The notes beneath the pieces were generated by a model. It searched no databases, was not told the origin of the DNA, and saw only the letters and a program-made list of their open reading frames with translations. A stretch of DNA of 64,000 nt from Marinilabiliales bacterium (GTDB taxonomy: Bacteria > Bacteroidota > Bacteroidia > Bacteroidales > PUMT01), in assembly GCA_007695015.1 (NCBI GenBank), contig REEN01000047.1, positions 1-64,000 on the forward strand. The letters run 5' to 3'. A program made the position numbers and the translations under genes. Positions 1 through 64,000 of this stretch are shown here, one piece after another (positions within the stretch are counted from its first letter, which is position 1; every line of letters starts with the position of its first letter).

Positions 1-2007
1 CAGGCTTCCGCCTGATGAATATAACTCAATATGCAGGTCGGTGTCAAAAACCTGCCCCGCTTCAATGACAAGGTAGGTGGTTGCAGGAACCGGATATACC
101 CTGATCCCGGTTTCCGGATGCCGGGGCAGGAAATTCGGACTTAGGGTGATAAAATGTTGAACCGTATCGGCACAGGCCCTGTTCCTGACCACCTGACTGA
201 CAGTGTACTGACCTGATCGGGAATAGGTGTGTACCGGCTCCTGCCGGGTGCTGGTGCGCCTGTCGCCAAACTCCCAGTAGTATGAGGCGGCATTCTCGGA
301 AAGGTCCAGGAACGCAACCTCCAGTCCGTCCTGCGAATAGTTAAAGCCTGCACGGGGTATATTGGTTGCGTTTACAGCCATGTCTATCTCAGCCTCCTTC
401 TCATCAATTTCTCCGTTCGATGTAACTGCAAGTTTAACTTTGCGTTTCCCTCCCTGGTTATAGGTTACAAAATGTGGTCCCCTCGTATCTGCCGTACGCG
501 GTGATGCTCCGGTTCCGAAATCCCAGGCCCATGTCCCGGGGTTGCCTGTGGAAAAATCGGTAAAAACCACCCTGTCGCCCTGGCATATCTCAGTGGTACT
601 GACGGTGAAGCGGGCTGACAGCTCCTCTTCTCCCCAGGGGTTCAGTCCCCCGACCATAAAGGCATCCGTGCTGTCGGGGTCAAGCCAGGGCTGTAACCGG
701 CTGTTTGTACCTTCGTACCTGTCCCATGCCAGCGAAAATTTGCAGTAGAAATCATCTACCGCATCTCCGCAGCGGGCATCTCCGCCGGTCAGCAACCCTA
801 CCAGCGAGCCGTTATGGTCGAACAGGGGGCTGCCTGAGGAGCCTCCCTCCGTGGTGCCGAGGCCCCATCGTTCTATATGCCAGTGACCGTTGGCTGTGTA
901 TCCGCTCCCAAAAGTGGCGGTTACCGGCTGTTCAGCAGATACCGCTATCTTTTTTACATCGCCGTTGGGGTGGTGAATTGTTGCCACCGGAGCTGCAGGC
1001 GGATCGGGCGACCTGTTCCAGCCGGCATACCATGCATTGTAGGACTTAGGAGGTTTTTCATTTAATTTGACAAGCGTGAAATCCAGGTTCTGCTGGGTGG
1101 CGAGCAGCTCTGACCCTGAAAGGCTCTGGTTGAGGGGGCCGTCACTCCCGTTGCAGAAAGGACTCTCGTAACCGAAAAGGAAGACGGTGTTTGCGGCCCT
1201 GTTACTGTTATCAATGCAGTGGTTTGCAGTGAGCAGGTAGGGCTTGCCGTCATTGGCGGTGTTATTGACCAGAACCCCTGTACAGAGCTGTATCCCGTTT
1301 ATAACAAGCCTGGCAACGGCGTTTTTTTCAGTCTGAAAGTTATCACCTGTGGGACAGTTTATATCTATGTTGCATTTTCCCGAGAACCCGAACCTGCTGC
1401 TCTTAAGGTTATGTATGCCGATAAAATCATGGGCTACGGTTCCGATCTCCAGCTCCCCGTAATGTGTGGCTCCTTTTTGCATCTGCATCTCCACGACAAT
1501 ACGGTCACCTTCAACTGGTGATACAGCAAGGGTGCCGTGCCGCTGGTTATTACGGTGGTCAAATGCACCCAGTACCTGTGTAAGCGAGTGGGAGTAAAGG
1601 AAAACAGAGGCTCCTTCCGCGAGGGTGAACCGGCTGAAAATAATGTTCAGTGAGTATGCGCCGGCTGACCTGATTGAGACCCTCCAGACCCTTCGTCCAT
1701 CTGCAAGTTCCTCCCAGATCCCGTCTTTCAGGGGATCAATGCTCACCGAAAAAGGTTTCGCAAAAACAAGGGGTTTCAGTCCGGCACCATCATCCTGCTC
1801 CATATCGGAAATATACCGGGAAAGGTCGAAAACGGGCATCTCTATCACAGGCAGACTGCCCGGGGATCTGAGGAGGGCGGCGGCAGGCTCTCCTCCATGG
1901 CTTATCTGCGTTGCAGCATCATAAACCGGAAGACAGGCAAGGCTAACCGCTATCAGCAACCTGACTGATAATATGCAATTGAATTTCCTTTTGTCCCGTC
2001 CTGTCAT
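1..2007 (-). CDS. Secreted trypsin-like (lysyl endopeptidase-type) serine protease with PKD domains and T9SS sorting domain, 3' end outside window
   Basis: An uninterrupted reading frame of 669 codons runs off the left edge of the window. It starts at ATG 2007 with a basic N-terminus and a hydrophobic signal segment. The catalytic triad of an S1/lysyl-endopeptidase-like chymotrypsin fold is visible: His263 in TANHCID, Asp309 in LDFTLVKL, and Ser391 in GGSSGSP. Several Cys residues (CTG, CNG, RCGD) suggest disulfides. After the protease domain come two PKD-like repeats, roughly residues 455-640, with WDFGTG and YWEFGD motifs. The last visible residues (IRVYPVPATTYLVIEAG) match the start of a type A T9SS C-terminal sorting domain. 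The protein is therefore inferred to be exported by Sec, moved across the outer membrane by type IX secretion and anchored on or released from the cell surface. The substrate is unknown; lysyl specificity is a family guess only. Confidence 0.85.
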   Translation of the reverse strand, partial: MTGRDKRKFNCILSVRLLIAVSLACLPVYDAATQISHGGEPAAALLRSPGSLPVIEMPVFDLSRYISDMEQDDGAGLKPLVFAKPFSVSIDPLKDGIWEELADGRRVWRVSIRSAGAYSLNIIFSRFTLAEGASVFLYSHSLTQVLGAFDHRNNQRHGTLAVSPVEGDRIVVEMQMQKGATHYGELEIGTVAHDFIGIHNLKSSRFGFSGKCNIDINCPTGDNFQTEKNAVARLVINGIQLCTGVLVNNTANDGKPYLLTANHCIDNSNRAANTVFLFGYESPFCNGSDGPLNQSLSGSELLATQQNLDFTLVKLNEKPPKSYNAWYAGWNRSPDPPAAPVATIHHPNGDVKKIAVSAEQPVTATFGSGYTANGHWHIERWGLGTTEGGSSGSPLFDHNGSLVGLLTGGDARCGDAVDDFYCKFSLAWDRYEGTNSRLQPWLDPDSTDAFMVGGLNPWGEEELSARFTVSTTEICQGDRVVFTDFSTGNPGTWAWDFGTGASPRTADTRGPHFVTYNQGGKRKVKLAVTSNGEIDEKEAEIDMAVNATNIPRAGFNYSQDGLEVAFLDLSENAASYYWEFGDRRTSTRQEPVHTYSRSGQYTVSQVVRNRACADTVQHFITLSPNFLPRHPETGIRVYPVPATTYLVIEAGQVFDTDLHIELYSSGGSL

Positions 2008-2068
2008 TTCCCAAAAGTAAATGAAATTTTTTACAGGAAAAAAAGGCAGAGATAAGTACCTGCCCGTC

Positions 2069-3187
2069 CTAGTGGTGTCCGAAAGCCAGTCCCCGAGGCG
2101 CTATTCCCGTATTATAGCTCCCTTCCGGATCACCGTCATTAAAAATATGCAGTTTCCCCGGTGAAGTATAATCAGTGATCTCAAGGGTGAAAAAACGGCC
2201 TGTTGACGGGCAGGTTGCTGCATATGAGAAATTGTCCGGCAACATTGGTTCGGAAGGCTGAACCTGGCTGTCGATTGCCATTGCATACACGCCCCCTGCC
2301 TCTCCGTAATAGAGAGTTTCCCCGTCAGCAGAAACTGAGAGCCATGAGGGGTTAAAACCGTCACCTCTGACGCCGATCACCACGCTGCGGTCCGCCTTCA
2401 AAGTTGCCGGATTGATTCGGACAAGCCTGGAATCGGTCTCTTCAATTATTTCCGTCCAGGTCTCGTTGTAAACCACCCTGCCCCTTGAAAGGACCCAGAC
2501 GTTACCATCGCGGTCGGTTACTAGCGCTACAGGGATATCGCCGGCCTCAACGGTGGTAACCACCTCATTGCTGCGGGTGTCTATGACCGATACCGTGTTG
2601 TCGAATGCCCAGCCGCCACTGTTGGCAACATACAGGTGGTTGCCGGCCACCACCATCTGCTCGGGTCCCATTCCGACTTCGATGGTATCGGTAATTATTC
2701 CGTTTTCCAGCTCAACCCTGTAAACGTGACCGTCAAGGTTGCCGTTTGAAAGGTAGCCGGAGCCGTTTCCTGTATAGGCGAAATACCTTGGATATGTGAA
2801 ACCTGTTATGGTAGAAACCGATTCAAAGGTTGCCAGGTCAACCACTTCGATCTTCTGCGAGTTGTTGGCCACTATTACCCCCAGATCTCCGGCCAGGGTA
2901 AATGATTGTAACACATCGCCGGCAGGCCGGCCGTTGACATGTTCAAAAAGATTGTTCATAACTATGTTGGAGTCGGGGTCATACCAGCTTATCGAGCCGT
3001 TGCTGGCGTTGAAGGTACCTTCGCAGACTATGAATACTCCTCTTGCATAACCTTCCAGCCGCGGGGTATCATCCTCTTTTTCACACGAGATAAAAAATAT
3101 CGTACCTGCTGCTAACAGGAAATATTGCATTGTTTTTCTGAGATCCATTTTCAATGATTTAGTTGGTTTGATCATAGGGGTTAACAT
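2069..3187 (-). CDS. Surface beta-propeller lipoprotein, BtuG-like vitamin B12-binding candidate
   Basis: A 372-residue lipoprotein. A signal peptide ends in a lipobox (FFISC followed by EKEDD), and the acidic stretch after the Cys resembles the Bacteroidota lipoprotein export signal for surface exposure. The rest consists of YncE-like beta-propeller blades, with repeating strands such as VANNSQKIEVVDL, VANSGGWAFDNTVSVID and VWVLSRGR. It lies directly downstream of the riboswitch-controlled TonB-dependent receptor, 93 bp from its stop, in the position of BtuG in Bacteroides B12 loci. BtuG is known there as a propeller lipoprotein that caps BtuB and binds cobalamin very tightly. Assignment as BtuG is inferred from fold, lipidation and context. 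A DUF5074-type propeller of another function is the alternative. The start could also be ATG 3148, which gives a more typical signal peptide. Confidence 0.75.
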   Translation of the reverse strand: MLTPMIKPTKSLKMDLRKTMQYFLLAAGTIFFISCEKEDDTPRLEGYARGVFIVCEGTFNASNGSISWYDPDSNIVMNNLFEHVNGRPAGDVLQSFTLAGDLGVIVANNSQKIEVVDLATFESVSTITGFTYPRYFAYTGNGSGYLSNGNLDGHVYRVELENGIITDTIEVGMGPEQMVVAGNHLYVANSGGWAFDNTVSVIDTRSNEVVTTVEAGDIPVALVTDRDGNVWVLSRGRVVYNETWTEIIEETDSRLVRINPATLKADRSVVIGVRGDGFNPSWLSVSADGETLYYGEAGGVYAMAIDSQVQPSEPMLPDNFSYAATCPSTGRFFTLEITDYTSPGKLHIFNDGDPEGSYNTGIAPRGLAFGHH

Positions 3188-3280
3188 TTGAAAACCGGTT
3201 CTGCATTAATCTCCTCCCCTGGTGAAGGAGCCGTTTATATAAAAATTATACCTGTCAATGCAGCCGCTGAATATTTTTTT

Positions 3281-7704
<4,424 letters not shown>

Positions 7705-7782
7705 GGTTTTTCGATTTTGCAGGTGAAGCCCGCATATTTTTTGTTAATATTGCATTTTATACCTGATTAAAGCAATCTTATA

Positions 7783-8331
7783 GTGTTTCTGGAAAGAATA
7801 AGGAAAAGAACAGGCATGTTTCTGCTTGGAAGAAAGCTCAGGAAGCTGAGGCGCAACAAGCAGTTTGTCAATCTGGCCGATGCCGGTAGTGTAGGAATAC
7901 TGTTTCAGCCAGCGGCAACCGGCAGCTTTGATGCTGTACATGAATTTGTGCGAAGGCTCGAGGGGGAAGGCAAGAAGGTTTTTGTGCTCGGTTATGTGGA
8001 CGATGAGAAGGTACCCGACCAGCTGCTTCTGAGGAAAAGCTACCAGTTCTTCTGCCGCGGTGACCTTGACTGGTACTTCAGGCCAAAACCGGAGTTTGTA
8101 AACGAATTCATTGACAGGGAGGTTGATATATTAATGAATCTGAGTTTTGACGATATTTTCCCGCTGGAGTATGTCCATGCTCTCTCAAGGGCCAGGTTCA
8201 AAACCGGAAGGTTCAGGGAAAACAACGACAGGACAGACCTGTCTATCGATGTCCGCAACAGCAGGAATACAGAGTATCTTATTGAGCAGATAACCCATTA
8301 TCTGCATGTAATTAACAGGAAACAAGAATAA
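7783..8331 (+). CDS. DUF6913-like conserved protein of Bacteroidota
   Basis: A 182-residue soluble protein with a basic N-terminus (RKLRKLRRNKQF). The body has a Rossmann-like pattern (GILFQPAATGSFDAVHEFVRRLEGEGKKVFVLGYVDD, then VDILMNLSFDDIFPLEYVHALSRARFKTGR). This resembles the DUF6913 family, which in Bacteroidota is often encoded next to dapA, as here (7 bp upstream). No catalytic motif is evident and the function is not known to me. The start is uncertain: GTG at 7783 gives the longest form, and ATG at 7816 removes 11 residues. It sits between ligA and dapA in the same direction and is probably cotranscribed with dapA. Confidence 0.75.
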   Translation: MFLERIRKRTGMFLLGRKLRKLRRNKQFVNLADAGSVGILFQPAATGSFDAVHEFVRRLEGEGKKVFVLGYVDDEKVPDQLLLRKSYQFFCRGDLDWYFRPKPEFVNEFIDREVDILMNLSFDDIFPLEYVHALSRARFKTGRFRENNDRTDLSIDVRNSRNTEYLIEQITHYLHVINRKQE

Positions 8332-8337
8332 TATATT

Positions 8338-9255
8338 ATGTCGAAGAAATTATTTCAGGGCACAGGGGTGGCCGTTGTTACTCCTTTCAGGGATGACGAA
8401 AGTGTCGATTTCCCCTCCATGGGAAAAGTGATTGAACACCTCATTGAAGGAAAGGTGGAATACATTGTTGCACTGGGCACTACCGGTGAATCGGTGACCC
8501 TGAACCAGGATGAAAAAACTGCTGTTATAAATTTTGTAATTGAAAAGGTCAATAACCGGATTCCGGTTGTTATGGGTGTCGGGGGAAACAATACGCATGA
8601 AGTGGTAAGTGCCGTACAGTCTGTTTGCGATGAGAACCTGCCGCTGGCCGGTATCCTCTCTGTTTCACCCTATTACAACAAGCCCACCCAGGAGGGTATA
8701 TATCTGCATTATAAAAAGGTAGCCACAGCGTCGACACTTCCGGTTATCATATACAATGTTCCCGGCCGGACGGGCCAGAACATTACGGCTGAGACCACTG
8801 TCAGGCTGGCCCGGGATTGCAGGAACATAGTAGCCACCAAGGAGGCTTCCGGAGATCTCAACCAGGTCAATTACATACTTAAGAACAAACCGAAGGATTT
8901 CATGGTGATATCGGGCGATGACCAGCTCACCCTGCCCATGATCGCCCTCGGTGCATCAGGTGTCATATCGGTTTCTGCCAATGCGTTCCCGTTTGAGCTT
9001 TCTGAAATGGTAAGGCTTGCATTGAAAGGAAAACTCAGAAAGGCTCAGGCTTACCAGAATGCCTTGCTTGATCTGATGAACGCACATTTCGTTGAGGGGA
9101 ATCCGGCTGGTGTGAAAGCCAGCCTGAATATCAGAAAGCTGATACATAACAACCTCAGGTTGCCACTTTGCAAGGTTTCCACACAAACCTACAACAAGAT
9201 CAGGTCGCTTATCGAGGAACTGGACGGTATAAAGGAGAGCCTGTATGCCGGCTGA
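8338..9255 (+). CDS. dapA: 4-hydroxy-tetrahydrodipicolinate synthase
   Basis: A 305-residue TIM-barrel enzyme of lysine and diaminopimelate synthesis that condenses pyruvate with aspartate semialdehyde. Visible landmarks are GTTGES (hydroxyl relay Thr), Tyr139 in IIYNVPGRTG, the Schiff-base Lys168 in ATKEASGD, and GDDQLTLPMIALGASGVISV in the C-terminal part of the barrel. The length is normal for the family (about 295). It follows the DUF6913 gene by 6 bp, suggesting cotranscription. The stop codon lies in a small GC hairpin (9246-9264) shared with the end of the convergent peptidase gene. Confidence 0.96.
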   Translation: MSKKLFQGTGVAVVTPFRDDESVDFPSMGKVIEHLIEGKVEYIVALGTTGESVTLNQDEKTAVINFVIEKVNNRIPVVMGVGGNNTHEVVSAVQSVCDENLPLAGILSVSPYYNKPTQEGIYLHYKKVATASTLPVIIYNVPGRTGQNITAETTVRLARDCRNIVATKEASGDLNQVNYILKNKPKDFMVISGDDQLTLPMIALGASGVISVSANAFPFELSEMVRLALKGKLRKAQAYQNALLDLMNAHFVEGNPAGVKASLNIRKLIHNNLRLPLCKVSTQTYNKIRSLIEELDGIKESLYAG

Positions 9256-9280
9256 TGACCGGCAGCAGGTCCCTCAGCTT

Positions 9281-11302
9281 CTAGTCCAGGTACCTGGCAA
9301 GCCAGTCCAGGAACTCATCATACCAGAATACGGAGTTCCGGGGTGACAATATCCAGTGGTTCTCATCAGGATAGTATATAAGCCTGGCGTCCAGACCCAT
9401 TCTCTTGTAAATACCATATACCAGCAGTCCGTGACCCACGGGCACCCTGTAGTCAAGCTCGCCGTGGATTATCAGCATCGGTGTGCTGAAGTTGTGCGCG
9501 AACATGGCAGGGTTTGCCTCCATAAGTCTGTCAAAATTTTCCCATGGCGATCCGCTGTACTGGTGCGGACGGTACCAGGTATAGTCGGCCGAAAACTGCA
9601 TGTGGATGTTGTACACCCCGGCATGATTGACCAGGCACGCGTACCTGTCGGTGTGCCCTGCTATCCAGCTTACCATGTAGCCGCCATATGAGCCGCCGGT
9701 TGCTGCCATACGTGTCTCGTCAATAAAGCCCCTTCCGATCATATAGTCGGTTGCCTTCATGATATCCCTGAAGGGCAGGTCGGCATGAGAACCGTGGATT
9801 GACCGGGCAAACTCCTGACCGAAACTTGTTGAACCATGAAAGTTTGGTAATGCCATAACATATCCCGGTTCAGCGAAGAGGTGGGCGTTCCACCTGTAGT
9901 GCCACTGGTCGCCGAATATGCTGTGGGGGCCTCCATGTATCATAAGTACCAGGGGATATTTTTTATCCGGGTCAAAACCGGGCGGATAGACAATATACAT
10001 CTGTATGTCGGCTCCGTTTGCCCCTTTATAGGTTACGTTCTCAACATTGCCAAGCTTGATGGCCTCCAGTAGATCTTTGTTGACCGATGTCAGCTGTCTT
10101 GCGTTACCTCCCCGCTGCGTGGTGATGTAGATGTCGGCGGGACTGTTAAGGTTGTCGTGGGTGAATATGATTGATCCCCCCGGGGTGACCTGCAGGCTGT
10201 TGTTGTTGCCCTCATCAAAAAGAATGGTGTGGCTACCTCCGCCGGAAGGAATTGAGAACAGGGGCTTTTTTGCATTATGCTGCGCATGGAAGAATATTGT
10301 ACTGCCATCGTGCGACCACTGCCACTGTTCACATGAGAGATCGATATCTGCCGTGATATTATGGTGTGTTTCGTTATACCTGTCGTATACCACCATCTGA
10401 ACATTATCGGCATAGAAATCGGCCTGGTTCTGCCTGCCGTACAGGATCATGGTCCCACAGGGACTGTATACGGGGTTCGTATCGTCGGCAGGATTGCGGG
10501 TGGTTATGTTCCTCATCTCACCGCTGCCGTCGGCCGGCAGCAGGAATATGTCGTAGTTCAGTTTCTCGAACGGCTCGGGTATGCTGTTCATTGATACCGC
10601 GATCTCCTGTCCGTCCGGTGAAATATCATAGGACACACCGCCCATCATGGCGAAAAAGTTGGAGGTGCCGGGCATCAGGTCAGTTACCTCGCCCGATGTT
10701 ATGTCGACAGAGAAGAGGCGCGGGAAAAACCCGTCTGTCAGCCACCTGTCCCAGAACCTGTACATCACGTTCTCGGTAACCTTTGCCGTTACCTTGCTAT
10801 CCCTCTGCTCATTGATGATATCCTCAAGCCTGTCAAAGCACCCGTTGTAGTTTGGGTGAATATTGGCGGCAAAGGCGATCCTTTTACCGTCAGGAAACCA
10901 CCTGGGAGCAAATACGCCGACAGGCAGGCCGGTGATTTTTCTGGCCTCGCCCCAGCCGTGCTCCATTATGTAAACCTGGGCAGGGTTGCCGTCCCTCCTG
11001 CTCAAAAAACCAATATGCTTTCCCTCCGGGCACCAGAATGGTGATGATTCCCTTCCGGTGAAGGTGATCTGCTTCTTTTCACCGGTTTCATTGTTTAACA
11101 GATATATGAATGTTGATGACTCATTACTTTGAAGATCATATCCGGTGAGTGTGAAAAGTGTGCGACTCCCGTCGGGAGATACCACAGGCGCACCGGCCCT
11201 GCGCATCTGCCAGAGGTGTTCGGCGGTAAAACCGGCAGGGTCATTGCCACTGGCTGATATTACAAACGCTGCAGTAATGAAAATAATGATTGATTTCTTC
11301 AT
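9281..11302 (-). CDS. S9 family serine peptidase (prolyl oligopeptidase / dipeptidyl-aminopeptidase type), exported
   Basis: A 673-residue protein with an N-terminal signal peptide (IIIFITAAFVISASG). The middle is a WD40/TolB-like beta-propeller (residues about 30-400, with blades like SRTLFTLTGYD and HIGFLSRRDG). The C-terminal alpha/beta-hydrolase domain carries nucleophile Ser538 in GGSYGGYM, Asp in HGELDYRVP and His in DENHW. Such enzymes cleave short peptides, often after proline or at acylated or dipeptide N-termini. Periplasmic action is inferred from the signal peptide. The exact specificity (acylaminoacyl-peptidase versus DPP-like) cannot be read from the sequence. It is convergent with dapA and faces away from the thioredoxin-like gene. 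Confidence 0.92.
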   Translation of the reverse strand: MKKSIIIFITAAFVISASGNDPAGFTAEHLWQMRRAGAPVVSPDGSRTLFTLTGYDLQSNESSTFIYLLNNETGEKKQITFTGRESSPFWCPEGKHIGFLSRRDGNPAQVYIMEHGWGEARKITGLPVGVFAPRWFPDGKRIAFAANIHPNYNGCFDRLEDIINEQRDSKVTAKVTENVMYRFWDRWLTDGFFPRLFSVDITSGEVTDLMPGTSNFFAMMGGVSYDISPDGQEIAVSMNSIPEPFEKLNYDIFLLPADGSGEMRNITTRNPADDTNPVYSPCGTMILYGRQNQADFYADNVQMVVYDRYNETHHNITADIDLSCEQWQWSHDGSTIFFHAQHNAKKPLFSIPSGGGSHTILFDEGNNNSLQVTPGGSIIFTHDNLNSPADIYITTQRGGNARQLTSVNKDLLEAIKLGNVENVTYKGANGADIQMYIVYPPGFDPDKKYPLVLMIHGGPHSIFGDQWHYRWNAHLFAEPGYVMALPNFHGSTSFGQEFARSIHGSHADLPFRDIMKATDYMIGRGFIDETRMAATGGSYGGYMVSWIAGHTDRYACLVNHAGVYNIHMQFSADYTWYRPHQYSGSPWENFDRLMEANPAMFAHNFSTPMLIIHGELDYRVPVGHGLLVYGIYKRMGLDARLIYYPDENHWILSPRNSVFWYDEFLDWLARYLD

Positions 11303-11477
11303 GGCCTTCTGTTTTTCAGGTTTAGTTGCCTTTATTGTGACCTGTGAAGATTAAAAAAAAATAATTAAAATCCTATGAGATATCTGCAGGCTGACCCGGG
11401 AACATAAATGACAATTGAACAATTTATGAGCCTTGCACGTTGATAAACTACAGATAAGCTGATGTTAAACCAAAAAT

Positions 11478-12068
11478 ATGATCAAGATGGCCTTTACATT
11501 GCAACTGAACGACAGGGCGCCTGATTTCAGGCTCCCTGCAACTGATGGAAAAACCTATTCGCTGGCAGATTTTGATGACGCAAAGGTGCTTGTATTGTTT
11601 TTTACCTGCAATCACTGCCCCTATGTTATAGGTTCCGACGAGGTGACCCGCGCTACAGCTGAAAAATTCGGACCACATGGTGTCAGGTTTGCAGGCATCA
11701 ACTCAAACAGCAAAAACACCTATCCTGAAGATGACTTTCCCCATATGGTGGAGCGGATGAAGAAGCATAAGTTCCCCTGGGTGTACCTTTACGATGAATC
11801 ACAGGAGGTGGCAATGAAATACGGTGCTTTACGCACACCCCACTTCTATGTTTTCGACGGGGAGCGGAGACTGGTATATGGCGGGCGCGGTATCGATTCT
11901 CCCAGGGACAGTTCGAAAATGACGGTAAACGATCTTGAAAACGCCCTTGAAGATATCATTGCAGGCAGGCAGGTAAGTGTGCCGCTCACCAACCCGATAG
12001 GCTGCAATGTCAAGTGGGATGGCAAGGATGCCCACTGGATGCCGGCCGATGCCTGCGACCTTATATAG
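11478..12068 (+). CDS. Thioredoxin-fold / AhpC-TSA-like redox protein
   Basis: A 196-residue protein without an obvious signal peptide. It has the peroxiredoxin-like start ([20 protein letters not shown]) and a CxxC motif in [12 protein letters not shown]. Further thioredoxin-fold elements are [10 protein letters not shown], a cis-Pro-type segment in [11 protein letters not shown], and GRGIDSPRD. The CNHCPY form is typical of a widespread subfamily usually annotated as thioredoxin family protein, possibly a thiol oxidoreductase or peroxidase. The substrate is unknown. It is a single gene between two S9 peptidases on the opposite strand. ATG 11478 is used; an internal Met at codon 4 is also possible. 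Confidence 0.88.
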
Positions 12069-12123
12069 CAAACAGTGGTTTGGGACATGTATCACCGTGC
12101 AGTTGAAACACTGCAAAATGAGG

Positions 12124-12165
12124 TATAAAACAACCAGGAGGCTGTGAGGTTATCACAGCCTCCTG
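12124..12165 (-). terminator. Strong hairpin downstream of the second S9 peptidase
   Basis: A perfect 13-bp stem (CAGGAGGCTGTGA at 12135-12147 with its complement at 12153-12165) encloses a 5-base loop. On the minus strand it follows the peptidase stop codon and is followed by GGTTGTTTTATA, so it fits a rho-independent terminator for that gene. It could also stop transcription arriving from the convergent thioredoxin-like gene, although no T-run follows on that strand. Confidence 0.7.
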
Positions 12166-12172
12166 CTGTAAG

Positions 12173-14917
12173 TCAGCGACCCTGGTAAGGTACGCCGTTC
12201 TTTATCCAGTCCGCCGCTTCATGCCCTTTCAGATGATGGTCAAAATATTCCTTCATCCTTATGGTGTAGTCAACCTTGTTGGGGTATTTCTGCGGGTGAT
12301 GGGGCTCGTCCCTGTATTGCAAAAAGATGATGTCCTTTCCTGCACGCCGCATTGCCAGATAGAGCTCGATGGACTGCTCCCAGGGTACTGCCTCGTCCAC
12401 ATCGCCGTGCATTATCAGAAGGGGGGTGTTTATCTCATGGGCATAAAAGAGAGGTGAGTTTTCTATATAGAGGTATCGCCGGTCAAAAAGGGATGAACCA
12501 AGCCTGCTCTGACCCGTCTCATACTGGAACTGCCTTGCCAGTCCGCTTCCCCACCTGATACCGCCATATGCGCTTGTCATGTTCGACACGGGGGCGCCTG
12601 CTATTGCCGCCCTGAAGATGTCAGTCTGCGTCACCACATAGGCTGTCATATAACCGCTCCACGAATGGCCGTGCAACCCGATAGCATCAGGGTCGGCTAT
12701 GCCCAGATCAATAAGTTTATGCACGCCCGGAACCAGCGCGTTTACGGCCGACATGCCAGGCCGGCCAACCTTGAAGTGAATATCGGGCAGGAATATCACG
12801 TATCCGTTGCTGGCGTAATACCCGAACGATGGGCGGTGGTTTATCACGGTCTGGTTGAAATCATGCAGCCTTTGAGAAAACTGCTCATAGTAGTAGACAA
12901 ATACCGGATATTTTTTGGAAGGGTCGTAATCGCCCGGTTTGATCACAATACCGTCAAGCGGCACGCCGTCTGCCGAATTAAATGATATGAGCTCTGCCGT
13001 CCCCCAGTTGAACTCACCGATCTGCCTGCCCAGGTCAGACACCTTTACCGGGTTCCTGAAACGCCTGCCGGTAACCCACAGGTCAGGGAACTCATCATAA
13101 GATTCACGGGTATACACTATGGTCTGCCCGTCTTCCGAAAGAAGCCTCAGCCGGAGGTTCCTGCCTTCGTCGAGAAGCATGTTAACCCCCTGCCTGTCAG
13201 ATCTGAGCGACCATATGGACCTCTCCTTGGAGGTCTCGTTATAGCCTTCGGCAAAGAGTATATCGTTAAGGCCAATAAGCGGTTCGTTGTCAAGTCTCCT
13301 GATCCTGAATACGGTTTCGGTTTTGCGGCCCTCACCGCCTGTTATGTTCATCATCGCTCCGGTCCGCAAATTTGCCCTCCATATATCGTACCTGTCGTAT
13401 ATCAGTACCGATTCCCCGTCATCAAGCCATCCAGCCGTCCTGTAGCTGCCGGGTTCGGCCGGACGGTCCATGGTTTCGCTAAAGAAGGGTATATCGATAT
13501 TTTCTGTCAGGTTTGTGACCCTCCCGGTGGATACCTCATACGAATGCCAGTGTTTGTTGTCGAAATGTATCAGGTAACGGCCGTTGGGAGAGAGTGCCGC
13601 CATATCCTGGTGCTCCTCTGCAACGAGGGTCCTCCCGCCGTCCAGCAGGTTTACCAGGTATATGTCCCTGAAACGCCCCTCCCAGGTTATTCTTTTCGCA
13701 TAGGGCAGTGAGGAGGAGGCAAGAGCATTCTTCCCTCCCCTGGGGGTAATCAGATCGGGTACCTCTTCGCAGGCGAGAGGTACAATCCTGTTCTCTTCGA
13801 TATGATATACGGCTGACAGGTTCTGTCTGCTAAACTGGTTCCACATGATCTTTTCATGCGTTTTGATAAGCGGGTCCTCGCCGTGCCAGATATCAATATC
13901 TGCCTGTTGGCCTATTGAATCGAGCACAGATGAATATTCTTTCTTCTCTTCAGGCCCGGCTGCAAACCGGTCAGGCCTGAAACCAAAAAAGAGCATTTTA
14001 CCGTCGTTGCTCCAGCCCGGACTGTTGTCGAAAGGAAGGAACATACCCCCGGGTGCATCCTCCTGTCCAACGATCTCCCTAATAGCGCCACCCGGCTCCC
14101 ATACGACAAGGGCTGCAGTTTCAAGGGTGTCCTTTTCCAGGTCTTCAGCTCTCATAAAGGCCAGGCGCCGTGTGCTTTCATGCCAGGTGAACCTGTTGTA
14201 CTTTGCTTTTTCAGTAGTGTCTATAAAAGCGGGAGGTGTATCCAGATTTGCCAGTGAAAGGCTGAAAAGTCCGTTATTCGCTTCGAGGGTGTCGCTGACG
14301 GTAAATACCAGCGTGGAGGAGAGGCTGTCGACAGTCCACGTTTCCACAAAAGGCAGGGTTACCTCTTTGTTGCTGCCGAAGTCTTTTATCAGCAGCGGGG
14401 TACCGGACTTCTTCATCCGGTCGTTCTGATCTTTGTTCAGGGTGGTGTCCTCAACAGCATGGTGATGCACGAACAGGTAGCTGTGAAGTGTACTGAATGA
14501 GGCTCTTCTGACATCTTTAAAAGCGGTAGCCGAGCCGTCTGCCGTACTTATCATCACCGCTGCATTATTTGGCCTGTCTGAGGCAGACCTGCCTTCGGTT
14601 TCGGCAAGGGGGGGCGCCTGCAGGAACAGGGCCTTCTCTCCGTTGGCAGAAAAAGCGGGTCTTGTACCTCGGTCGACAATATATTCAGGGTTACCTGCGG
14701 CAGAGACGAGCACTCCGTATCCGTCGCCACGGTCGGGCGAAGCTGCATAGGCAACCCATTTGCCGTCATGGCTTACTGCCGGTGACTGCATATGGTGAAA
14801 ATTCATTATGTCTTCCAGTGTCATGGCACGTCTTTCCTGTGCGGTAATGCTTAGTGCCAGAATAAAAACGACCGGCAGCAAAATACCGGTTCTGAGGAGT
14901 TTACTGCTGTTCATCAT
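12173..14917 (-). CDS. Large S9 family serine peptidase (prolyl oligopeptidase family), exported
   Basis: A 914-residue protein with an N-terminal signal peptide (LLPVVFILALSITAQE). A long propeller-like region includes VSHDGKWVAYAASP and ALSPNGRYLIHFDNKHWHSYE. The C-terminal alpha/beta-hydrolase carries Ser752 in GHSWSGYM, Asp in HGDVDEAVPW and His in DEPHHPQKYPN. The nucleophile elbow GHSWSG differs from the GGSYGG of the neighbouring 9281-11302 peptidase, so the two are paralogues from different branches rather than a recent duplication. It is longer than a standard S9 enzyme (about 700), with extra propeller sequence. Inferred to be periplasmic or cell-envelope peptide breakdown; the specificity is unknown. 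Confidence 0.9.
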   Translation of the reverse strand: MMNSSKLLRTGILLPVVFILALSITAQERRAMTLEDIMNFHHMQSPAVSHDGKWVAYAASPDRGDGYGVLVSAAGNPEYIVDRGTRPAFSANGEKALFLQAPPLAETEGRSASDRPNNAAVMISTADGSATAFKDVRRASFSTLHSYLFVHHHAVEDTTLNKDQNDRMKKSGTPLLIKDFGSNKEVTLPFVETWTVDSLSSTLVFTVSDTLEANNGLFSLSLANLDTPPAFIDTTEKAKYNRFTWHESTRRLAFMRAEDLEKDTLETAALVVWEPGGAIREIVGQEDAPGGMFLPFDNSPGWSNDGKMLFFGFRPDRFAAGPEEKKEYSSVLDSIGQQADIDIWHGEDPLIKTHEKIMWNQFSRQNLSAVYHIEENRIVPLACEEVPDLITPRGGKNALASSSLPYAKRITWEGRFRDIYLVNLLDGGRTLVAEEHQDMAALSPNGRYLIHFDNKHWHSYEVSTGRVTNLTENIDIPFFSETMDRPAEPGSYRTAGWLDDGESVLIYDRYDIWRANLRTGAMMNITGGEGRKTETVFRIRRLDNEPLIGLNDILFAEGYNETSKERSIWSLRSDRQGVNMLLDEGRNLRLRLLSEDGQTIVYTRESYDEFPDLWVTGRRFRNPVKVSDLGRQIGEFNWGTAELISFNSADGVPLDGIVIKPGDYDPSKKYPVFVYYYEQFSQRLHDFNQTVINHRPSFGYYASNGYVIFLPDIHFKVGRPGMSAVNALVPGVHKLIDLGIADPDAIGLHGHSWSGYMTAYVVTQTDIFRAAIAGAPVSNMTSAYGGIRWGSGLARQFQYETGQSRLGSSLFDRRYLYIENSPLFYAHEINTPLLIMHGDVDEAVPWEQSIELYLAMRRAGKDIIFLQYRDEPHHPQKYPNKVDYTIRMKEYFDHHLKGHEAADWIKNGVPYQGR

Positions 14918-15090
14918 AGCTGTTGGATTGAATTATATCAGATTGGATTGTTTTTTCCGGTTGTCACTTTTTTCCTATTGTTACTTTTTTTGGCAGCAGG
15001 GATGCATTAACCCGACTGCGTGCCGGCGGAATATCAAAAATAGCAATATGTTTTTATTTTTTTTAAGCATGAGCAGCAGATTGACATGAT

Positions 15091-15885
15091 CTATACCGGC
15101 TTTCTGCCGGCGGCATGTGGTCCGGTTCTGAATTCAAATATTTCTTCCGGGTACTCTATGCCTGTCAGGAACAGTCCCTGTGCGGGTGCCGAGGTGCCTG
15201 CCTTTTGCCTGTCCTGCGCCAGTATTATATCGCGAAAGTGTGCAACATTGATTCTGCCGCGGCCCAGCTCCAGCATCGTGCCCACAATGGCTCTTACCAT
15301 GTTCCTCAAAAACCTGTCGGCCTTTATCTCAAAAATGACCATTCCGTTATGTTCTTTCCATGATGCGCTGATGATTTTGCAGATATGGGTCTTAACGTTG
15401 CTGTTGGACCGGCAGAAGGAAGAGAAGTCACTGTGCCTGATCAGTTCGGTAGCTGCAAGGTTCATTGCATCAATATCGGGAGGCGGGTACAGGTGGTAGC
15501 TGGTATCCTGCCTGAAGGGGTTTTTCCTGATACTAATATAATATTTATAGGTGCGTGACCTGGCGCTGAACCGGCTGTGGGCCTTTTCATTCACCGGGAA
15601 GATGTCTGATATTGCAATGTCACCGGGGAGCATATGATTAAGTTTACGCACTGTCTCGGCAGTGTTCCCGGGCTTCAGTGACGGCGATTCGAAGTGGGCG
15701 GCGAAATAGCTTGCATGAACCCCGGTATCGGTCCGCCCCGCCCCGGTAAGTCTTATCTTCTCCTTAAGCAGAAGCGCCATTGCCTCTTCAATGGTCTGCT
15801 GCACACTCCGGGCATTGGGCTGTATCTGCCACCCGCAGTATTCCGTTCCCCGGAAGGAGAGTTCTATGAAATATCTCTGACCCAA
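15091..15885 (-). CDS. truA: tRNA pseudouridine(38-40) synthase TruA
   Basis: A 264-residue enzyme converting uridines 38-40 of the tRNA anticodon arm to pseudouridine. Family motifs are ELSFRGTEYCGWQIQPN near the start, catalytic Asp53 in GAGRTDTGVHA, and RFSARSRTYKYYI and FLRNMVRAIVG in the second half. The length is normal. The only start that keeps the N-terminal strand is TTG at 15885; an in-frame TAA lies directly before it and the next Met is residue 36, inside the conserved domain. A non-ATG start is therefore inferred. It is transcribed divergently from the SpoIIE-type phosphatase gene. Confidence 0.95.
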   Translation of the reverse strand: MGQRYFIELSFRGTEYCGWQIQPNARSVQQTIEEAMALLLKEKIRLTGAGRTDTGVHASYFAAHFESPSLKPGNTAETVRKLNHMLPGDIAISDIFPVNEKAHSRFSARSRTYKYYISIRKNPFRQDTSYHLYPPPDIDAMNLAATELIRHSDFSSFCRSNSNVKTHICKIISASWKEHNGMVIFEIKADRFLRNMVRAIVGTMLELGRGRINVAHFRDIILAQDRQKAGTSAPAQGLFLTGIEYPEEIFEFRTGPHAAGRKPV

Positions 15886-16026
15886 TTATTATGCATTTTG
15901 CCTGGTCGCCGGCCCGGTTATCAACGAACTGCAACCTGTGGAGAAGCAAAGTTAACAATTTTGGGTTGTTTTGGGACTGACAGGTGCGATAGTGCCGTTG
16001 AGGATCTTATATTTGTTTTAATATGC

Positions 16027-16034
16027 TAAATTTG
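16027..16034 (+). promoter_or_regulatory. Candidate -7 promoter element (TAAATTTG)
   Basis: The sequence matches the Bacteroidota -7 consensus TAnnTTTG about 42 bases before the start of the SpoIIE-type phosphatase gene. No convincing -33 TTTG lies 19 bases upstream, so the call rests on one element and its position. Confidence 0.4.
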
Positions 16035-16075
16035 TGTAGATATATACCGTATCGGATAATTAAAACTCCGGACCT

Positions 16076-18049
16076 ATGCAACCCTATTCAACTGCAGTTA
16101 AAACAGCGGTTTGGCCGGCTAGCGGATTTTTTGCAGCCGGAAAGCCGTTTGCGGCAGCAACTGCTGTGCTGATAACCATTTTCCTCCTGGTATTCGGGTC
16201 TGTTGCCCGGACGCAGGAGTTTGACAATGAATCCCGGTCAGTTTACATACTTGACATAGCCAGGTATGTAAAATGGGAGAATATTGACGATATATCTGTT
16301 TTCAGGATAGGTGTCCTGGAGCCTGTGGAGGATCTCTTCCCGGTGATCAGCCACAACGCATCACTCAGGGGCGAAATACAGGGCAGGCCCGTGGAGGTGG
16401 TAAGCTTTGAAACCATCGATGAAATTACGCCGGTAAGCCTTCTTTATGTTAACAAGAGGTATGATTACGACATTGCGCTTGTGCTTGCACGCATCAGGGG
16501 CAACCATACACTCCTTATAAGCGAGAATTATGAGTTCCACCGGTCTATGATAAATTTCATCGTTTATGATGGCCAGCAGAGGTTTGAGGTCAATGAGGAC
16601 CGTATGAATGAGGAGGGCCTGCATGTAAGCGAGCTTTTCAGGGAGCATGCCGTGACAACGGAGGCGGACTGGCAGGAGATTTACCGTCTGGTGGAGCTTG
16701 AGCTGGAGCAGGAAAAGATACTGGTGCTGGAGCAGAACCGCCTGATAGAGGAGCAGCTTGCCGAAATAGAGATGCAGTCCGAACGTATAGACCAGCAGCG
16801 TGACCATATTGAAAGGCAGATGGAGGAGATAGAGCGGCAGGGGGAGCTGCTTGAAAAGCTAGAAGGCGAAATTGCCGCCCGCCAAAGGGAGGTGGAGAGG
16901 CAGAACCGGCAGATAGCAGAACAGGGCAGGGAGATAAGTGAACAGATGGAGGAACTGGAAGAGAACCGCCGGGAGTCAGAAAGGCAGAGTGCCATACTTG
17001 CCGGTCAGATGGAGAGGATTGACGAACAGGAGAATATGATAGCAGAGCAGGATGTCATCCTGGGCAGGCAGCTTGAACAGATAGAAAAGCAGAGGCTTCT
17101 GATATGGTTCTTCATTGTTATGCTGGTATTCATCGCAGCTCTTGCCTATTTCATTTACAAAAGCTACCGCATCAAGAAAGAAGCCAATATAAAACTGGAA
17201 GAGAAGAACAGGCTGATTACCAAACAGCGCGATGAGATACAGCAGCAGCGGGACAGCATAGCAGAGCAGAGGGACAGGATAGTCGAGCAGAACAAGCTTA
17301 TCTGGGATTCAATAAACTATGCCCAGAGGATACAGCGGGCGATCCTGCCCGATGATACCAATTTCAGTGTAATTCTGGATCATTTTTTTATCATGTACAG
17401 GCCCAAGGATGTGGTGAGCGGTGATTTTTACTGGGAATCGAAGATTGGCAATGAGGTTATCGTGGTGGCTGCCGATTGTACCGGTCACGGAGTGCCGGGC
17501 GCCCTTATGAGCATGCTGGGGGTGACCTTCCTCAACGATATAGTGAATACCCGCAAGATTACCCGGCCTTCCGAGATACTCGACAAGCTGAGGGAGGATG
17601 TGATCAATGCCTTTCACCAGCAGGGGAGCCGCAAGGAGGAGATACAGGACGGCATGGACATTGCCGTATGCGCTATCAACCAGGAGAACAAAACAATACA
17701 GTTTGCCGGGGCCAACAACCCACTGATACTCATCCGCGGAAGCGAGGCCTTCCAGTACAAGGGAGACAGGATGCCCGTTGCCATAAGCGACAGGATGATG
17801 GACTTCAACAACCACATTATTGAGTTGCAGGACAAAGATCAGGTCTACATCTTCTCTGACGGTTATATTGACCAGTTCGGCGGGGATAATAACAAGAAAT
17901 TCATGCGTAAGAGGCTGGTCAGTCTCCTTATGGAGATCAAGGACGAACCGATGATCAGGCAGAAGGAAATTCTGGTCCGCAGCTTTGATGAGTGGAAAGG
18001 TGATAACGAACAGACCGATGATGTGGTTATGATCGGTCTCAGGATATAG
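16076..18049 (+). CDS. Transmembrane PP2C-type phosphatase: YfiR-like (DUF4154) sensor, long coiled coil, TM, SpoIIE domain
   Basis: A 657-residue protein. A signal segment (about 25-47) precedes a DUF4154/YfiR-like domain (about 50-195: YILDIARYVKWENIDDISVFRIGVLE). A near-continuous periplasmic coiled coil (about 205-340) follows, built on heptads such as IEEQLAE, IERQMEE and ISEQMEE. One TM helix lies at about 342-362 (IWFFIVMLVFIAALAYFIY), then a cytoplasmic coil and a SpoIIE/PP2C domain (about 411-657). The latter has phosphatase acid motifs DVVSGDFYW, AADCTGHGVPGALMS, DGMDIAVC and FSDGYIDQFGG. SpoIIE phosphatases dephosphorylate anti-sigma antagonists, and YfiR domains are periplasmic regulators. 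A signal across the membrane through the coil is inferred. No anti-sigma or antagonist gene is adjacent, so the target is unknown. Confidence 0.88.
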   Translation: MQPYSTAVKTAVWPASGFFAAGKPFAAATAVLITIFLLVFGSVARTQEFDNESRSVYILDIARYVKWENIDDISVFRIGVLEPVEDLFPVISHNASLRGEIQGRPVEVVSFETIDEITPVSLLYVNKRYDYDIALVLARIRGNHTLLISENYEFHRSMINFIVYDGQQRFEVNEDRMNEEGLHVSELFREHAVTTEADWQEIYRLVELELEQEKILVLEQNRLIEEQLAEIEMQSERIDQQRDHIERQMEEIERQGELLEKLEGEIAARQREVERQNRQIAEQGREISEQMEELEENRRESERQSAILAGQMERIDEQENMIAEQDVILGRQLEQIEKQRLLIWFFIVMLVFIAALAYFIYKSYRIKKEANIKLEEKNRLITKQRDEIQQQRDSIAEQRDRIVEQNKLIWDSINYAQRIQRAILPDDTNFSVILDHFFIMYRPKDVVSGDFYWESKIGNEVIVVAADCTGHGVPGALMSMLGVTFLNDIVNTRKITRPSEILDKLREDVINAFHQQGSRKEEIQDGMDIAVCAINQENKTIQFAGANNPLILIRGSEAFQYKGDRMPVAISDRMMDFNNHIIELQDKDQVYIFSDGYIDQFGGDNNKKFMRKRLVSLLMEIKDEPMIRQKEILVRSFDEWKGDNEQTDDVVMIGLRI

Positions 18050-18058
18050 GAGCGGGGA

Positions 18059-18307
18059 CTATTTGCATTCCCACCGTGTGGTGCGGTTGCCAATTGTCAC
18101 ATCCTCCTCATCGAGTATCTCCTCCAGCCTGAGGCCCGAATACTTTTCCCATTCCGTTGCGCTATCGAGAACACCATCAACATAGGTGGCTTTCCTGCAC
18201 ATCATTGAGTCCTCCAGTTCGCATGATTTAAACATGAACGATCCGGCTGCGAAAAGAGCGACAAAAAAGAGTGCTGCCAGTTTCTTTGTAAGATTGATTT
18301 TTTCCAT
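18059..18307 (-). CDS. Small predicted lipoprotein, unknown function
   Basis: An 82-residue product. The N-terminus (KKLAALFFVALFAAGSFMFKSC) looks like a lipoprotein signal peptide with a lipobox Cys near residue 29 followed by the acidic ELED. The mature part is about 53 residues with two more Cys (MCRK, WECK) that could pair. I recognise no family. The gene ends 9 bp from the convergent phosphatase gene. The lipoprotein-type signal and ATG start are why it is kept despite its size. Confidence 0.6.
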   Translation of the reverse strand: MEKINLTKKLAALFFVALFAAGSFMFKSCELEDSMMCRKATYVDGVLDSATEWEKYSGLRLEEILDEEDVTIGNRTTRWECK

Positions 18308-18416
18308 AACAACTCAGATACAGATAATGTGTATTAGATTGATCAGGCTCGAAAATTAGGGCAATTATGCGAGAAATGCAAAGAATGTTCCGGTTTTCCG
18401 TTTGTCTTTAAATGAT

Positions 18417-18424
18417 TAATTTTG
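18417..18424 (+). promoter_or_regulatory. Candidate -7 promoter element (TAATTTTG) for prfC
   Basis: The element fits TAnnTTTG and lies 26 bases before the prfC ATG, giving a short leader. A TTTGT occurs at 18401-18405 but is closer than the usual 19-base spacing, so only the -7 element is supported. Confidence 0.45.
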
Positions 18425-18449
18425 CAGTTTTTATTGAGATATTCAATTG

Positions 18450-20027
18450 ATGAATTTGAACAGAGAGACCCGGAGGAGACGGACATTCGGCATTATAAGC
18501 CATCCTGATGCAGGTAAGACCACCCTCACTGAGAAACTTCTGCTGTTTGGAGGTGCCATACAGGTTGCCGGCGCCGTGAAATCAAACAAGATCAAGAAAT
18601 CGGCCGTGAGCGACTTCATGGAGATAGAGCGGCAGAGAGGCATATCGGTTGCCACCTCGGTCATGGGCTTCGAGTACGGGGGTTATAAGGTGAATATCCT
18701 TGACACGCCCGGCCACCAGGATTTTGCAGAGGATACATACCGTACGCTGACCGCGGTTGACAGTGTCATAATAGTAATTGATGCAGCGAAGGGTGTTGAA
18801 ACGCAGACAAGGAAACTGATGGAGGTATGCCGTATGCGTAAAACGCCTGTAATCGTATTTATAAACAAGATGGACAGGCCCGCCCTCGATCCTTTCGAGC
18901 TGCTTGACAACCTTGAAAAAGAACTGCAGATCAGCGTCTGTCCGCTCAGCTGGCCGATTGGGAGCGGAGGAGGTTTCAAGGGTGTGTTCAACATGCATGA
19001 GCAGAAGCTTGACCTTTTCCCATCTTCAGGTAGTCACCCGGAACAGAAGGATTTTAAGGTAAATGATATCCTTTCGGGGGAAGCGGACAGCTATTTAGGG
19101 TCCGGTGCTGCATCACTGAAGGATGATATTGAACTTGCCCTGGCCGGATACCCCCGGTTTGACCGGGAACAGTATTTAGGGGCAGCTCTGGCTCCCGTGT
19201 TCTTTGGTTCTGCGCTTAACAATTTCGGTGTCAAGGCTTTGCTCGATTGCTTCCTTGAAATAGCTCCCGAGCCAGGTACCATAAAAGCGGTTGAGAGGGA
19301 GGTTCATGCCGGCGAGGATAAATTCACTGGATTCGTGTTCAAGATACATGCCAATATGGATCCCAACCATCGTGACCGGTTGGCTTTTGTGAAAATCTGC
19401 TCCGGTATTTTTGAGCGCAATAAGCCTTATCTTCATACACGCACAGGCAAAAAGCAGAAGTTCAGCAGTCCCACTGCCTTCATGGCAGAGCGTAAATCGG
19501 TGGTTGATGCGGCATACCCCGGCGATATAATTGGCCTTCACGATACAGGGAATTTCAGGATAGGAGATACTTTGACAGAGGGTGAGGTGCTTAATTTCAA
19601 GGGAATACCCAGTTTCTCACCAGAATTCTTCAGGTATGTCGAGAACGCCGACCCCCTTAAGTTCAAACAACTGGCAAAAGGGCTTGACCACCTTATGGAT
19701 GAGGGCGTTGCACAGTTGTTCGTCAACCAGGTGAATGGCAGGAAGATAATTGGCACAGTGGGACCCCTGCAGTTTGATGTTATCGAGTTCAGGCTAAAGC
19801 ATGAATACGGGGCTACCTGCAGGTACGAACCTTTGAATATTCACAAGGCCTGCTGGATGGAGAGCAGCAGCCGGGAGCAACTTGACGATTTCAGAATGCG
19901 CAAACAGCAGAATATGGCTAAAGACAAATGGGGCAGGGATGTGTTCCTGGCTGATTCGGAATACAGTCTCCAGATGGCAAGAGAAAAATATGACGCCATC
20001 AATTTCCATACCATATCGGAGTTCTGA
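18450..20027 (+). CDS. prfC: Peptide chain release factor 3 (GTPase)
   Basis: A 525-residue translational GTPase that recycles RF1/RF2 from the ribosome after peptide release. G1 is [10 protein letters not shown], the switch regions include [12 protein letters not shown]3 is DTPGHQDF and G4 is NKMD. Domain II carries the RF3-type [19 protein letters not shown], and the C-terminal part includes [17 protein letters not shown]. The length matches RF3 (about 529) rather than EF-G. The ORF is open from TTG 18447, but ATG 18450 is the natural start. Confidence 0.97.
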
Positions 20028-20203
20028 TGACGGGTACTGCAAAACGGCTTCGATGCTCTGTCGGATACCTTGCCGGACTGGCAAATGATGATTGTCATGA
20101 ATTATTTATGTGTACTCGATTATTTTTGCCGGCGTTGTTTTTGCTGCTAAAAAATAAAATCCGGCTGTACACACAACACAAATTTAGTTTTCTAATTATT
20201 TTG

Positions 20204-20211
20204 TACATTTG
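20204..20211 (+). promoter_or_regulatory. Candidate -7 promoter element (TACATTTG) for the V-ATPase operon
   Basis: Within the AT-rich 286-bp gap between prfC and the first V-ATPase gene, TACATTTG matches TAnnTTTG about 100 bases before the E-subunit start. An upstream TTTAG at 20183-20187 is a poor -33 match with short spacing. An identical octamer precedes the AI-2E-type gene at 33308. Confidence 0.4.
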
Positions 20212-20313
20212 TTTGACCTTTTTTGGTATATATACTATATTACAATTATAGTCAGGTCATTAATTATAGCAGACAGTAGTAAATTAATTATATAAAAGTA
20301 AAATTTCATCCAC

Positions 20314-20934
20314 ATGGAAAATAAACTTCAGGAATTAACCGAGAAGATCTATGCTGAAGGGGTCGATAAGGCCAATAAAGAGGCCCAGCAGATTATTGAC
20401 AATGCCAGGGCCGAGGTTGAGAAGATGCAGGAAAAGGCGCGTGAGGATGCCGGACAGATAATTGAGAAGGCTAAGAAGGAGGCAGAGGAGATTAAAAAGA
20501 ATGTGAACTCTGAGGTTAAGCTTTCGGCAAGGCAGGCGATTAATACTATCAAGCAGCAGATCACCGGTCTGGTAACGGCAAAGGCTACCGGTGAGAATAT
20601 AAAGGAGGCTTTTAAGGAGAAGGAATTTCTGCAGAAGATCATCGAAGTTGCCGTTAAAAACTGGGATCCGAAGTCCGGCAAAACTATGGATGTGGCTGTT
20701 TTGTTGCCGGAAAAAGACAAAAAGGAGCTTGACGATTATTTTAACAAAAAGCAGAAAGCACTCCTGGATGCCGGACTTGAGATTAGATTTGATGACAGTG
20801 TGGTGGCTGGTTTCAAGATAGGGCCCAAAGATGGCAGTTATCAGATCAGCTTTACAGATGAGGATTTTGAGAATTTTTTCAAGAACTACATCAGGCCCCG
20901 TACCAAAGAATTGCTATATCCGGAAGAAAAATAG
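20314..20934 (+). CDS. atpE: V-type ATPase subunit E
   Basis: A 206-residue peripheral-stalk subunit. The N-terminal half is a long charged coiled coil (KANKEAQQIIDNARAEVEK, then EDAGQIIEKAKKEAEEIKK). The C-terminal half is a globular domain ending near FFKNYIRPRTKELLYPEEK. This is the layout of the E subunit of A/V-type ATPases. It is the first gene of a seven-gene operon (E, DUF2764, A, B, D, I, K). No G/H stalk subunit gene is visible, so this coil may pair with an unrecognised partner or a domain of subunit I. Confidence 0.85.
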   Translation: MENKLQELTEKIYAEGVDKANKEAQQIIDNARAEVEKMQEKAREDAGQIIEKAKKEAEEIKKNVNSEVKLSARQAINTIKQQITGLVTAKATGENIKEAFKEKEFLQKIIEVAVKNWDPKSGKTMDVAVLLPEKDKKELDDYFNKKQKALLDAGLEIRFDDSVVAGFKIGPKDGSYQISFTDEDFENFFKNYIRPRTKELLYPEEK

Positions 20935-21058
20935 TGCCGGATGGTAGTGTTGCCCGCAACTACTGCTGCGGCAACTGTAACCGGTTTTGGCCGCCACGCC
21001 TACGGTTTAATCATTTTTATCAAGTGCTTAATATGAAATTAACCTGTATAATTAAGTA

Positions 21059-21898
21059 ATGTTTGAAAGAAACTACTACTATCTGGTAGCCGGACTGCCT
21101 GAAATTCTGATCGACCAGAAAAAACTCAATTTTTCCATAGCCGATTTCAAGGAGGATATGGAGTATCATTTGCACCCTGATGATTTTGGGCTTGTAGAGT
21201 TGCTGTTTCTCCCGGCCGATAACAAGAATCTGCTGAACCTTCTGATGAAAACGGGCGGGGAATTTGATAACAGTGGTAAGTATTCACAGGAAGAACTTGA
21301 GGAGGAGATCAGAGAGCCGTCGGCTGCGCCCGAATACATGCAACAATTTATTACCGCTTATAAATCAGGGAACTCCGTTTTTGACGGACTTTCGTGGGAA
21401 GACCAGCTTACATGGCTTTTTTATGAATACCTGTTGCAATGCCCGAATGCATACTTGCGGGAATGGTTTGATTTTGACCTTAACCTGAGAAATATAGTTG
21501 CAGGTTTCAATGTACGAAAGCATAAGCTTGAAGGAGACAAGTTTTTTATAGGAGATAATAGTATTGTTCAGGCGGTCAAAAAAAGTACGCTCAAGGACTT
21601 CGGATTGGTTAATGATTTCGGGCCGATGGAAAAGCTCGTAGCAATCCATGAAAATGAAAACCTCCTGGAAAGGGAGATTGCCATGGATAAACTGCGCTGG
21701 GAATTTATGGATGAGCTTAACACGTTTAACTATTTCACCATAGAAGTTCTGCTCGCTTTTGTCAAAAAACTGCAGATGATAAATCGTTGGCTTGATATGG
21801 ATTATGAAACAGGAAAAGAGATGTTCACAAAGCTTCTGGATCAGCTTCAGCAGAGTTATGAGTTTCCCAAAGAGTTTTCGGTAAAACAGGTAAATTGA
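21059..21898 (+). CDS. DUF2764 family protein of V-ATPase operon
   Basis: A 279-residue acidic, mostly helical protein starting MFERNYYYLVAGLPEI, which is typical of DUF2764. The family is found inside V-type ATPase operons of Bacteroidota, spirochaetes and chlamydiae between subunits E and A. No enzymatic motif is visible. Its helical content and position, plus the absence of a recognisable C (d) subunit gene, fit the idea that it takes the role of the C subunit linking rotor shaft to the K ring. That is an inference. It lies 18 bp before subunit A. Confidence 0.85.
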   Translation: MFERNYYYLVAGLPEILIDQKKLNFSIADFKEDMEYHLHPDDFGLVELLFLPADNKNLLNLLMKTGGEFDNSGKYSQEELEEEIREPSAAPEYMQQFITAYKSGNSVFDGLSWEDQLTWLFYEYLLQCPNAYLREWFDFDLNLRNIVAGFNVRKHKLEGDKFFIGDNSIVQAVKKSTLKDFGLVNDFGPMEKLVAIHENENLLEREIAMDKLRWEFMDELNTFNYFTIEVLLAFVKKLQMINRWLDMDYETGKEMFTKLLDQLQQSYEFPKEFSVKQVN

Positions 21899-21916
21899 TA
21901 ATCATACTTTATACAC

Positions 21917-23686
21917 ATGAAAGAAAATAATCTAACCAGGGGTAAAGTGACCGGCGTCATAGCCAACCTTGTGATGGTTGATGTTGACGGACCGGTTTCT
22001 CAGAATGAAATTTGCTATATCAATCTCGAAAACGTCAAGCTGATGGCGGAGGTCATCAAGGTTATTGAGAACCGTGCCTATATCCAGGTATTTGAGAGCA
22101 CCAGGGGACTGAAGGTGGACACTGATGTTGAGTTTTCCAGGGGTATGCTCGAGGTAACACTTGGTCCGGGTATTCTTTCCAGGAATTATGACGGACTTCA
22201 GCATGACCTCAACAAGATGGACGGGGTGTTCCTGAAGAGGGGAGATTATACCGCCGCGCTGGATGACAAAAAGAAATGGACGTTCAAGCCGCTGGCAAAG
22301 AAGGGTGATCAGGTTCTGGCCGGTGACTGGCTGGGTGAGGTGAATGAGAATGAGCAGCCCCACAAGATCATGGTACCATTCAAATTTGCGGGCAAATACA
22401 AGGTTAAAAGTGTTGTGGGTGAAGGAGAGTACACTATTAATGACGAGATCGCAGTTCTTACCGACGATAAAGACAACGAGGTGCCGGTTACCATGGTCCA
22501 GAAGTGGCCTGTCAAGATACCCATCAAAACCTATAAGAATAAGCCACGCCCCTTCAAACTTCTTGAGACGGGGGTCAGGACCATGGATACCCTTAACCCG
22601 ATAGTGGAGGGTGGTACAGGGTTCATTCCCGGTCCTTTCGGCAGTGGCAAGACTGTTCTCCAGCATGCAATTTCCAAACAGGCTGAGGCTGACATAGTGG
22701 TTGTTGCAGCCTGCGGAGAGAGGGCAAATGAGGTAGTTGAGATCTTTGCGGAGTTTCCGGAGATTGACGACCCCCGGACCGGCAGGAAGCTGATGGAGCG
22801 CACCACCATTATTGCCAACACCTCAAATATGCCTGTTGCAGCTCGTGAGGCATCGGTATACACCGCAATGACACTGTCGGAATATTATCGTGCTATGGGA
22901 CTTAAGGTCCTGTTGCTTGCTGACTCAACATCAAGATGGGCACAGGCCCTCAGGGAGATGTCAAACCGTATGGAGGAGCTTCCGGGCCCGGATGCTTTCC
23001 CGATGGACCTTCCGGCAATTATATCCAACTTCTATTCAAGGGCGGGCTTTGTTTACCTGAATAATGGTGAGACCGGCTCCATAACATTTATAGGTACAGT
23101 ATCACCTGCGGGTGGTAACCTGAAGGAGCCTGTGACTGAATCGACCAAAAAAGCAGCACGCTGTTTCTACGCTCTTTCACAGCAGCGTGCCGACAGTAAG
23201 CGTTACCCTGCGATCGACCCGATTGACAGCTATTCTAAATATCTCGAATACCCCGAGTTACAGGATTACATAAAGGAAAAGATATCAGATACATGGGTGG
23301 ATAATGTGATGCTTGTCAAAAATATACTTATCAGGGGTAAGGAGGCTTCAGAGCAGATCAACATTCTTGGAGACGATGGTGTTCCCATCAGTTACCACCT
23401 TGATTTATGGAAATCCGAGGTTATAGATTTCATTATTCTCCAGCAGGACGCATTTGACCCGATCGACCGCTCCTGCCCCTTACCCAGACAGAAGTACATG
23501 CTCGATAAGGTGCTTGATGTATACAACACTAAATTTGAGTTTGATAGCTTTGAAGAGGTTAACCCTTATTTCAAGCGGATTATCAACGAACTGAAACAGA
23601 TGAACTATTCGGAGTTTGAATCTGATCAGTTTAAGAGACACGAAAAAGAATTGTATTATATAATCGACGAAAAGAAATCAGCGTAA
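21917..23686 (+). CDS. atpA: V-type ATPase catalytic subunit A
   Basis: A 589-residue catalytic subunit that hydrolyses or makes ATP. P-loop GPFGSGKT, catalytic-Glu region ACGERANEV, LADSTSRWAQALREMSNRMEELPG, and the A-subunit-specific non-homologous insert (about residues 110-200) are all present. The length is standard. Its stop overlaps the start of subunit B (TAATG), which implies translational coupling. Confidence 0.97.
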   Translation: MKENNLTRGKVTGVIANLVMVDVDGPVSQNEICYINLENVKLMAEVIKVIENRAYIQVFESTRGLKVDTDVEFSRGMLEVTLGPGILSRNYDGLQHDLNKMDGVFLKRGDYTAALDDKKKWTFKPLAKKGDQVLAGDWLGEVNENEQPHKIMVPFKFAGKYKVKSVVGEGEYTINDEIAVLTDDKDNEVPVTMVQKWPVKIPIKTYKNKPRPFKLLETGVRTMDTLNPIVEGGTGFIPGPFGSGKTVLQHAISKQAEADIVVVAACGERANEVVEIFAEFPEIDDPRTGRKLMERTTIIANTSNMPVAAREASVYTAMTLSEYYRAMGLKVLLLADSTSRWAQALREMSNRMEELPGPDAFPMDLPAIISNFYSRAGFVYLNNGETGSITFIGTVSPAGGNLKEPVTESTKKAARCFYALSQQRADSKRYPAIDPIDSYSKYLEYPELQDYIKEKISDTWVDNVMLVKNILIRGKEASEQINILGDDGVPISYHLDLWKSEVIDFIILQQDAFDPIDRSCPLPRQKYMLDKVLDVYNTKFEFDSFEEVNPYFKRIINELKQMNYSEFESDQFKRHEKELYYIIDEKKSA

Positions 23687-25011
23687 TGGAAACTAAAGCT
23701 TTTCAGAAAATATACACTAAGATAACCCAGATCACCAAGGCAACATGTTCACTGAATGCCGAGGGCGTGGGATATGAGGAACTGGCCTCGGTTAACGGCC
23801 GTCTGGCTCAGGTTGTTAAGATACAGGGGCAGAGTGTTACCCTCCAGGTATTCGGAGGCACCGAAGGTATTCCTTCAAATGCCGAGGTTACTTTTCACGG
23901 CAGGCCTCCCGTAATAAAGGTGAGTGATGATCTTGCAGGGCGTTTCTTCAATTCATTCGGATTGCCCATAGATGGCGGACCCGAGGTTGAAGGGGAAGAG
24001 AGGGAGATCGGCGGGCCCTCCGTAAACCCGGTAAGAAGGAAGCAGCCATCGGAACTGATTGCCACGGGTATAGCCGGCATAGATCTTAACAATACACTTG
24101 TAACAGGCCAGAAAATACCCTTCTTTGCCGATCCTGACCAGCCGTTCAACCAGGTTATGGCAATGGTTGCCCTGAGGGCAAAGGCTGACAAGATCATACT
24201 CGGCGGTATGGGGCTCACTAATGACGATTATCTCTATTTTAAAAATGTGTTTGACAATGCCGGCGCGCTTGACCGTATCGTCAGCTTTGTAAATACCACA
24301 GAGGACCCCCCGGTTGAACGCCTGCTCGTACCCGACATGGCCCTGACAGCGGCCGAATATTTTGCTGTCGACAAGAACGAAAACGTGCTGGTGCTCCTTA
24401 CAGATATGACGCTGTATGCCGACGCTCTCAGTATCGTTTCAAACAGGATGGACCAGATACCCTCGAAGGACAGTATGCCCGGATCGCTTTACAGTGACCT
24501 GGCAAAGCTGTATGAAAAAGCGGTCCAGTTCCCGGAAGGCGGCTCGATCACCATTATTGCGGTTACCACCCTTTCAGGGGGAGATATTACTCACGCAATA
24601 CCCGACAATACGGGTTATATAACCGAGGGACAGCTTTTCCTGCGCCGTGATACCGAGATTGGCAAGGTTATAGTCGATCCGTTCAGGAGCCTGTCACGCC
24701 TCAAGCAGCTTGTGATCGGCAAGAAGACCAGGGAGGATCATCCGCAGGTTATGAACACTGCGGTGCGTCTCTATGCGGATGCAGCAAATGCCCGTACCAA
24801 GCTTGAGAACGGTTTTGATTTGACGGACTATGATGAGAGGACCCTCAAATTTGCAAAAGATTATTCAAATAAACTCCTTGCTATTGATGTTAACATTGAT
24901 ACCGAAAAAATGCTTAATACAGGATGGGAACTTTTTAAAGAGCACTTTACCCAGGCCGAGGTTGGTATCCGCAAGGAGATGACGGACAAATACTGGCCGC
25001 GTAAAAAATAG
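23686..25011 (+). CDS. atpB: V-type ATPase regulatory subunit B
   Basis: A 441-residue non-catalytic nucleotide-binding subunit. It shows TGIAGIDLNNTLVTGQKIPFF in place of a catalytic P-loop, and LLTDMTLYADALSIVSNRMDQIPSKDSMPGSLYSDLAKLYEKA. The loss of the GxxxxGKT motif is normal for B. The start codon overlaps the stop of A. Confidence 0.96.
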   Translation: METKAFQKIYTKITQITKATCSLNAEGVGYEELASVNGRLAQVVKIQGQSVTLQVFGGTEGIPSNAEVTFHGRPPVIKVSDDLAGRFFNSFGLPIDGGPEVEGEEREIGGPSVNPVRRKQPSELIATGIAGIDLNNTLVTGQKIPFFADPDQPFNQVMAMVALRAKADKIILGGMGLTNDDYLYFKNVFDNAGALDRIVSFVNTTEDPPVERLLVPDMALTAAEYFAVDKNENVLVLLTDMTLYADALSIVSNRMDQIPSKDSMPGSLYSDLAKLYEKAVQFPEGGSITIIAVTTLSGGDITHAIPDNTGYITEGQLFLRRDTEIGKVIVDPFRSLSRLKQLVIGKKTREDHPQVMNTAVRLYADAANARTKLENGFDLTDYDERTLKFAKDYSNKLLAIDVNIDTEKMLNTGWELFKEHFTQAEVGIRKEMTDKYWPRKK

Positions 25012-25045
25012 TTTAGCGGATTATTGAACTGAAAATACCGATTGC

Positions 25046-25651
25046 ATGGCCATAAAATTTCAATATAACAAAACCTCTCTGCAGGATCTTAACAAGCAGC
25101 TCCAGGTCCGGGTAAGAGCCCTGCCTACCATAAAAAACAAGGAAACGGCGTTGAGAATGGAGGTGAAAAAGGCGAAGGATGAGGCCGCAATTCTGGAAAA
25201 TAAGCTGGATGAAAAGATCAAGGCTTACGATTACATGACCCGGCTATGGTCAGAGTTTGATCCCGGACTGATAACTATAAAGGATGTTGAAGTATCTGTC
25301 AAAAAGATAGCAGGGGTAAGGACTCCGGTGCTTGATGACATTATTTTCGAAATAGCCGACTTCAGCCTGATAAATAAACCGGACTGGTACTTTGACGGAA
25401 TAAAGATACTTAAAGAGCTTGCCCAGGTGGCAATTGAAAAGGAATTTTTCTACAGGAAGATGAAGCTTCTTGACCATGCCAGAAAAAAGACAACCCAGAA
25501 AGTAAACCTTTATGAGAAGGTTCAGATACCCGGTTATGAGGAGGCTATACTGAAGATCAAGCGGTTCCTGGAGGATGAGGAAAACCTTGACAAGTCATCC
25601 CAGAAAATAGTAAAAACCCGTCAACAGAAAGCAGAGGAGGCACAGATATGA
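25046..25651 (+). CDS. atpD: V-type ATPase subunit D (central shaft)
   Basis: A 201-residue, highly charged, mainly coiled-coil protein (YNKTSLQDLNKQLQVRVRALPTIKNKETALRMEVKK at the start, a long C-terminal helix at the end). It fits the rotating central-shaft subunit D. The companion shaft subunit F is not visible in the operon. The stop overlaps the start of subunit I (ATGA). Confidence 0.93.
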   Translation: MAIKFQYNKTSLQDLNKQLQVRVRALPTIKNKETALRMEVKKAKDEAAILENKLDEKIKAYDYMTRLWSEFDPGLITIKDVEVSVKKIAGVRTPVLDDIIFEIADFSLINKPDWYFDGIKILKELAQVAIEKEFFYRKMKLLDHARKKTTQKVNLYEKVQIPGYEEAILKIKRFLEDEENLDKSSQKIVKTRQQKAEEAQI

Positions 25652-27465
25652 TATCACCAATGATCAAATATTCATTTCTGATCTATCACAGGGAATACGA
25701 AGATTTTCTTGATGACTTGTGTGAACTGGGTGTAGTGCATATCAAGGAAAGGGATCTTGATGTCAGCGAAGAAATAAGGGAAAAATACCAGTATATCGAT
25801 AGAGTCGATAAGGCTATCCAATTTCTGAAAGTAAGGGAAAAAGATCACCCTGTTATCGGCGGTCACCTTTATGGAAAGGATGTTTTTGAAGAGATTGTTG
25901 AGTTGCGGAGCCAGTCAGAAGGAGTTATGAACAAGTTGAACTCACTCAGAAAGGAGATACATGAACTCTTCCCCTGGGGTAACTTCTCGCCTGATATGAT
26001 TGACAAACTCAGGAAGGAAGGTGTAATCATCAGGTTCTTTGTTTGTCCTGTACGGAAGTTTGAACAGGAGTGGAAGGAGCAGTATACGATCGAGGAGATA
26101 AACGTTCATGGAGGACAAAAACATTTTGTCGTGATTACGAGGGAAGGTGAGGACGTCAGTATTCCCGCCGAGGAGTTTATACCGTCAGGCCGTTCGCTGG
26201 CAAGCCTTTGCAAAGAGAAGGACGGGGTGAAGGAGGAGATCGGGGTAATTGAAAGAAGGTATGAAGAGATGGCCAGGATGGATCTGGATGCACTTGAAGA
26301 TTACAAAAATGAGCTCATCCAGGAGCTTGAATATGAAAAGGCTAATCACAACACATCCAGGGAAGCAGATGATAAGCTTATGATACTTGAAGGATGGGTG
26401 CCGCAGGAGAAGGTTGATAAAGTTAACCACTTTATTGAAAATTCAGGAGTTGCCTGTATAACGTCGGAACCGGCCGAAGGAGAAAAGATTCCCGTTAAAC
26501 TGATTAACAATAAATTCTCCCAGAAGTTTGAAAAAATAGGAGAACTCTATACGCTGCCCGATTATAAAGAACTTGATGTCACGCCATTTTTTGCTCCCTT
26601 CTATGCCCTGTTCTTTGGTTTCTGCCTGGGCGACGCCGGCTATGGTATATTACTTGTGACTGCCGCTATAATTGCCAGATTCAAAGTCCGGAAAGAATTT
26701 AAGCCACTTGCTGTACTGGTGTCTTATCTGGGCATGGCAACAATACTCTTTGGAATAATAAGCGGCGTCTTCTTTGGTATTCTCCTGTATGAAACCAACC
26801 TGCCGGTGTACCGCGACCTTTCGGCAATGCTTGCCGAAAGGGGAACCGATATCAATATGATTTTGTTCTACCTTGCCATAGTTCTTGGTGCTGTTCAAAT
26901 CATTTTTGGCATGATCCTGAAAGCCGCAAATGAAACAATCCAGTTTGGCTGGAAATTCGCAGTTGGTACTTATGGATGGCTGACACTTATACTCGGAAGT
27001 CTGCTTTTATACCTGGTAAGCGTTGCCACCGGAATTTCGATGGAAAGGCTAATGCCTGTTATGTATACCATTCTTGTGGTGAGCGGGATTATGATACTGT
27101 TTTTGAATAATCTTTACAGGAATATGCTTACCAATTTCGGGCTGGGGCTTTGGAATACCTATAATATGGCCACAGGCCTGCTGGGAGACCTGCTTTCTTA
27201 CATTCGTCTTTTCGCCCTTGGAATATCCAGTGCCATACTCGGACTTGTTTTTAATACCATGGCGGTGTCAATGAGTGGAAATATTCCCGTGATAAGCATT
27301 ATTATAATGGTCTTTATTCTTGCCTTCGGTCACGGCATAAATCTTTTCATGTCAGGGCTTGGTTCGTTTGTACACCCCTTACGCCTTACTTTTGTTGAGT
27401 TTTACAAGAATGCCGGTTTTACTGGCGGGGGTATAAAATATAGTCCTTTTAGAAAAACTAATTAG
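25648..27465 (+). CDS. atpI: V-type ATPase subunit I (membrane stator, a-subunit)
   Basis: A 605-residue protein with a cytoplasmic N-terminal domain (about 1-310) and a C-terminal membrane half with about seven or eight helices. The C-terminal half includes FFAPFYALFFGFCLGDAGYGILL, FGIISGVFFGILL, and the functional-helix region DLLSYIRLFALGISSAILGLVFN carrying the conserved Arg (R in YIRLFALG) needed for ion passage. It works with the K ring. The N-terminal half is somewhat short for the family. Confidence 0.95.
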   Translation: MISPMIKYSFLIYHREYEDFLDDLCELGVVHIKERDLDVSEEIREKYQYIDRVDKAIQFLKVREKDHPVIGGHLYGKDVFEEIVELRSQSEGVMNKLNSLRKEIHELFPWGNFSPDMIDKLRKEGVIIRFFVCPVRKFEQEWKEQYTIEEINVHGGQKHFVVITREGEDVSIPAEEFIPSGRSLASLCKEKDGVKEEIGVIERRYEEMARMDLDALEDYKNELIQELEYEKANHNTSREADDKLMILEGWVPQEKVDKVNHFIENSGVACITSEPAEGEKIPVKLINNKFSQKFEKIGELYTLPDYKELDVTPFFAPFYALFFGFCLGDAGYGILLVTAAIIARFKVRKEFKPLAVLVSYLGMATILFGIISGVFFGILLYETNLPVYRDLSAMLAERGTDINMILFYLAIVLGAVQIIFGMILKAANETIQFGWKFAVGTYGWLTLILGSLLLYLVSVATGISMERLMPVMYTILVVSGIMILFLNNLYRNMLTNFGLGLWNTYNMATGLLGDLLSYIRLFALGISSAILGLVFNTMAVSMSGNIPVISIIIMVFILAFGHGINLFMSGLGSFVHPLRLTFVEFYKNAGFTGGGIKYSPFRKTN

Positions 27466-27488
27466 ATAATACAATTACTTACACTTAA

Positions 27489-27959
<471 letters not shown>

Positions 27960-27984
27960 GCGCCGGAACCAGATCAATACAGGG

Positions 27985-28020
27985 ACCCGCCATGCTTTAA
28001 TGCAGGGCGGGTTCTGTTTT
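27985..28020 (+). terminator. Likely terminator of the V-ATPase operon
   Basis: A 7-bp GC stem (ACCCGCC at 27985-27991 with GGCGGGT at 28006-28012) with a 14-base loop is followed by TCTGTTTT. It lies 26 bases after the K subunit stop. The T-tract is short, so the strength is uncertain. Confidence 0.6.
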
Positions 28021-28119
28021 AAGGCTATTTTAAAGTGACATCTTTGAAAAATCTTTAATAAGGGTTATATTGCAACACAGATGAAATTACATCTTTTTAC
28101 AGATATGCCTGAAATAATA

Positions 28120-28536
28120 ATGTCAAGCAGATTTAAACTGCACACCTTTACAATGACCTTCCTGGCCTTAGCTGCCTTTTTATTTGTAATGGCTGGTTGT
28201 GAGAAGGATGACCTGGTCGCTATAAGGAGTCTGGACACTGTTGAACCTGTTATTGTATGGAGAACAGCTGAAACCGGAGGCGTAATTGTTGCCAACAGGA
28301 AGCTTGACCTGGTGGAATTTGGTGTATGCTACAATACAACTCCCAATCCAACGGTTGAAGATAACATAGCTCCCGGAACCGGCCTGGAGGAGATAATAGA
28401 AGCAAGCAGGTATGAGGCAGAGTTTAAAAGCACCATAACACTTCTTATGCCCGGCACCACTTATTATATTAGGGCTTACGTCACTACCGGCTCAGGTACG
28501 GCTTACGGGAACCAGCTTACCTTTACAACAAACTGA
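28120..28536 (+). CDS. Small lipoprotein with fibronectin type III-like domain
   Basis: About 138 residues from ATG 28120 (an upstream ATG at 28081 would add 13 residues before the signal peptide). A signal peptide with lipobox FVMAGC is followed by EKDD, a likely surface-export signal. The mature part resembles the Ig/FN3-like repeats found in Bacteroidota surface lipoproteins (VEFGVCYNTTPNPTVED, then LMPGTTYYIRAYVTTGSGTAYGNQLTFTT). It has no catalytic residues and its role is unknown, possibly adhesion or glycan binding. It is followed 35 bp later by a glycosyltransferase gene. Confidence 0.8.
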   Translation: MSSRFKLHTFTMTFLALAAFLFVMAGCEKDDLVAIRSLDTVEPVIVWRTAETGGVIVANRKLDLVEFGVCYNTTPNPTVEDNIAPGTGLEEIIEASRYEAEFKSTITLLMPGTTYYIRAYVTTGSGTAYGNQLTFTTN

Positions 28537-28571
28537 CAGACTACAGGAATGGCCCCTTACCAATTTGCCCT

Positions 28572-29504
28572 ATGATATCCATTTGCATACCTGTTTATAA
28601 TTACAAAGTTGGGAGGCTGGTCCGGGATCTTGAATTACAGGCAGATAGTTGCGGTGTTCCCTGTGAATTGGTAATAATAGATGACCATTCACCCAAAGCT
28701 TTAAGGAATCTGAATGAGGCACCCTGCAGCAGGCACAGTTATATTAAGCTGGAAGCCAATGTGGGACGCTCGCGTATACGTAATATGTTTACACAATATG
28801 CCAGGTATGACCTGCTTCTCTTCCTGGATTGTGATTCAGAAATCATTTCCGGCGAATTCCTGAAAAACTACATTGATGAAATATCAGGGAGTGATGCACC
28901 TGTTATCTGCGGGGGCAGGATATACGACAAGAACCTGCCTTCACCCGGGGAAAGGCTCCGGTGGAATTTTGGCAGGGAAAGAGAAAGTATACCTGCAGCA
29001 GTCCGCCAGAAAAGTCCGGTTCGCTATTTTATGACCAATAATTTTCTGATAAGGAGAGAGGTTTTTGATTCCGTAAAATTTGATGAGAGGATAACCCAGT
29101 ACGGGTACGAGGATACACTTTTTGCATATAATCTTGGGAAGCTTGGTCTGCACATAAGGCACATTGACAATCCCCTGATGCACTCGTGTGTTGAAACCAA
29201 TTCGGCATTCATTGAAAAAACCGACAGGGGTATTGCAAACCTGGTAAGCATTATTCAGTATACCGGCCAGGACACCGGCTTTATTAATACGGTCAGGATA
29301 TTGAGCGTATACTTCGGCATGAGAAAGAATATTGCGGGCATACTTGCCGGGTATATTCTGATGTTGTTGCGGCCGGCTTTGAGGATCATGCTTTGCCGCC
29401 GGGTTTCATCACTCTACCTGTTTGACCTGTACAAGCTTGGTTTGCTCCACCTGCTGATGGGAAAAACAGGACCCCCGAAAACAACTCCGGGGGTCAGTGG
29501 TTAA
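28572..29504 (+). CDS. Family 2 glycosyltransferase
   Basis: A 310-residue GT-A enzyme starting ISICIPVYNYKVGRLV. It has the nucleotide-sugar segment LVIIDDHSP, the metal-binding DxD-like LFLDCDSEI, and an acceptor-side ED motif in YGYEDTLFAYNLGKLG. The C-terminal third has one or two hydrophobic helices (IAGILAGYILMLLRPALRIML) that may dock it to the inner membrane. Likely role is adding a sugar in a surface polysaccharide or glycolipid; donor and acceptor are unknown. It is not in a larger sugar cluster here. Confidence 0.88.
   Translation: MISICIPVYNYKVGRLVRDLELQADSCGVPCELVIIDDHSPKALRNLNEAPCSRHSYIKLEANVGRSRIRNMFTQYARYDLLLFLDCDSEIISGEFLKNYIDEISGSDAPVICGGRIYDKNLPSPGERLRWNFGRERESIPAAVRQKSPVRYFMTNNFLIRREVFDSVKFDERITQYGYEDTLFAYNLGKLGLHIRHIDNPLMHSCVETNSAFIEKTDRGIANLVSIIQYTGQDTGFINTVRILSVYFGMRKNIAGILAGYILMLLRPALRIMLCRRVSSLYLFDLYKLGLLHLLMGKTGPPKTTPGVSG
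29470..29495 (+). terminator. GC-rich hairpin overlapping the end of the glycosyltransferase gene
   Basis: GACCCCCG (29470-29477) and CGGGGGTC (29488-29495) form a perfect 8-bp stem with a 10-base loop, inside the last codons of the gene. No T-run follows. It may act as a terminator or mRNA 3' stabiliser, but coding-sequence chance cannot be excluded. Confidence 0.35.
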
Positions 29505-29580
29505 AACAGCCGTATTTTAACCTGCTACTTCACATGTGGATGTGGTCTTGCTTCAAACTCTGTTGTATAGCTCTCTAACA

Positions 29581-30375
29581 TTATCCTATCATTATTACCG
29601 ATGCCGGATCATTAACCCTCAGGGTAAACGATTCGGTGAGGAATAACCGGACCTCTTTTTCGTTATGCGATTCATAACCTATTGAGATATCCTGCCCAAT
29701 CACCAGGTTGATATCCTCTGCAGCGGAGGGTACAAGGAATGCCTCTTCAATGAAATGGCCCATAATTACCGGACCTCCCAATAGTTTCTCCAGCTGAAGC
29801 TTAAGTGGATATCCTTTGAAATGTGAAGAAATCTGCTTCCATAGCGCGGGACTGACTACAAGTGTCCATGGACCGGTGACTGATGCATCCATCATCTTTG
29901 TGATGCCCTCCGAAACTGTTGAGAGCAGGCCTTCTATACTGCCCGGCAACTGCAGCTTTTCTGAAGAATTTACATCTTTGAGACCGGTGACTGATGCATT
30001 TTTGATTCCGTAGTAGACAGTCTTCTCCTCAAACTCAGCCAGCTTGACCGCTGCCTCTTCCAGCTGATCAAGATCTGCATCCCTGGCTCCCCTGGCCAGG
30101 TTGTCCAGTTCCCATATGTTAAGTTTAAAGCTTATTCGTGGTTCTATAAGGGGCTGCACTTTATGAATTCCATAAACAACGCCTTTTTTATCCTGTCCTC
30201 CTGGAATATCGAGTCTTCCGGTGGGCACTGCAGCATAGTCCCATCCCATCGGCCCGCTTATTGAAGCGAACCTTCGTGCTGAAAGATGAGAGCTGAGTAT
30301 CTGTTTTGCTGCCGATTTTATTTCCTGCCATGCTTCATCAGAAAGCGGGGCCAGTGATTGTTTTAATATGTCCAT
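29581..30375 (-). CDS. Encapsulin nanocompartment shell protein (family 1)
   Basis: A 264-residue HK97-fold shell protein. Recognisable family 1 features are the N-terminal helix (LAPLSDEAWQEIKSAAKQILSSHLSARRF), the following DYAAVPTGRLD strand, and VQPLIEPRISFKLNIWELDNLARGARDADLDQLEEAA. VSPALWKQI, GGPVIMG and the C-terminal FLTESFTLRVNDPASVI also match. Sixty such subunits normally assemble into a T=1 shell of about 24 nm that stores iron when loaded with ferritin-like cargo. The gene starts 6 bp after the cargo gene, so the two are one operon. Confidence 0.95.
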   Translation of the reverse strand: MDILKQSLAPLSDEAWQEIKSAAKQILSSHLSARRFASISGPMGWDYAAVPTGRLDIPGGQDKKGVVYGIHKVQPLIEPRISFKLNIWELDNLARGARDADLDQLEEAAVKLAEFEEKTVYYGIKNASVTGLKDVNSSEKLQLPGSIEGLLSTVSEGITKMMDASVTGPWTLVVSPALWKQISSHFKGYPLKLQLEKLLGGPVIMGHFIEEAFLVPSAAEDINLVIGQDISIGYESHNEKEVRLFLTESFTLRVNDPASVIMIG

Positions 30376-30381
30376 AGCGAT

Positions 30382-30693
30382 TTATTTTATTTTTCCTATT
30401 CCAAGGTCAGACGGATCCTCTTCTTTGCCGTCCTCCTTAAAAAGTTGTTTTCTTAGTTCGTCGTCCCACACAGGCATGTTTTTCCGCAGCCATTCGATGG
30501 TTTTACAGGCATGCTCGATCTCCTCATCCCTGTTGTGTATTAGAATATCTTTTAGCTCATCATCTTTGGTTGTAACAACGCGCTGGTGATACCAGTCCAC
30601 TGCCTCAACCTCTTCCTTGAGGCTGTTCAGCGCCCTTGAAAAATCCCTGTCGCGGGGACTGAGCTCTTCTACAGGTTCATGATAATTTGACAT
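30382..30693 (-). CDS. Encapsulated ferritin-like protein (EncFtn) with C-terminal cargo-loading peptide
   Basis: A 103-residue two-helix ferroxidase. The iron-site residues known from Rhodospirillum EncFtn are all present at a constant offset: Glu27, Glu30, Trp34 (EEVEAVDWY), Glu58 and His61 (DEEIEH). A flexible acidic linker (EDGKEEDPSD) leads to the end DLGIGKIK, which matches the LGIG-type targeting peptide that binds the inside of the encapsulin shell. Function by family: oxidises Fe(II) and delivers it into the shell for storage, protecting the cell from iron and oxidative stress. On the minus strand a TATGTTTTG just upstream is close to, but not exactly, a -7 element. Confidence 0.95.
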   Translation of the reverse strand: MSNYHEPVEELSPRDRDFSRALNSLKEEVEAVDWYHQRVVTTKDDELKDILIHNRDEEIEHACKTIEWLRKNMPVWDDELRKQLFKEDGKEEDPSDLGIGKIK

Positions 30694-30919
30694 TTTTATA
30701 GTTTTTTGTTCAACATTCTAACAAAACATAAAAATACAGAATAGCCGGCGCAACACCAAATACTCAGATCAGGAAACTCTCATGATGCGATGTAACACAA
30801 AACAACATGAACAACCCATGAGGGTTTTATGGATTTAAAAGCAAAATAATTATAAAGTCTACCTCATAACCCGAAAAGATACTGTTTACCGGTAACGGCA
30901 CATGAGATTTACACAGTTG

Positions 30920-31774
30920 TCAGAACCTGAGCGATTTCAGGTATGTGGCAGCTGATTCCAGGCATGCCAGTCCGTCAACCACATTATCCTTCTCAACGAA
31001 ATAGTGCCTGATATCCTGATCCACCGCCTCGGCAAGTACAGTGCCGAAATCGATTATGCCGCTTCCGGGGCAGGCAAATGTCTCTTCCTCTCCCGGAGCC
31101 ATGTCCTTGACATGGAGCAGCGGATACCTGCCCCTGTATTTCCTGAGAGTTTCAACCGGATCGGCACCTCCTTTTTTGGTCCAGTAAATATCAAGCTCAC
31201 ACTTTACAAGTTGCTCGTCGGTGTTATCCATCAGGTAGTCAAAAGGAATAACACCCTCTTTTGTGGCATGGAACTCAAGATCGTGATTGTGCCAGCAGAG
31301 GGTTAATCCCCGGCTCCTGCACATCTCGCCGATCCTGTTCAACAGGTCGGCACTTATCTTGCAGTCGTCGAGCGAAAGCGGCGCCCCTCCGAACCATGGC
31401 CAGTAAAGGACCGCATATTCAACCTCAAGGGCGTTAAGCCTGTCGAGAGAACTGTTCACCTCGTCCATGTTTTCCGAAAAAGCGGCACCGCCTGCCACCA
31501 CCTTCATTCCAAGGCTACCCAGGTAACTCAGGAAGGATTGAGCCGAGTCTCCAAGGTAATTGCCTGTTTCAATCTCGGTGTAGCCCATACCGGCAGTTGC
31601 TGCAAAGACCTCCTGCCAGTCGCCGTCTCTCACCTCATTTCTGATCATTCCGGTTATATAGCCTATGTTTTCAAGCTTCCTGACATCATCCCCGCAGGAA
31701 GTGAGGGTTTTTGGTATGAATGCCGCTGCCGTGCCGGCAGCAACAGTCTGGATGAACTTTCTTCTGTTAAGCAT
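30920..31774 (-). CDS. Sugar phosphate isomerase/epimerase-like TIM barrel with Tat signal
   Basis: A 284-residue protein with a twin-arginine-type start (NRRKFIQTVAAGTAAAFIP) and a Cys (TSCGDD) that could be lipidated. The barrel belongs to the xylose isomerase-like AP endonuclease 2 superfamily. It shows GYTEIETG, the metal-site-like WHNHDLEFH, CELDIYWTKKGG, LLHVKDM, and FVEKDN near the end. Export to the periplasm is inferred. It follows the Gfo/Idh gene by 14 bp, so the two probably act together on a sugar or sugar-like compound. The substrate is unknown. Confidence 0.85.
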   Translation of the reverse strand: MLNRRKFIQTVAAGTAAAFIPKTLTSCGDDVRKLENIGYITGMIRNEVRDGDWQEVFAATAGMGYTEIETGNYLGDSAQSFLSYLGSLGMKVVAGGAAFSENMDEVNSSLDRLNALEVEYAVLYWPWFGGAPLSLDDCKISADLLNRIGEMCRSRGLTLCWHNHDLEFHATKEGVIPFDYLMDNTDEQLVKCELDIYWTKKGGADPVETLRKYRGRYPLLHVKDMAPGEEETFACPGSGIIDFGTVLAEAVDQDIRHYFVEKDNVVDGLACLESAATYLKSLRF

Positions 31775-31788
31775 GGTTGTATGTTTTA

Positions 31789-33120
31789 TCAGGTTATTTG
31801 GGGCAGTTTCCAGGGAGCCCTGTATGCAGGAGTAACAAGTTCATTTGCCTTTTTGCTGTTGGTGAACCGGGAGTTAACATCATCCCAGACAAGCAATGAT
31901 TCTCCTGTCCTTGCTGCAATATTAGGAACATGGACATGTATTGCTGCTGCTCTGGCCGTTGAAGGGGGACATACCGGTGTTTCCCTTGATTTGATACAGT
32001 CAAGGAAATTCCTGACATGGTAGGGATGGGCTTCCCTGATACCTGAGATCTCTGTTGCATTTGCCTTATGACTTTGTGTACCCCCGTCCCATTCTGGTAT
32101 GACCCTGTAGCCGTGCCTGTCGGTTATTACAGTGCCGTTGTCGCAGATAAATGCAACACCGTACGATTTACCCCAGGGCCCGCTTTGAATGCCCGCTGTC
32201 ATCTCCCATGAGATAACATAATCCTTTTTAGGATAAACTACCGTCATGGTGTCAAATGTTTCACGCTGCCTTTGCTGTCCGCTGTTGTTTGTTGCAAAGG
32301 TCATCACCTCCTCAGGTGCATCGATCAGGTCATTTACCCAGAGGCCCATGTCGATCAGATGCACACCCCAGTCCGACATCAGTCCACCGCCATAATCCCA
32401 GTAATGCCTCCATGAGCCGTGAAAGCGGCTTCTGTTGAAGGGTCTTTCGGGAGCAGGCCCAAGCCACATGTTGTAATCAACACCTTCGGGTACGGGTTCG
32501 TCATCCCTGAAGGGTGTGCCCAGTCCGTAGTTGAAGTTGCCCCATACCTTGACTTTTCTCAGTTTGCCCAGTGAACCATTCCTTACCAGCCCGATGCTCT
32601 CCCTGAAGGCACGGTTGCTGCGTTGCTGCTGCCCCACCTGTACTATCTTGTTGTATCTGTCTGCTGCACTGACCATAATATTGCATTCGCCGATGGTGTT
32701 TGCCAGGGGTTTCTCAATATATACGTCCTTGCCTGCCTGCAGGCAGTATATCATGTGCAGGCAGTGCCAGTGGTCGGGGGTGCCGATGATTACCGCATCA
32801 ATGTCACTTTGCTCCAGCATCTTCCTGAAGTCACCGTAGAGCCTCGGTTTCTGGTTGTATTCTTTCCTTATGGTTTCAGCACGCTCGTTGAGCACTCCCT
32901 CGTCTACATCACACATGGCGACACACCTGGTGTCTTCATAATCAAGATGGTCCCTCAGTATCTTGAAGCCAAAGTTTCTGCAGCCGATAACTGCAATATT
33001 GATCCTGTCGCTCGGGGCAACCCGGGCGGCCCATACCCCGGAGGGGATCACTGCAGCCAGTCCGATACCCGCTGAAGCCGCGGCAGTCTTACGTAAGAAA
33101 TTTCTTCTGTTGAGATGCAT
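31789..33120 (-). CDS. Gfo/Idh/MocA family dehydrogenase with Tat signal
   Basis: From ATG 33120 the protein has 443 residues and starts MHLNRRNFLRKTAAASAGIG, a clear twin-arginine signal. The longer reading frame (to 33198) would bury this signal behind 26 extra residues and is not preferred. The Rossmann domain follows (INIAVIGCRNFGFKILRDH), then the EKP-type motif in YIEKPLANT. The C-terminal domain includes YWDYGGGLMSDWGVHLIDMGLWV, the usual GG(L)xDxGxHxID signature. These enzymes oxidise or reduce sugars with NAD(P); exported forms are common in Bacteroidota, where a tightly bound cofactor carried by Tat is the accepted idea. Confidence 0.92.
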   Translation of the reverse strand: MHLNRRNFLRKTAAASAGIGLAAVIPSGVWAARVAPSDRINIAVIGCRNFGFKILRDHLDYEDTRCVAMCDVDEGVLNERAETIRKEYNQKPRLYGDFRKMLEQSDIDAVIIGTPDHWHCLHMIYCLQAGKDVYIEKPLANTIGECNIMVSAADRYNKIVQVGQQQRSNRAFRESIGLVRNGSLGKLRKVKVWGNFNYGLGTPFRDDEPVPEGVDYNMWLGPAPERPFNRSRFHGSWRHYWDYGGGLMSDWGVHLIDMGLWVNDLIDAPEEVMTFATNNSGQQRQRETFDTMTVVYPKKDYVISWEMTAGIQSGPWGKSYGVAFICDNGTVITDRHGYRVIPEWDGGTQSHKANATEISGIREAHPYHVRNFLDCIKSRETPVCPPSTARAAAIHVHVPNIAARTGESLLVWDDVNSRFTNSKKANELVTPAYRAPWKLPQIT

Positions 33121-33307
33121 GGTTAAAGATTTGGTTGGTGTTTGGTTAGTAAATGGAATTGCACCGAAAAATACAACCTTTATGTATATTATCAGCACAA
33201 ACCGGTCAATTTTTTAGTGCTGGCAATACAGGATAAAACTGATATAAACCCCTTCTGTCATTTGATATTATTTATAGTCAGCATTTTCGCTGTACTCAGT
33301 GGAAATG

Positions 33308-33315
33308 TACATTTG
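33308..33315 (+). promoter_or_regulatory. Candidate -7 promoter element (TACATTTG)
   Basis: Matches TAnnTTTG about 74 bases before the AI-2E-type gene. A TTTTC lies near the -33 position at correct distance but is not a full TTTG. It is the same octamer as at 20204. Confidence 0.35.
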
Positions 33316-33388
33316 AATTAAAAAAAGGTTATTTTTAAGGTTTGATAGAAGAGACTGTTTTTTGTTACTGCTCGGTAAAAATTGAGAA

Positions 33389-34507
33389 ATGCAGGTAAAA
33401 TTTCCGGCTTATTTCAAGCTTGTTGTTATCCTTGCCGGGATAGTGCTGATAGTTATTATAATGCGTTCGGCCAAGATAGTGCTGGTACCTCTTTTAATAT
33501 CGGGACTTCTTGCCATACTTATCAGCCCGTTCACATCCTGGCAGGAGAGTAAGGGTATCCCATCAATACTGGCTGTTTCAGCCAGCCTGATAGCCCTTCT
33601 TGCCGCTATTACAGGTATTGTTTACTTCTTTTATAACCAGTTGCTTGGGTTCTCCCGGGACCTTAGTGCGCTGGAAAACCGGGTTGAAGAGATCATAGGG
33701 GCTGCCAATGATTTTATTACTAACAATTTTGAAGGTGTTGTGCCCATTTCGATTGACAGCATCAAGGACACTCTTTTCCAGCAAGTTTATGAGAATATGG
33801 ATGCCCTTACACAGGGCATAATTGCCACTGCGGGGACGGTAACCATGATATTCATAATGCCTGTTTACATATTTCTTTTTCTCTATTTCAGGAAGTTCCT
33901 GGTGGAGTTTGTTCGGCGTGCTTTTTCCGATCATTACAGGGAGAAGGTTTCACGGGTGATCAACAGTGTTCAGGGAGTTGTGCAGAACTATATCAAGGGG
34001 ATGTTTGTGGTGATCTGCATTCTGGCTGTTCTAAACAGCATAGCCCTTTACAGTCTCGGGATCCGTCATGCCATGCTATTTGCCGTTTTTGCAGCTTTTC
34101 TGAATGTTATCCCTTTCCTCGGTCCGTTCATAGGGGCCACACTCCCAATTCTCTTTGCGTTGCTGACAAAGGACTCTCTATGGTATCCCATTGGTGTGTT
34201 CCTTGCATTTTATGTTATTCAGCTGATGGAAAGTAACATCTTCACTCCCAAGATCGTCGGAGGAAAGGTCTCTATGAATCCTCTTATGACGATAATTGCA
34301 CTGTTCATAGGGAATTTTATATGGGGACTTGCCGGTATGATACTGTTCATACCGGGAATGGCGGTACTTAAGGTGATATTTGACGAGATAGAAGGTATGG
34401 AGCCTTACGGATTCCTGCTGGGCAAGGTAAGCGACAGTAATGATGCAGACACACCGAAGCGTGAATACAAGCTACTTGCCGAGATCAAGAAAAGGATGAA
34501 GTTTTAG
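33389..34507 (+). CDS. AI-2E family transporter-like membrane protein
   Basis: A 372-residue inner-membrane protein with about seven or eight helices: two or three at the N-terminus (VILAGIVLIVIIM, LLISGLLAILISPF, ASLIALLAAITGIVYFFYN), a soluble middle segment, then ITATAG-type and C-terminal helices. The FLNVIPFLGPFIGATLPILFAL segment and NPLMTIIALFIGNFIWGLAGMILFIPGMAVLKVIFD near the end are typical of the PerM/YhhT/AI-2E exporter family. The real substrate is not known; the AI-2 assignment is only the family name. Confidence 0.9.
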   Translation: MQVKFPAYFKLVVILAGIVLIVIIMRSAKIVLVPLLISGLLAILISPFTSWQESKGIPSILAVSASLIALLAAITGIVYFFYNQLLGFSRDLSALENRVEEIIGAANDFITNNFEGVVPISIDSIKDTLFQQVYENMDALTQGIIATAGTVTMIFIMPVYIFLFLYFRKFLVEFVRRAFSDHYREKVSRVINSVQGVVQNYIKGMFVVICILAVLNSIALYSLGIRHAMLFAVFAAFLNVIPFLGPFIGATLPILFALLTKDSLWYPIGVFLAFYVIQLMESNIFTPKIVGGKVSMNPLMTIIALFIGNFIWGLAGMILFIPGMAVLKVIFDEIEGMEPYGFLLGKVSDSNDADTPKREYKLLAEIKKRMKF

Positions 34508-34592
34508 ATGGTTATGCAACCCGGGTAAGATCAGACACTGGTAAGAACCGAACATATAGTTTTGCTAATCAAGTTGCTAAAATATTATTGAT

Positions 34593-35309
34593 ATGAAACC
34601 ACTGGTTTTTTTATTTGCATTGACAGTCAGTTTCTCCGGTATTATTAATGCCCAGAACCTTGACGACATTCTTACAAGCCATTTAGATGCAATAGGTCAG
34701 CATAACCTGAGCAAAGTGAACGGCTTGAAGATTTCCGGCACAGCCGTGCAAATGGGAAGGGAGATGCCTTTCTTTACCATACAGAAAAGGCCCGACAAGA
34801 TCTATAACGAGATCGATATTGAAGGCACCAGGGTGATCCATGCTTTTGACGGCACTACAGGGTGGGCCCTGGAGCCATGGGTAAGTGAAGAGCCACGCGA
34901 GCTTAACGAAGATGAACTGGCGAATGTTGTCCGTACAGCCGATATTGACAGCGACCTGTATAACTGGAGAAGAAGGGGGCGCGAATTGCACCTGGTGGGT
35001 GTTGAAAATTTTGAGGGCCGCGAGGTATATAAACTGGAGCTTTTTATCTCTGAGGAATATAACTACCTGTACTACCTGGATACGGAAACATTCCTCATTA
35101 CGAAGATTGTTAACCGAAGCCTGAGTCCGGGAGGTGAAATGTTTGAGGGAGAGACAAGAATCGCTGAATACATTAGGGTTAACGACATGATGTTCCCCGC
35201 CAGGACAGAGTTCCGGCTCGGGGGGCAGTTGCAGATGATCAGCCTGGTTGATGAAGTTACAATTGATCCGGACATGGATGATGATGTTTTTTCAATGCCT
35301 AATGATTGA
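34593..35309 (+). CDS. LolA-like outer membrane lipoprotein-sorting family protein, periplasmic
   Basis: A 238-residue protein with a signal peptide (LVFLFALTVSFSGIINAQ). The fold pattern resembles LolA/LolB-type half-barrels: GTAVQMGREMPFFTIQKRPDKIYNEIDIEG, VIHAFDGTTGWALEPW, VYKLELFISEEYNYLYYLDTETFLITKI, and VNDMMFPARTEFRLGGQ. Members of this group bind lipid moieties in the periplasm. Its stop (TGA 35307-35309) overlaps the only start candidates of the downstream dehydrogenase. Translational coupling is therefore likely, although a functional link is not obvious. Confidence 0.8.
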   Translation: MKPLVFLFALTVSFSGIINAQNLDDILTSHLDAIGQHNLSKVNGLKISGTAVQMGREMPFFTIQKRPDKIYNEIDIEGTRVIHAFDGTTGWALEPWVSEEPRELNEDELANVVRTADIDSDLYNWRRRGRELHLVGVENFEGREVYKLELFISEEYNYLYYLDTETFLITKIVNRSLSPGGEMFEGETRIAEYIRVNDMMFPARTEFRLGGQLQMISLVDEVTIDPDMDDDVFSMPND

Positions 35310-38272
35310 GATCTTCTGTGCCTGAAATTGTCGAGGATATTGATTTTTCATCACTAAAAAGGGAACTGGCAGGAGAGATTCTTTTCGATAAGGTGACCAG
35401 GGTGCTTTATGCTACAGACGCTTCGGTTTACCGGGAACTTCCAGCTGCCGTTTGCCTTCCGGCGAATGAGGCTGATATCATAAAACTTGTCAGGTTTGCC
35501 TCGACGCATGGCTTACCGGTTATACCAAGGGGAGCCGGCACTTCCCTGGCCGGCCAGGTTGTGGGCAACGGTATTGTTGCTGACGTGTCAAGGTATATGA
35601 ACCGTATAATTGAGCTCAATACCGAAGAGAGGTGGGTAAGGGTTGAACCGGGTGTAGTGCTTGACGAGCTTAACCAGTATATCAGTCCCCATGGTCTCTT
35701 CTTTGGTCCCGAAACATCCACTTCAAACCGTTGCATCATCGGAGGAATGCTTGGCAACAATTCGTGCGGTGCCCATTCGCTTATCTACGGAAGTACCAGG
35801 GAACATACCCTGGAGGTGAGGGCGGTACTTTCAGACGGCAGCGTTGCCCTATTTGGGAGCAGGACAAATGAGCAGTTCAGGGACATGTGCAATGGAGAAA
35901 ATCTTGAGAGCAGGATTTACAGGCATATAGACCTGACGTTGGGTGACAGCCGCATTGCCGGCCGGATAAGGAACGGGTACCCCGATCACCGGGTGACACG
36001 CCGGAACACCGGATATGCCCTTGATCTTCTGCTGGAGACTGCACCATTTACCGATGGCGGCAAGGATATTAACCTCTGCACCCTGCTGGCAGGCTCTGAG
36101 GGCACCCTTGCCTTTGCAACTGAGATCAAGCTTAACCTGGTTCCGCTGCCTCCTCCCTGCAAGGCGCTGGTATGTGCGCACTTCAAAACCCGTGAGGAAG
36201 CGCTGAGGGCGACCCTGCTGGCTCTTGAGTTCAATCCCGGGGCAGTCGAGATGATGGATGACATCATATTGAATCTTACCCGCGATAATCTTGAGCAGGG
36301 GAAGAACCGTTTCTTCATTGAGGGAGATCCGGCTGCCATACTGATAATCGAATTTGCGGAGGAATCTCATGACCGGATCACGCAGGCTGCCAGTGCAATG
36401 GAGAAGAGGATGAGGGATGCCGGATACGGCTATCATTTTCCCGTGATCAGTGGTAAGGACATCCCCAGGGTTTGGAACCTCAGGAAAGCCGGACTGGGAG
36501 TGCTGTCGACCATGAAAGGAGATGCAAAGCCGGTATCTCTGATCGAGGATACATCGGTGAGAGTGGATGTGTTGCCGGAATATATTGACGAGGTAAGCGC
36601 CCTGCTTGAAAAGTACGGCAAGGAGGTGGTTTTTCATGCTCATGTGGGGTCGGGAGAGCTTCATATGCGGCCGGTACTGAACCTGAAAGACCCCGTCGAT
36701 GTCGATCTTTTTTACAGGATAGGCAGGGATGTCGCCCTTCTGGTAAGGAAATACCGCGGCTCCCTCAGCGGCGAGCATGGCGACGGACGTCTCAGGGGAG
36801 AGTTCATTCCCCTGGTCCTTGGAGAGGATAATTACAGCCTGTTATGCGAGCTTAAGGAAACCTGGGATCCGCAGGGTGTTTTCAACCCGGGCAAGATAAC
36901 CGGTACTCCCCCTATGAACACCCATCTTCGTTATACTCCCGGGAGGGAGGTGAACGAATACGAGACCCTGTTTGATTTTTCACCCTGGGGAGGAATAGTC
37001 CGTTTTACCGAGCAATGCAACGGGTCGGGTGACTGCCGCAAGAGTGAGAAGGCAGGAGGGACCATGTGCCCCAGCTTTATGGCAACGAGGGATGAATATA
37101 CCACCACCAGGGCAAGGGCAAACCTCATGAGGGAATTCCTTACAAATCCACCGGGCAGTGGCCCGTTCAGCAGCAGGGAGCTGTATGATATCCTGGACCT
37201 TTGTCTCTCATGCAAGGGATGTAAGTCGGAGTGCCCCTCGAACGTTGATATGGCGAAGCTTAAAGCCGAGTTCCTGCAACACTGGTACGATAAAAACGGC
37301 ACTCCTCTCAGGGCCCGGCTGGTTGCCAACATCACTCTCATATACAGGATCGGATCAGTATGGCCCGGACTGTTCAATGCTGTTTTAAGTAACCCTTTCA
37401 TTTCTAAAATGGTGAAATCTCTTGCCGGGTTTGCACCTGAAAGGAGCATACCCCTGCTTCACTCATGCCTCCTCCGGGGTTGGATGCGCCGTTACCGGTT
37501 CATGGTTAATGGCGGTGATCATCAAAATGGCAGGGTGCTTCTTTTTGCAGATGAGTTTACCGGTTACAATGACGTGCATGTGGGCATCAGGGCAGTTATG
37601 CTGCTTGACCGCCTCGGTTACCGTACTGACATTATGAAACATGGTGTGAGCGGGCGCACATTCATCTCCAAGGGTTTCCTGCGCAGGGCCAGGAAGATCG
37701 CACAAAAGAACATTGAGCTTTTTTCTGGCATATCGGTCAATTATGTTGCGATTATAGGTATAGAACCTTCAGCAATTCTCACCTTCAGGGATGAATATCC
37801 CGACCTCACCGGCCGGGAGTATGCCGACAGGGCCAAAAAGCTGGCCGGATCAGTGTTCATGATTGATGAATTCATTGCATCTGAGTCCGACATAGGAAAG
37901 ATAACACCCGGACAGTTTACCCGGGAGCCGGCGGAAGTGCTTCTGCACGGCCATTGCCAGCAGAAGGCGGTGGCTTCAACCGCCCCGACGATCAGGATGC
38001 TTTCCCTGCCTGAAAATTACAGGGTGAGGGAGATCCCTTCGGGATGCTGCGGCATGGCGGGATCATTCGGGTATGAGAAGGAGCATTATGAACTCTCAGT
38101 GAAAGTAGGCGAGCTGGTGCTCTTTCCCGAAGTAAGGGCAGCTTCACCCGGCACCCTGATCGCTGCACCCGGCACGAGTTGCAGGCACCACATAACCGAC
38201 GGAACCGGCAGGAAGGCCCTTCACCCCGTTGAGATCATGTATGACGCACTGATACAGTCGCCGGAAACCTGA
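35306..38272 (+). CDS. Fused FAD- and Fe-S-dependent 2-hydroxyacid dehydrogenase (GlcD-GlcF / D-lactate dehydrogenase type)
   Basis: About 988 residues. The N-terminal FAD-binding domain (about 45-200) has PRGAGTSLAGQVVGNGIVAD and a TSTSNRCIIGGMLGNNSCG segment. The FAD-oxidase C-terminal domain (about 225-530) has VFHAHVGSGELHMRP and SGEHGDGRLRGEF. A ferredoxin-like segment has Cys motifs C-x6-C...C near 570 and CLSCKGCKSECPSNVD near 632. The CCG heterodisulfide-reductase-like domain at the C-terminus has HGHCQQKAV and SGCCGMAGSFG. Enzymes of this type oxidise D-lactate, glycolate or other 2-hydroxyacids and pass electrons to quinone or another carrier. The start is TTG 35306 or GTG 35318; neither is ATG. 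Neighbours suggest supply of a 2-oxoacid to the oxidoreductase at 41124-43525. Confidence 0.92.
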   Translation: MRSSVPEIVEDIDFSSLKRELAGEILFDKVTRVLYATDASVYRELPAAVCLPANEADIIKLVRFASTHGLPVIPRGAGTSLAGQVVGNGIVADVSRYMNRIIELNTEERWVRVEPGVVLDELNQYISPHGLFFGPETSTSNRCIIGGMLGNNSCGAHSLIYGSTREHTLEVRAVLSDGSVALFGSRTNEQFRDMCNGENLESRIYRHIDLTLGDSRIAGRIRNGYPDHRVTRRNTGYALDLLLETAPFTDGGKDINLCTLLAGSEGTLAFATEIKLNLVPLPPPCKALVCAHFKTREEALRATLLALEFNPGAVEMMDDIILNLTRDNLEQGKNRFFIEGDPAAILIIEFAEESHDRITQAASAMEKRMRDAGYGYHFPVISGKDIPRVWNLRKAGLGVLSTMKGDAKPVSLIEDTSVRVDVLPEYIDEVSALLEKYGKEVVFHAHVGSGELHMRPVLNLKDPVDVDLFYRIGRDVALLVRKYRGSLSGEHGDGRLRGEFIPLVLGEDNYSLLCELKETWDPQGVFNPGKITGTPPMNTHLRYTPGREVNEYETLFDFSPWGGIVRFTEQCNGSGDCRKSEKAGGTMCPSFMATRDEYTTTRARANLMREFLTNPPGSGPFSSRELYDILDLCLSCKGCKSECPSNVDMAKLKAEFLQHWYDKNGTPLRARLVANITLIYRIGSVWPGLFNAVLSNPFISKMVKSLAGFAPERSIPLLHSCLLRGWMRRYRFMVNGGDHQNGRVLLFADEFTGYNDVHVGIRAVMLLDRLGYRTDIMKHGVSGRTFISKGFLRRARKIAQKNIELFSGISVNYVAIIGIEPSAILTFRDEYPDLTGREYADRAKKLAGSVFMIDEFIASESDIGKITPGQFTREPAEVLLHGHCQQKAVASTAPTIRMLSLPENYRVREIPSGCCGMAGSFGYEKEHYELSVKVGELVLFPEVRAASPGTLIAAPGTSCRHHITDGTGRKALHPVEIMYDALIQSPET

Positions 38273-38487
38273 CTTTTATCTTGTTGTAATAAAAAGTCAA
38301 ATGTTAGCTTTGTGTAACGTTTCCCTTGTCACGGACCTATTACAAACAGATGGAACCCGCAATAGCCTTAGGCAGAAAAAATAACCTGTACAAACCATGC
38401 GGGTTTCATACGTTCAAGGCACTGAATACCGATAGTATACTAAACATAATTCATCGATTCTTTATTTGATAAACCTGATTTGTACGG

Positions 38488-39915
38488 ATGAACATTTATC
38501 TGACGGTAATATTAAGCTATTTCCTGTTCATCATACTTGTTTCGCTTTTCACCAAGCGTATTGCAAGCAGGTCTGCCGCCGATTTCCTGGTGGCCGGAAG
38601 GAATCTGGGACTGATAGCATGTGCGGTAGTGGTAGCATCGGAGTGGCTTGGCGGCATGAGCACCATCGGGGTCAGTGAAAAAGCCTTTACTTCGGGCACG
38701 ATGCAGCCTGTACTCTACAATATATCCACTGCCTTTGGCATGATCATCATAGGGTTTACCGTTGCCCGGTATTACCGTGAGAAGAACGTACATACGGTAA
38801 GCGAGATGCTTGAGAGTCTTTTCGGCAAGCGTACAAGGAGTGTTTCGGCAGTAGCATTCCTTGCAGCCTATATAACCCTTTCATATGTGCAGCTGCAGAC
38901 CTGTGCAAGTGTCCTTGGCCCCCTTTTCGACATAAGCTGGACCAATGCTGTGCTTATATCGTCGATAGTGATAACAGCCTACACCTATGTTGGCGGTATG
39001 CACGCGCTGGCTATCACAGGGATCATACACGTAGCGGCTATGTTCATCGGAACAGGTATTGCTCTTGTTGTGGGGCTGGACAAGATTAATGGCTTCGAAG
39101 CTCTTTCCCTGCGTCTTGTGGAGCTGGGGTCGCCGGCCAACTGGTACAATCCCTTCAGCGGGGGCATGTCGTATGCCATGTCGCTTATAGTCGGCGGAGT
39201 GCTGGGCGGTATGGCCGGCCAGGCAAGCATCCAGCCCATATTTGCAGCACGCAATGTTAAAACGGCAAGGAATTCTGCAATCCTTTCGAGCCTTATAATT
39301 GCCCCTTTCGGGATCATGGTGGCACTGCTCGGCCTTATTGCCCTGACAGGCTACTTTATAGATGCTGAAGCCGTTACAAATCCGAAGATGGTGCTTCCAA
39401 CCCTGATGACAACCGAGGAGTTTATCCACCCGTTTTTCGGGGGACTGGCACTGGCGGGCATACTGGCTGCCATTCTCTCAACGGTGGGTCCTGTAAACTT
39501 CGCGGTGGTCACCATAGCCACCAAGGATATCTACCACAGCCTTATAAACAAGACGGCGGTGGACCAGAAGATAGTTGCCACGGCACGAAGGCTGGTCATC
39601 CTGGTCAACTTCGTAACTATTCCCATGGCGATATTCATTCACGGTGCAATACTTGATGCTGCATATGTATCCTACGCAATAAGGGCCATAGGTGCCATAG
39701 TGATAATACTTGGTATTTACCGCAGGGGCTGGATAAGCTCTGAAGGGGTGAGATGGGCTTTTGCCGGAGGTACGGCGGCTGTGCTCCTTGCAGTTGCCGG
39801 CAATAAATTGGGCTGGTTCAGGATAGAAGAGACCTTTGTAGGTGTGGGCTCGGCAATACTGTTCATTATAGCCGGAAACATCAGGGAAAAGCTCAGAAGA
39901 TCAGGATCCCATTAA
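38488..39915 (+). CDS. Sodium:solute symporter family (SSS) transporter
   Basis: A 475-residue membrane protein with about 12-13 helices. It starts NIYLTVILSYFLFIILVSLFTKRIASRSAADFLVAGRNLG, which is typical of SSS. It also has AYTYVGGMHALAITGIIHVAAMFIG and GVLGGMAGQASIQPIFAARNVKTAR (the SSS signature region), plus AAILSTVGPVNFAVVTIATKDIY near the Na+ site helix. It imports a small organic solute using the Na+ gradient. The substrate is inferred, not shown, to be the acid oxidised by the flanking enzymes. It lies 13 bp before the CoA-transferase gene. Confidence 0.92.
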   Translation: MNIYLTVILSYFLFIILVSLFTKRIASRSAADFLVAGRNLGLIACAVVVASEWLGGMSTIGVSEKAFTSGTMQPVLYNISTAFGMIIIGFTVARYYREKNVHTVSEMLESLFGKRTRSVSAVAFLAAYITLSYVQLQTCASVLGPLFDISWTNAVLISSIVITAYTYVGGMHALAITGIIHVAAMFIGTGIALVVGLDKINGFEALSLRLVELGSPANWYNPFSGGMSYAMSLIVGGVLGGMAGQASIQPIFAARNVKTARNSAILSSLIIAPFGIMVALLGLIALTGYFIDAEAVTNPKMVLPTLMTTEEFIHPFFGGLALAGILAAILSTVGPVNFAVVTIATKDIYHSLINKTAVDQKIVATARRLVILVNFVTIPMAIFIHGAILDAAYVSYAIRAIGAIVIILGIYRRGWISSEGVRWAFAGGTAAVLLAVAGNKLGWFRIEETFVGVGSAILFIIAGNIREKLRRSGSH

Positions 39916-39928
39916 AAAGATATTTAGT

Positions 39929-41134
39929 ATGGAAACTCCGCTAAAGGGTATTATGGTTACCGAACTTGCCAACGTGCTGGCCGGACCCAGCGTGGGATTG
40001 TTCCTGGCCGAGATGGGCGCCACGGTGATCAAGGTTGAGAACGTAAAGTCGTGCGGTGACGTGACCAGGCACTGGAAGCTTCCGGTGGAGAACCCGGATA
40101 CCGATATATCAAGCTACTTTTCATGCGTTAACTGGGGGAAGCAGTCCCTCGCCGTTGACATGAGCACCGGCGACGGACTGGAGATTGTCAACCGGCTGGT
40201 TCGCAAAAGCGATATCCTTCTTTCCAGCTACAAGCCCGGCGACGCCGAAAAGCTGAAGGTGGACTATAACTCGCTTAAGGCCCTTAACGAAAAACTAATC
40301 TACGCGCATGTGACGGGATACGGCCCGGATAATCCAAGGGCGGGTTATGATGCCATCATACAGGCTGAGAGCGGTTTTACCTATATGAACGGTGAGCCCG
40401 GTGGTAACCCGACCAAGATGCCGGTTGCGCTGATGGATGTGCTGGCGGCTCACCAGATGAAGGAGGCCATACTTCTTGCCCTGCTTTCACGTGAAAGGGG
40501 AGGCGGGGGACAGTTTATAGAGGCTTCGCTGCTCAGATCGGGCGTTGCATCACTGGCAAACCAGGCCACAAACTGGCTGGTGGGCCGGTCGATACCCCGG
40601 AGGATGGGGTCGGACCATCCAAACATAGTGCCATACGGTACCATCTTTTCAACTGCAGACGGAAAAGAGATAGTGCTTGCGGTAGGCACCGACAAACAGT
40701 TCGGTGAGCTGTGCCGTTTGCTGGGGAGACCGGAGATGGCTTATGATGAGAGGTTTGTTAAGAATTACAACAGGGTTGTCAACAGTGAAGAGCTCAAGAG
40801 GGTGCTCCAGGAACTCATTGGCGGGTATGAAAGAAAAGAGATACTTGAGCTGCTGGAGAGCAGGCGTGTACCTGCGGGCGGGGTGTTTAACATGAAAGAG
40901 GTTTTTGAAACGCCCGAAGCAGCCTCGATGCTGATTGAGGCGCCATTCAACTCAGGATCGATAAAGGGGGTCAGCTCAGTTGCTTTTTCATCAGACCGGA
41001 TAGAGGTCGCCAGAAATCTTCTGCCGCCTCCGCACTATGGTGAACACAGCAAACAGATACTGACAAACCTGCTGGGATATTCCGGGGACAGGATTGATGA
41101 ACTCCTGAAAAACAATGTGATATATGCAAGTTAA
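39929..41134 (+). CDS. CaiB/BaiF family (class III) CoA-transferase
   Basis: A 401-residue enzyme. Class III CoA-transferase features: the N-terminal LKGIMVTELANVLAGPSVGLFLAEMGATVIKVEN, GYGPDNPRAGYDAIIQAESGFTYMNGEPGGNPTKM, and the catalytic Asp in ALMDVLAAHQ. GLGxP-like SIPRRMGSDHPNIVPYGTIF and a C-terminal PPPHYGEHSKQIL follow. It moves CoA between carboxylic acids. The 11-bp overlap with the next gene (2-oxoacid oxidoreductase alpha) points to a coupled role: recycling the CoA of the acyl-CoA product. Confidence 0.93.
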   Translation: METPLKGIMVTELANVLAGPSVGLFLAEMGATVIKVENVKSCGDVTRHWKLPVENPDTDISSYFSCVNWGKQSLAVDMSTGDGLEIVNRLVRKSDILLSSYKPGDAEKLKVDYNSLKALNEKLIYAHVTGYGPDNPRAGYDAIIQAESGFTYMNGEPGGNPTKMPVALMDVLAAHQMKEAILLALLSRERGGGGQFIEASLLRSGVASLANQATNWLVGRSIPRRMGSDHPNIVPYGTIFSTADGKEIVLAVGTDKQFGELCRLLGRPEMAYDERFVKNYNRVVNSEELKRVLQELIGGYERKEILELLESRRVPAGGVFNMKEVFETPEAASMLIEAPFNSGSIKGVSSVAFSSDRIEVARNLLPPPHYGEHSKQILTNLLGYSGDRIDELLKNNVIYAS

Positions 41135-42242
41135 GAATGACAGTCAGATGGTTATCATTGACGGCAGCCGTCTTGTAACCGAAGCGATGGCCCGGGCAGG
41201 GGCCGATGCTTTCATAGGTTATCCCATTACACCGGCGAACCTGCTGTACCAGTATGCAGGCCGGCGCCTGCCCCTGATGCTTCCCGCCCCCGATGAAATA
41301 ACAACCCTGCAGTGGATGTCGGGTCTTGCAGCAGCCGGCAGGATCCCGGTTACGGCAACATCATTTCCCGGGTTTGCACTGATGATAGAATCGGTAAATA
41401 TGGCTTTTATGATGGAATTGCCCATGGTAATCGTGCTTGTCCAGCGACTGGGACCGGCAACGGGGACAGCCACATGCGGGGCGCAGGGAGACCTGGCGCT
41501 GCTGAGGGGGATGATATCGGGAGGCCACCAGGTGCCGGTGCTGTGTGGTGACGGCTTTAAGGATACCTGGAATCTTGCTGCAGAAGCAGTACATACTGCG
41601 GTCCGCCTCCGCACCCCTGTGATATTCCTTACCTCAAAGGAGGAGATGATGACCCGCAGAAGTTTCGATCTGTCACTGCTGGATGATATTTCCCCCTTTG
41701 AAAGGCATTCTCCCGGTGGTACTGAATACAAAACCTACGAACCGGGAAAGGACGGGATCCCGGCGTTCCTTCCCGTGGCCAACGGGAGCCGGCAGGTCCG
41801 GCTCAATGCCTCCACTCATGACAGGGAAGGGATACTGCGTCATTCCACCAGTGAGGCCCTGGCCAATACCAGGAGACTTGAGGATAAGGCGAAGCATCAT
41901 CTGGAAAGCTATACCTGTTACCAATATGATAGCCAGGATGATGCCGCCACACTCGTTGTGTCCTACGGAATAACCGCTGCTGCTGCCAGGGAAGCTGTAA
42001 GCGGTATCCGCGAAAGCGGAAAAAACGTGTCGCTTCTTGTCGCAGGCACATTGCTGCCATTGCCGGATATCTATTACGTGATTACAGGTAAATATGAAAG
42101 GGTAGTAATAACCGAGGAGAATATCAATGCCCAGTTTGCCAGGCTTATGTTTGGAGAGAAACTGCCTGAAAGGGTTCGCACTGTTGGTGCGTTAGGAAAG
42201 ATGATTGCTCCCGGCGAAATAACCAGGGAGGTACTGTTATGA
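41124..42242 (+). CDS. 2-oxoacid:acceptor oxidoreductase, alpha subunit
   Basis: A 372-residue protein with the pyrimidine-binding (Pyr) domain of thiamine diphosphate 2-oxoacid oxidoreductases: AFIGYPITPANLLYQYAGRRLP at the start, then TLQWMSGLAAAGRIPVTATSFPGFALM and LVQRLGPATGTATCGAQGDLALLRGM. The C-terminal transketolase-like domain includes TLVVSYGITAAAAREAV and ERVVITEENINAQFARLM. No ferredoxin domain and no gamma domain are in this subunit, unlike many KorA and IorA proteins. The stop overlaps the next gene by ATGA. Substrate not readable (2-oxoglutarate, branched-chain or aryl 2-oxoacids are candidates). Confidence 0.9.
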   Translation: MQVKNDSQMVIIDGSRLVTEAMARAGADAFIGYPITPANLLYQYAGRRLPLMLPAPDEITTLQWMSGLAAAGRIPVTATSFPGFALMIESVNMAFMMELPMVIVLVQRLGPATGTATCGAQGDLALLRGMISGGHQVPVLCGDGFKDTWNLAAEAVHTAVRLRTPVIFLTSKEEMMTRRSFDLSLLDDISPFERHSPGGTEYKTYEPGKDGIPAFLPVANGSRQVRLNASTHDREGILRHSTSEALANTRRLEDKAKHHLESYTCYQYDSQDDAATLVVSYGITAAAAREAVSGIRESGKNVSLLVAGTLLPLPDIYYVITGKYERVVITEENINAQFARLMFGEKLPERVRTVGALGKMIAPGEITREVLL

Positions 42243-43525
42243 GCACAATACTGAGGAGAAAAGATCTGCCCTACTGCAAAGGGTGCGGACATGACCTTAT
42301 AGCAAAGAATACGGCTAAGGCACTGGAGCGTATGGGACTTGAGGCCCTGGATGTGACGGTGGTTACAGATATAGGTTGTCACGGTATTATTGATGGCTGC
42401 CTCAATACTCACACTGTTCACGGCCTCCATGGCAGGTCTGTTGCCCTTGGCGCAGGTATCGCTATGGGAACAGGGGAAAAGGGGAATAAGATCATTGTAT
42501 TCATAGGTGACGGCGGCAGCACTATCGGACTGCAGCATATACTTGAGGCCGCCAGGCTGAACCTGGACATGACCGTGGTGGTGCATAACAACATGCTTTA
42601 CGGGATGACGGGGGGACAAACAAGCGGACTTACTCCCTGCGGCTTTAAAACAACCACATCGTCTGAGGGGAATCCCTGGTCAGGCTACGACCTTTGTGCC
42701 CTTGCACACACTTCGGGTGCTGCATTTTCAGGCCGGGTAGCCGGCGTGGGTGATATTTCCGGTATACTGCAGGAGGCATTTGAAACTGGCGGGTTCTCGC
42801 TGATCGAGGTCGTTGAAATTTGTCCCAGTTACGGTGTAAGGCTCAATCCCGGAAAGAAACTCAGAGAGATCATGGAGGACTCGGGAAGGCTGCCCGGGAG
42901 ATGGGTAAACGACAGGAAGCCGTTTATGATTGAGCAGGGTAAGAAGAGCGAAGACCTTCTGAGTGAGCTTAAGACTATTGCCCCAGGTAATAATGTGCCG
43001 CCAGGTAATGCCGTTTCTGTTATTTTAAGTGGCTCGGCCGGCGAGGGTGTTCAACTTGCCGCCGGCATTCTTGCTGCCGCTGCTGTAAGCTTGGGATACC
43101 ACGTTACACAGAAGGGCAGCTACCCGGTGACTGTAGGTGTTGGGTTTTCCACAGCCGAGCTTATCATTTCACCCCGGACGGTAATGTACCACGGCATTGA
43201 CATACCCGATATGGTGGTGGTCACTTCTGATGACGGACTTGAGCACTGCAGGAGGAGAGTGGAAGCTATGAAAAGGGGCAGCCTCTTTATTGACAGTTCG
43301 CTTGAGTGCCCGCCAACGGGAGCAGTGGTGGTTGCTCAAGATTTCCGTTCTATCGGTGCAAGGAATGCGATACTGTTTGCACTGTTCAGGATGGCTGCAG
43401 ACACAGGCATCCTGCAGCCGGAGGTTATTCGCAGCATTGCTCTTGAGAGTGGTTTGCCGGCCACAGTTCCGGTCGACAAAATGATGGAGCTGGCCACCGG
43501 CCGGGCAGCCACAGGAACTCCCTGA
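42239..43525 (+). CDS. 2-oxoacid:acceptor oxidoreductase, fused beta-gamma subunit
   Basis: A 428-residue fusion. Residues 1-250 are the thiamine diphosphate beta subunit: LPYCKGCGHDLI with two Cys of a 4Fe-4S site, VTDIGCHGIID, VHGLHGRSVALGAGIAMG, the TPP/Mg motif GDGGSTIGLQH...HNNMLYGMTGG, and ICPSYGV. Residues about 255-428 are the gamma domain (VSVILSGSAGEGVQLAAGILAAAAVSLGYHVTQKGSYPVTVGVGFSTAELII). Beta and gamma are usually separate, or gamma is fused to alpha. Here gamma is on beta, which is uncommon. Together with the alpha subunit it should convert a 2-oxoacid plus CoA to acyl-CoA, CO2 and reduced ferredoxin. No dedicated ferredoxin subunit is present. Confidence 0.9.
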   Translation: MSTILRRKDLPYCKGCGHDLIAKNTAKALERMGLEALDVTVVTDIGCHGIIDGCLNTHTVHGLHGRSVALGAGIAMGTGEKGNKIIVFIGDGGSTIGLQHILEAARLNLDMTVVVHNNMLYGMTGGQTSGLTPCGFKTTTSSEGNPWSGYDLCALAHTSGAAFSGRVAGVGDISGILQEAFETGGFSLIEVVEICPSYGVRLNPGKKLREIMEDSGRLPGRWVNDRKPFMIEQGKKSEDLLSELKTIAPGNNVPPGNAVSVILSGSAGEGVQLAAGILAAAAVSLGYHVTQKGSYPVTVGVGFSTAELIISPRTVMYHGIDIPDMVVVTSDDGLEHCRRRVEAMKRGSLFIDSSLECPPTGAVVVAQDFRSIGARNAILFALFRMAADTGILQPEVIRSIALESGLPATVPVDKMMELATGRAATGTP

Positions 43526-43747
43526 ATTTATGTTTGTTATGACGGCAAAAATACATCAAGCAGTTGCAATACCCTAAGTCCGCGTACAGATGTATTGGTA
43601 TTAACCCGGACACAGGTGTCCCGGGGTCATTCCGGGTACCGGTACTGCGCTGCCATTCCGGGCATAGGTGTTGTGCCGTCAATGTGTTCACAGTTGATGC
43701 GCCGAAATAGATCAGCGCTGATTGTCCGGAGTATCAGTAAAAAAACT

Positions 43748-43778
43748 TTTGAGATAAGGGAAAAAGTTATTACTTTTG
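43748..43778 (+). promoter_or_regulatory. Bacteroidota-type promoter of rpsF-rpsR-rplI
   Basis: TTTG at 43748-43751 and TACTTTTG at 43771-43778 are separated by 19 bases, matching the TTTG-N19-TAnnTTTG consensus exactly. This is the best promoter in the window. The start of transcription would be near 43785, giving a leader of about 73 bases. Confidence 0.7.
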
Positions 43779-43782
43779 CAGC

Positions 43783-43824
43783 CTGTTTTATCAGGACTTA
43801 GTCCCCCTTCCCATAATCAGGGGG
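43783..43824 (+). other. Two leader hairpins before rpsF
   Basis: CCTG/CAGG (43783-43796) and a 6-bp stem CCCCCT/AGGGGG (43803-43808 with 43819-43824, 10-base loop) fall in the predicted rpsF leader. Ribosomal-protein leaders often hold autoregulatory structures, and S6:S18 binding motifs are known upstream of rpsF. I cannot show that this one is such a site. Confidence 0.4.
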
Positions 43825-43857
43825 CGGTTAAACTAAATTATTAACTAATAAATCATT

Positions 43858-44211
43858 ATGTTAAATCAGTATGAAACCGTTTTCATTATTACTCCCGTTT
43901 TGTCTGAAAGTCAGATGAAGGAAGCGGTTGAAAAAGTCAGGAAAATTATCACTGACAACGGAGGAGAGATAGTCCACCATGAGGACTGGGGATTGAGGAA
44001 ACTGGCCTATCCCATCAAAAACAAATCCACGGGCTTTTACAACCATTTTGAGTTCAGGGCGCCCGGAGAGCTTGTCGCAAAGCTTGAGACCGAATATAAG
44101 CGTGATGAGCGCTTTCTGAGGTTTCTCACTTTTCGCATGGACAAGTATGCGATCGTGTATAGTGAGAAAAGACGTTCAATTGCTAACAAGGAAGTAAAGA
44201 AGGAGGAATAA
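43858..44211 (+). CDS. rpsF: 30S ribosomal protein S6
   Basis: A 117-residue ribosomal protein. It starts [30 protein letters not shown] and contains [24 protein letters not shown] and [17 protein letters not shown], all typical of S6. It pairs with S18 on the 30S platform. A short charged tail (NKEVKKEE) is common in the phylum. First of three cotranscribed ribosomal genes. Confidence 0.98.
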
Positions 44212-44214
44212 GCC

Positions 44215-44484
44215 ATGGCACAAAATCAATCAGAAATCAGATATCTCACCCCTCCAACGGTAGAGATCAAAAAGAAGAAATATTGCCGTTTCAGGAAGAA
44301 CAAGATAAAGTATGTTGACTACAAGGATCCCGAGTTCCTGAAGAAGTTCCTCAACGAGCAGGGTAAAATACTTCCCCGCCGGATAACCGGTACATCGCTT
44401 AAGTACCAGCGTAAGGTGTCAACAGCGGTAAAACGTGCCCGGCACCTTGCATTGCTGCCTTATGTAACGGATTTGTTTAAATAA
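44215..44484 (+). CDS. rpsR: 30S ribosomal protein S18
   Basis: An 89-residue basic protein with [40 protein letters not shown] and [20 protein letters not shown], diagnostic for S18. A strong AGGAGG lies 9 bases before ATG 44215, which is worth noting because most genes here lack a Shine-Dalgarno sequence. Three bp after rpsF. Confidence 0.98.
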
Positions 44485-44502
44485 ATAATTGGAGGACCGA
44501 AA

Positions 44503-44949
44503 ATGGATATTATACTTAAGCAGGATATAGAGAATCTTGGTTATGCCGATGACATAGTTACAGTAAAGGACGGATATGCCAGGAATTTTTTGATACCCAG
44601 AGGTATTGCTGTTGTTGCTACTCCCTCAGCCCGAAAGATGCATGAAGAAAACCAGAGGCAGAGGGCTCACAAGGCGGCAAAAATACTTGAGGAAGCAGAA
44701 GCATTCCGTGATAAGATAGAGGGAACAAAGCTTACAATCGGTGCGAAAACCAGCACCAAGGGCAAGATCTTCGGCTCGGTTAACACTATTCAGATCGCAG
44801 AAAAGCTCAGTGAGCTCGGTTTTGAGATTGACCGGAAGCAGATCTCCATAAAGGAAGACCTGGTCAAGGAGGTCGGCACCTACACCGCCACTATTAAGCT
44901 TCACAAGGAGGTCAAGGTAGAGGTGGAGTTTGAGATTGTTTCAGAATAG
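44503..44949 (+). CDS. rplI: 50S ribosomal protein L9
   Basis: A 148-residue L9: MDIILKQDIENLGYADDIVTVKDGYARNFLIPRGIAV is the conserved N-terminal RNA-binding domain, followed by the long connecting helix and the C-terminal domain (FGSVNTIQIAEKL). GGAGG precedes the start. Last gene of the rpsF operon, followed by a terminator. Confidence 0.98.
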   Translation: MDIILKQDIENLGYADDIVTVKDGYARNFLIPRGIAVVATPSARKMHEENQRQRAHKAAKILEEAEAFRDKIEGTKLTIGAKTSTKGKIFGSVNTIQIAEKLSELGFEIDRKQISIKEDLVKEVGTYTATIKLHKEVKVEVEFEIVSE

Positions 44950-44974
44950 CAGGCGCAACCGAAACAGATAATGG

Positions 44975-45004
44975 AGCCTTTCCTGTTAGGGGAAGGCTTT
45001 TTTT
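44975..45004 (+). terminator. Rho-independent terminator of the rpsF-rpsR-rplI operon
   Basis: A 9-bp stem (AGCCTTTCC at 44975-44983 with GGGAAGGCT at 44990-44998) with a 6-base loop is followed by a run of seven T. It starts 26 bases after the rplI stop. Confidence 0.9.
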
Positions 45005-45102
45005 ATTTATGGGCTTTGCCGGTTAGTTCCGGATCCATTCCTGCGCCTTTTAGTTCTGACAGGCATGGCCACGGGTTTTTGATCTGCCCGGGGCTGCAAT
45101 CA

Positions 45103-45168
45103 TTTTCTGCCTGAGACTTCAGTCTTTTCTGGCAGAGACTTCGGCCTTTTCTACCTGCAGCAGGCAAT
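45103..45168. repeat. Short 22-bp tandem repeat in the rplI-ridA gap
   Basis: Units at 45103-45124 and 45125-45146 share TTTTCTG.C.GAGACTTC.G.C, and a partial third unit begins TTTTCT at 45147. The repeat lies in non-coding DNA downstream of two convergent genes. No function is evident. Confidence 0.7.
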
Positions 45169-45182
45169 AAGCTGAAAATATG

Positions 45183-45566
45183 TTATTTCACCGCAATGGT
45201 CTCAATCTCGACCATTACACCCAGCGGAAGCCTGAACACTCCGTATGCAGCCCTTGCCGGTGGATCTTCATGGTAGTATTCTGCATAAACCTCGTTCATG
45301 GCTGCGAAATTGTCCATGTCATCCAGAAGACAGGTAGATTTTACCACGTCTGAGAAGCCATAGCCGGCCTCTTCAAGTACCGCTCCTATATTTTCCATCA
45401 CCTGGCTGGTCTGTTCCCTTATTCCTCCATCGGCTATCTTCCCGGTTGCCGGGTTGACAGGGATCTGTCCGCTGATAAAAAGTGTCCCGTTTATTTCAAC
45501 GGCCTGTGAATAGGGCCCTACAGCTGCAGGCGCTTTTTTGGTGTGGATTATTCGTTTCATATTCAT
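45183..45566 (-). CDS. ridA: RidA family enamine/imine deaminase
   Basis: A 127-residue protein of the YjgF/RidA family: KAPAAVGPYSQAVEINGTLFISGQIPVNPATGKI at the start, and ARAAYGVFRLPLGVMVEIETIAVK with the conserved Arg and Glu at the end. It hydrolyses reactive 2-aminoacrylate-type enamines made by PLP enzymes. It lies 60 bp after the lptD start side and is read in the same direction, so it may be cotranscribed with lptD. Confidence 0.95.
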   Translation of the reverse strand: MNMKRIIHTKKAPAAVGPYSQAVEINGTLFISGQIPVNPATGKIADGGIREQTSQVMENIGAVLEEAGYGFSDVVKSTCLLDDMDNFAAMNEVYAEYYHEDPPARAAYGVFRLPLGVMVEIETIAVK

Positions 45567-45626
45567 TGGGTTATGTTAATGAAGGGTTTTCGTATACCCG
45601 GTGTTGAGCTATATTGTTTCGGCCTT

Positions 45627-48551
45627 TTACCTGAAAAAGTTGTCGTACCAGCTGCGCTGGGTGTGATACTTGAGGTCTTTGAGCATGGATGATTTTACCT
45701 GGATGGTAAAATTCCAGCTTTTCCTTGATCCGAACGGAACAACCCCAAACCTCATCTCCCAGCAGTGAAGGTCCCTGTAAACATTAATATTGGTCATCGT
45801 AAAATCTCCTGCCCTGAAATCATAACCTGAACTGAAGCCGATCCTCCATCTTGGCGTGAGACTCATATCTCCCGAAAAATTAACGGATTGATTTATCTGT
45901 ATTTCATCACGTGGCTTGGCATATGTCAGGTTATACCTTAGGCTCAGGTTCCACGGTACATTGAAATCAACGTAATCGCCATAATAATAAACCGAGGCAT
46001 CTATATCGTCCAGGTGAGAGAACCTGTCCTCTCCGGGAGGCATTTCGTCTCCGGCTGTTATCATGGGGTCCATTCCTTCAGGTTGTGCCAATCCGTTACC
46101 GGGGGGTGGTGCACCAGGAGCCGGCCTCCTGTCCGCCGCCGCTGAACGTAATCCCATGGTCATACTAAGTCCCGCCCTCGTTATACGCCCCGGTCTCCTG
46201 TTTACGCTCCACTGAGAGGCGCTGTAGCGCCTGAAATTATCATCAACGGCATAGGGGTCCATCACTGCATTGAAATTGATATTGACCCTGTTGTTCAATA
46301 TGGATGTGTTCCCGCTCATGTTAACTGTCGACCAGTTCATGGAGTCGGCATAAACATTGTAACTGGTAGTAAAGTTGAGCCGGTCCAGTATTTTTACCTT
46401 ACGTGATTCAGCATCCGGGTCGTTCCGGTCACGCACTTTCATTTCGATATTGTTTGCAAGGCTGAGGCTGACTGATCCGGCACGCCCCCTTATAGACGGG
46501 GTTCCGTATAGCTGTCCCTCAAATATTGAATAAACGGTTGTATTGCCCAGGGTATCCCTTTGGACCTCCCTGTAGTAATCCGGCACCAGTCCTTCCATAT
46601 CGGGAGTGAAACTGAAGCCGACCGACGGAACCATCACATGCCTGATCGCTTCAACCCTTGAATCCCTGAACTGGAACATGCCGTATATATTCTGGCTCAG
46701 GCCTGTGGAGAAACTGGGGGTCAGTGCGTGACCGTAGACTATACCGGGGATTGTATCGGTAACAAGACTTGGGACAACCTCATTTCTTACCGGGTCAAAA
46801 TAATCATCCACCCAGGTCTTCCTTATCTGCTCGGTGTACATGACACCGGTATAGGTGAGTGAAGGTGTCAGGTTAAGAAGGTTAAGAACCCTGAAGTTGG
46901 CACGCAGGGGTATGTCATGCTGGAAACCGCTCTGCATATCGCCCAGCGTTTCCCTTCTGAAAAGGAGTGTGTCGAAGGTGTTTATCCTGTTGTCAAGCTT
47001 TGAGGAATAGCTGAGCTCAATATTGTCATACCAGCGCTGCTCTACCCTGTCGGGGTTCCTGAAAGGATACTGCCTGGCCATGTTAAAATTGACTGAGGGC
47101 ATCCTTACGCTGACCGATTGGTTAGAGAAGTTCTGGTTTGCGCTTATGTTGCTTGTCAGGCTGAACGGCGAGTCGGGCCACCGGTGGCTTAACGAAATAC
47201 TTGACTGCGCAGTATTCTGAGCAAACCTGTCCGGATCAACAGTATTGAACCGGTTGAACGAGCTGGATCCGAAATTTACACTTGCCGAGAAATTACTGTA
47301 GGGCGAGGCCTTGGGGTCCTGCCTGTGCTGCCATGCAATATTGTAGGAGGTATTCTGCTGGAAATTTGCCATTCCCCTGTCACCAACAACATTGTTTGAA
47401 TAGGCAAATCGCATGCTTCCCCCGAACCTGTAGCGCAGATTGTAATTTGACATGGCGTTTGCCGACCATGATCCAAGGCTGTAAACATCGCCGGTAAGCC
47501 GCAGGTCTACATAATCGTTGAGATGCAGGTAGTATCCCAGCTCGCGCAGGTAGAAACCCCTGTTTGCCTCTTCGCCGTAACTGGGCATCAGGACACCCGA
47601 GGTGCGGTCGGGTTTGTTGGGAAAGAAACCAAACGGAACAGCAATGGGCAGCGGGATATCTTCAATTACCAGGTAGGCCGGCCCGCTGATAACCATTTCA
47701 TCGGGGATCACTTTTGCCCTGGTAAGAGCGATATAGAAATGAGGATGTTCATGGTCACATGAAGTATATTTACCCCCATGGATGTGAAGATGGTCATTTT
47801 CGTGCTTCTTTGTTACGTTACCGTGGAGAAAGCCCCCTTCCTGCTCCGTGATAATTCCTGAAATCCATCCCTTTTCAGTCTCGAAATTATACCTCATTAT
47901 CTCTGCCTCGTATGTGTCGCGACCCTCGGTCATTACCGGCCGTCCCGTTATTACACCGTTTTCATCTGGAAGGCCGCTTGCATATATCTCCCTGGCGTTC
48001 ATATCCATTTCAATATAGGCTGCCCTGAGCTCAATATTTCCGTATTTGACCCATGCCTCTCCATACAGAAATATTTTATTTTCAGAAACAGAAATATCTA
48101 TGGAATCTTCAGCATTGTACTCCAGTGGTGCTTCAAGCCGGTCGGACCGTCGCTCTGCCCTGTCGGGCGATGATGGTTGCTCAGGGCCGGCCTCAGACGG
48201 TTCTTCGCCGGTATCCGGCAGCGGCTCAATGCCCGGATAATAGATATCACGTCCGAGCGTATCGGGAATAATCCCTTGACGTAACTGATCCAGTGTATCG
48301 GGTGTCGCATCCTGGAGTAACTGGTTCAGTGTATCGGGAATCGCATCCTGGGGTAACTGATTCAGTGTATCTGGCCTGATCCCCTGGGACTGTCCCTGAC
48401 TGGGATCAGGGGGCAGCGGTGTATATGCAGCCAAATACGGAACAACCTGCTCCGGAGGTTTGTCGAATCCGGAGATCAAAAGCACCAGTATTATAGAAGG
48501 TATTATGTGAAGGAGGAGCTTAAAAAGCTTGATATAATACTTATTATGCAA
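45627..48551 (-). CDS. lptD: LptD-like outer membrane LPS-assembly protein
   Basis: A 974-residue protein. A signal/anchor stretch (LLLHIIPSIILVLLISG) is followed by a Pro/Thr/Leu repeat linker, an OstA-like beta-jellyroll (about 150-270: KIFLYGEAWVKYGNIELRAAYIEMDMNAREIYASG), and a large C-terminal beta-barrel with alternating aromatic strands. This is the Bacteroidota form of LptD, which inserts lipopolysaccharide into the outer leaflet. The only usable start is TTG 48551: an in-frame TGA lies 30 bases upstream, no ATG lies between, and the next Met is far downstream of the signal segment. It is divergent from the amidase gene. Confidence 0.88.
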   Translation of the reverse strand: MHNKYYIKLFKLLLHIIPSIILVLLISGFDKPPEQVVPYLAAYTPLPPDPSQGQSQGIRPDTLNQLPQDAIPDTLNQLLQDATPDTLDQLRQGIIPDTLGRDIYYPGIEPLPDTGEEPSEAGPEQPSSPDRAERRSDRLEAPLEYNAEDSIDISVSENKIFLYGEAWVKYGNIELRAAYIEMDMNAREIYASGLPDENGVITGRPVMTEGRDTYEAEIMRYNFETEKGWISGIITEQEGGFLHGNVTKKHENDHLHIHGGKYTSCDHEHPHFYIALTRAKVIPDEMVISGPAYLVIEDIPLPIAVPFGFFPNKPDRTSGVLMPSYGEEANRGFYLRELGYYLHLNDYVDLRLTGDVYSLGSWSANAMSNYNLRYRFGGSMRFAYSNNVVGDRGMANFQQNTSYNIAWQHRQDPKASPYSNFSASVNFGSSSFNRFNTVDPDRFAQNTAQSSISLSHRWPDSPFSLTSNISANQNFSNQSVSVRMPSVNFNMARQYPFRNPDRVEQRWYDNIELSYSSKLDNRINTFDTLLFRRETLGDMQSGFQHDIPLRANFRVLNLLNLTPSLTYTGVMYTEQIRKTWVDDYFDPVRNEVVPSLVTDTIPGIVYGHALTPSFSTGLSQNIYGMFQFRDSRVEAIRHVMVPSVGFSFTPDMEGLVPDYYREVQRDTLGNTTVYSIFEGQLYGTPSIRGRAGSVSLSLANNIEMKVRDRNDPDAESRKVKILDRLNFTTSYNVYADSMNWSTVNMSGNTSILNNRVNINFNAVMDPYAVDDNFRRYSASQWSVNRRPGRITRAGLSMTMGLRSAAADRRPAPGAPPPGNGLAQPEGMDPMITAGDEMPPGEDRFSHLDDIDASVYYYGDYVDFNVPWNLSLRYNLTYAKPRDEIQINQSVNFSGDMSLTPRWRIGFSSGYDFRAGDFTMTNINVYRDLHCWEMRFGVVPFGSRKSWNFTIQVKSSMLKDLKYHTQRSWYDNFFR
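48235..48380 (-). repeat. 36-bp tandem repeat in the lptD N-terminal linker
   Basis: About four units of 12 codons (PDTLNQLPQDAI, PDTLNQLLQDAT, PDTLDQLRQGII, then a partial PDTLGRD) form the segment between the signal peptide and the OstA-like domain. Units differ by a few bases. Length variation here would stay in frame. Confidence 0.85.
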
Positions 48552-48562
48552 TTTTATTATAC

Positions 48563-48570
48563 TATTTTTG
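48563..48570 (+). promoter_or_regulatory. Candidate -7 promoter element (TATTTTTG) for the amidase gene
   Basis: Fits TAnnTTTG, 63 bases before the amidase ATG and just outside the divergent lptD start. ACTATTTTTGTA occurs here and again at 54010, before the DUF2027-Smr gene. Confidence 0.45.
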
Positions 48571-48632
48571 TATCCAGATCAGTTAGAAATTTGAACTCTC
48601 AAAACTAACCAATAAAATCAATTTGGAGTCAG

Positions 48633-49895
48633 ATGGCCGGTAATTTAAAGTCCCTTTTTATTCATTCTAAACGGATTTTCCCGGTAATTCTTGTTTTCTG
48701 TTCACTTTTTATGGTCTCTCCCCTGCAAGCAGTCAGTGATGGCGCATACAGGCTTCGTACAGTAGTGATTGATCCGGGGCACGGAGGAAGGGATCCGGGG
48801 GCTTTGGGAAGACGAAGCAGGGAGAAGGACATAGTACTCGCTGTCTCGTTGAAACTTGGCGAGTATATCAACCAGCATCTTCCCGATGTCAATGTAATAT
48901 ATACAAGGTCGACAGATGAGTTTGTCGAGCTTCACAGGCGTGCGGAGATAGCGAACAGGAACAATGCCGACCTGTTCATATCGATACATGCAAACGCCAA
49001 TACCAACCGGACCGTCAGGGGAACGGACACATTTGTGATGGGACATCACACATCAAAGGAGAATCTGGAGGTAGCGATGAAGGAAAATGCCGCTATCCTG
49101 CTGGAGGATGATTACGATGAACAATATGAGGGGTTCGATCCCAATTCGTCCGAATCATATATTATCTTCTCTTTAATGCAAAACACTTATCTTTCACAGA
49201 GTCTGGACTTTGCATCTTATGTTCAGGGTCAGTTCAGGGAAAGGGTAGGAAGGGTTGACAGGGGAGTCCGGCAGGCGGGTTTTCTGGTGCTCTGGCAGAC
49301 AACCATGCCGAGTGTGCTGATTGAAGTTGGGTTTATAAGCAATGAAGAGGAGGAGAGGTTCCTGATGTCGGAGCAGGGCCAGGCATATATAGCATCTGCA
49401 ATTTTCAGGGCATTCAGGGATTACAAGGTATCGATAGAGAGAAAGAGCGATGCCCTCTATGCAGCAGGTGGGGGAAACATTAACAGGAATGGCAGGAGGG
49501 ACAGCAGGGTTGCAGGCGCCGCTTCTGGTAATTCAGGAACCGTGGCGGAAAACAGTGCAGATATCGCATCTGTTGACAGTGAACAAGAGGCAAAAGAGAT
49601 GGAGAGACAGGAAACTGTGCCGAAGACCGGTGAAGGTGATGAGGTGGTTTTCAAGGTTCAGGTAGGCTCATCCAGGAATAAGATACCACTTGATTCCGAT
49701 TTTTTTGGGGGAATTGAAGATGTTGAGGTATTTGAATCCGGCGGTTTGTTCAGATATGTTGTCGGGGCTTCTGCAACTCTTGAAGATGCTGCGGAACTTA
49801 GAACAAAGCTGCAACAGATCTTTCCTGACGCCTTCATCGTTGCAGTTAGCGAAGGACGGCTGGTATCACTGCAGGAAGTTTTGAACAGAGATTGA
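48633..49895 (+). CDS. N-acetylmuramoyl-L-alanine amidase with SPOR domain
   Basis: A 420-residue exported cell-wall hydrolase. Signal peptide at about 10-33 (IFPVILVFCSLFMVSPLQA). The Amidase_3 domain (about 40-265) has the zinc ligands in DPGHGGRDPGALG, the Glu in HRRAEIANRNNADLFISIHANAN, and the closing catalytic Glu in PSVLIEVGFISNEEE. A Gly/Asn/Ala/Glu linker leads to a C-terminal SPOR-like domain (about 340-420: VFKVQVGSSRNKIPL) that should bind denuded septal glycan. Role: splitting peptidoglycan during division. The next gene (MCE family) lies 69 bp downstream. Confidence 0.93.
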   Translation: MAGNLKSLFIHSKRIFPVILVFCSLFMVSPLQAVSDGAYRLRTVVIDPGHGGRDPGALGRRSREKDIVLAVSLKLGEYINQHLPDVNVIYTRSTDEFVELHRRAEIANRNNADLFISIHANANTNRTVRGTDTFVMGHHTSKENLEVAMKENAAILLEDDYDEQYEGFDPNSSESYIIFSLMQNTYLSQSLDFASYVQGQFRERVGRVDRGVRQAGFLVLWQTTMPSVLIEVGFISNEEEERFLMSEQGQAYIASAIFRAFRDYKVSIERKSDALYAAGGGNINRNGRRDSRVAGAASGNSGTVAENSADIASVDSEQEAKEMERQETVPKTGEGDEVVFKVQVGSSRNKIPLDSDFFGGIEDVEVFESGGLFRYVVGASATLEDAAELRTKLQQIFPDAFIVAVSEGRLVSLQEVLNRD

Positions 49896-49964
49896 AACTA
49901 TACGTGGCAAATATCTTCCCGTACCGGGAATTGTTACCCACCAAAACTAAAAGAAAATTATCAG

Positions 49965-50888
49965 ATGACGGTAAAGTTAAGCAAAGAAGCAAAGGTCGGG
50001 TTATTGGTAATCATAACCCTGGCGTTCTTCATCTGGGGATACGGGTTCCTTAAGGGTAAGAATGTGTTTTCACCCACCAATGACTATTATGCATTATATG
50101 ACCGTGTCGGGGGACTAATGGAGTCGGGGCATGTCATGCTTAGCGGTCACAGGGTTGGTTATGTTGATGACATAAGATTTACCGGCGGACAGAGATATTT
50201 GCAGGTAAGGTTGTCGATCGACCGGAAGATAGAACTGCCTGAGGGCACGGTTGCCAGAATTATCAATTCAGATTTCATGGGCACCAAGGCAGTTGACCTT
50301 ATCATGGGAGAATCTTCTGAGAGGCACAATCCCGGTGATACCCTCAGGTCGGAGGTAGAGCCCGACCTTGTGGAGGGACTTCTGCGGCAGGTAGAGCCGG
50401 TGCGCGACAAAGCTGAAAGCATGCTGGCATCGGTTGATTCGGTTTTTGTCATTATGAGGTCAATTCTGGATAAGGATGTACAGGAAAGTATTTCAGAAGG
50501 TGTAATAAATGCAGGAGATGCAATTGCAGGACTGAAAAGGTCGGTAAGTACCCTGGAGGGCATGCTGACAGATCAGGAGAACCGTTTCGGCAATATCATG
50601 TCCAACCTTGAATATATCTCCGATAATTTTGTCTCTGTTTCCGATTCTCTGGCCCAGTCAGATCTTTTGACAGCTGTAAGCAATGTGAACAATGTTTTGG
50701 AGGAGCTCAACCACGTAATGAAAAGGCTGAACCGCGGTGAAGGGACAGCAGGTAAGCTTCTGGCAGATGAGGAGTTGTACAACAATCTGGAAAGTGCAGC
50801 CAGGAATCTGGACCAGCTGGTCATTGACCTGAGGGAGCATCCGGGAAGGTATGTCCACTTTTCTATTTTTGGCCGGAAACGCGAATAA
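49965..50888 (+). CDS. MlaD/MCE family lipid-transport protein
   Basis: A 307-residue protein with one N-terminal TM helix (VGLLVIITLAFFIWGYGFLKG), then an MCE domain (about 40-115: YYALYDRVGGLMESGHVMLSGHRVGYVDDIRF) and a helical C-terminal part. MCE proteins form hexameric periplasmic rings that carry phospholipids between membranes. No MlaE or MlaF gene is adjacent, so its partners lie elsewhere. Confidence 0.92.
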   Translation: MTVKLSKEAKVGLLVIITLAFFIWGYGFLKGKNVFSPTNDYYALYDRVGGLMESGHVMLSGHRVGYVDDIRFTGGQRYLQVRLSIDRKIELPEGTVARIINSDFMGTKAVDLIMGESSERHNPGDTLRSEVEPDLVEGLLRQVEPVRDKAESMLASVDSVFVIMRSILDKDVQESISEGVINAGDAIAGLKRSVSTLEGMLTDQENRFGNIMSNLEYISDNFVSVSDSLAQSDLLTAVSNVNNVLEELNHVMKRLNRGEGTAGKLLADEELYNNLESAARNLDQLVIDLREHPGRYVHFSIFGRKRE

Positions 50889-50920
50889 AGAGCTTTTCTA
50901 TTTTGACAAATGGCCGTTTT

Positions 50921-50948
50921 AAATTGATTAAATAATCAATTTTTTTTC
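50921..50948 (+). terminator. AT-rich inverted repeat with T-run after the MCE gene
   Basis: AAATTGATTA (50921-50930) and TAATCAATTT (50933-50942) are perfect complements around a 2-base spacer, with T continuing to 50947. It may terminate the amidase-MCE transcript or be part of the dnaA control region. The 2-base loop implies that only part of the stem forms as RNA. Confidence 0.4.
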
Positions 50949-51125
50949 TTCCGGTTAAGAGTAACATTAGTTAACAGCGAGTAAAGTTGTAGTTAACAAT
51001 TTATTAACACGGATTTGGTTTAATGATATGATAATAAGACTATTAAAAGTTTTTTCATTTTTTTCCCTCTTTTAAGGCTTTGTTAATAAAACCATTGTTT
51101 TATTTTCCACAATGTCAATACCCGG

Positions 51126-51163
51126 AGCAATTTTTTTTTAATCATTTTTTTAACAAAATTGCT
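51126..51163. repeat. Perfect 9-bp inverted repeat before dnaA
   Basis: AGCAATTTT (51126-51134) and AAAATTGCT (51155-51163) flank 20 T/A-rich bases, ending 45 bases before the dnaA ATG. It could be a protein-binding site or a leader hairpin. Confidence 0.6.
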
Positions 51164-51208
51164 TCAGCGTAAAAAAAGTTATAATTTATTCAAAGATTTA
51201 GTGTTTAA

Positions 51209-52639
51209 ATGGATAGTAATCACGTTGCGATCTGGAATAATTGTCTCAAGGTAATCAGGGATAATGTGCCCTCAATAAGTTTCAGGACATGGTTTGAGCC
51301 TATTGTACCCCTGAAAATTGACCACAATGTATTGACGATACAGGTTCCCAGCCCCTTTTTCTACGAATACCTGGAAGAACAGTACATCGATATACTCAGC
51401 AAAACACTGAGGAAAGAGCTGGGTAATGATGCCAAGCTTGAATATAACGTTGTGATGGAGAACAACGGTTTCTCCGATATCAAGCCGTATACGGTGAGGT
51501 TCCCCGGCAGATCGAAGTCCGAGCCACGAAACAAGCCCGTTACAATCCCGCTCGATGACGGTGAGAATACCATTAAGAACCCGTTTATAATACCCGGCAT
51601 TAAGAAACTCCATGTTGATCCTCAGCTATGCCCTGATAAGACTTTTTCCAATTTTGTCGAAGGTGACTGCAACCGTCTTGCACGTTCGGCCGGACTTGCT
51701 GTTGCAGCCAAACCCGGCGGGACGGCTTTCAATCCCCTCTTCCTTTACAGTGACAACGGCCTTGGTAAAACTCACCTGGCACAGGCTGTTGGCATAGAGG
51801 TCAAAGAGAAGTTTCCTGATAAAACCGTTCTGTACGTAGATGCGAACAAATTTTCCAACCAGTTTGTAGAAGCTATAAGAAACAATAACAGGAACGATTT
51901 CCTGCATTTCTACCAGATGATCGATGTGCTGATAATTGATGACGTGCACGATTTTGCCGGAAAAGAGAAAACGCAGGACATTTTCTTCCATATATTCAAC
52001 CATCTTCACCAGTCCGGCAAACAGCTCATACTGACATCTGACAAACCTCCCGTGGAGCTTCAGGGGATGGAGCAGCGGCTGCTGTCAAGGTTCAAGTGGG
52101 GGTTATCGGCCGATATGCAGTCACCCGGTTTTGAAACCAGGATCGCCATCCTGAAGCAGAAGGTTTATAACGACGGCATAGATATCCCGGAAGATGTGAT
52201 AGAGACACTTGCAACGCATATAACAACCAATATCAGGGAGCTTGAGGGAGCGCTGATCAACCTTCTGGCCCAGTCCACCCTTAACAGGCGTGAAATAAAC
52301 AATGAACTCGCCAGGCAGGTGATCGACAGGCTTGTCAGGAACAGCAAGCGTGAGATATCCATTCAGTATATTCAGAAAGTGGTCTGCGACTATTTCAATA
52401 TTCAACTTGATCAACTGCAGGTGAAGACCAGGAAGCGGGAGATAGTCCAGGCCCGCCAGGTTGCCATGTTCTTCTCAAAGAGCCTGACCAAATCGTCACT
52501 GGCAACGATAGGATCGCAGATCGGGGGTAAGGATCATGCAACAGTCCTGCATGCCTGCAAGACGGTTAATAACCTTATGGAAACCGACAAGCGCTTCATG
52601 CATTGCATACAGGAGATAGAGAAAAAGCTGAAAGTCTGA
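51209..52639 (+). CDS. dnaA: Chromosomal replication initiator protein DnaA
   Basis: A 476-residue initiator. Domain I (about 1-85: WNNCLKVIRDNVPSISFRTWFEPI), linker, AAA+ domain III (about 150-350) with DVLIIDDVHDFAGKEKTQ (Walker B), LILTSDKPP (sensor 1) and NIRELEGALINL, and DNA-binding domain IV with GGKDHATVLHACKTVNNL near the end. The Walker A loop reads LYSDNGLGKTHL: the first Gly of GxxGxGKT is Ser, while the GKT core is kept. The length is normal. It is followed by the convergent queA. Confidence 0.97.
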   Translation: MDSNHVAIWNNCLKVIRDNVPSISFRTWFEPIVPLKIDHNVLTIQVPSPFFYEYLEEQYIDILSKTLRKELGNDAKLEYNVVMENNGFSDIKPYTVRFPGRSKSEPRNKPVTIPLDDGENTIKNPFIIPGIKKLHVDPQLCPDKTFSNFVEGDCNRLARSAGLAVAAKPGGTAFNPLFLYSDNGLGKTHLAQAVGIEVKEKFPDKTVLYVDANKFSNQFVEAIRNNNRNDFLHFYQMIDVLIIDDVHDFAGKEKTQDIFFHIFNHLHQSGKQLILTSDKPPVELQGMEQRLLSRFKWGLSADMQSPGFETRIAILKQKVYNDGIDIPEDVIETLATHITTNIRELEGALINLLAQSTLNRREINNELARQVIDRLVRNSKREISIQYIQKVVCDYFNIQLDQLQVKTRKREIVQARQVAMFFSKSLTKSSLATIGSQIGGKDHATVLHACKTVNNLMETDKRFMHCIQEIEKKLKV

Positions 52640-52693
52640 ATATAGCGTCTGCTTCACCGTTATTCCTTTTATTACCCTGACCCGTGATGAATT

Positions 52694-53977
52694 TTAAATC
52701 ATTTCAGCAGGGTTCTTCTTTTTTGCAGGAATTAGCAGCGCTGTGTCTCCGTAACTCAGGAACCTGAAATTATTGTTCAGTGCATATTCATACACCCTTC
52801 GCCAATCATTTCCTATGAATGCGGCTACAAGTAACAGCAGCGTGCTGCCCGGCTGGTGAAAATTGGTCATCATCCTGTCCGTTAACCTGAACCGGTAGCC
52901 CGGAACTATCATAAGTTCCGTTCTTGCTTTAAGGAGGTCATTACCCTCATTTGCCATTTTATTCAGCAGGGCATTCATTGCTTCGGTTACAGTAACATCA
53001 CCGGGCAGGTCAAGATACTCCCACTGTCCGAGGCTGATATCGTCGGCTTCGGAGGGACCGTGGTTACACCGGGGTTCTATATTTGTTTTGCTATTATGTA
53101 AGCATTTGACGCCCAGCCAGTAAAGACTCTCCAGTGTCCGGACGGTGGTAGTGCCGACAGCGGTGACTGCTCCATGGTTCTGTAATATCCGGCGTATTAT
53201 CTCACCTGAAGCGGTAAAATGCTCTTCATGCATAGTATGCCCCTCTGCAGTGGGGGATTTGACAGGTGCAAAGGTGCCTGCTCCCACATGGAGGGTTATC
53301 TCACCGGTGGCAGAACCGGATCTCCTGATCTCATCAAGGATCTCTCCGGTAAAATGGAGGCCTGCAGTAGGTGCAGCCACTGAGCCCTCATGCCTGGAAT
53401 AGACTGTCTGGTACCAGTTTTTGTCGCCTGCTTCAGAATCGCGTCCCAGGTAGGGCGGTACCGGGGTCAGTCCGGCTCCGTCTATAATTGCCCCGAATCC
53501 CAGGGCTTCAGGCTTCCACCTGAACTCTATTTCCTGCCAGCCTCCATGGTCTTTCACCATTAAGGCTTTTAGCACCGCTGCCGCTCCCTCAATAATTACC
53601 TCTTTTTCCAGGTGGCCACCCTTCCATCTCTTTTTGTTTCCAATCATACATTTCCACCGGCACCCCGGCCCTGCCAGGAATGCTTCTGTGTATAGGGAGG
53701 GCTCCAGGGGTTCGAGCAGGAATATTTCTATTCTTGAGCCTGTCGATTTGTACATGATTATCCTGGCCTGTATTACCCGCGTATTGTTAAACACCATTAA
53801 GCCGCCATTCTTTGCAAGTTTTGCTATCCCGCGGAAAGGCAGGTGGGTAATTGCGCCGTTGTCATACAGCAACAGCCTTGAGGCTGACCTGTCCTTCAAA
53901 GGGTATTTGGCGATCCTTGCAGCGGGAAGATCGTAGGTGTAATCCTCCATTCTGATATCTCCGGGAGAAAGGTGCAT
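52694..53977 (-). CDS. queA: S-adenosylmethionine:tRNA ribosyltransferase-isomerase QueA
   Basis: A 427-residue enzyme of queuosine synthesis that transfers the ribosyl part of AdoMet to 7-aminomethyl-deazaguanine in tRNA. Motifs: YTYDLPAARIAKYPLKDRSASRLLLYD, FNNTRVIQARI, PTAGLHFT, LHVGAGTFAPVK, VGTTTVRTLESL, and MTNFHQPGSTLLLLVAAF. It is longer than the usual 345 residues, with an insert near 300-330, a form I recall in Bacteroidota. The start MHLSPGDIRMEDY matches that group. Confidence 0.95.
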   Translation of the reverse strand: MHLSPGDIRMEDYTYDLPAARIAKYPLKDRSASRLLLYDNGAITHLPFRGIAKLAKNGGLMVFNNTRVIQARIIMYKSTGSRIEIFLLEPLEPSLYTEAFLAGPGCRWKCMIGNKKRWKGGHLEKEVIIEGAAAVLKALMVKDHGGWQEIEFRWKPEALGFGAIIDGAGLTPVPPYLGRDSEAGDKNWYQTVYSRHEGSVAAPTAGLHFTGEILDEIRRSGSATGEITLHVGAGTFAPVKSPTAEGHTMHEEHFTASGEIIRRILQNHGAVTAVGTTTVRTLESLYWLGVKCLHNSKTNIEPRCNHGPSEADDISLGQWEYLDLPGDVTVTEAMNALLNKMANEGNDLLKARTELMIVPGYRFRLTDRMMTNFHQPGSTLLLLVAAFIGNDWRRVYEYALNNNFRFLSYGDTALLIPAKKKNPAEMI

Positions 53978-54011
53978 GAATCATCACTCAGTTTAGTCCG
54001 GCGAAATTAAC

Positions 54012-54019
54012 TATTTTTG
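54012..54019 (+). promoter_or_regulatory. Candidate -7 promoter element (TATTTTTG)
   Basis: Fits TAnnTTTG, 31 bases before the DUF2027-Smr gene and in the divergent gap with queA. A TTTAG lies 17 bases upstream. Confidence 0.45.
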
Positions 54020-54049
54020 TACCATAATCTGAACAAAATCTGCTGAAAT

Positions 54050-55261
54050 ATGATAAGCGAAGGCGACAGGGTGAAATTCCTTAACGACACAGGTGGTGGG
54101 GTGGTAATCAGCCTGGACGATCCGAAGATGGCCATTGTGCTGATTGATGAAGGATTTGAGGTCCCTGTTCCCGTGTCGGAGTTAATTCCTGTACCCGGCG
54201 AATCTTCGGGAAAGTACAGCAGTCAAAACACCGGCCCGGGTACCGGTTCCCGTTCCGGCAAAGGTATTCCTGCCAGGGATGCTTTTGATGTGGACGGCGA
54301 TCAGTATGATGAGGACGAGGAAGATAAGGTTGATGAGGTAATTCAAGCGGCGCAAGGCTATGAGGCAGATCCGGCGGATCCGGCCGATCAGGTATCTTCT
54401 GACTATGGTTCGCCCCCGGGAAAGAAAAAGGCAGAGGTGACAACTGCAGACGCGGAAGAATTCGGACCCGGAGCAGGCTCTGCCGAACGTAATATACTGG
54501 GGGGACTTGTTGAAGCAAAGCACGGAAGTGAACTGGAGCTCTGGTTGATAAATGACAGCAGCCTTATGGTGTTCTATACACTTCTGAGGAAAGATGATCC
54601 GTCCTGGCTGAATATCGCATCAGGCAACCTGGACCCCGAAACCAAGATCCGGGTGTGCACTTTCAGCAGGGAGGAGGTGAACTCATTCATCACTCTGAAG
54701 TTCCAGGCACTTTTTTACATGGAAGGCATTTATGATCCCGTATCACCGTCACAGGCAGATCTGCGACTTGATCCCGTCGATATCTATTCGGACGGCAGCT
54801 TTACGATAAACGATTTTTTTGAGGAGAATGCGCGGATACTCCCGGTTATCTCAGATCAATATGACCGGGAGGTCAGGAAAGCAAGAGAACAGGAGATAAG
54901 CAGGCTCATTGCCGGTAAAGTGGAAACGGACAGTAAGGATAAGGATAGCAGAAAGAAGAAGACAGCCGCCGATCCACTTGTTGAAGAGGTGGATCTCCAT
55001 ATAGGGGAACTTCTGGAGGATCACAGCTCCCTGTCCGGGAAAGAGACCCTTGATATCCAGATGGCCCGCTTTACCACGGCACTTGAGGGAGCATTGCGTG
55101 GCAAAACCAGAAGGATAGTCTTTATACACGGAATAGGGCAGGGGAAGCTGAAATATGAGATCAGGAAAACGCTTGATAAGAAATACCCTAAGCTTCGTTA
55201 CCAGGATGCCTCGTTTAAGGAGTACGGGTACGGGGCCACAATGATCATCATCAGAAAATAA
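54050..55261 (+). CDS. DUF2027 and Smr domain protein
   Basis: A 403-residue protein. The N-terminus (MISEGDRVKFLNDTGGGVVISLDDPKMAIVLIDEGFEVPV) matches DUF2027. A very acidic disordered stretch (DVDGDQYDEDEEDKVDEV) is followed by a beta-rich middle domain. A C-terminal Smr domain (about 310-403) has VDLHIGELL, FIHGIGQGKLKYEIR and YGYGATMIII. Smr domains nick or bind nucleic acid, including stalled-ribosome mRNA in other proteins; the function of this combination in Bacteroidota is not established. Confidence 0.9.
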   Translation: MISEGDRVKFLNDTGGGVVISLDDPKMAIVLIDEGFEVPVPVSELIPVPGESSGKYSSQNTGPGTGSRSGKGIPARDAFDVDGDQYDEDEEDKVDEVIQAAQGYEADPADPADQVSSDYGSPPGKKKAEVTTADAEEFGPGAGSAERNILGGLVEAKHGSELELWLINDSSLMVFYTLLRKDDPSWLNIASGNLDPETKIRVCTFSREEVNSFITLKFQALFYMEGIYDPVSPSQADLRLDPVDIYSDGSFTINDFFEENARILPVISDQYDREVRKAREQEISRLIAGKVETDSKDKDSRKKKTAADPLVEEVDLHIGELLEDHSSLSGKETLDIQMARFTTALEGALRGKTRRIVFIHGIGQGKLKYEIRKTLDKKYPKLRYQDASFKEYGYGATMIIIRK

Positions 55262-55500
55262 TTATCTGTTCAGGCTCCGGCCGGCACTACCGGGAATCCA
55301 ACATGAGCATCTGTCCAGGGCTAAGGCCGGCAGTAACCGGGATCAGCGGAATATCTGATAAGGGTTTGCGGACTGTACCGGAGGTCCATAAATCATTCCG
55401 GCACAATATTTGACATGATCGGTTGATTGTCAGACACTTTTTTGTAATTTTGCCGTGCAGGTCATGCAATTGATTGTGTGATCCAGGTGTTATTATCAAA

Positions 55501-55894
55501 ATCAGCAGGCCGTTCCATCGCCTTCCGCCACAGGCGGGGGGAGGAAAGTCCGGGCAGCAAAGGGCATCATGCTTCCTAACGGGAAGATACCTGTGAGGGT
55601 ATGGTAACGGAGAAGAAAAAAACCGCCCCGCATGCCGGGGTAAGGGTGAGAAGGTGAGGTAAGAGCTCACCGGTCCGTCTGGCGACAGGCGGAGCCGTCC
55701 GTTCCGTGAGCTGTAAGGCCATGTATATTCCGGGTTTTCTGTTAATTCAGAAAAGCAGGGCTGCCCGTCCTGCATTCCCCGAAGGGGATGACCGGAAGGG
55801 GTAGGCCGCAAGAGGCAGCCGGTGACGGCTGTCCCAGACAGATGATGGAAGTCCCCGATAGGGGATACAGAACCCGGCTTACAGGCCTGCTGAC
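55501..55894 (+). ncRNA. rnpB: RNase P RNA (class A)
   Basis: The conserved core is visible in order: GAGGAAAGTCCGGGC (CR I), then ATACCTGTGAGGGTATGGTAACGG, then GGTAAGGGTGAGAAGGTGAG with the RAGGTGAGGTAAGAGCTCACC hairpin. The last is the CR V-type ACAGAACCCGGCTTACAGGCC. The ends pair as P1: TCAGCAGGCC (55502-55511) with GGCCTGCTGA (55884-55893). Role: catalytic RNA that removes tRNA 5' leaders. The P1 stem followed by TTTTT (55895-55899) probably also ends transcription. An apparent minus-strand frame through this region is a shadow. Confidence 0.95.
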
Positions 55895-55899
55895 TTTTT
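55895..55899 (+). terminator. T-run after rnpB P1 stem
   Basis: Five T directly after the 3' strand of P1, so the mature stem probably doubles as the terminator hairpin. Confidence 0.5.
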
Positions 55900-55917
55900 A
55901 TAACCGTCAGAATGATG

Positions 55918-56880
55918 CTAACGGTCCGGTTTGACGGGCACCTCCGAGAGTTTCATTTCAGGTATCCTTATCCGCGAAAGCGCCCATGCTATAAGCAGAC
56001 CGCTCACCATCTGCCAGATACCCCACCAGGCAGCCATGAAGGCCATGCCACCGTTGCCATGGAAAATATTGAATATCAGTACAAGTGCCAGTCCGCTATT
56101 CTGAATACCGGTCTCAATGCTGAGTGTCCGCCGGTCCGCTTTGTGCACCCGGGCCACCGTGCCGACCATGTAGCCGGTTGAAAGTGTTTGCACGTTCAGC
56201 AGGAAGACCAGCAGTCCGATCGGAAATATGACATATGTAAAGTGTTCCAGGTTTGAAATGAGGGCACCGAAAATAAAGGAGAGATAGAGCAGGATAGATG
56301 TGATCTTGATCCTTTTCATGTTCTTTTCTGCAAACTTCGGGAACTTATGTGCAAACAGCATCCCCGCGATTAGCGGTATACCCAGGAGGATGAACACAGT
56401 CCTGGCCATCTCGAGGAAGTCTATCTGGATAGGAATATTCAGGTGGCCGGCCTGCTGATAGTAACGAACATACATCCCTCCCCAGAATGCGAAGTTGAAA
56501 GGGGTGAAAAACGTGGCTGACAATGTTGCAAAAGCAGTAAGCCCCACAGAAAGGGCTATGTTGGCTTTCGCCAGTGCCGAGATAAAATTAGAGATGTTTC
56601 CCCCCGGGCATGCCGCGATCAGGATCATGCCCATTGCCACCGACGGGGGCGGATTGAGCATTATGACAAGGGCAAAGGTGAGTGCGGGCAGAAGCAGGAA
56701 CTGTGAAACAATACCCAGGATGGCCGATTTGGGATAAAGAAATATCTTTCTGAAGTTTTCTATCTTTATCTCCATTGCGACCCCGAACATAATACAGGCC
56801 AGTGTTATATTCATATAGAGCAGTCCCCCCTCCGAAAAGTTCAGCCTTATGCTGTCAATTGCGGCCAGTGATTCGAACAT
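55918..56880 (-). CDS. Bile acid:sodium symporter family transporter
   Basis: About 320 residues with some nine or ten TM helices: YMNITLACIMFGVAMEIKI, ILGIVSQFLLLPALTFALVIML, MILIAACPGGNISNFISALAKANIALSVGLTAFATL (the BASS Na+-site region), and QNSGLALVLIFNIFHG (second site). Family members co-transport Na+ with bile acids, keto-acids or other anions; the solute is unknown. The reading frame is open to 56949, but MFESLAAIDSIRLNF at ATG 56880 is the natural family start. Confidence 0.9.
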   Translation of the reverse strand: MFESLAAIDSIRLNFSEGGLLYMNITLACIMFGVAMEIKIENFRKIFLYPKSAILGIVSQFLLLPALTFALVIMLNPPPSVAMGMILIAACPGGNISNFISALAKANIALSVGLTAFATLSATFFTPFNFAFWGGMYVRYYQQAGHLNIPIQIDFLEMARTVFILLGIPLIAGMLFAHKFPKFAEKNMKRIKITSILLYLSFIFGALISNLEHFTYVIFPIGLLVFLLNVQTLSTGYMVGTVARVHKADRRTLSIETGIQNSGLALVLIFNIFHGNGGMAFMAAWWGIWQMVSGLLIAWALSRIRIPEMKLSEVPVKPDR

Positions 56881-57042
56881 ATCACACGGTGTTGGTTTCC
56901 CGGTAAATATAAACCGCTTTTTTCGAATTGTACCATGCTGACGGTCCATATCGGGTAAGGAACTGTTGATAAATTGTCACTTTTTGTGAAATTTTGACAC
57001 TGCCGGGCACTTTGGCAGGTTTTATGTTTAGCGGAATTACTG

Positions 57043-57050
57043 TATTTTTG
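57043..57050 (+). promoter_or_regulatory. Candidate -7 promoter element (TATTTTTG) for the BAT operon
   Basis: Fits TAnnTTTG, 125 bases before the moxR start in a 225-bp gap. No clear -33 TTTG at the right spacing. The leader would be long, though I see no strong structure in it. Confidence 0.4.
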
Positions 57051-57174
57051 GGGTCAGTCTGTTAATCGGTTAACAAATTTTAAAAATTTTTACCATAATA
57101 ACATTTTCCTCACCGGCGTTAATTTCCAAATTCAGGACCGCTGCTATCATGAAAAACTATTAAATTAACAATTT

Positions 57175-58170
57175 ATGCAGGAAACAATTGACATTAAAGA
57201 GCTTAACGAGCGGATCAGACAGGAGAGCTCTTTCATCGATGCCATCAACAACGAGTTGTCAAAGGTGATAGTGGGGCAGAAGCATCTGACCGACAGTATG
57301 CTGATAGGACTGTTGTCTGACGGGCACATACTTATCGAAGGGGTGCCCGGACTTGCAAAGACCTTGTCCATAAGCACCCTTGCCGGCGTTATCAATGCCC
57401 GCTTCAACCGTGTCCAGTTCACTCCCGACCTGTTACCGGCCGACCTGACAGGAACCATGATCTACAGCCAGAAGAAAGAGGAGTTTCACGTAAGGAAAGG
57501 GCCCATATTTGCAAATTTCATCCTGGCCGATGAGATCAACAGGGCTCCTGCCAAGGTGCAGTCCGCCCTCCTCGAGGCTATGCAGGAACGCCAGGTTACA
57601 ATAGGCTCGGATTCATTCAGGCTTGAGGAGCCATTCATGGTAATGGCAACGCAGAACCCTATTGAGCAGGAGGGTACCTATCCGCTTCCCGAGGCACAGG
57701 TAGACAGGTTCATGCTCAAGGTGGTCATAACCTACCCCACAAGGGCCGAGGAGACCATCATTATCAGGCAGAATCTGGCAGCCGAATTTCCAAAGCCAGA
57801 AAGGGTGCTGTCGCCCGGCGACATAATAAACGCCAGGAAAGTGGTCAAGGATGTATATATTGACGAGAAGATCGAGAAATACATACTTGATATAGTATTC
57901 TCCACAAGGTTCCCTACGGATTACCGGCTTGGAAAATTTGAGGCCATGATCAGCTACGGGGCCTCGCCCAGGGCCAGTATCAGCCTTGCGCGCGCCGCCA
58001 AAGCCTATGCATTTATCAGGCACCGCGGCTATGTCATTCCCGAAGATGTGAGGGCAGTGTGCCATGATGTGCTGAGGCACAGGATTGGTCTCAGCTATGA
58101 AGCTGAGGCGGAGAATATATTATCTGAAGATATAATTACCGAAATACTCAACACTGTTGAGGTACCCTGA
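57175..58170 (+). CDS. moxR: MoxR-type AAA+ ATPase (BAT operon)
   Basis: A 331-residue AAA+ protein. Walker A is in EGVPGLAKTLSI, Walker B in FILADEINRAPAKVQSALLEAMQERQVTIG, sensor 1 in MVMATQNPIEQEGTYPLPEAQVDRFMLKV, and the lid in SYGASPRASISLARAAKAYAFIRHRGYVIPEDVRAV. MoxR proteins act as chaperone-like partners of VWA-domain proteins, encoded just downstream here. First gene of the operon. Confidence 0.95.
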   Translation: MQETIDIKELNERIRQESSFIDAINNELSKVIVGQKHLTDSMLIGLLSDGHILIEGVPGLAKTLSISTLAGVINARFNRVQFTPDLLPADLTGTMIYSQKKEEFHVRKGPIFANFILADEINRAPAKVQSALLEAMQERQVTIGSDSFRLEEPFMVMATQNPIEQEGTYPLPEAQVDRFMLKVVITYPTRAEETIIIRQNLAAEFPKPERVLSPGDIINARKVVKDVYIDEKIEKYILDIVFSTRFPTDYRLGKFEAMISYGASPRASISLARAAKAYAFIRHRGYVIPEDVRAVCHDVLRHRIGLSYEAEAENILSEDIITEILNTVEVP

Positions 58171-58185
58171 TTAGTCACCCAGTCA

Positions 58186-58599
58186 ATGCGCATACTCCTG
58201 GCCATAATGTTTTTAAGCCTTACGGCGGAAATATCAGCTCAGATATTGCCGGGGATGAAGGACTCTGAGATTCAGGACTACCTGGCAGGGGCATACGAGG
58301 GATATGTCCTCAGGGATCCACCCAATGACGATGAGCTGAAATTCATGACCTTCGAGCACGTTTCGGGCGACATGACACTGCTGGTCTTCATGGACAGTGA
58401 AGGCAGGTGTACCTTTACCAGGCTGATGGTTGACATCGATTACCTTGATGATATGACCGGGAGGTATGACGTGGACTATGAAAACCGGGGAGATAACCGC
58501 TGGATTGCGCGAACAAGGGGAGAGACCTTCATGCTGACACTGGAGGAGGGTGACTGGATGTTTACGGTAACTGTAAGAAAAGCTGACCCTGAGTTATGA
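58186..58599 (+). CDS. Small secreted protein in BAT operon, unknown function
   Basis: A 137-residue product with a signal peptide (ILLAIMFLSLTAEISAQ). The mature part is acidic and beta-rich (MTFEHVSGDMTLLVFMDSEGRCTFTRLMVDIDYLDDMTGRYD and RNRW-type strands), with one Cys. I recognise no family. The 15-bp gap from moxR and the 43-bp gap to the DUF58 gene make it part of the operon, inserted where moxR and DUF58 usually adjoin. Confidence 0.75.
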   Translation: MRILLAIMFLSLTAEISAQILPGMKDSEIQDYLAGAYEGYVLRDPPNDDELKFMTFEHVSGDMTLLVFMDSEGRCTFTRLMVDIDYLDDMTGRYDVDYENRGDNRWIARTRGETFMLTLEEGDWMFTVTVRKADPEL

Positions 58600-58642
58600 G
58601 GGTAGGGTTCGCATATTGCAGGTTCAAAGAGTAATATGAAAA

Positions 58643-59563
58643 ATGGAAGCCAGGGAACTGCTTAAAAAGGTAAGGAAGATCGAGATAAAGTCGCGTGGAC
58701 TCTCACGGGATATCTTTGCCGGCCATTACCATTCGGCCTTTAAGGGAAGAGGCATGGCATTCAGTGAGGTGCGGGAGTACCAGCCTGGCGACGATATCAG
58801 GAACATTGACTGGAACGTTACTGCCAGGTTCAGCCATCCCTATGTCAAGGTTTACGAGGAGGAGCGTGAGCTGACCGTTATGCTGCTCATCGACACGAGC
58901 GGTTCTAGGGAGTTCGGCACCAGCGGTATGCTGAAGAAGAACATGATGACCGAGATTGCAGCAGTACTTTCCTTCTCGGCTATCCACAACAATGATAAAA
59001 TAGGTGTGATATTTTTCAGTAACAAGGTGGAAAAGTTCATACCGCCCAAAAAGGGCCGTAAACACATACTCCATATAATAAGGGAGTTGATCGATTTTGT
59101 ACCAGAAAACAGGGGTACCGACCTCGCCGGGCCCCTTAAATACCTTACCAACGCGATCAAGAAGCGAAGCACTGCCTTCTTGATTTCTGATTTTTTGGTG
59201 AAGCCTGGTTCAGACAAGGGAGACAATACTGACATACAGGAAGTAGCCTTAAATAATAATGGCTTTGAGGACACTCTCAGGATAGCGGCACGGAAGCACG
59301 ACCTGGTGGCCATCAGGATATACGATGGCAGGGAGAGGGAGTTGCCTCCGGTGGGCATGATCCGTATGCGCGATTCGGAGACTGGCGGGGTACGATGGGT
59401 TGACACCCTGTCAAAGGGGGTGAGAAGGCAATACTCTGCATGGTGGCAGATGCATGATAAATGGCTTTCAGAGCTTTTTGCAAGGAACGGTATTGATGCA
59501 GTTAAGATAAGCACATCAGAAGATTATGTTAAACCGCTCATCAATCTTTTTAAGCGGAGATAA
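58643..59563 (+). CDS. DUF58 domain protein (BAT operon)
   Basis: A 306-residue cytosolic protein with the DUF58 signature region (FSEVREYQPGDDIRNIDWNVTARFSHPYVKVYEEERELTVMLLIDTSGS) and a VWA-like fold with DTSGS as its MIDAS-type loop. It probably works with the MoxR ATPase and the membrane VWA proteins downstream. The start at 58643 gives MEARELLKKVRKIEIKSR, as usual for the family. Confidence 0.93.
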   Translation: MEARELLKKVRKIEIKSRGLSRDIFAGHYHSAFKGRGMAFSEVREYQPGDDIRNIDWNVTARFSHPYVKVYEEERELTVMLLIDTSGSREFGTSGMLKKNMMTEIAAVLSFSAIHNNDKIGVIFFSNKVEKFIPPKKGRKHILHIIRELIDFVPENRGTDLAGPLKYLTNAIKKRSTAFLISDFLVKPGSDKGDNTDIQEVALNNNGFEDTLRIAARKHDLVAIRIYDGRERELPPVGMIRMRDSETGGVRWVDTLSKGVRRQYSAWWQMHDKWLSELFARNGIDAVKISTSEDYVKPLINLFKRR

Positions 59564-59620
59564 GATGGAACGGGAAATGTATTGTCACACGGGTTGTTAA
59601 TGCCGGAAACATAATAACAG

Positions 59621-60676
59621 ATGACAGGAATATTTTTGCCATATACGAGTTCTAAGGGAAAACCGGGATATATATTTCCTGCCAGAACCGCTTGGCTCAT
59701 CTTCCTGTTAACATGGATGCCGGTTTTGCATTTGAATGCACAGCTTATCAGCATCTCTGCCCGATTTGACACTACGGCCATAATGCTTGGCGGGCAAACC
59801 AGTTTCACCATCACGGTAGACCAGCCTGAGGGAATGCATGTAGCCTTTCCGCATCTGCAGGATACCCTTTCAGCCAGTATAGAGATACTTGGCTCCATGC
59901 CTGCAGATACATTAAAGACAGGTGAGGAGAGGCTGAGAATAACCAGGTCTTACCGGGTTACCTCCTTCTATAGCGGCGAACATTACGTTGAGGCTCTCCC
60001 GTTTGCATTCCTTTTGGAGGATGATGAGCAGGTACTCAGGACAAGGCGCACCGCGATTGAGGTTCATGCTCCGGAAGTGGATATGGATTCCGGTATTTTT
60101 GATATTAAGTCCCCTTTCGGGATACCGGTGGGAATTGCCTGGGTCATTACCTGGATACTTTTGTTTATTTTGCTGTTAGCTGCAGCATGGTGGTTGTTCA
60201 GGTATTTAAGAAGGCGAAAGGATGCGGCCGGTATGCCGGATGAACCTGCACGGGCTGAACCGGCCGAACCGGCACATGTTACTGCTCTCAGGGAACTTAA
60301 GGAATTGAAGGAGGAGTCCCTCTGGCAGAAAGGAAAGATTAAGGAATACTACACAAGAATTACAGACATTATCCGTAAATATATAGAAAGAAGGTTTGGT
60401 ATCATGACAATGGAGCGGACGAGCCGCGAGATCATCGGCGACCTGGGAAGCTCCCCTGAGGCCGTCAATGGAATTGCCGGGGTGCTGGAGGAGCTGCTGT
60501 CACTGGCCGACCTGGTTAAATTTGCCAGGGCGGTTCCCGGCGCTGAAGAGCATGAGGCAGCTCTTGATACCGCCTTCCGCTTTGTAAAGTCTACGAGTAT
60601 CCATCCCCCCGGCACATCGACTGCCGGTGAACACGGTAATGAATTTGGCAGCAAAGAATTGAATACAGATGGGTGA
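59621..60676 (+). CDS. BatD-like single-pass membrane protein of BAT operon
   Basis: A 351-residue protein with an N-terminal signal segment (LIFLLTWMPVLHLNA). A periplasmic Ig-like domain (about 45-165: ITVDQPEGMHVAFPHLQDTL) and one TM helix (WVITWILLFILLLAAAWWLF, about 175-195) follow. The cytoplasmic charged/helical domain (about 210-345: YYTRITDIIRKYIERRFGIMTMERTSREII) is typical of a small protein seen before batA in Bacteroidota. No catalytic motif. It overlaps batA by 8 bp. Confidence 0.8.
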   Translation: MTGIFLPYTSSKGKPGYIFPARTAWLIFLLTWMPVLHLNAQLISISARFDTTAIMLGGQTSFTITVDQPEGMHVAFPHLQDTLSASIEILGSMPADTLKTGEERLRITRSYRVTSFYSGEHYVEALPFAFLLEDDEQVLRTRRTAIEVHAPEVDMDSGIFDIKSPFGIPVGIAWVITWILLFILLLAAAWWLFRYLRRRKDAAGMPDEPARAEPAEPAHVTALRELKELKEESLWQKGKIKEYYTRITDIIRKYIERRFGIMTMERTSREIIGDLGSSPEAVNGIAGVLEELLSLADLVKFARAVPGAEEHEAALDTAFRFVKSTSIHPPGTSTAGEHGNEFGSKELNTDG

Positions 60677-61661
60677 GATAAGTTTCGCATATCCTGAGTT
60701 TTTGTGGCTTCTGCTCCTGATACCACTGATGACGGCCTGGTACCTGATCAGGCAGAGAAACCGCTATCCGGCGCTTCGCGTCAGCGGCCTGCACTGGGCA
60801 GAAAAAGCTCCTGTTACGGTGCGGCACTACATTCGGTATTTCCTTTTCGCATTCCGGATGATTGCTGCAGCCTTCCTTGTGATAGTGCTGGCCAGGCCCC
60901 AGACCCATGATATATGGGAAGAGATAGAGACAGAGGGGATAGATATCATGATTGCACTGGATATTTCAAGCAGCATGCTGGCCGAGGACTTCAAGCCCAA
61001 CAGGATGGAGGCGGCGCGTGATATAGCTACTGAGTTTATAGCAGGGAGAAGGAATGACAGGATAGGGCTTGTGATCTTCAGCGGCGAAAGCTTCACACAG
61101 TGTCCGCTTACCTCAGACCATGCGGTGCTGGTAAATCTTCTTCGAGAGGTTGAGATAGGTATGATTGAAGATGGTACGGCAATAGGGATGGGACTGGCAA
61201 CGGCTGTGAACCGTCTGCGCAGCAGCGATACGCAAAGCAGGATCATAATATTGCTTACCGACGGGGTCAACAACAGGGGGGCCATAGACCCGTTGACCGC
61301 AGCCAATATTGCTGCCACCTTCGGCATAAGAGTCTATACTGTGGGGGTGGGCAGCAGGGGCCCGGCACCCTTCCCTGTCAGGACACCTCGCGGGATACAG
61401 TACCAGAGCATAGAGGCTGACATTGACGAAGATGTCCTGATAGAGATAGCTGAGATAACAGGAGGAAGTTACTTCAGGGCTGAAGACGAGGATGCCCTGA
61501 TTGAGATATATTCTGAAATAGATGAGCTTGAAAAGTCGTTTATCGATGTCAGGCACTTCTCTTCAACAAGGGAAGAGTATGCGGTGTTTGCATTGCTGGC
61601 AGGGGTGCTGCTGCTGGCCGAATGGCTGATGAGGTTACTGGTGGTGCGCAGCATACCATGA
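60669..61661 (+). CDS. batA: BatA, VWA-domain membrane protein
   Basis: A 330-residue protein with two N-terminal TM helices (LWLLLLIPLMTAWYLI and YFLFAFRMIAAAFLVIVLARP) and a VWA domain (about 85-285). MIDAS is DISSSMLAEDFKPNR, with TAIGMGLATAVNRLR and LLTDGVNNRGAIDP. A C-terminal TM helix (FALLAGVLLLAEWLM) follows. Known as part of the Bacteroides aerotolerance (BAT) system; its molecular function is unproven. Confidence 0.95.
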   Translation: MGEISFAYPEFLWLLLLIPLMTAWYLIRQRNRYPALRVSGLHWAEKAPVTVRHYIRYFLFAFRMIAAAFLVIVLARPQTHDIWEEIETEGIDIMIALDISSSMLAEDFKPNRMEAARDIATEFIAGRRNDRIGLVIFSGESFTQCPLTSDHAVLVNLLREVEIGMIEDGTAIGMGLATAVNRLRSSDTQSRIIILLTDGVNNRGAIDPLTAANIAATFGIRVYTVGVGSRGPAPFPVRTPRGIQYQSIEADIDEDVLIEIAEITGGSYFRAEDEDALIEIYSEIDELEKSFIDVRHFSSTREEYAVFALLAGVLLLAEWLMRLLVVRSIP

Positions 61662-61683
61662 GTTAAATAAATAATGACCGGAG

Positions 61684-62706
61684 ATGTTTGAATTTGAAAA
61701 CAGTGAGCTGTTATGGTACCTCTGGGTGATCCCGGCGCTGGTTGTTATCTTTGTGCTGGCCAGGCATATGAGGAGGAGGTCTGTCAGGCGATTTGGAGAT
61801 CCCCGGCTGATTGCCACTCTCATGCCTGAGGTATCGGGGAGCCGTCCGGTACTGAAATTCATGCTTTTTACCTTGTCCCTGACTTTTATAATACTGGCGT
61901 TGGCAGGACCACGGTTCGGTTCCAGGCTGGAGGAGGTCAGGAGGGAAGGTGTTGAGATAATAATCGCACTGGATGTTTCAAACAGTATGCTTGCCGAGGA
62001 TCTCAGCCCCAACAGGCTTGAAAGGGCCAAAATGGCGATCTCACGCATGCTGGCCACCCTGCGTAATGACCGGGTTGGCCTCATAGTATTTGCCGGCGAT
62101 GCATACGTTCAGGTTCCCATTACGGGCGATTACGCTGCTGCAAGGATGATCCTGGAGAACATCAACACCGGTATTGTGCCGGTTCAGGGTACGGCAATAG
62201 GCAGGGCCATTTCGCTTGCCGCGCGTTCTTTTACACCGGGGACGGAGGCAAGCAGGGTGCTGATCATAATATCAGACGGCGAAGACCATGAAGATGATCC
62301 GGTTGCTGCCGCGGTTGCTGCCAGGGAGCAGGGCATCACGATACATACCATCGGAATAGGAAGGCCTGAGGGTGCACCCATACCGCTGGGAGACGGTCAA
62401 TCACGGTTTTTAACCGATGAGGACGGGAACACCGTTATCACCCGTCTCGATGAAGCAACCCTGAGGTCGATCGCCATGTCGGGCGAGGGTGTTTACATCA
62501 GGGCAGGCTCCTCGGGAACGGGACTTAGCACTATAATGGAGGAGATCGGAAAGATGGAGATGGCTGAGATGGAAGAGATGGTTTACACTGAGTTCGATGA
62601 GCGGTTCCAGTACATGGCTGCCATTGCACTCATTCTGCTGGTGATCGATTTCCTGGTCCTGAACAGGAAAAACAGCCTGCTGGGCCGGATAAAACTGTTT
62701 GGTTAA
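61684..62706 (+). CDS. batB: BatB, VWA-domain membrane protein
   Basis: A 340-residue paralogue of BatA. MIDAS is DVSNSMLAEDLSPNR; TAIGRAISLAARSF and IISDGEDHEDDPVAA occupy the same places as in BatA. TM helices lie at both ends (ALVVIFVLARHM, FMLFTLSLTFIILALAGP, and AALILLVIDFLVL). It starts 22 bp after batA. Confidence 0.95.
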   Translation: MFEFENSELLWYLWVIPALVVIFVLARHMRRRSVRRFGDPRLIATLMPEVSGSRPVLKFMLFTLSLTFIILALAGPRFGSRLEEVRREGVEIIIALDVSNSMLAEDLSPNRLERAKMAISRMLATLRNDRVGLIVFAGDAYVQVPITGDYAAARMILENINTGIVPVQGTAIGRAISLAARSFTPGTEASRVLIIISDGEDHEDDPVAAAVAAREQGITIHTIGIGRPEGAPIPLGDGQSRFLTDEDGNTVITRLDEATLRSIAMSGEGVYIRAGSSGTGLSTIMEEIGKMEMAEMEEMVYTEFDERFQYMAAIALILLVIDFLVLNRKNSLLGRIKLFG

Positions 62707-62782
62707 GGATCGCCGGGCAGGAGAAATTAAATATGAATGGTTTATTTTGAACCGTATAGTTAGTATAAAATATCAGTGCATT

Positions 62783-63550
62783 ATGCAAATCTTTAATGGA
62801 ACAATGATAAAGGGAGCCCTGTGGCTTGCACTGACGGTTTTGGTTCTTGGCACAGGAACCCTGCAGGTAAGCGCCCAGCAGGGCAGGCGCCATATCCGTG
62901 AAGGCAACAGGCTTTATCATAAGGAGCTGTTCGATGAATCTGAGCTCTCTTACAGACGGGCTCTAGAGAGTGATGAAAATTCACCCCAGGCAAGGTTCAA
63001 CCTTGGCAATTCGCTTTACAAGCAGGAAAGGTTTGAAGAGGCTGCCCGGCACTTCGGCGAACTTGCCGATGAGGTTGATGAGCCACGGAACCGTTCAAAG
63101 GTATATCACAACCTGGGAAACTCGATGCTGATGATGGAGCAGGTAGAGCAGAGCATAGAGGCGTACAAGGAGGCTTTGAGGAATAATCCGCTTGACGACG
63201 AGACCAGGTATAACCTGGCTTTTGCCCAGAACCTTCTTGATCAGATGAATGACGGGCAGCCGGAAGGCGGTGATGATCAGCAGGAAGGTGAAGAAGGAGA
63301 TGACAGACACGACGGGCAGGGCGATGACGAGGGTGATGACCGTGACCAGGAGAGAGACGATGAAGGCACCGGTGAGGAAGGCGAGGACCGTGAACAGCAG
63401 CAACAGCAACAGCAGAGGCCAGACCAGATATCTCCTGAAGATGCGTTAAGGATGCTCGAGGCTGCCGAGAGGGAAGAGCAACGTGTCCAGGAGAAACTGA
63501 TGGAGCAGGAGGAACAGGTACAAAGGGCACGGTCGGGGAGAAACTGGTAG
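62783..63550 (+). CDS. batC: BatC, TPR-repeat protein
   Basis: About 255 residues from ATG 62783 (the frame is open from 62699, but that start lacks a signal peptide at the N-terminus). A signal segment (ALWLALTVLVLGTGTLQVSAQ) precedes three or so TPR units (ARFNLGNSLYKQERFEEAARHFGELAD, then VYHNLGNSMLMMEQVEQSIEAYKEAL). A very acidic stretch (EEGDDRHDGQGDDEGDD), a run of Gln, and a C-terminal helix follow. TPRs probably bind BatA, BatB or BatD. Confidence 0.9.
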   Translation: MQIFNGTMIKGALWLALTVLVLGTGTLQVSAQQGRRHIREGNRLYHKELFDESELSYRRALESDENSPQARFNLGNSLYKQERFEEAARHFGELADEVDEPRNRSKVYHNLGNSMLMMEQVEQSIEAYKEALRNNPLDDETRYNLAFAQNLLDQMNDGQPEGGDDQQEGEEGDDRHDGQGDDEGDDRDQERDDEGTGEEGEDREQQQQQQQRPDQISPEDALRMLEAAEREEQRVQEKLMEQEEQVQRARSGRNW

Positions 63551-63690
63551 AGGCGGGGGCGCCGGAAGCAGCACCGGACCACGATGGTTCGGAACTGGCA
63601 GTGAAGATGTTGCCGGAATTATTCCCCGTACCGGCGGGTTTGAAGTTCCGGCAAAAGCCCGGGTATTTTAATGCAGATAACAGGTAACAG

Positions 63691-64000
63691 ATGACCGGAA
63701 AAACAAAAATGTTCAAAGTATTGAAGAATTTTTCCTGCACCTGCATTGGGCAGGCCGTTTTTTGCAGGACGGCCGGTACAGCTTTGCTGGTGCTTGCCCT
63801 CCTGCTCTCTTTCAAAACCGCCGGGGCCGGAGAGATAGAATTCAGGGCGTCATCTCCGCCCACAACGGCAGTGGGGCAGCAGTTCAGGCTTACCTACACG
63901 CTCAATGCACAGGGCAGTGACCTGAGGCTGCCGGACCTGGGCAGCTTCAGGCTTCTGTCCGGTCCATCCACATCAAGCAGCCGGAGCGTGCAGATCATTG
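63691..64000 (+). CDS. batD: BatD-type protein, 3' end outside window
   Basis: An open frame from ATG 63691 runs off the right edge (103 codons). A basic start, a hydrophobic segment (ALLVLALLLSFKTAGA), then EFRASSPPTTAVGQQFRLTYTLNAQGSDLRLPDLGSFRLLSGPSTSSS. This matches the beginning of the BatD/oxygen-tolerance family. It follows batC by 140 bp in the expected order. Only the N-terminal Ig-like part is visible. Confidence 0.85.
   Translation, partial: MTGKTKMFKVLKNFSCTCIGQAVFCRTAGTALLVLALLLSFKTAGAGEIEFRASSPPTTAVGQQFRLTYTLNAQGSDLRLPDLGSFRLLSGPSTSSSRSVQII

Follow-up and report, generated by a model that had tools for sequence, protein, structure and literature searches.

In the 64,000-nucleotide stretch of Marinilabiliales DNA analyzed here (the window), genes for a sodium:solute-type (SSS) symporter, a class III CoA-transferase (CoAT), and the alpha and beta-gamma subunits of a 2-oxoacid oxidoreductase (OR) form a conserved four-gene unit (38488-43525). 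The oxidoreductase represents a previously undescribed branch within the 2-oxoacid:ferredoxin oxidoreductases (OFORs), with its gamma domain fused behind beta. From sequence and gene context, we give an even chance to the proposal that it represents a new OFOR subfamily whose main substrate would be 2-oxoadipate, with the resulting glutaryl-CoA then exchanged by the CoA-transferase.

Layout and conservation of the four-gene unit

The region from 34593 to 43525 contains six open reading frames and a candidate promoter, as follows:

34593-35309, + strand: protein of no known family (238 aa; Pfam and NCBIfam searches without match)
35306-38272, + strand: GlcD/GlcF fusion with FAD and Fe-S, 988 aa (NF049975, 613 bits; cut-off 1350)
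38280-38312, + strand: candidate Bacteroidota-type promoter for the four genes of the unit (CTTG-N21-TAGCTTTG)
38488-39915, + strand: SSS symporter, opening the conserved unit (PF00474, 120 bits)
39929-41134, + strand: class III CoA-transferase (PF02515, 318 bits)
41124-42242, + strand: OR alpha (TIGR03710, 215 bits, cut-off 482.75; PF01855, 108 bits)
42239-43525, + strand: OR beta with gamma fused behind (PF02775 and PF01558)

All six frames are intact and lie on one strand, and the intergenic gaps, in gene order, are -4, 215, +13, -11, and -4 nt, in agreement with a preliminary description of consecutive genes running in one direction with close or overlapping starts in the last of them. The gaps of +13, -11, and -4 nt indicate that the symporter, CoA-transferase, and two OR genes are packed in an operon-like manner, with the GlcD/GlcF fusion set apart by 215 nt. 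The first gene, whose product appears LolA-like by eye only, overlaps the start of the GlcD/GlcF fusion by 4 nt and is kept 5' of it across the window's genus.

Conservation was assessed by collecting 80 loci (L105-L184) with an OR beta-gamma profile and counting same-strand adjacent pairs. ORalpha and ORbeta-gamma are adjacent in 73 of these loci, CoAT and ORalpha in 33, and SSS and CoAT in 29; SSS is directly adjacent to ORalpha in three, and adjoins either CoAT or ORalpha in 32. The four-gene order is thus far beyond chance expectation, which upholds the earlier suggestion of an undescribed conserved set of transporter, CoA-transferase, and 2-oxoacid:ferredoxin oxidoreductase. The search for the gene order elsewhere was only partly favorable to the longer arrangement first described: SSS-CoAT-OR occurs in many Bacteroidales, but adjacency to GlcDF, with five GlcDF-SSS same-strand pairs among the 80 loci, is restricted to the window's family, where the order GlcDF-SSS-CoAT-ORalpha-ORbeta-gamma is repeated within genus and family. 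Other Bacteroidales families have the four genes in varied surroundings, with the named strain Perlabentimonas gracilis as one example, and Fermentibacteria/Hyd24-12-type genomes have SSS-ORalpha-ORbeta-gamma without CoAT. The OR fusion is rare (9/295 genomes of the class and 19/396 of the phylum at E <= 1e-60, own genome counted) and its branch is present in Bacteroidota, Ignavibacteria, Chloroflexi, and Fermentibacteria genomes; a search of viral contigs gave a single weak match.

A conserved element (e.g., TATCTTGTTG...TTAGCTTTG) is present in the gap between GlcDF and SSS in 6/6 loci of the family. The Bacteroidota promoter consensus has TAnnTTTG at -7, and we read the element as a promoter because it fits this consensus. 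TAnnTTTG is found in 21/30 symporter upstream regions, three of these having a match just inside the gene, compared with 5.2 expected from base shuffles. The CTTG-N21-TAGCTTTG pattern has its sole match in the window here, which at a chance expectation of 0.55 is not significant alone. Taking the sequence evidence together, the element at 38280-38312 is likely the promoter of the four-gene unit. Scans for sigma-70 promoters and for terminators gave no surplus relative to shuffles, and a stem-loop 3' of the dehydrogenase gene is not better than shuffles (z -0.9).

We note several other features of the window. Directly 3' of the unit are rpsF and rplI (43858-44949), an arrangement found across most of the genus; other genes occupy this position in the next genus of the family. 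An encapsulin shell gene (29581-30693, - strand; PF04454, 258 bits) has a gene for an encapsulated-ferritin-like cargo (PF22277, 131 bits) directly upstream, and the two are predicted to form an iron-storage nanocompartment of known type. At 45183-48551 (- strand), a RidA-family protein gene (PF01042) adjoins one for an LptD-like outer-membrane protein (PF19838).

Oxidoreductase, CoA-transferase, and symporter

The alpha subunit has YPITP at residues 33-37 and Arg108 within QRLGPATG, both kept in all clades, and the beta part has a TPP domain (PF02775) and invariant Cys13, Cys16, Cys47, and Cys195 for a [4Fe-4S] cluster. The C-terminal gamma domain occupies approximately residues 258-428 of ORbeta-gamma, of which Pfam (PF01558) covers only half. 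An AlphaFold model of ORbeta-gamma (mean pLDDT 81.7) matches OOR/OFOR beta chains (8ys5_C, 34% identical) as well as the Geobacter gamma subunit 3on3_A (TMt 0.78). With YPITP and Arg, TPP domain, four cysteines, and gamma domain all in place in sequence and model, the protein is predicted to be an enzyme of this superfamily.

Both subunits score far under every curated profile cut-off, the curated 2-oxoglutarate profiles giving 137.1 for alpha (cut-off 579) and 139.8 for beta (cut-off 364). Residue 50 of beta is Ile in the window and Ile or Leu throughout the OR family, whereas enzymes using 2-oxoglutarate have Lys or Arg at the equivalent position; in Sulfolobus OFOR1, the K49I substitution abolished 2-oxoglutarate use (PMC5020499). 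We rejected a role as a 2-oxoglutarate enzyme because of the profile scores and Ile50.

The closest points of comparison are KorAB/OorDABC (Helicobacter pylori 8ys5 and Magnetococcus 6n2o), which share with the window's enzyme the TPP domain, YPITP, the Arg that binds the carboxylate, and four cysteines for a single [4Fe-4S] cluster. They differ in that the Kor/Oor gamma is free or in front of alpha rather than fused behind beta, and the window's enzyme has Ile50 in place of Lys/Arg, the gamma motif KGSYPVTVGVGFS, and scores far under the curated cut-offs. Sulfolobus StOFOR1/2 likewise have no ferredoxin domain, a single cluster, and equivalent catalytic residues, but have a gamma-alpha fusion and a broad use of pyruvate and 2-oxoglutarate; StOFOR K49, L123, and D468 correspond to Ile, Met, and Ser in the window's OR, the Ser by visual alignment. 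We regard the OR as a new variant of a known superfamily because of its beta-gamma order, its motif set, and its probable substrate. A literature search, in which subscription journals were mostly outside coverage, found no named 2-oxoadipate:ferredoxin oxidoreductase, and nothing relevant linking saccharopine, OFOR, and glutarate.

The CoA-transferase has a PF02515 domain and a catalytic-type Asp170 that is invariant in 36 alignment rows, features that place it in class III. Its nearest curated family is succinate--glutarate CoA-transferase (SUGCT; NF052585), at 292 bits (next best, 183), although this misses the cut-off of 750 by far; the match to human SUGCT is 218 bits. The catalytic Asp of SUGCT is in place, with the difference that the window's gene is linked to those for the OR and a symporter. 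In the SSS protein, PF00474 spans residues 33-412 of 475, and scores against the NCBIfam SSS families are below each cut-off, with no substrate subfamily reached.

Genomic evidence on the substrate

The most direct indication of substrate comes from relatives of the OR. A glutaryl-CoA dehydrogenase gene lies beside the same ORalpha/ORbeta-gamma pair at 15 distinct loci in about ten unrelated backgrounds, and the one dehydrogenase that was tested matches ten glutaryl-CoA-dehydrogenase-type structure entries at 378-443 bits compared with 259 for the next kind. In L171, L089, and L090, genes for a homoaconitase (867 and 883 bits to TIGR00139 in the two tested; cut-off 529.9) and a homoisocitrate-dehydrogenase-like protein (274, under cut-off) lie near the pair. 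These neighbors point to conversion of 2-oxoadipate to glutaryl-CoA. In a quick OR tree of 96 rows, in which several forks are weakly supported, the SSS-CoAT loci form two separate clades interleaved with the glutaryl-CoA-dehydrogenase-linked loci, and the active-site motifs are unchanged between the two contexts; a common substrate is the simplest reading of these patterns. The window's clade is itself never beside a glutaryl-CoA dehydrogenase gene, and the substrate is therefore transferred from relatives that are ~45-55% identical.

Co-occurrence across whole genomes was considered as proof and set aside as weak, since glutaryl-CoA dehydrogenase is in any case widespread across the phylum (293/396 genomes, and 262/295 in the class); its association with the OR has a Fisher p of 0.005 in the phylum and is not significant in the class. 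Other contexts are also seen. In the L183 group, a different acyl-CoA dehydrogenase adjoins the OR. A gene for butyrate kinase lies close by, 5' of SSS-OR, in L149, L158, and L180, accompanied in L158 by a phosphotransacylase gene; these three genomes are without lysine-ketoglutarate reductase.

Glutaryl-CoA dehydrogenase was not found in the window's genome or in its sampled family. The genome does encode a lysine-ketoglutarate reductase (L213:4396-5598; AASS, 1.9e-39), which scores higher against the catabolic AASS (138.7 bits) than against LYS1 of yeast (63.2 bits), and a glutamate-forming saccharopine dehydrogenase (L207:9523-10863; 5.5e-91). The reductase is present in 20/22 SSS-CoAT-OR genomes outside the family and in both sampled members of the order that carry the unit, compared with 18/42 relatives of the order without OR (Fisher p 7e-5, or 6e-4 at a stricter cut-off). 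Because kinship and habitat are uncontrolled and confound it, we take this association as support short of proof. The reductase is missing in the seven Fermentibacteria/WOR-3-type OR carriers and in several of Chloroflexi type, which suggests that there the precursor has another origin or the substrate is different.

The genome also encodes four paralogous oxidoreductases: a PFOR (1885 bits; cut-off 911), a VorB-type enzyme (556 bits; cut-off 399), a KOR-type alpha (645 bits; cut-off 483), and an IOR-type alpha (515 bits, under the cut-off of 651). As judged from these assignments, pyruvate, branched-chain, 2-oxoglutarate-type, and aryl oxoacids would each be covered separately. Branched-chain or aryl substrates, as originally listed for testing, are less likely given the separate VorB- and IOR-type paralogues and the glutaryl-CoA dehydrogenase neighbors in relatives.

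Two OR loci elsewhere were also noted. At L167:7489-17466, genes for a glutaryl-CoA dehydrogenase, the OR pair, a homoisocitrate-dehydrogenase-like protein, and two aconitase-family proteins are clustered; these may form 2-oxoadipate from 2-oxoglutarate and acetyl-CoA, which is odd beside glutaryl-CoA breakdown. At L183:1016-21286, the OR pair of a distant carrier is within a long same-strand run that includes hydantoinase A/B-like genes, a 3-hydroxyacyl-CoA dehydrogenase/hydratase fusion, thiolase-like genes, a non-glutaryl acyl-CoA dehydrogenase, mutase-like subunits, a CoA-transferase-like gene, and IOR genes, and which is possibly another degradation pathway.

Alternative readings and a proposed pathway

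The preliminary description had the GlcD/GlcF protein as the entry point, such that a 2-hydroxyacid is imported, oxidized by GlcD/GlcF to a 2-oxoacid, and decarboxylated by the OR, with CoA handed to a new acid. The position of the dehydrogenase gene directly 5' in the window's family is as this would predict, and D-2-hydroxyadipate could conceivably supply 2-oxoadipate. Nonetheless, a GlcD/GlcF homologue is present, nearly always as a single copy, in 41/60 relatives, many of them without OR; the gene is not beside SSS-CoAT-OR in other families, and even within the family at least one member (G009) has a different gene 5' of the transporter. The conserved, likely promoter also lies between GlcD/GlcF and the symporter. 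NF049975 (YdiJ) is by far its best family, albeit below that family's cut-off, and the protein is predicted to be a YdiJ-like D-2-hydroxyacid (D-2-hydroxyglutarate-type) dehydrogenase. YdiJ, its nearest characterized enzyme, is strictly specific for D-2-hydroxyglutarate, which arises as a by-product when serine is made (PMC9504171), and a housekeeping role therefore fits the fusion. On distribution and promoter together we rejected the dehydrogenase as a member of the unit, to which it is probably a bystander, and we consider the hydroxyacid route very improbable.

Two further explanations retain the four genes but change the chemistry. The OR of the window's clade could act on a different 2-oxoacid, whether branched-chain or C4-C6 aliphatic, or on a broad range of them, with the glutaryl-CoA link confined to distant relatives; the lack of glutaryl-CoA dehydrogenase in this clade, the several non-Bacteroidota carriers with no lysine reductase and with butyrate-kinase genes nearby, and the different acyl-CoA dehydrogenase of the L183 group can all be read this way. 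We think it unlikely in view of the interleaved tree, the active-site motifs that do not change with context, and the separate PFOR and VorB-, IOR-, and KOR-type enzymes of the genome. Alternatively, the unit could run in reverse, with the symporter importing an acid, the CoA-transferase (elsewhere phosphotransacylase and kinase) activating it, and the OR carboxylating it reductively for amino-acid synthesis; with glutarate, this would give 2-oxoadipate and then lysine via reversible saccharopine enzymes. Anaerobes are known to carboxylate exogenous acids reductively, and clustering of a transporter and an acid-activating enzyme with the OR, as SSS-CoAT-OR in Bacteroidales and with butyrate kinase (and phosphotransacylase in L158) at the three loci above, is in keeping with it. 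It also accounts for the transporter better than an oxidative model does, a transporter being hard to explain if 2-oxoadipate is made intracellularly. The link with glutaryl-CoA dehydrogenase seen in many relatives points to breakdown, however, as does the AASS-like character of the genome's own lysine reductase, and we regard reversal as distinctly unlikely.

Oxidation of 2-oxoadipate, the reading that we prefer, would form part of a scheme for which we infer substrate, direction, CoA acceptor, and transported compound alike. Lysine would be converted via saccharopine, 2-aminoadipate semialdehyde, and 2-aminoadipate to 2-oxoadipate, the semialdehyde dehydrogenase and 2-aminoadipate aminotransferase steps past saccharopine dehydrogenase being putative, and the OR would then catalyze 2-oxoadipate + CoA + 2 oxidized ferredoxin -> glutaryl-CoA + CO2 + 2 reduced ferredoxin. 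As the host has no glutaryl-CoA dehydrogenase, we propose that the CoA-transferase takes over the glutaryl-CoA, with succinate or acetate as acceptor, yielding glutarate and succinyl- or acetyl-CoA and saving energy. The symporter may bring in a precursor derived from lysine or transport the acid that is produced. The acyl-CoA intermediate with onward transfer of CoA, as first suggested, fits the predicted activities of the OR and CoA-transferase.

The mitochondrial 2-oxoadipate dehydrogenase complex, acting with glutaryl-CoA dehydrogenase, likewise gives glutaryl-CoA from 2-oxoadipate, as proposed here, and the window's genome also has saccharopine enzymes; in contrast to mitochondrial lysine degradation, the window's enzyme would be ferredoxin-linked and is encoded by two genes, in a family without glutaryl-CoA dehydrogenase. 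In VorABC/Bkd-Ptb-Buk systems the acyl-CoA formed by the oxidoreductase is similarly released as the acid with energy saved, and buk (and ptb) genes are near the OR in some carriers, but the window has a CoA-transferase in place of Ptb/Buk, and a separate VorB in the genome. The wider proposal, that a dedicated 2-oxoadipate:ferredoxin subfamily enables anaerobic Bacteroidales to ferment lysine via saccharopine to glutarate with CoA transfer, and that other lineages have glutaryl-CoA dehydrogenase in place of the CoA-transferase, or perhaps phosphotransacylase and kinase, is more tentative, and we hold it at somewhat less than even likelihood.

Known anaerobic lysine fermentation proceeds through lysine aminomutases and 3,5-diaminohexanoate. 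If the proposal is correct, the saccharopine route with ferredoxin-linked decarboxylation would be a different path for obtaining energy from lysine, one that yields low-potential electrons. A widespread but unnamed OR branch would gain a substrate, and OFOR specificity would become testable at defined residues.
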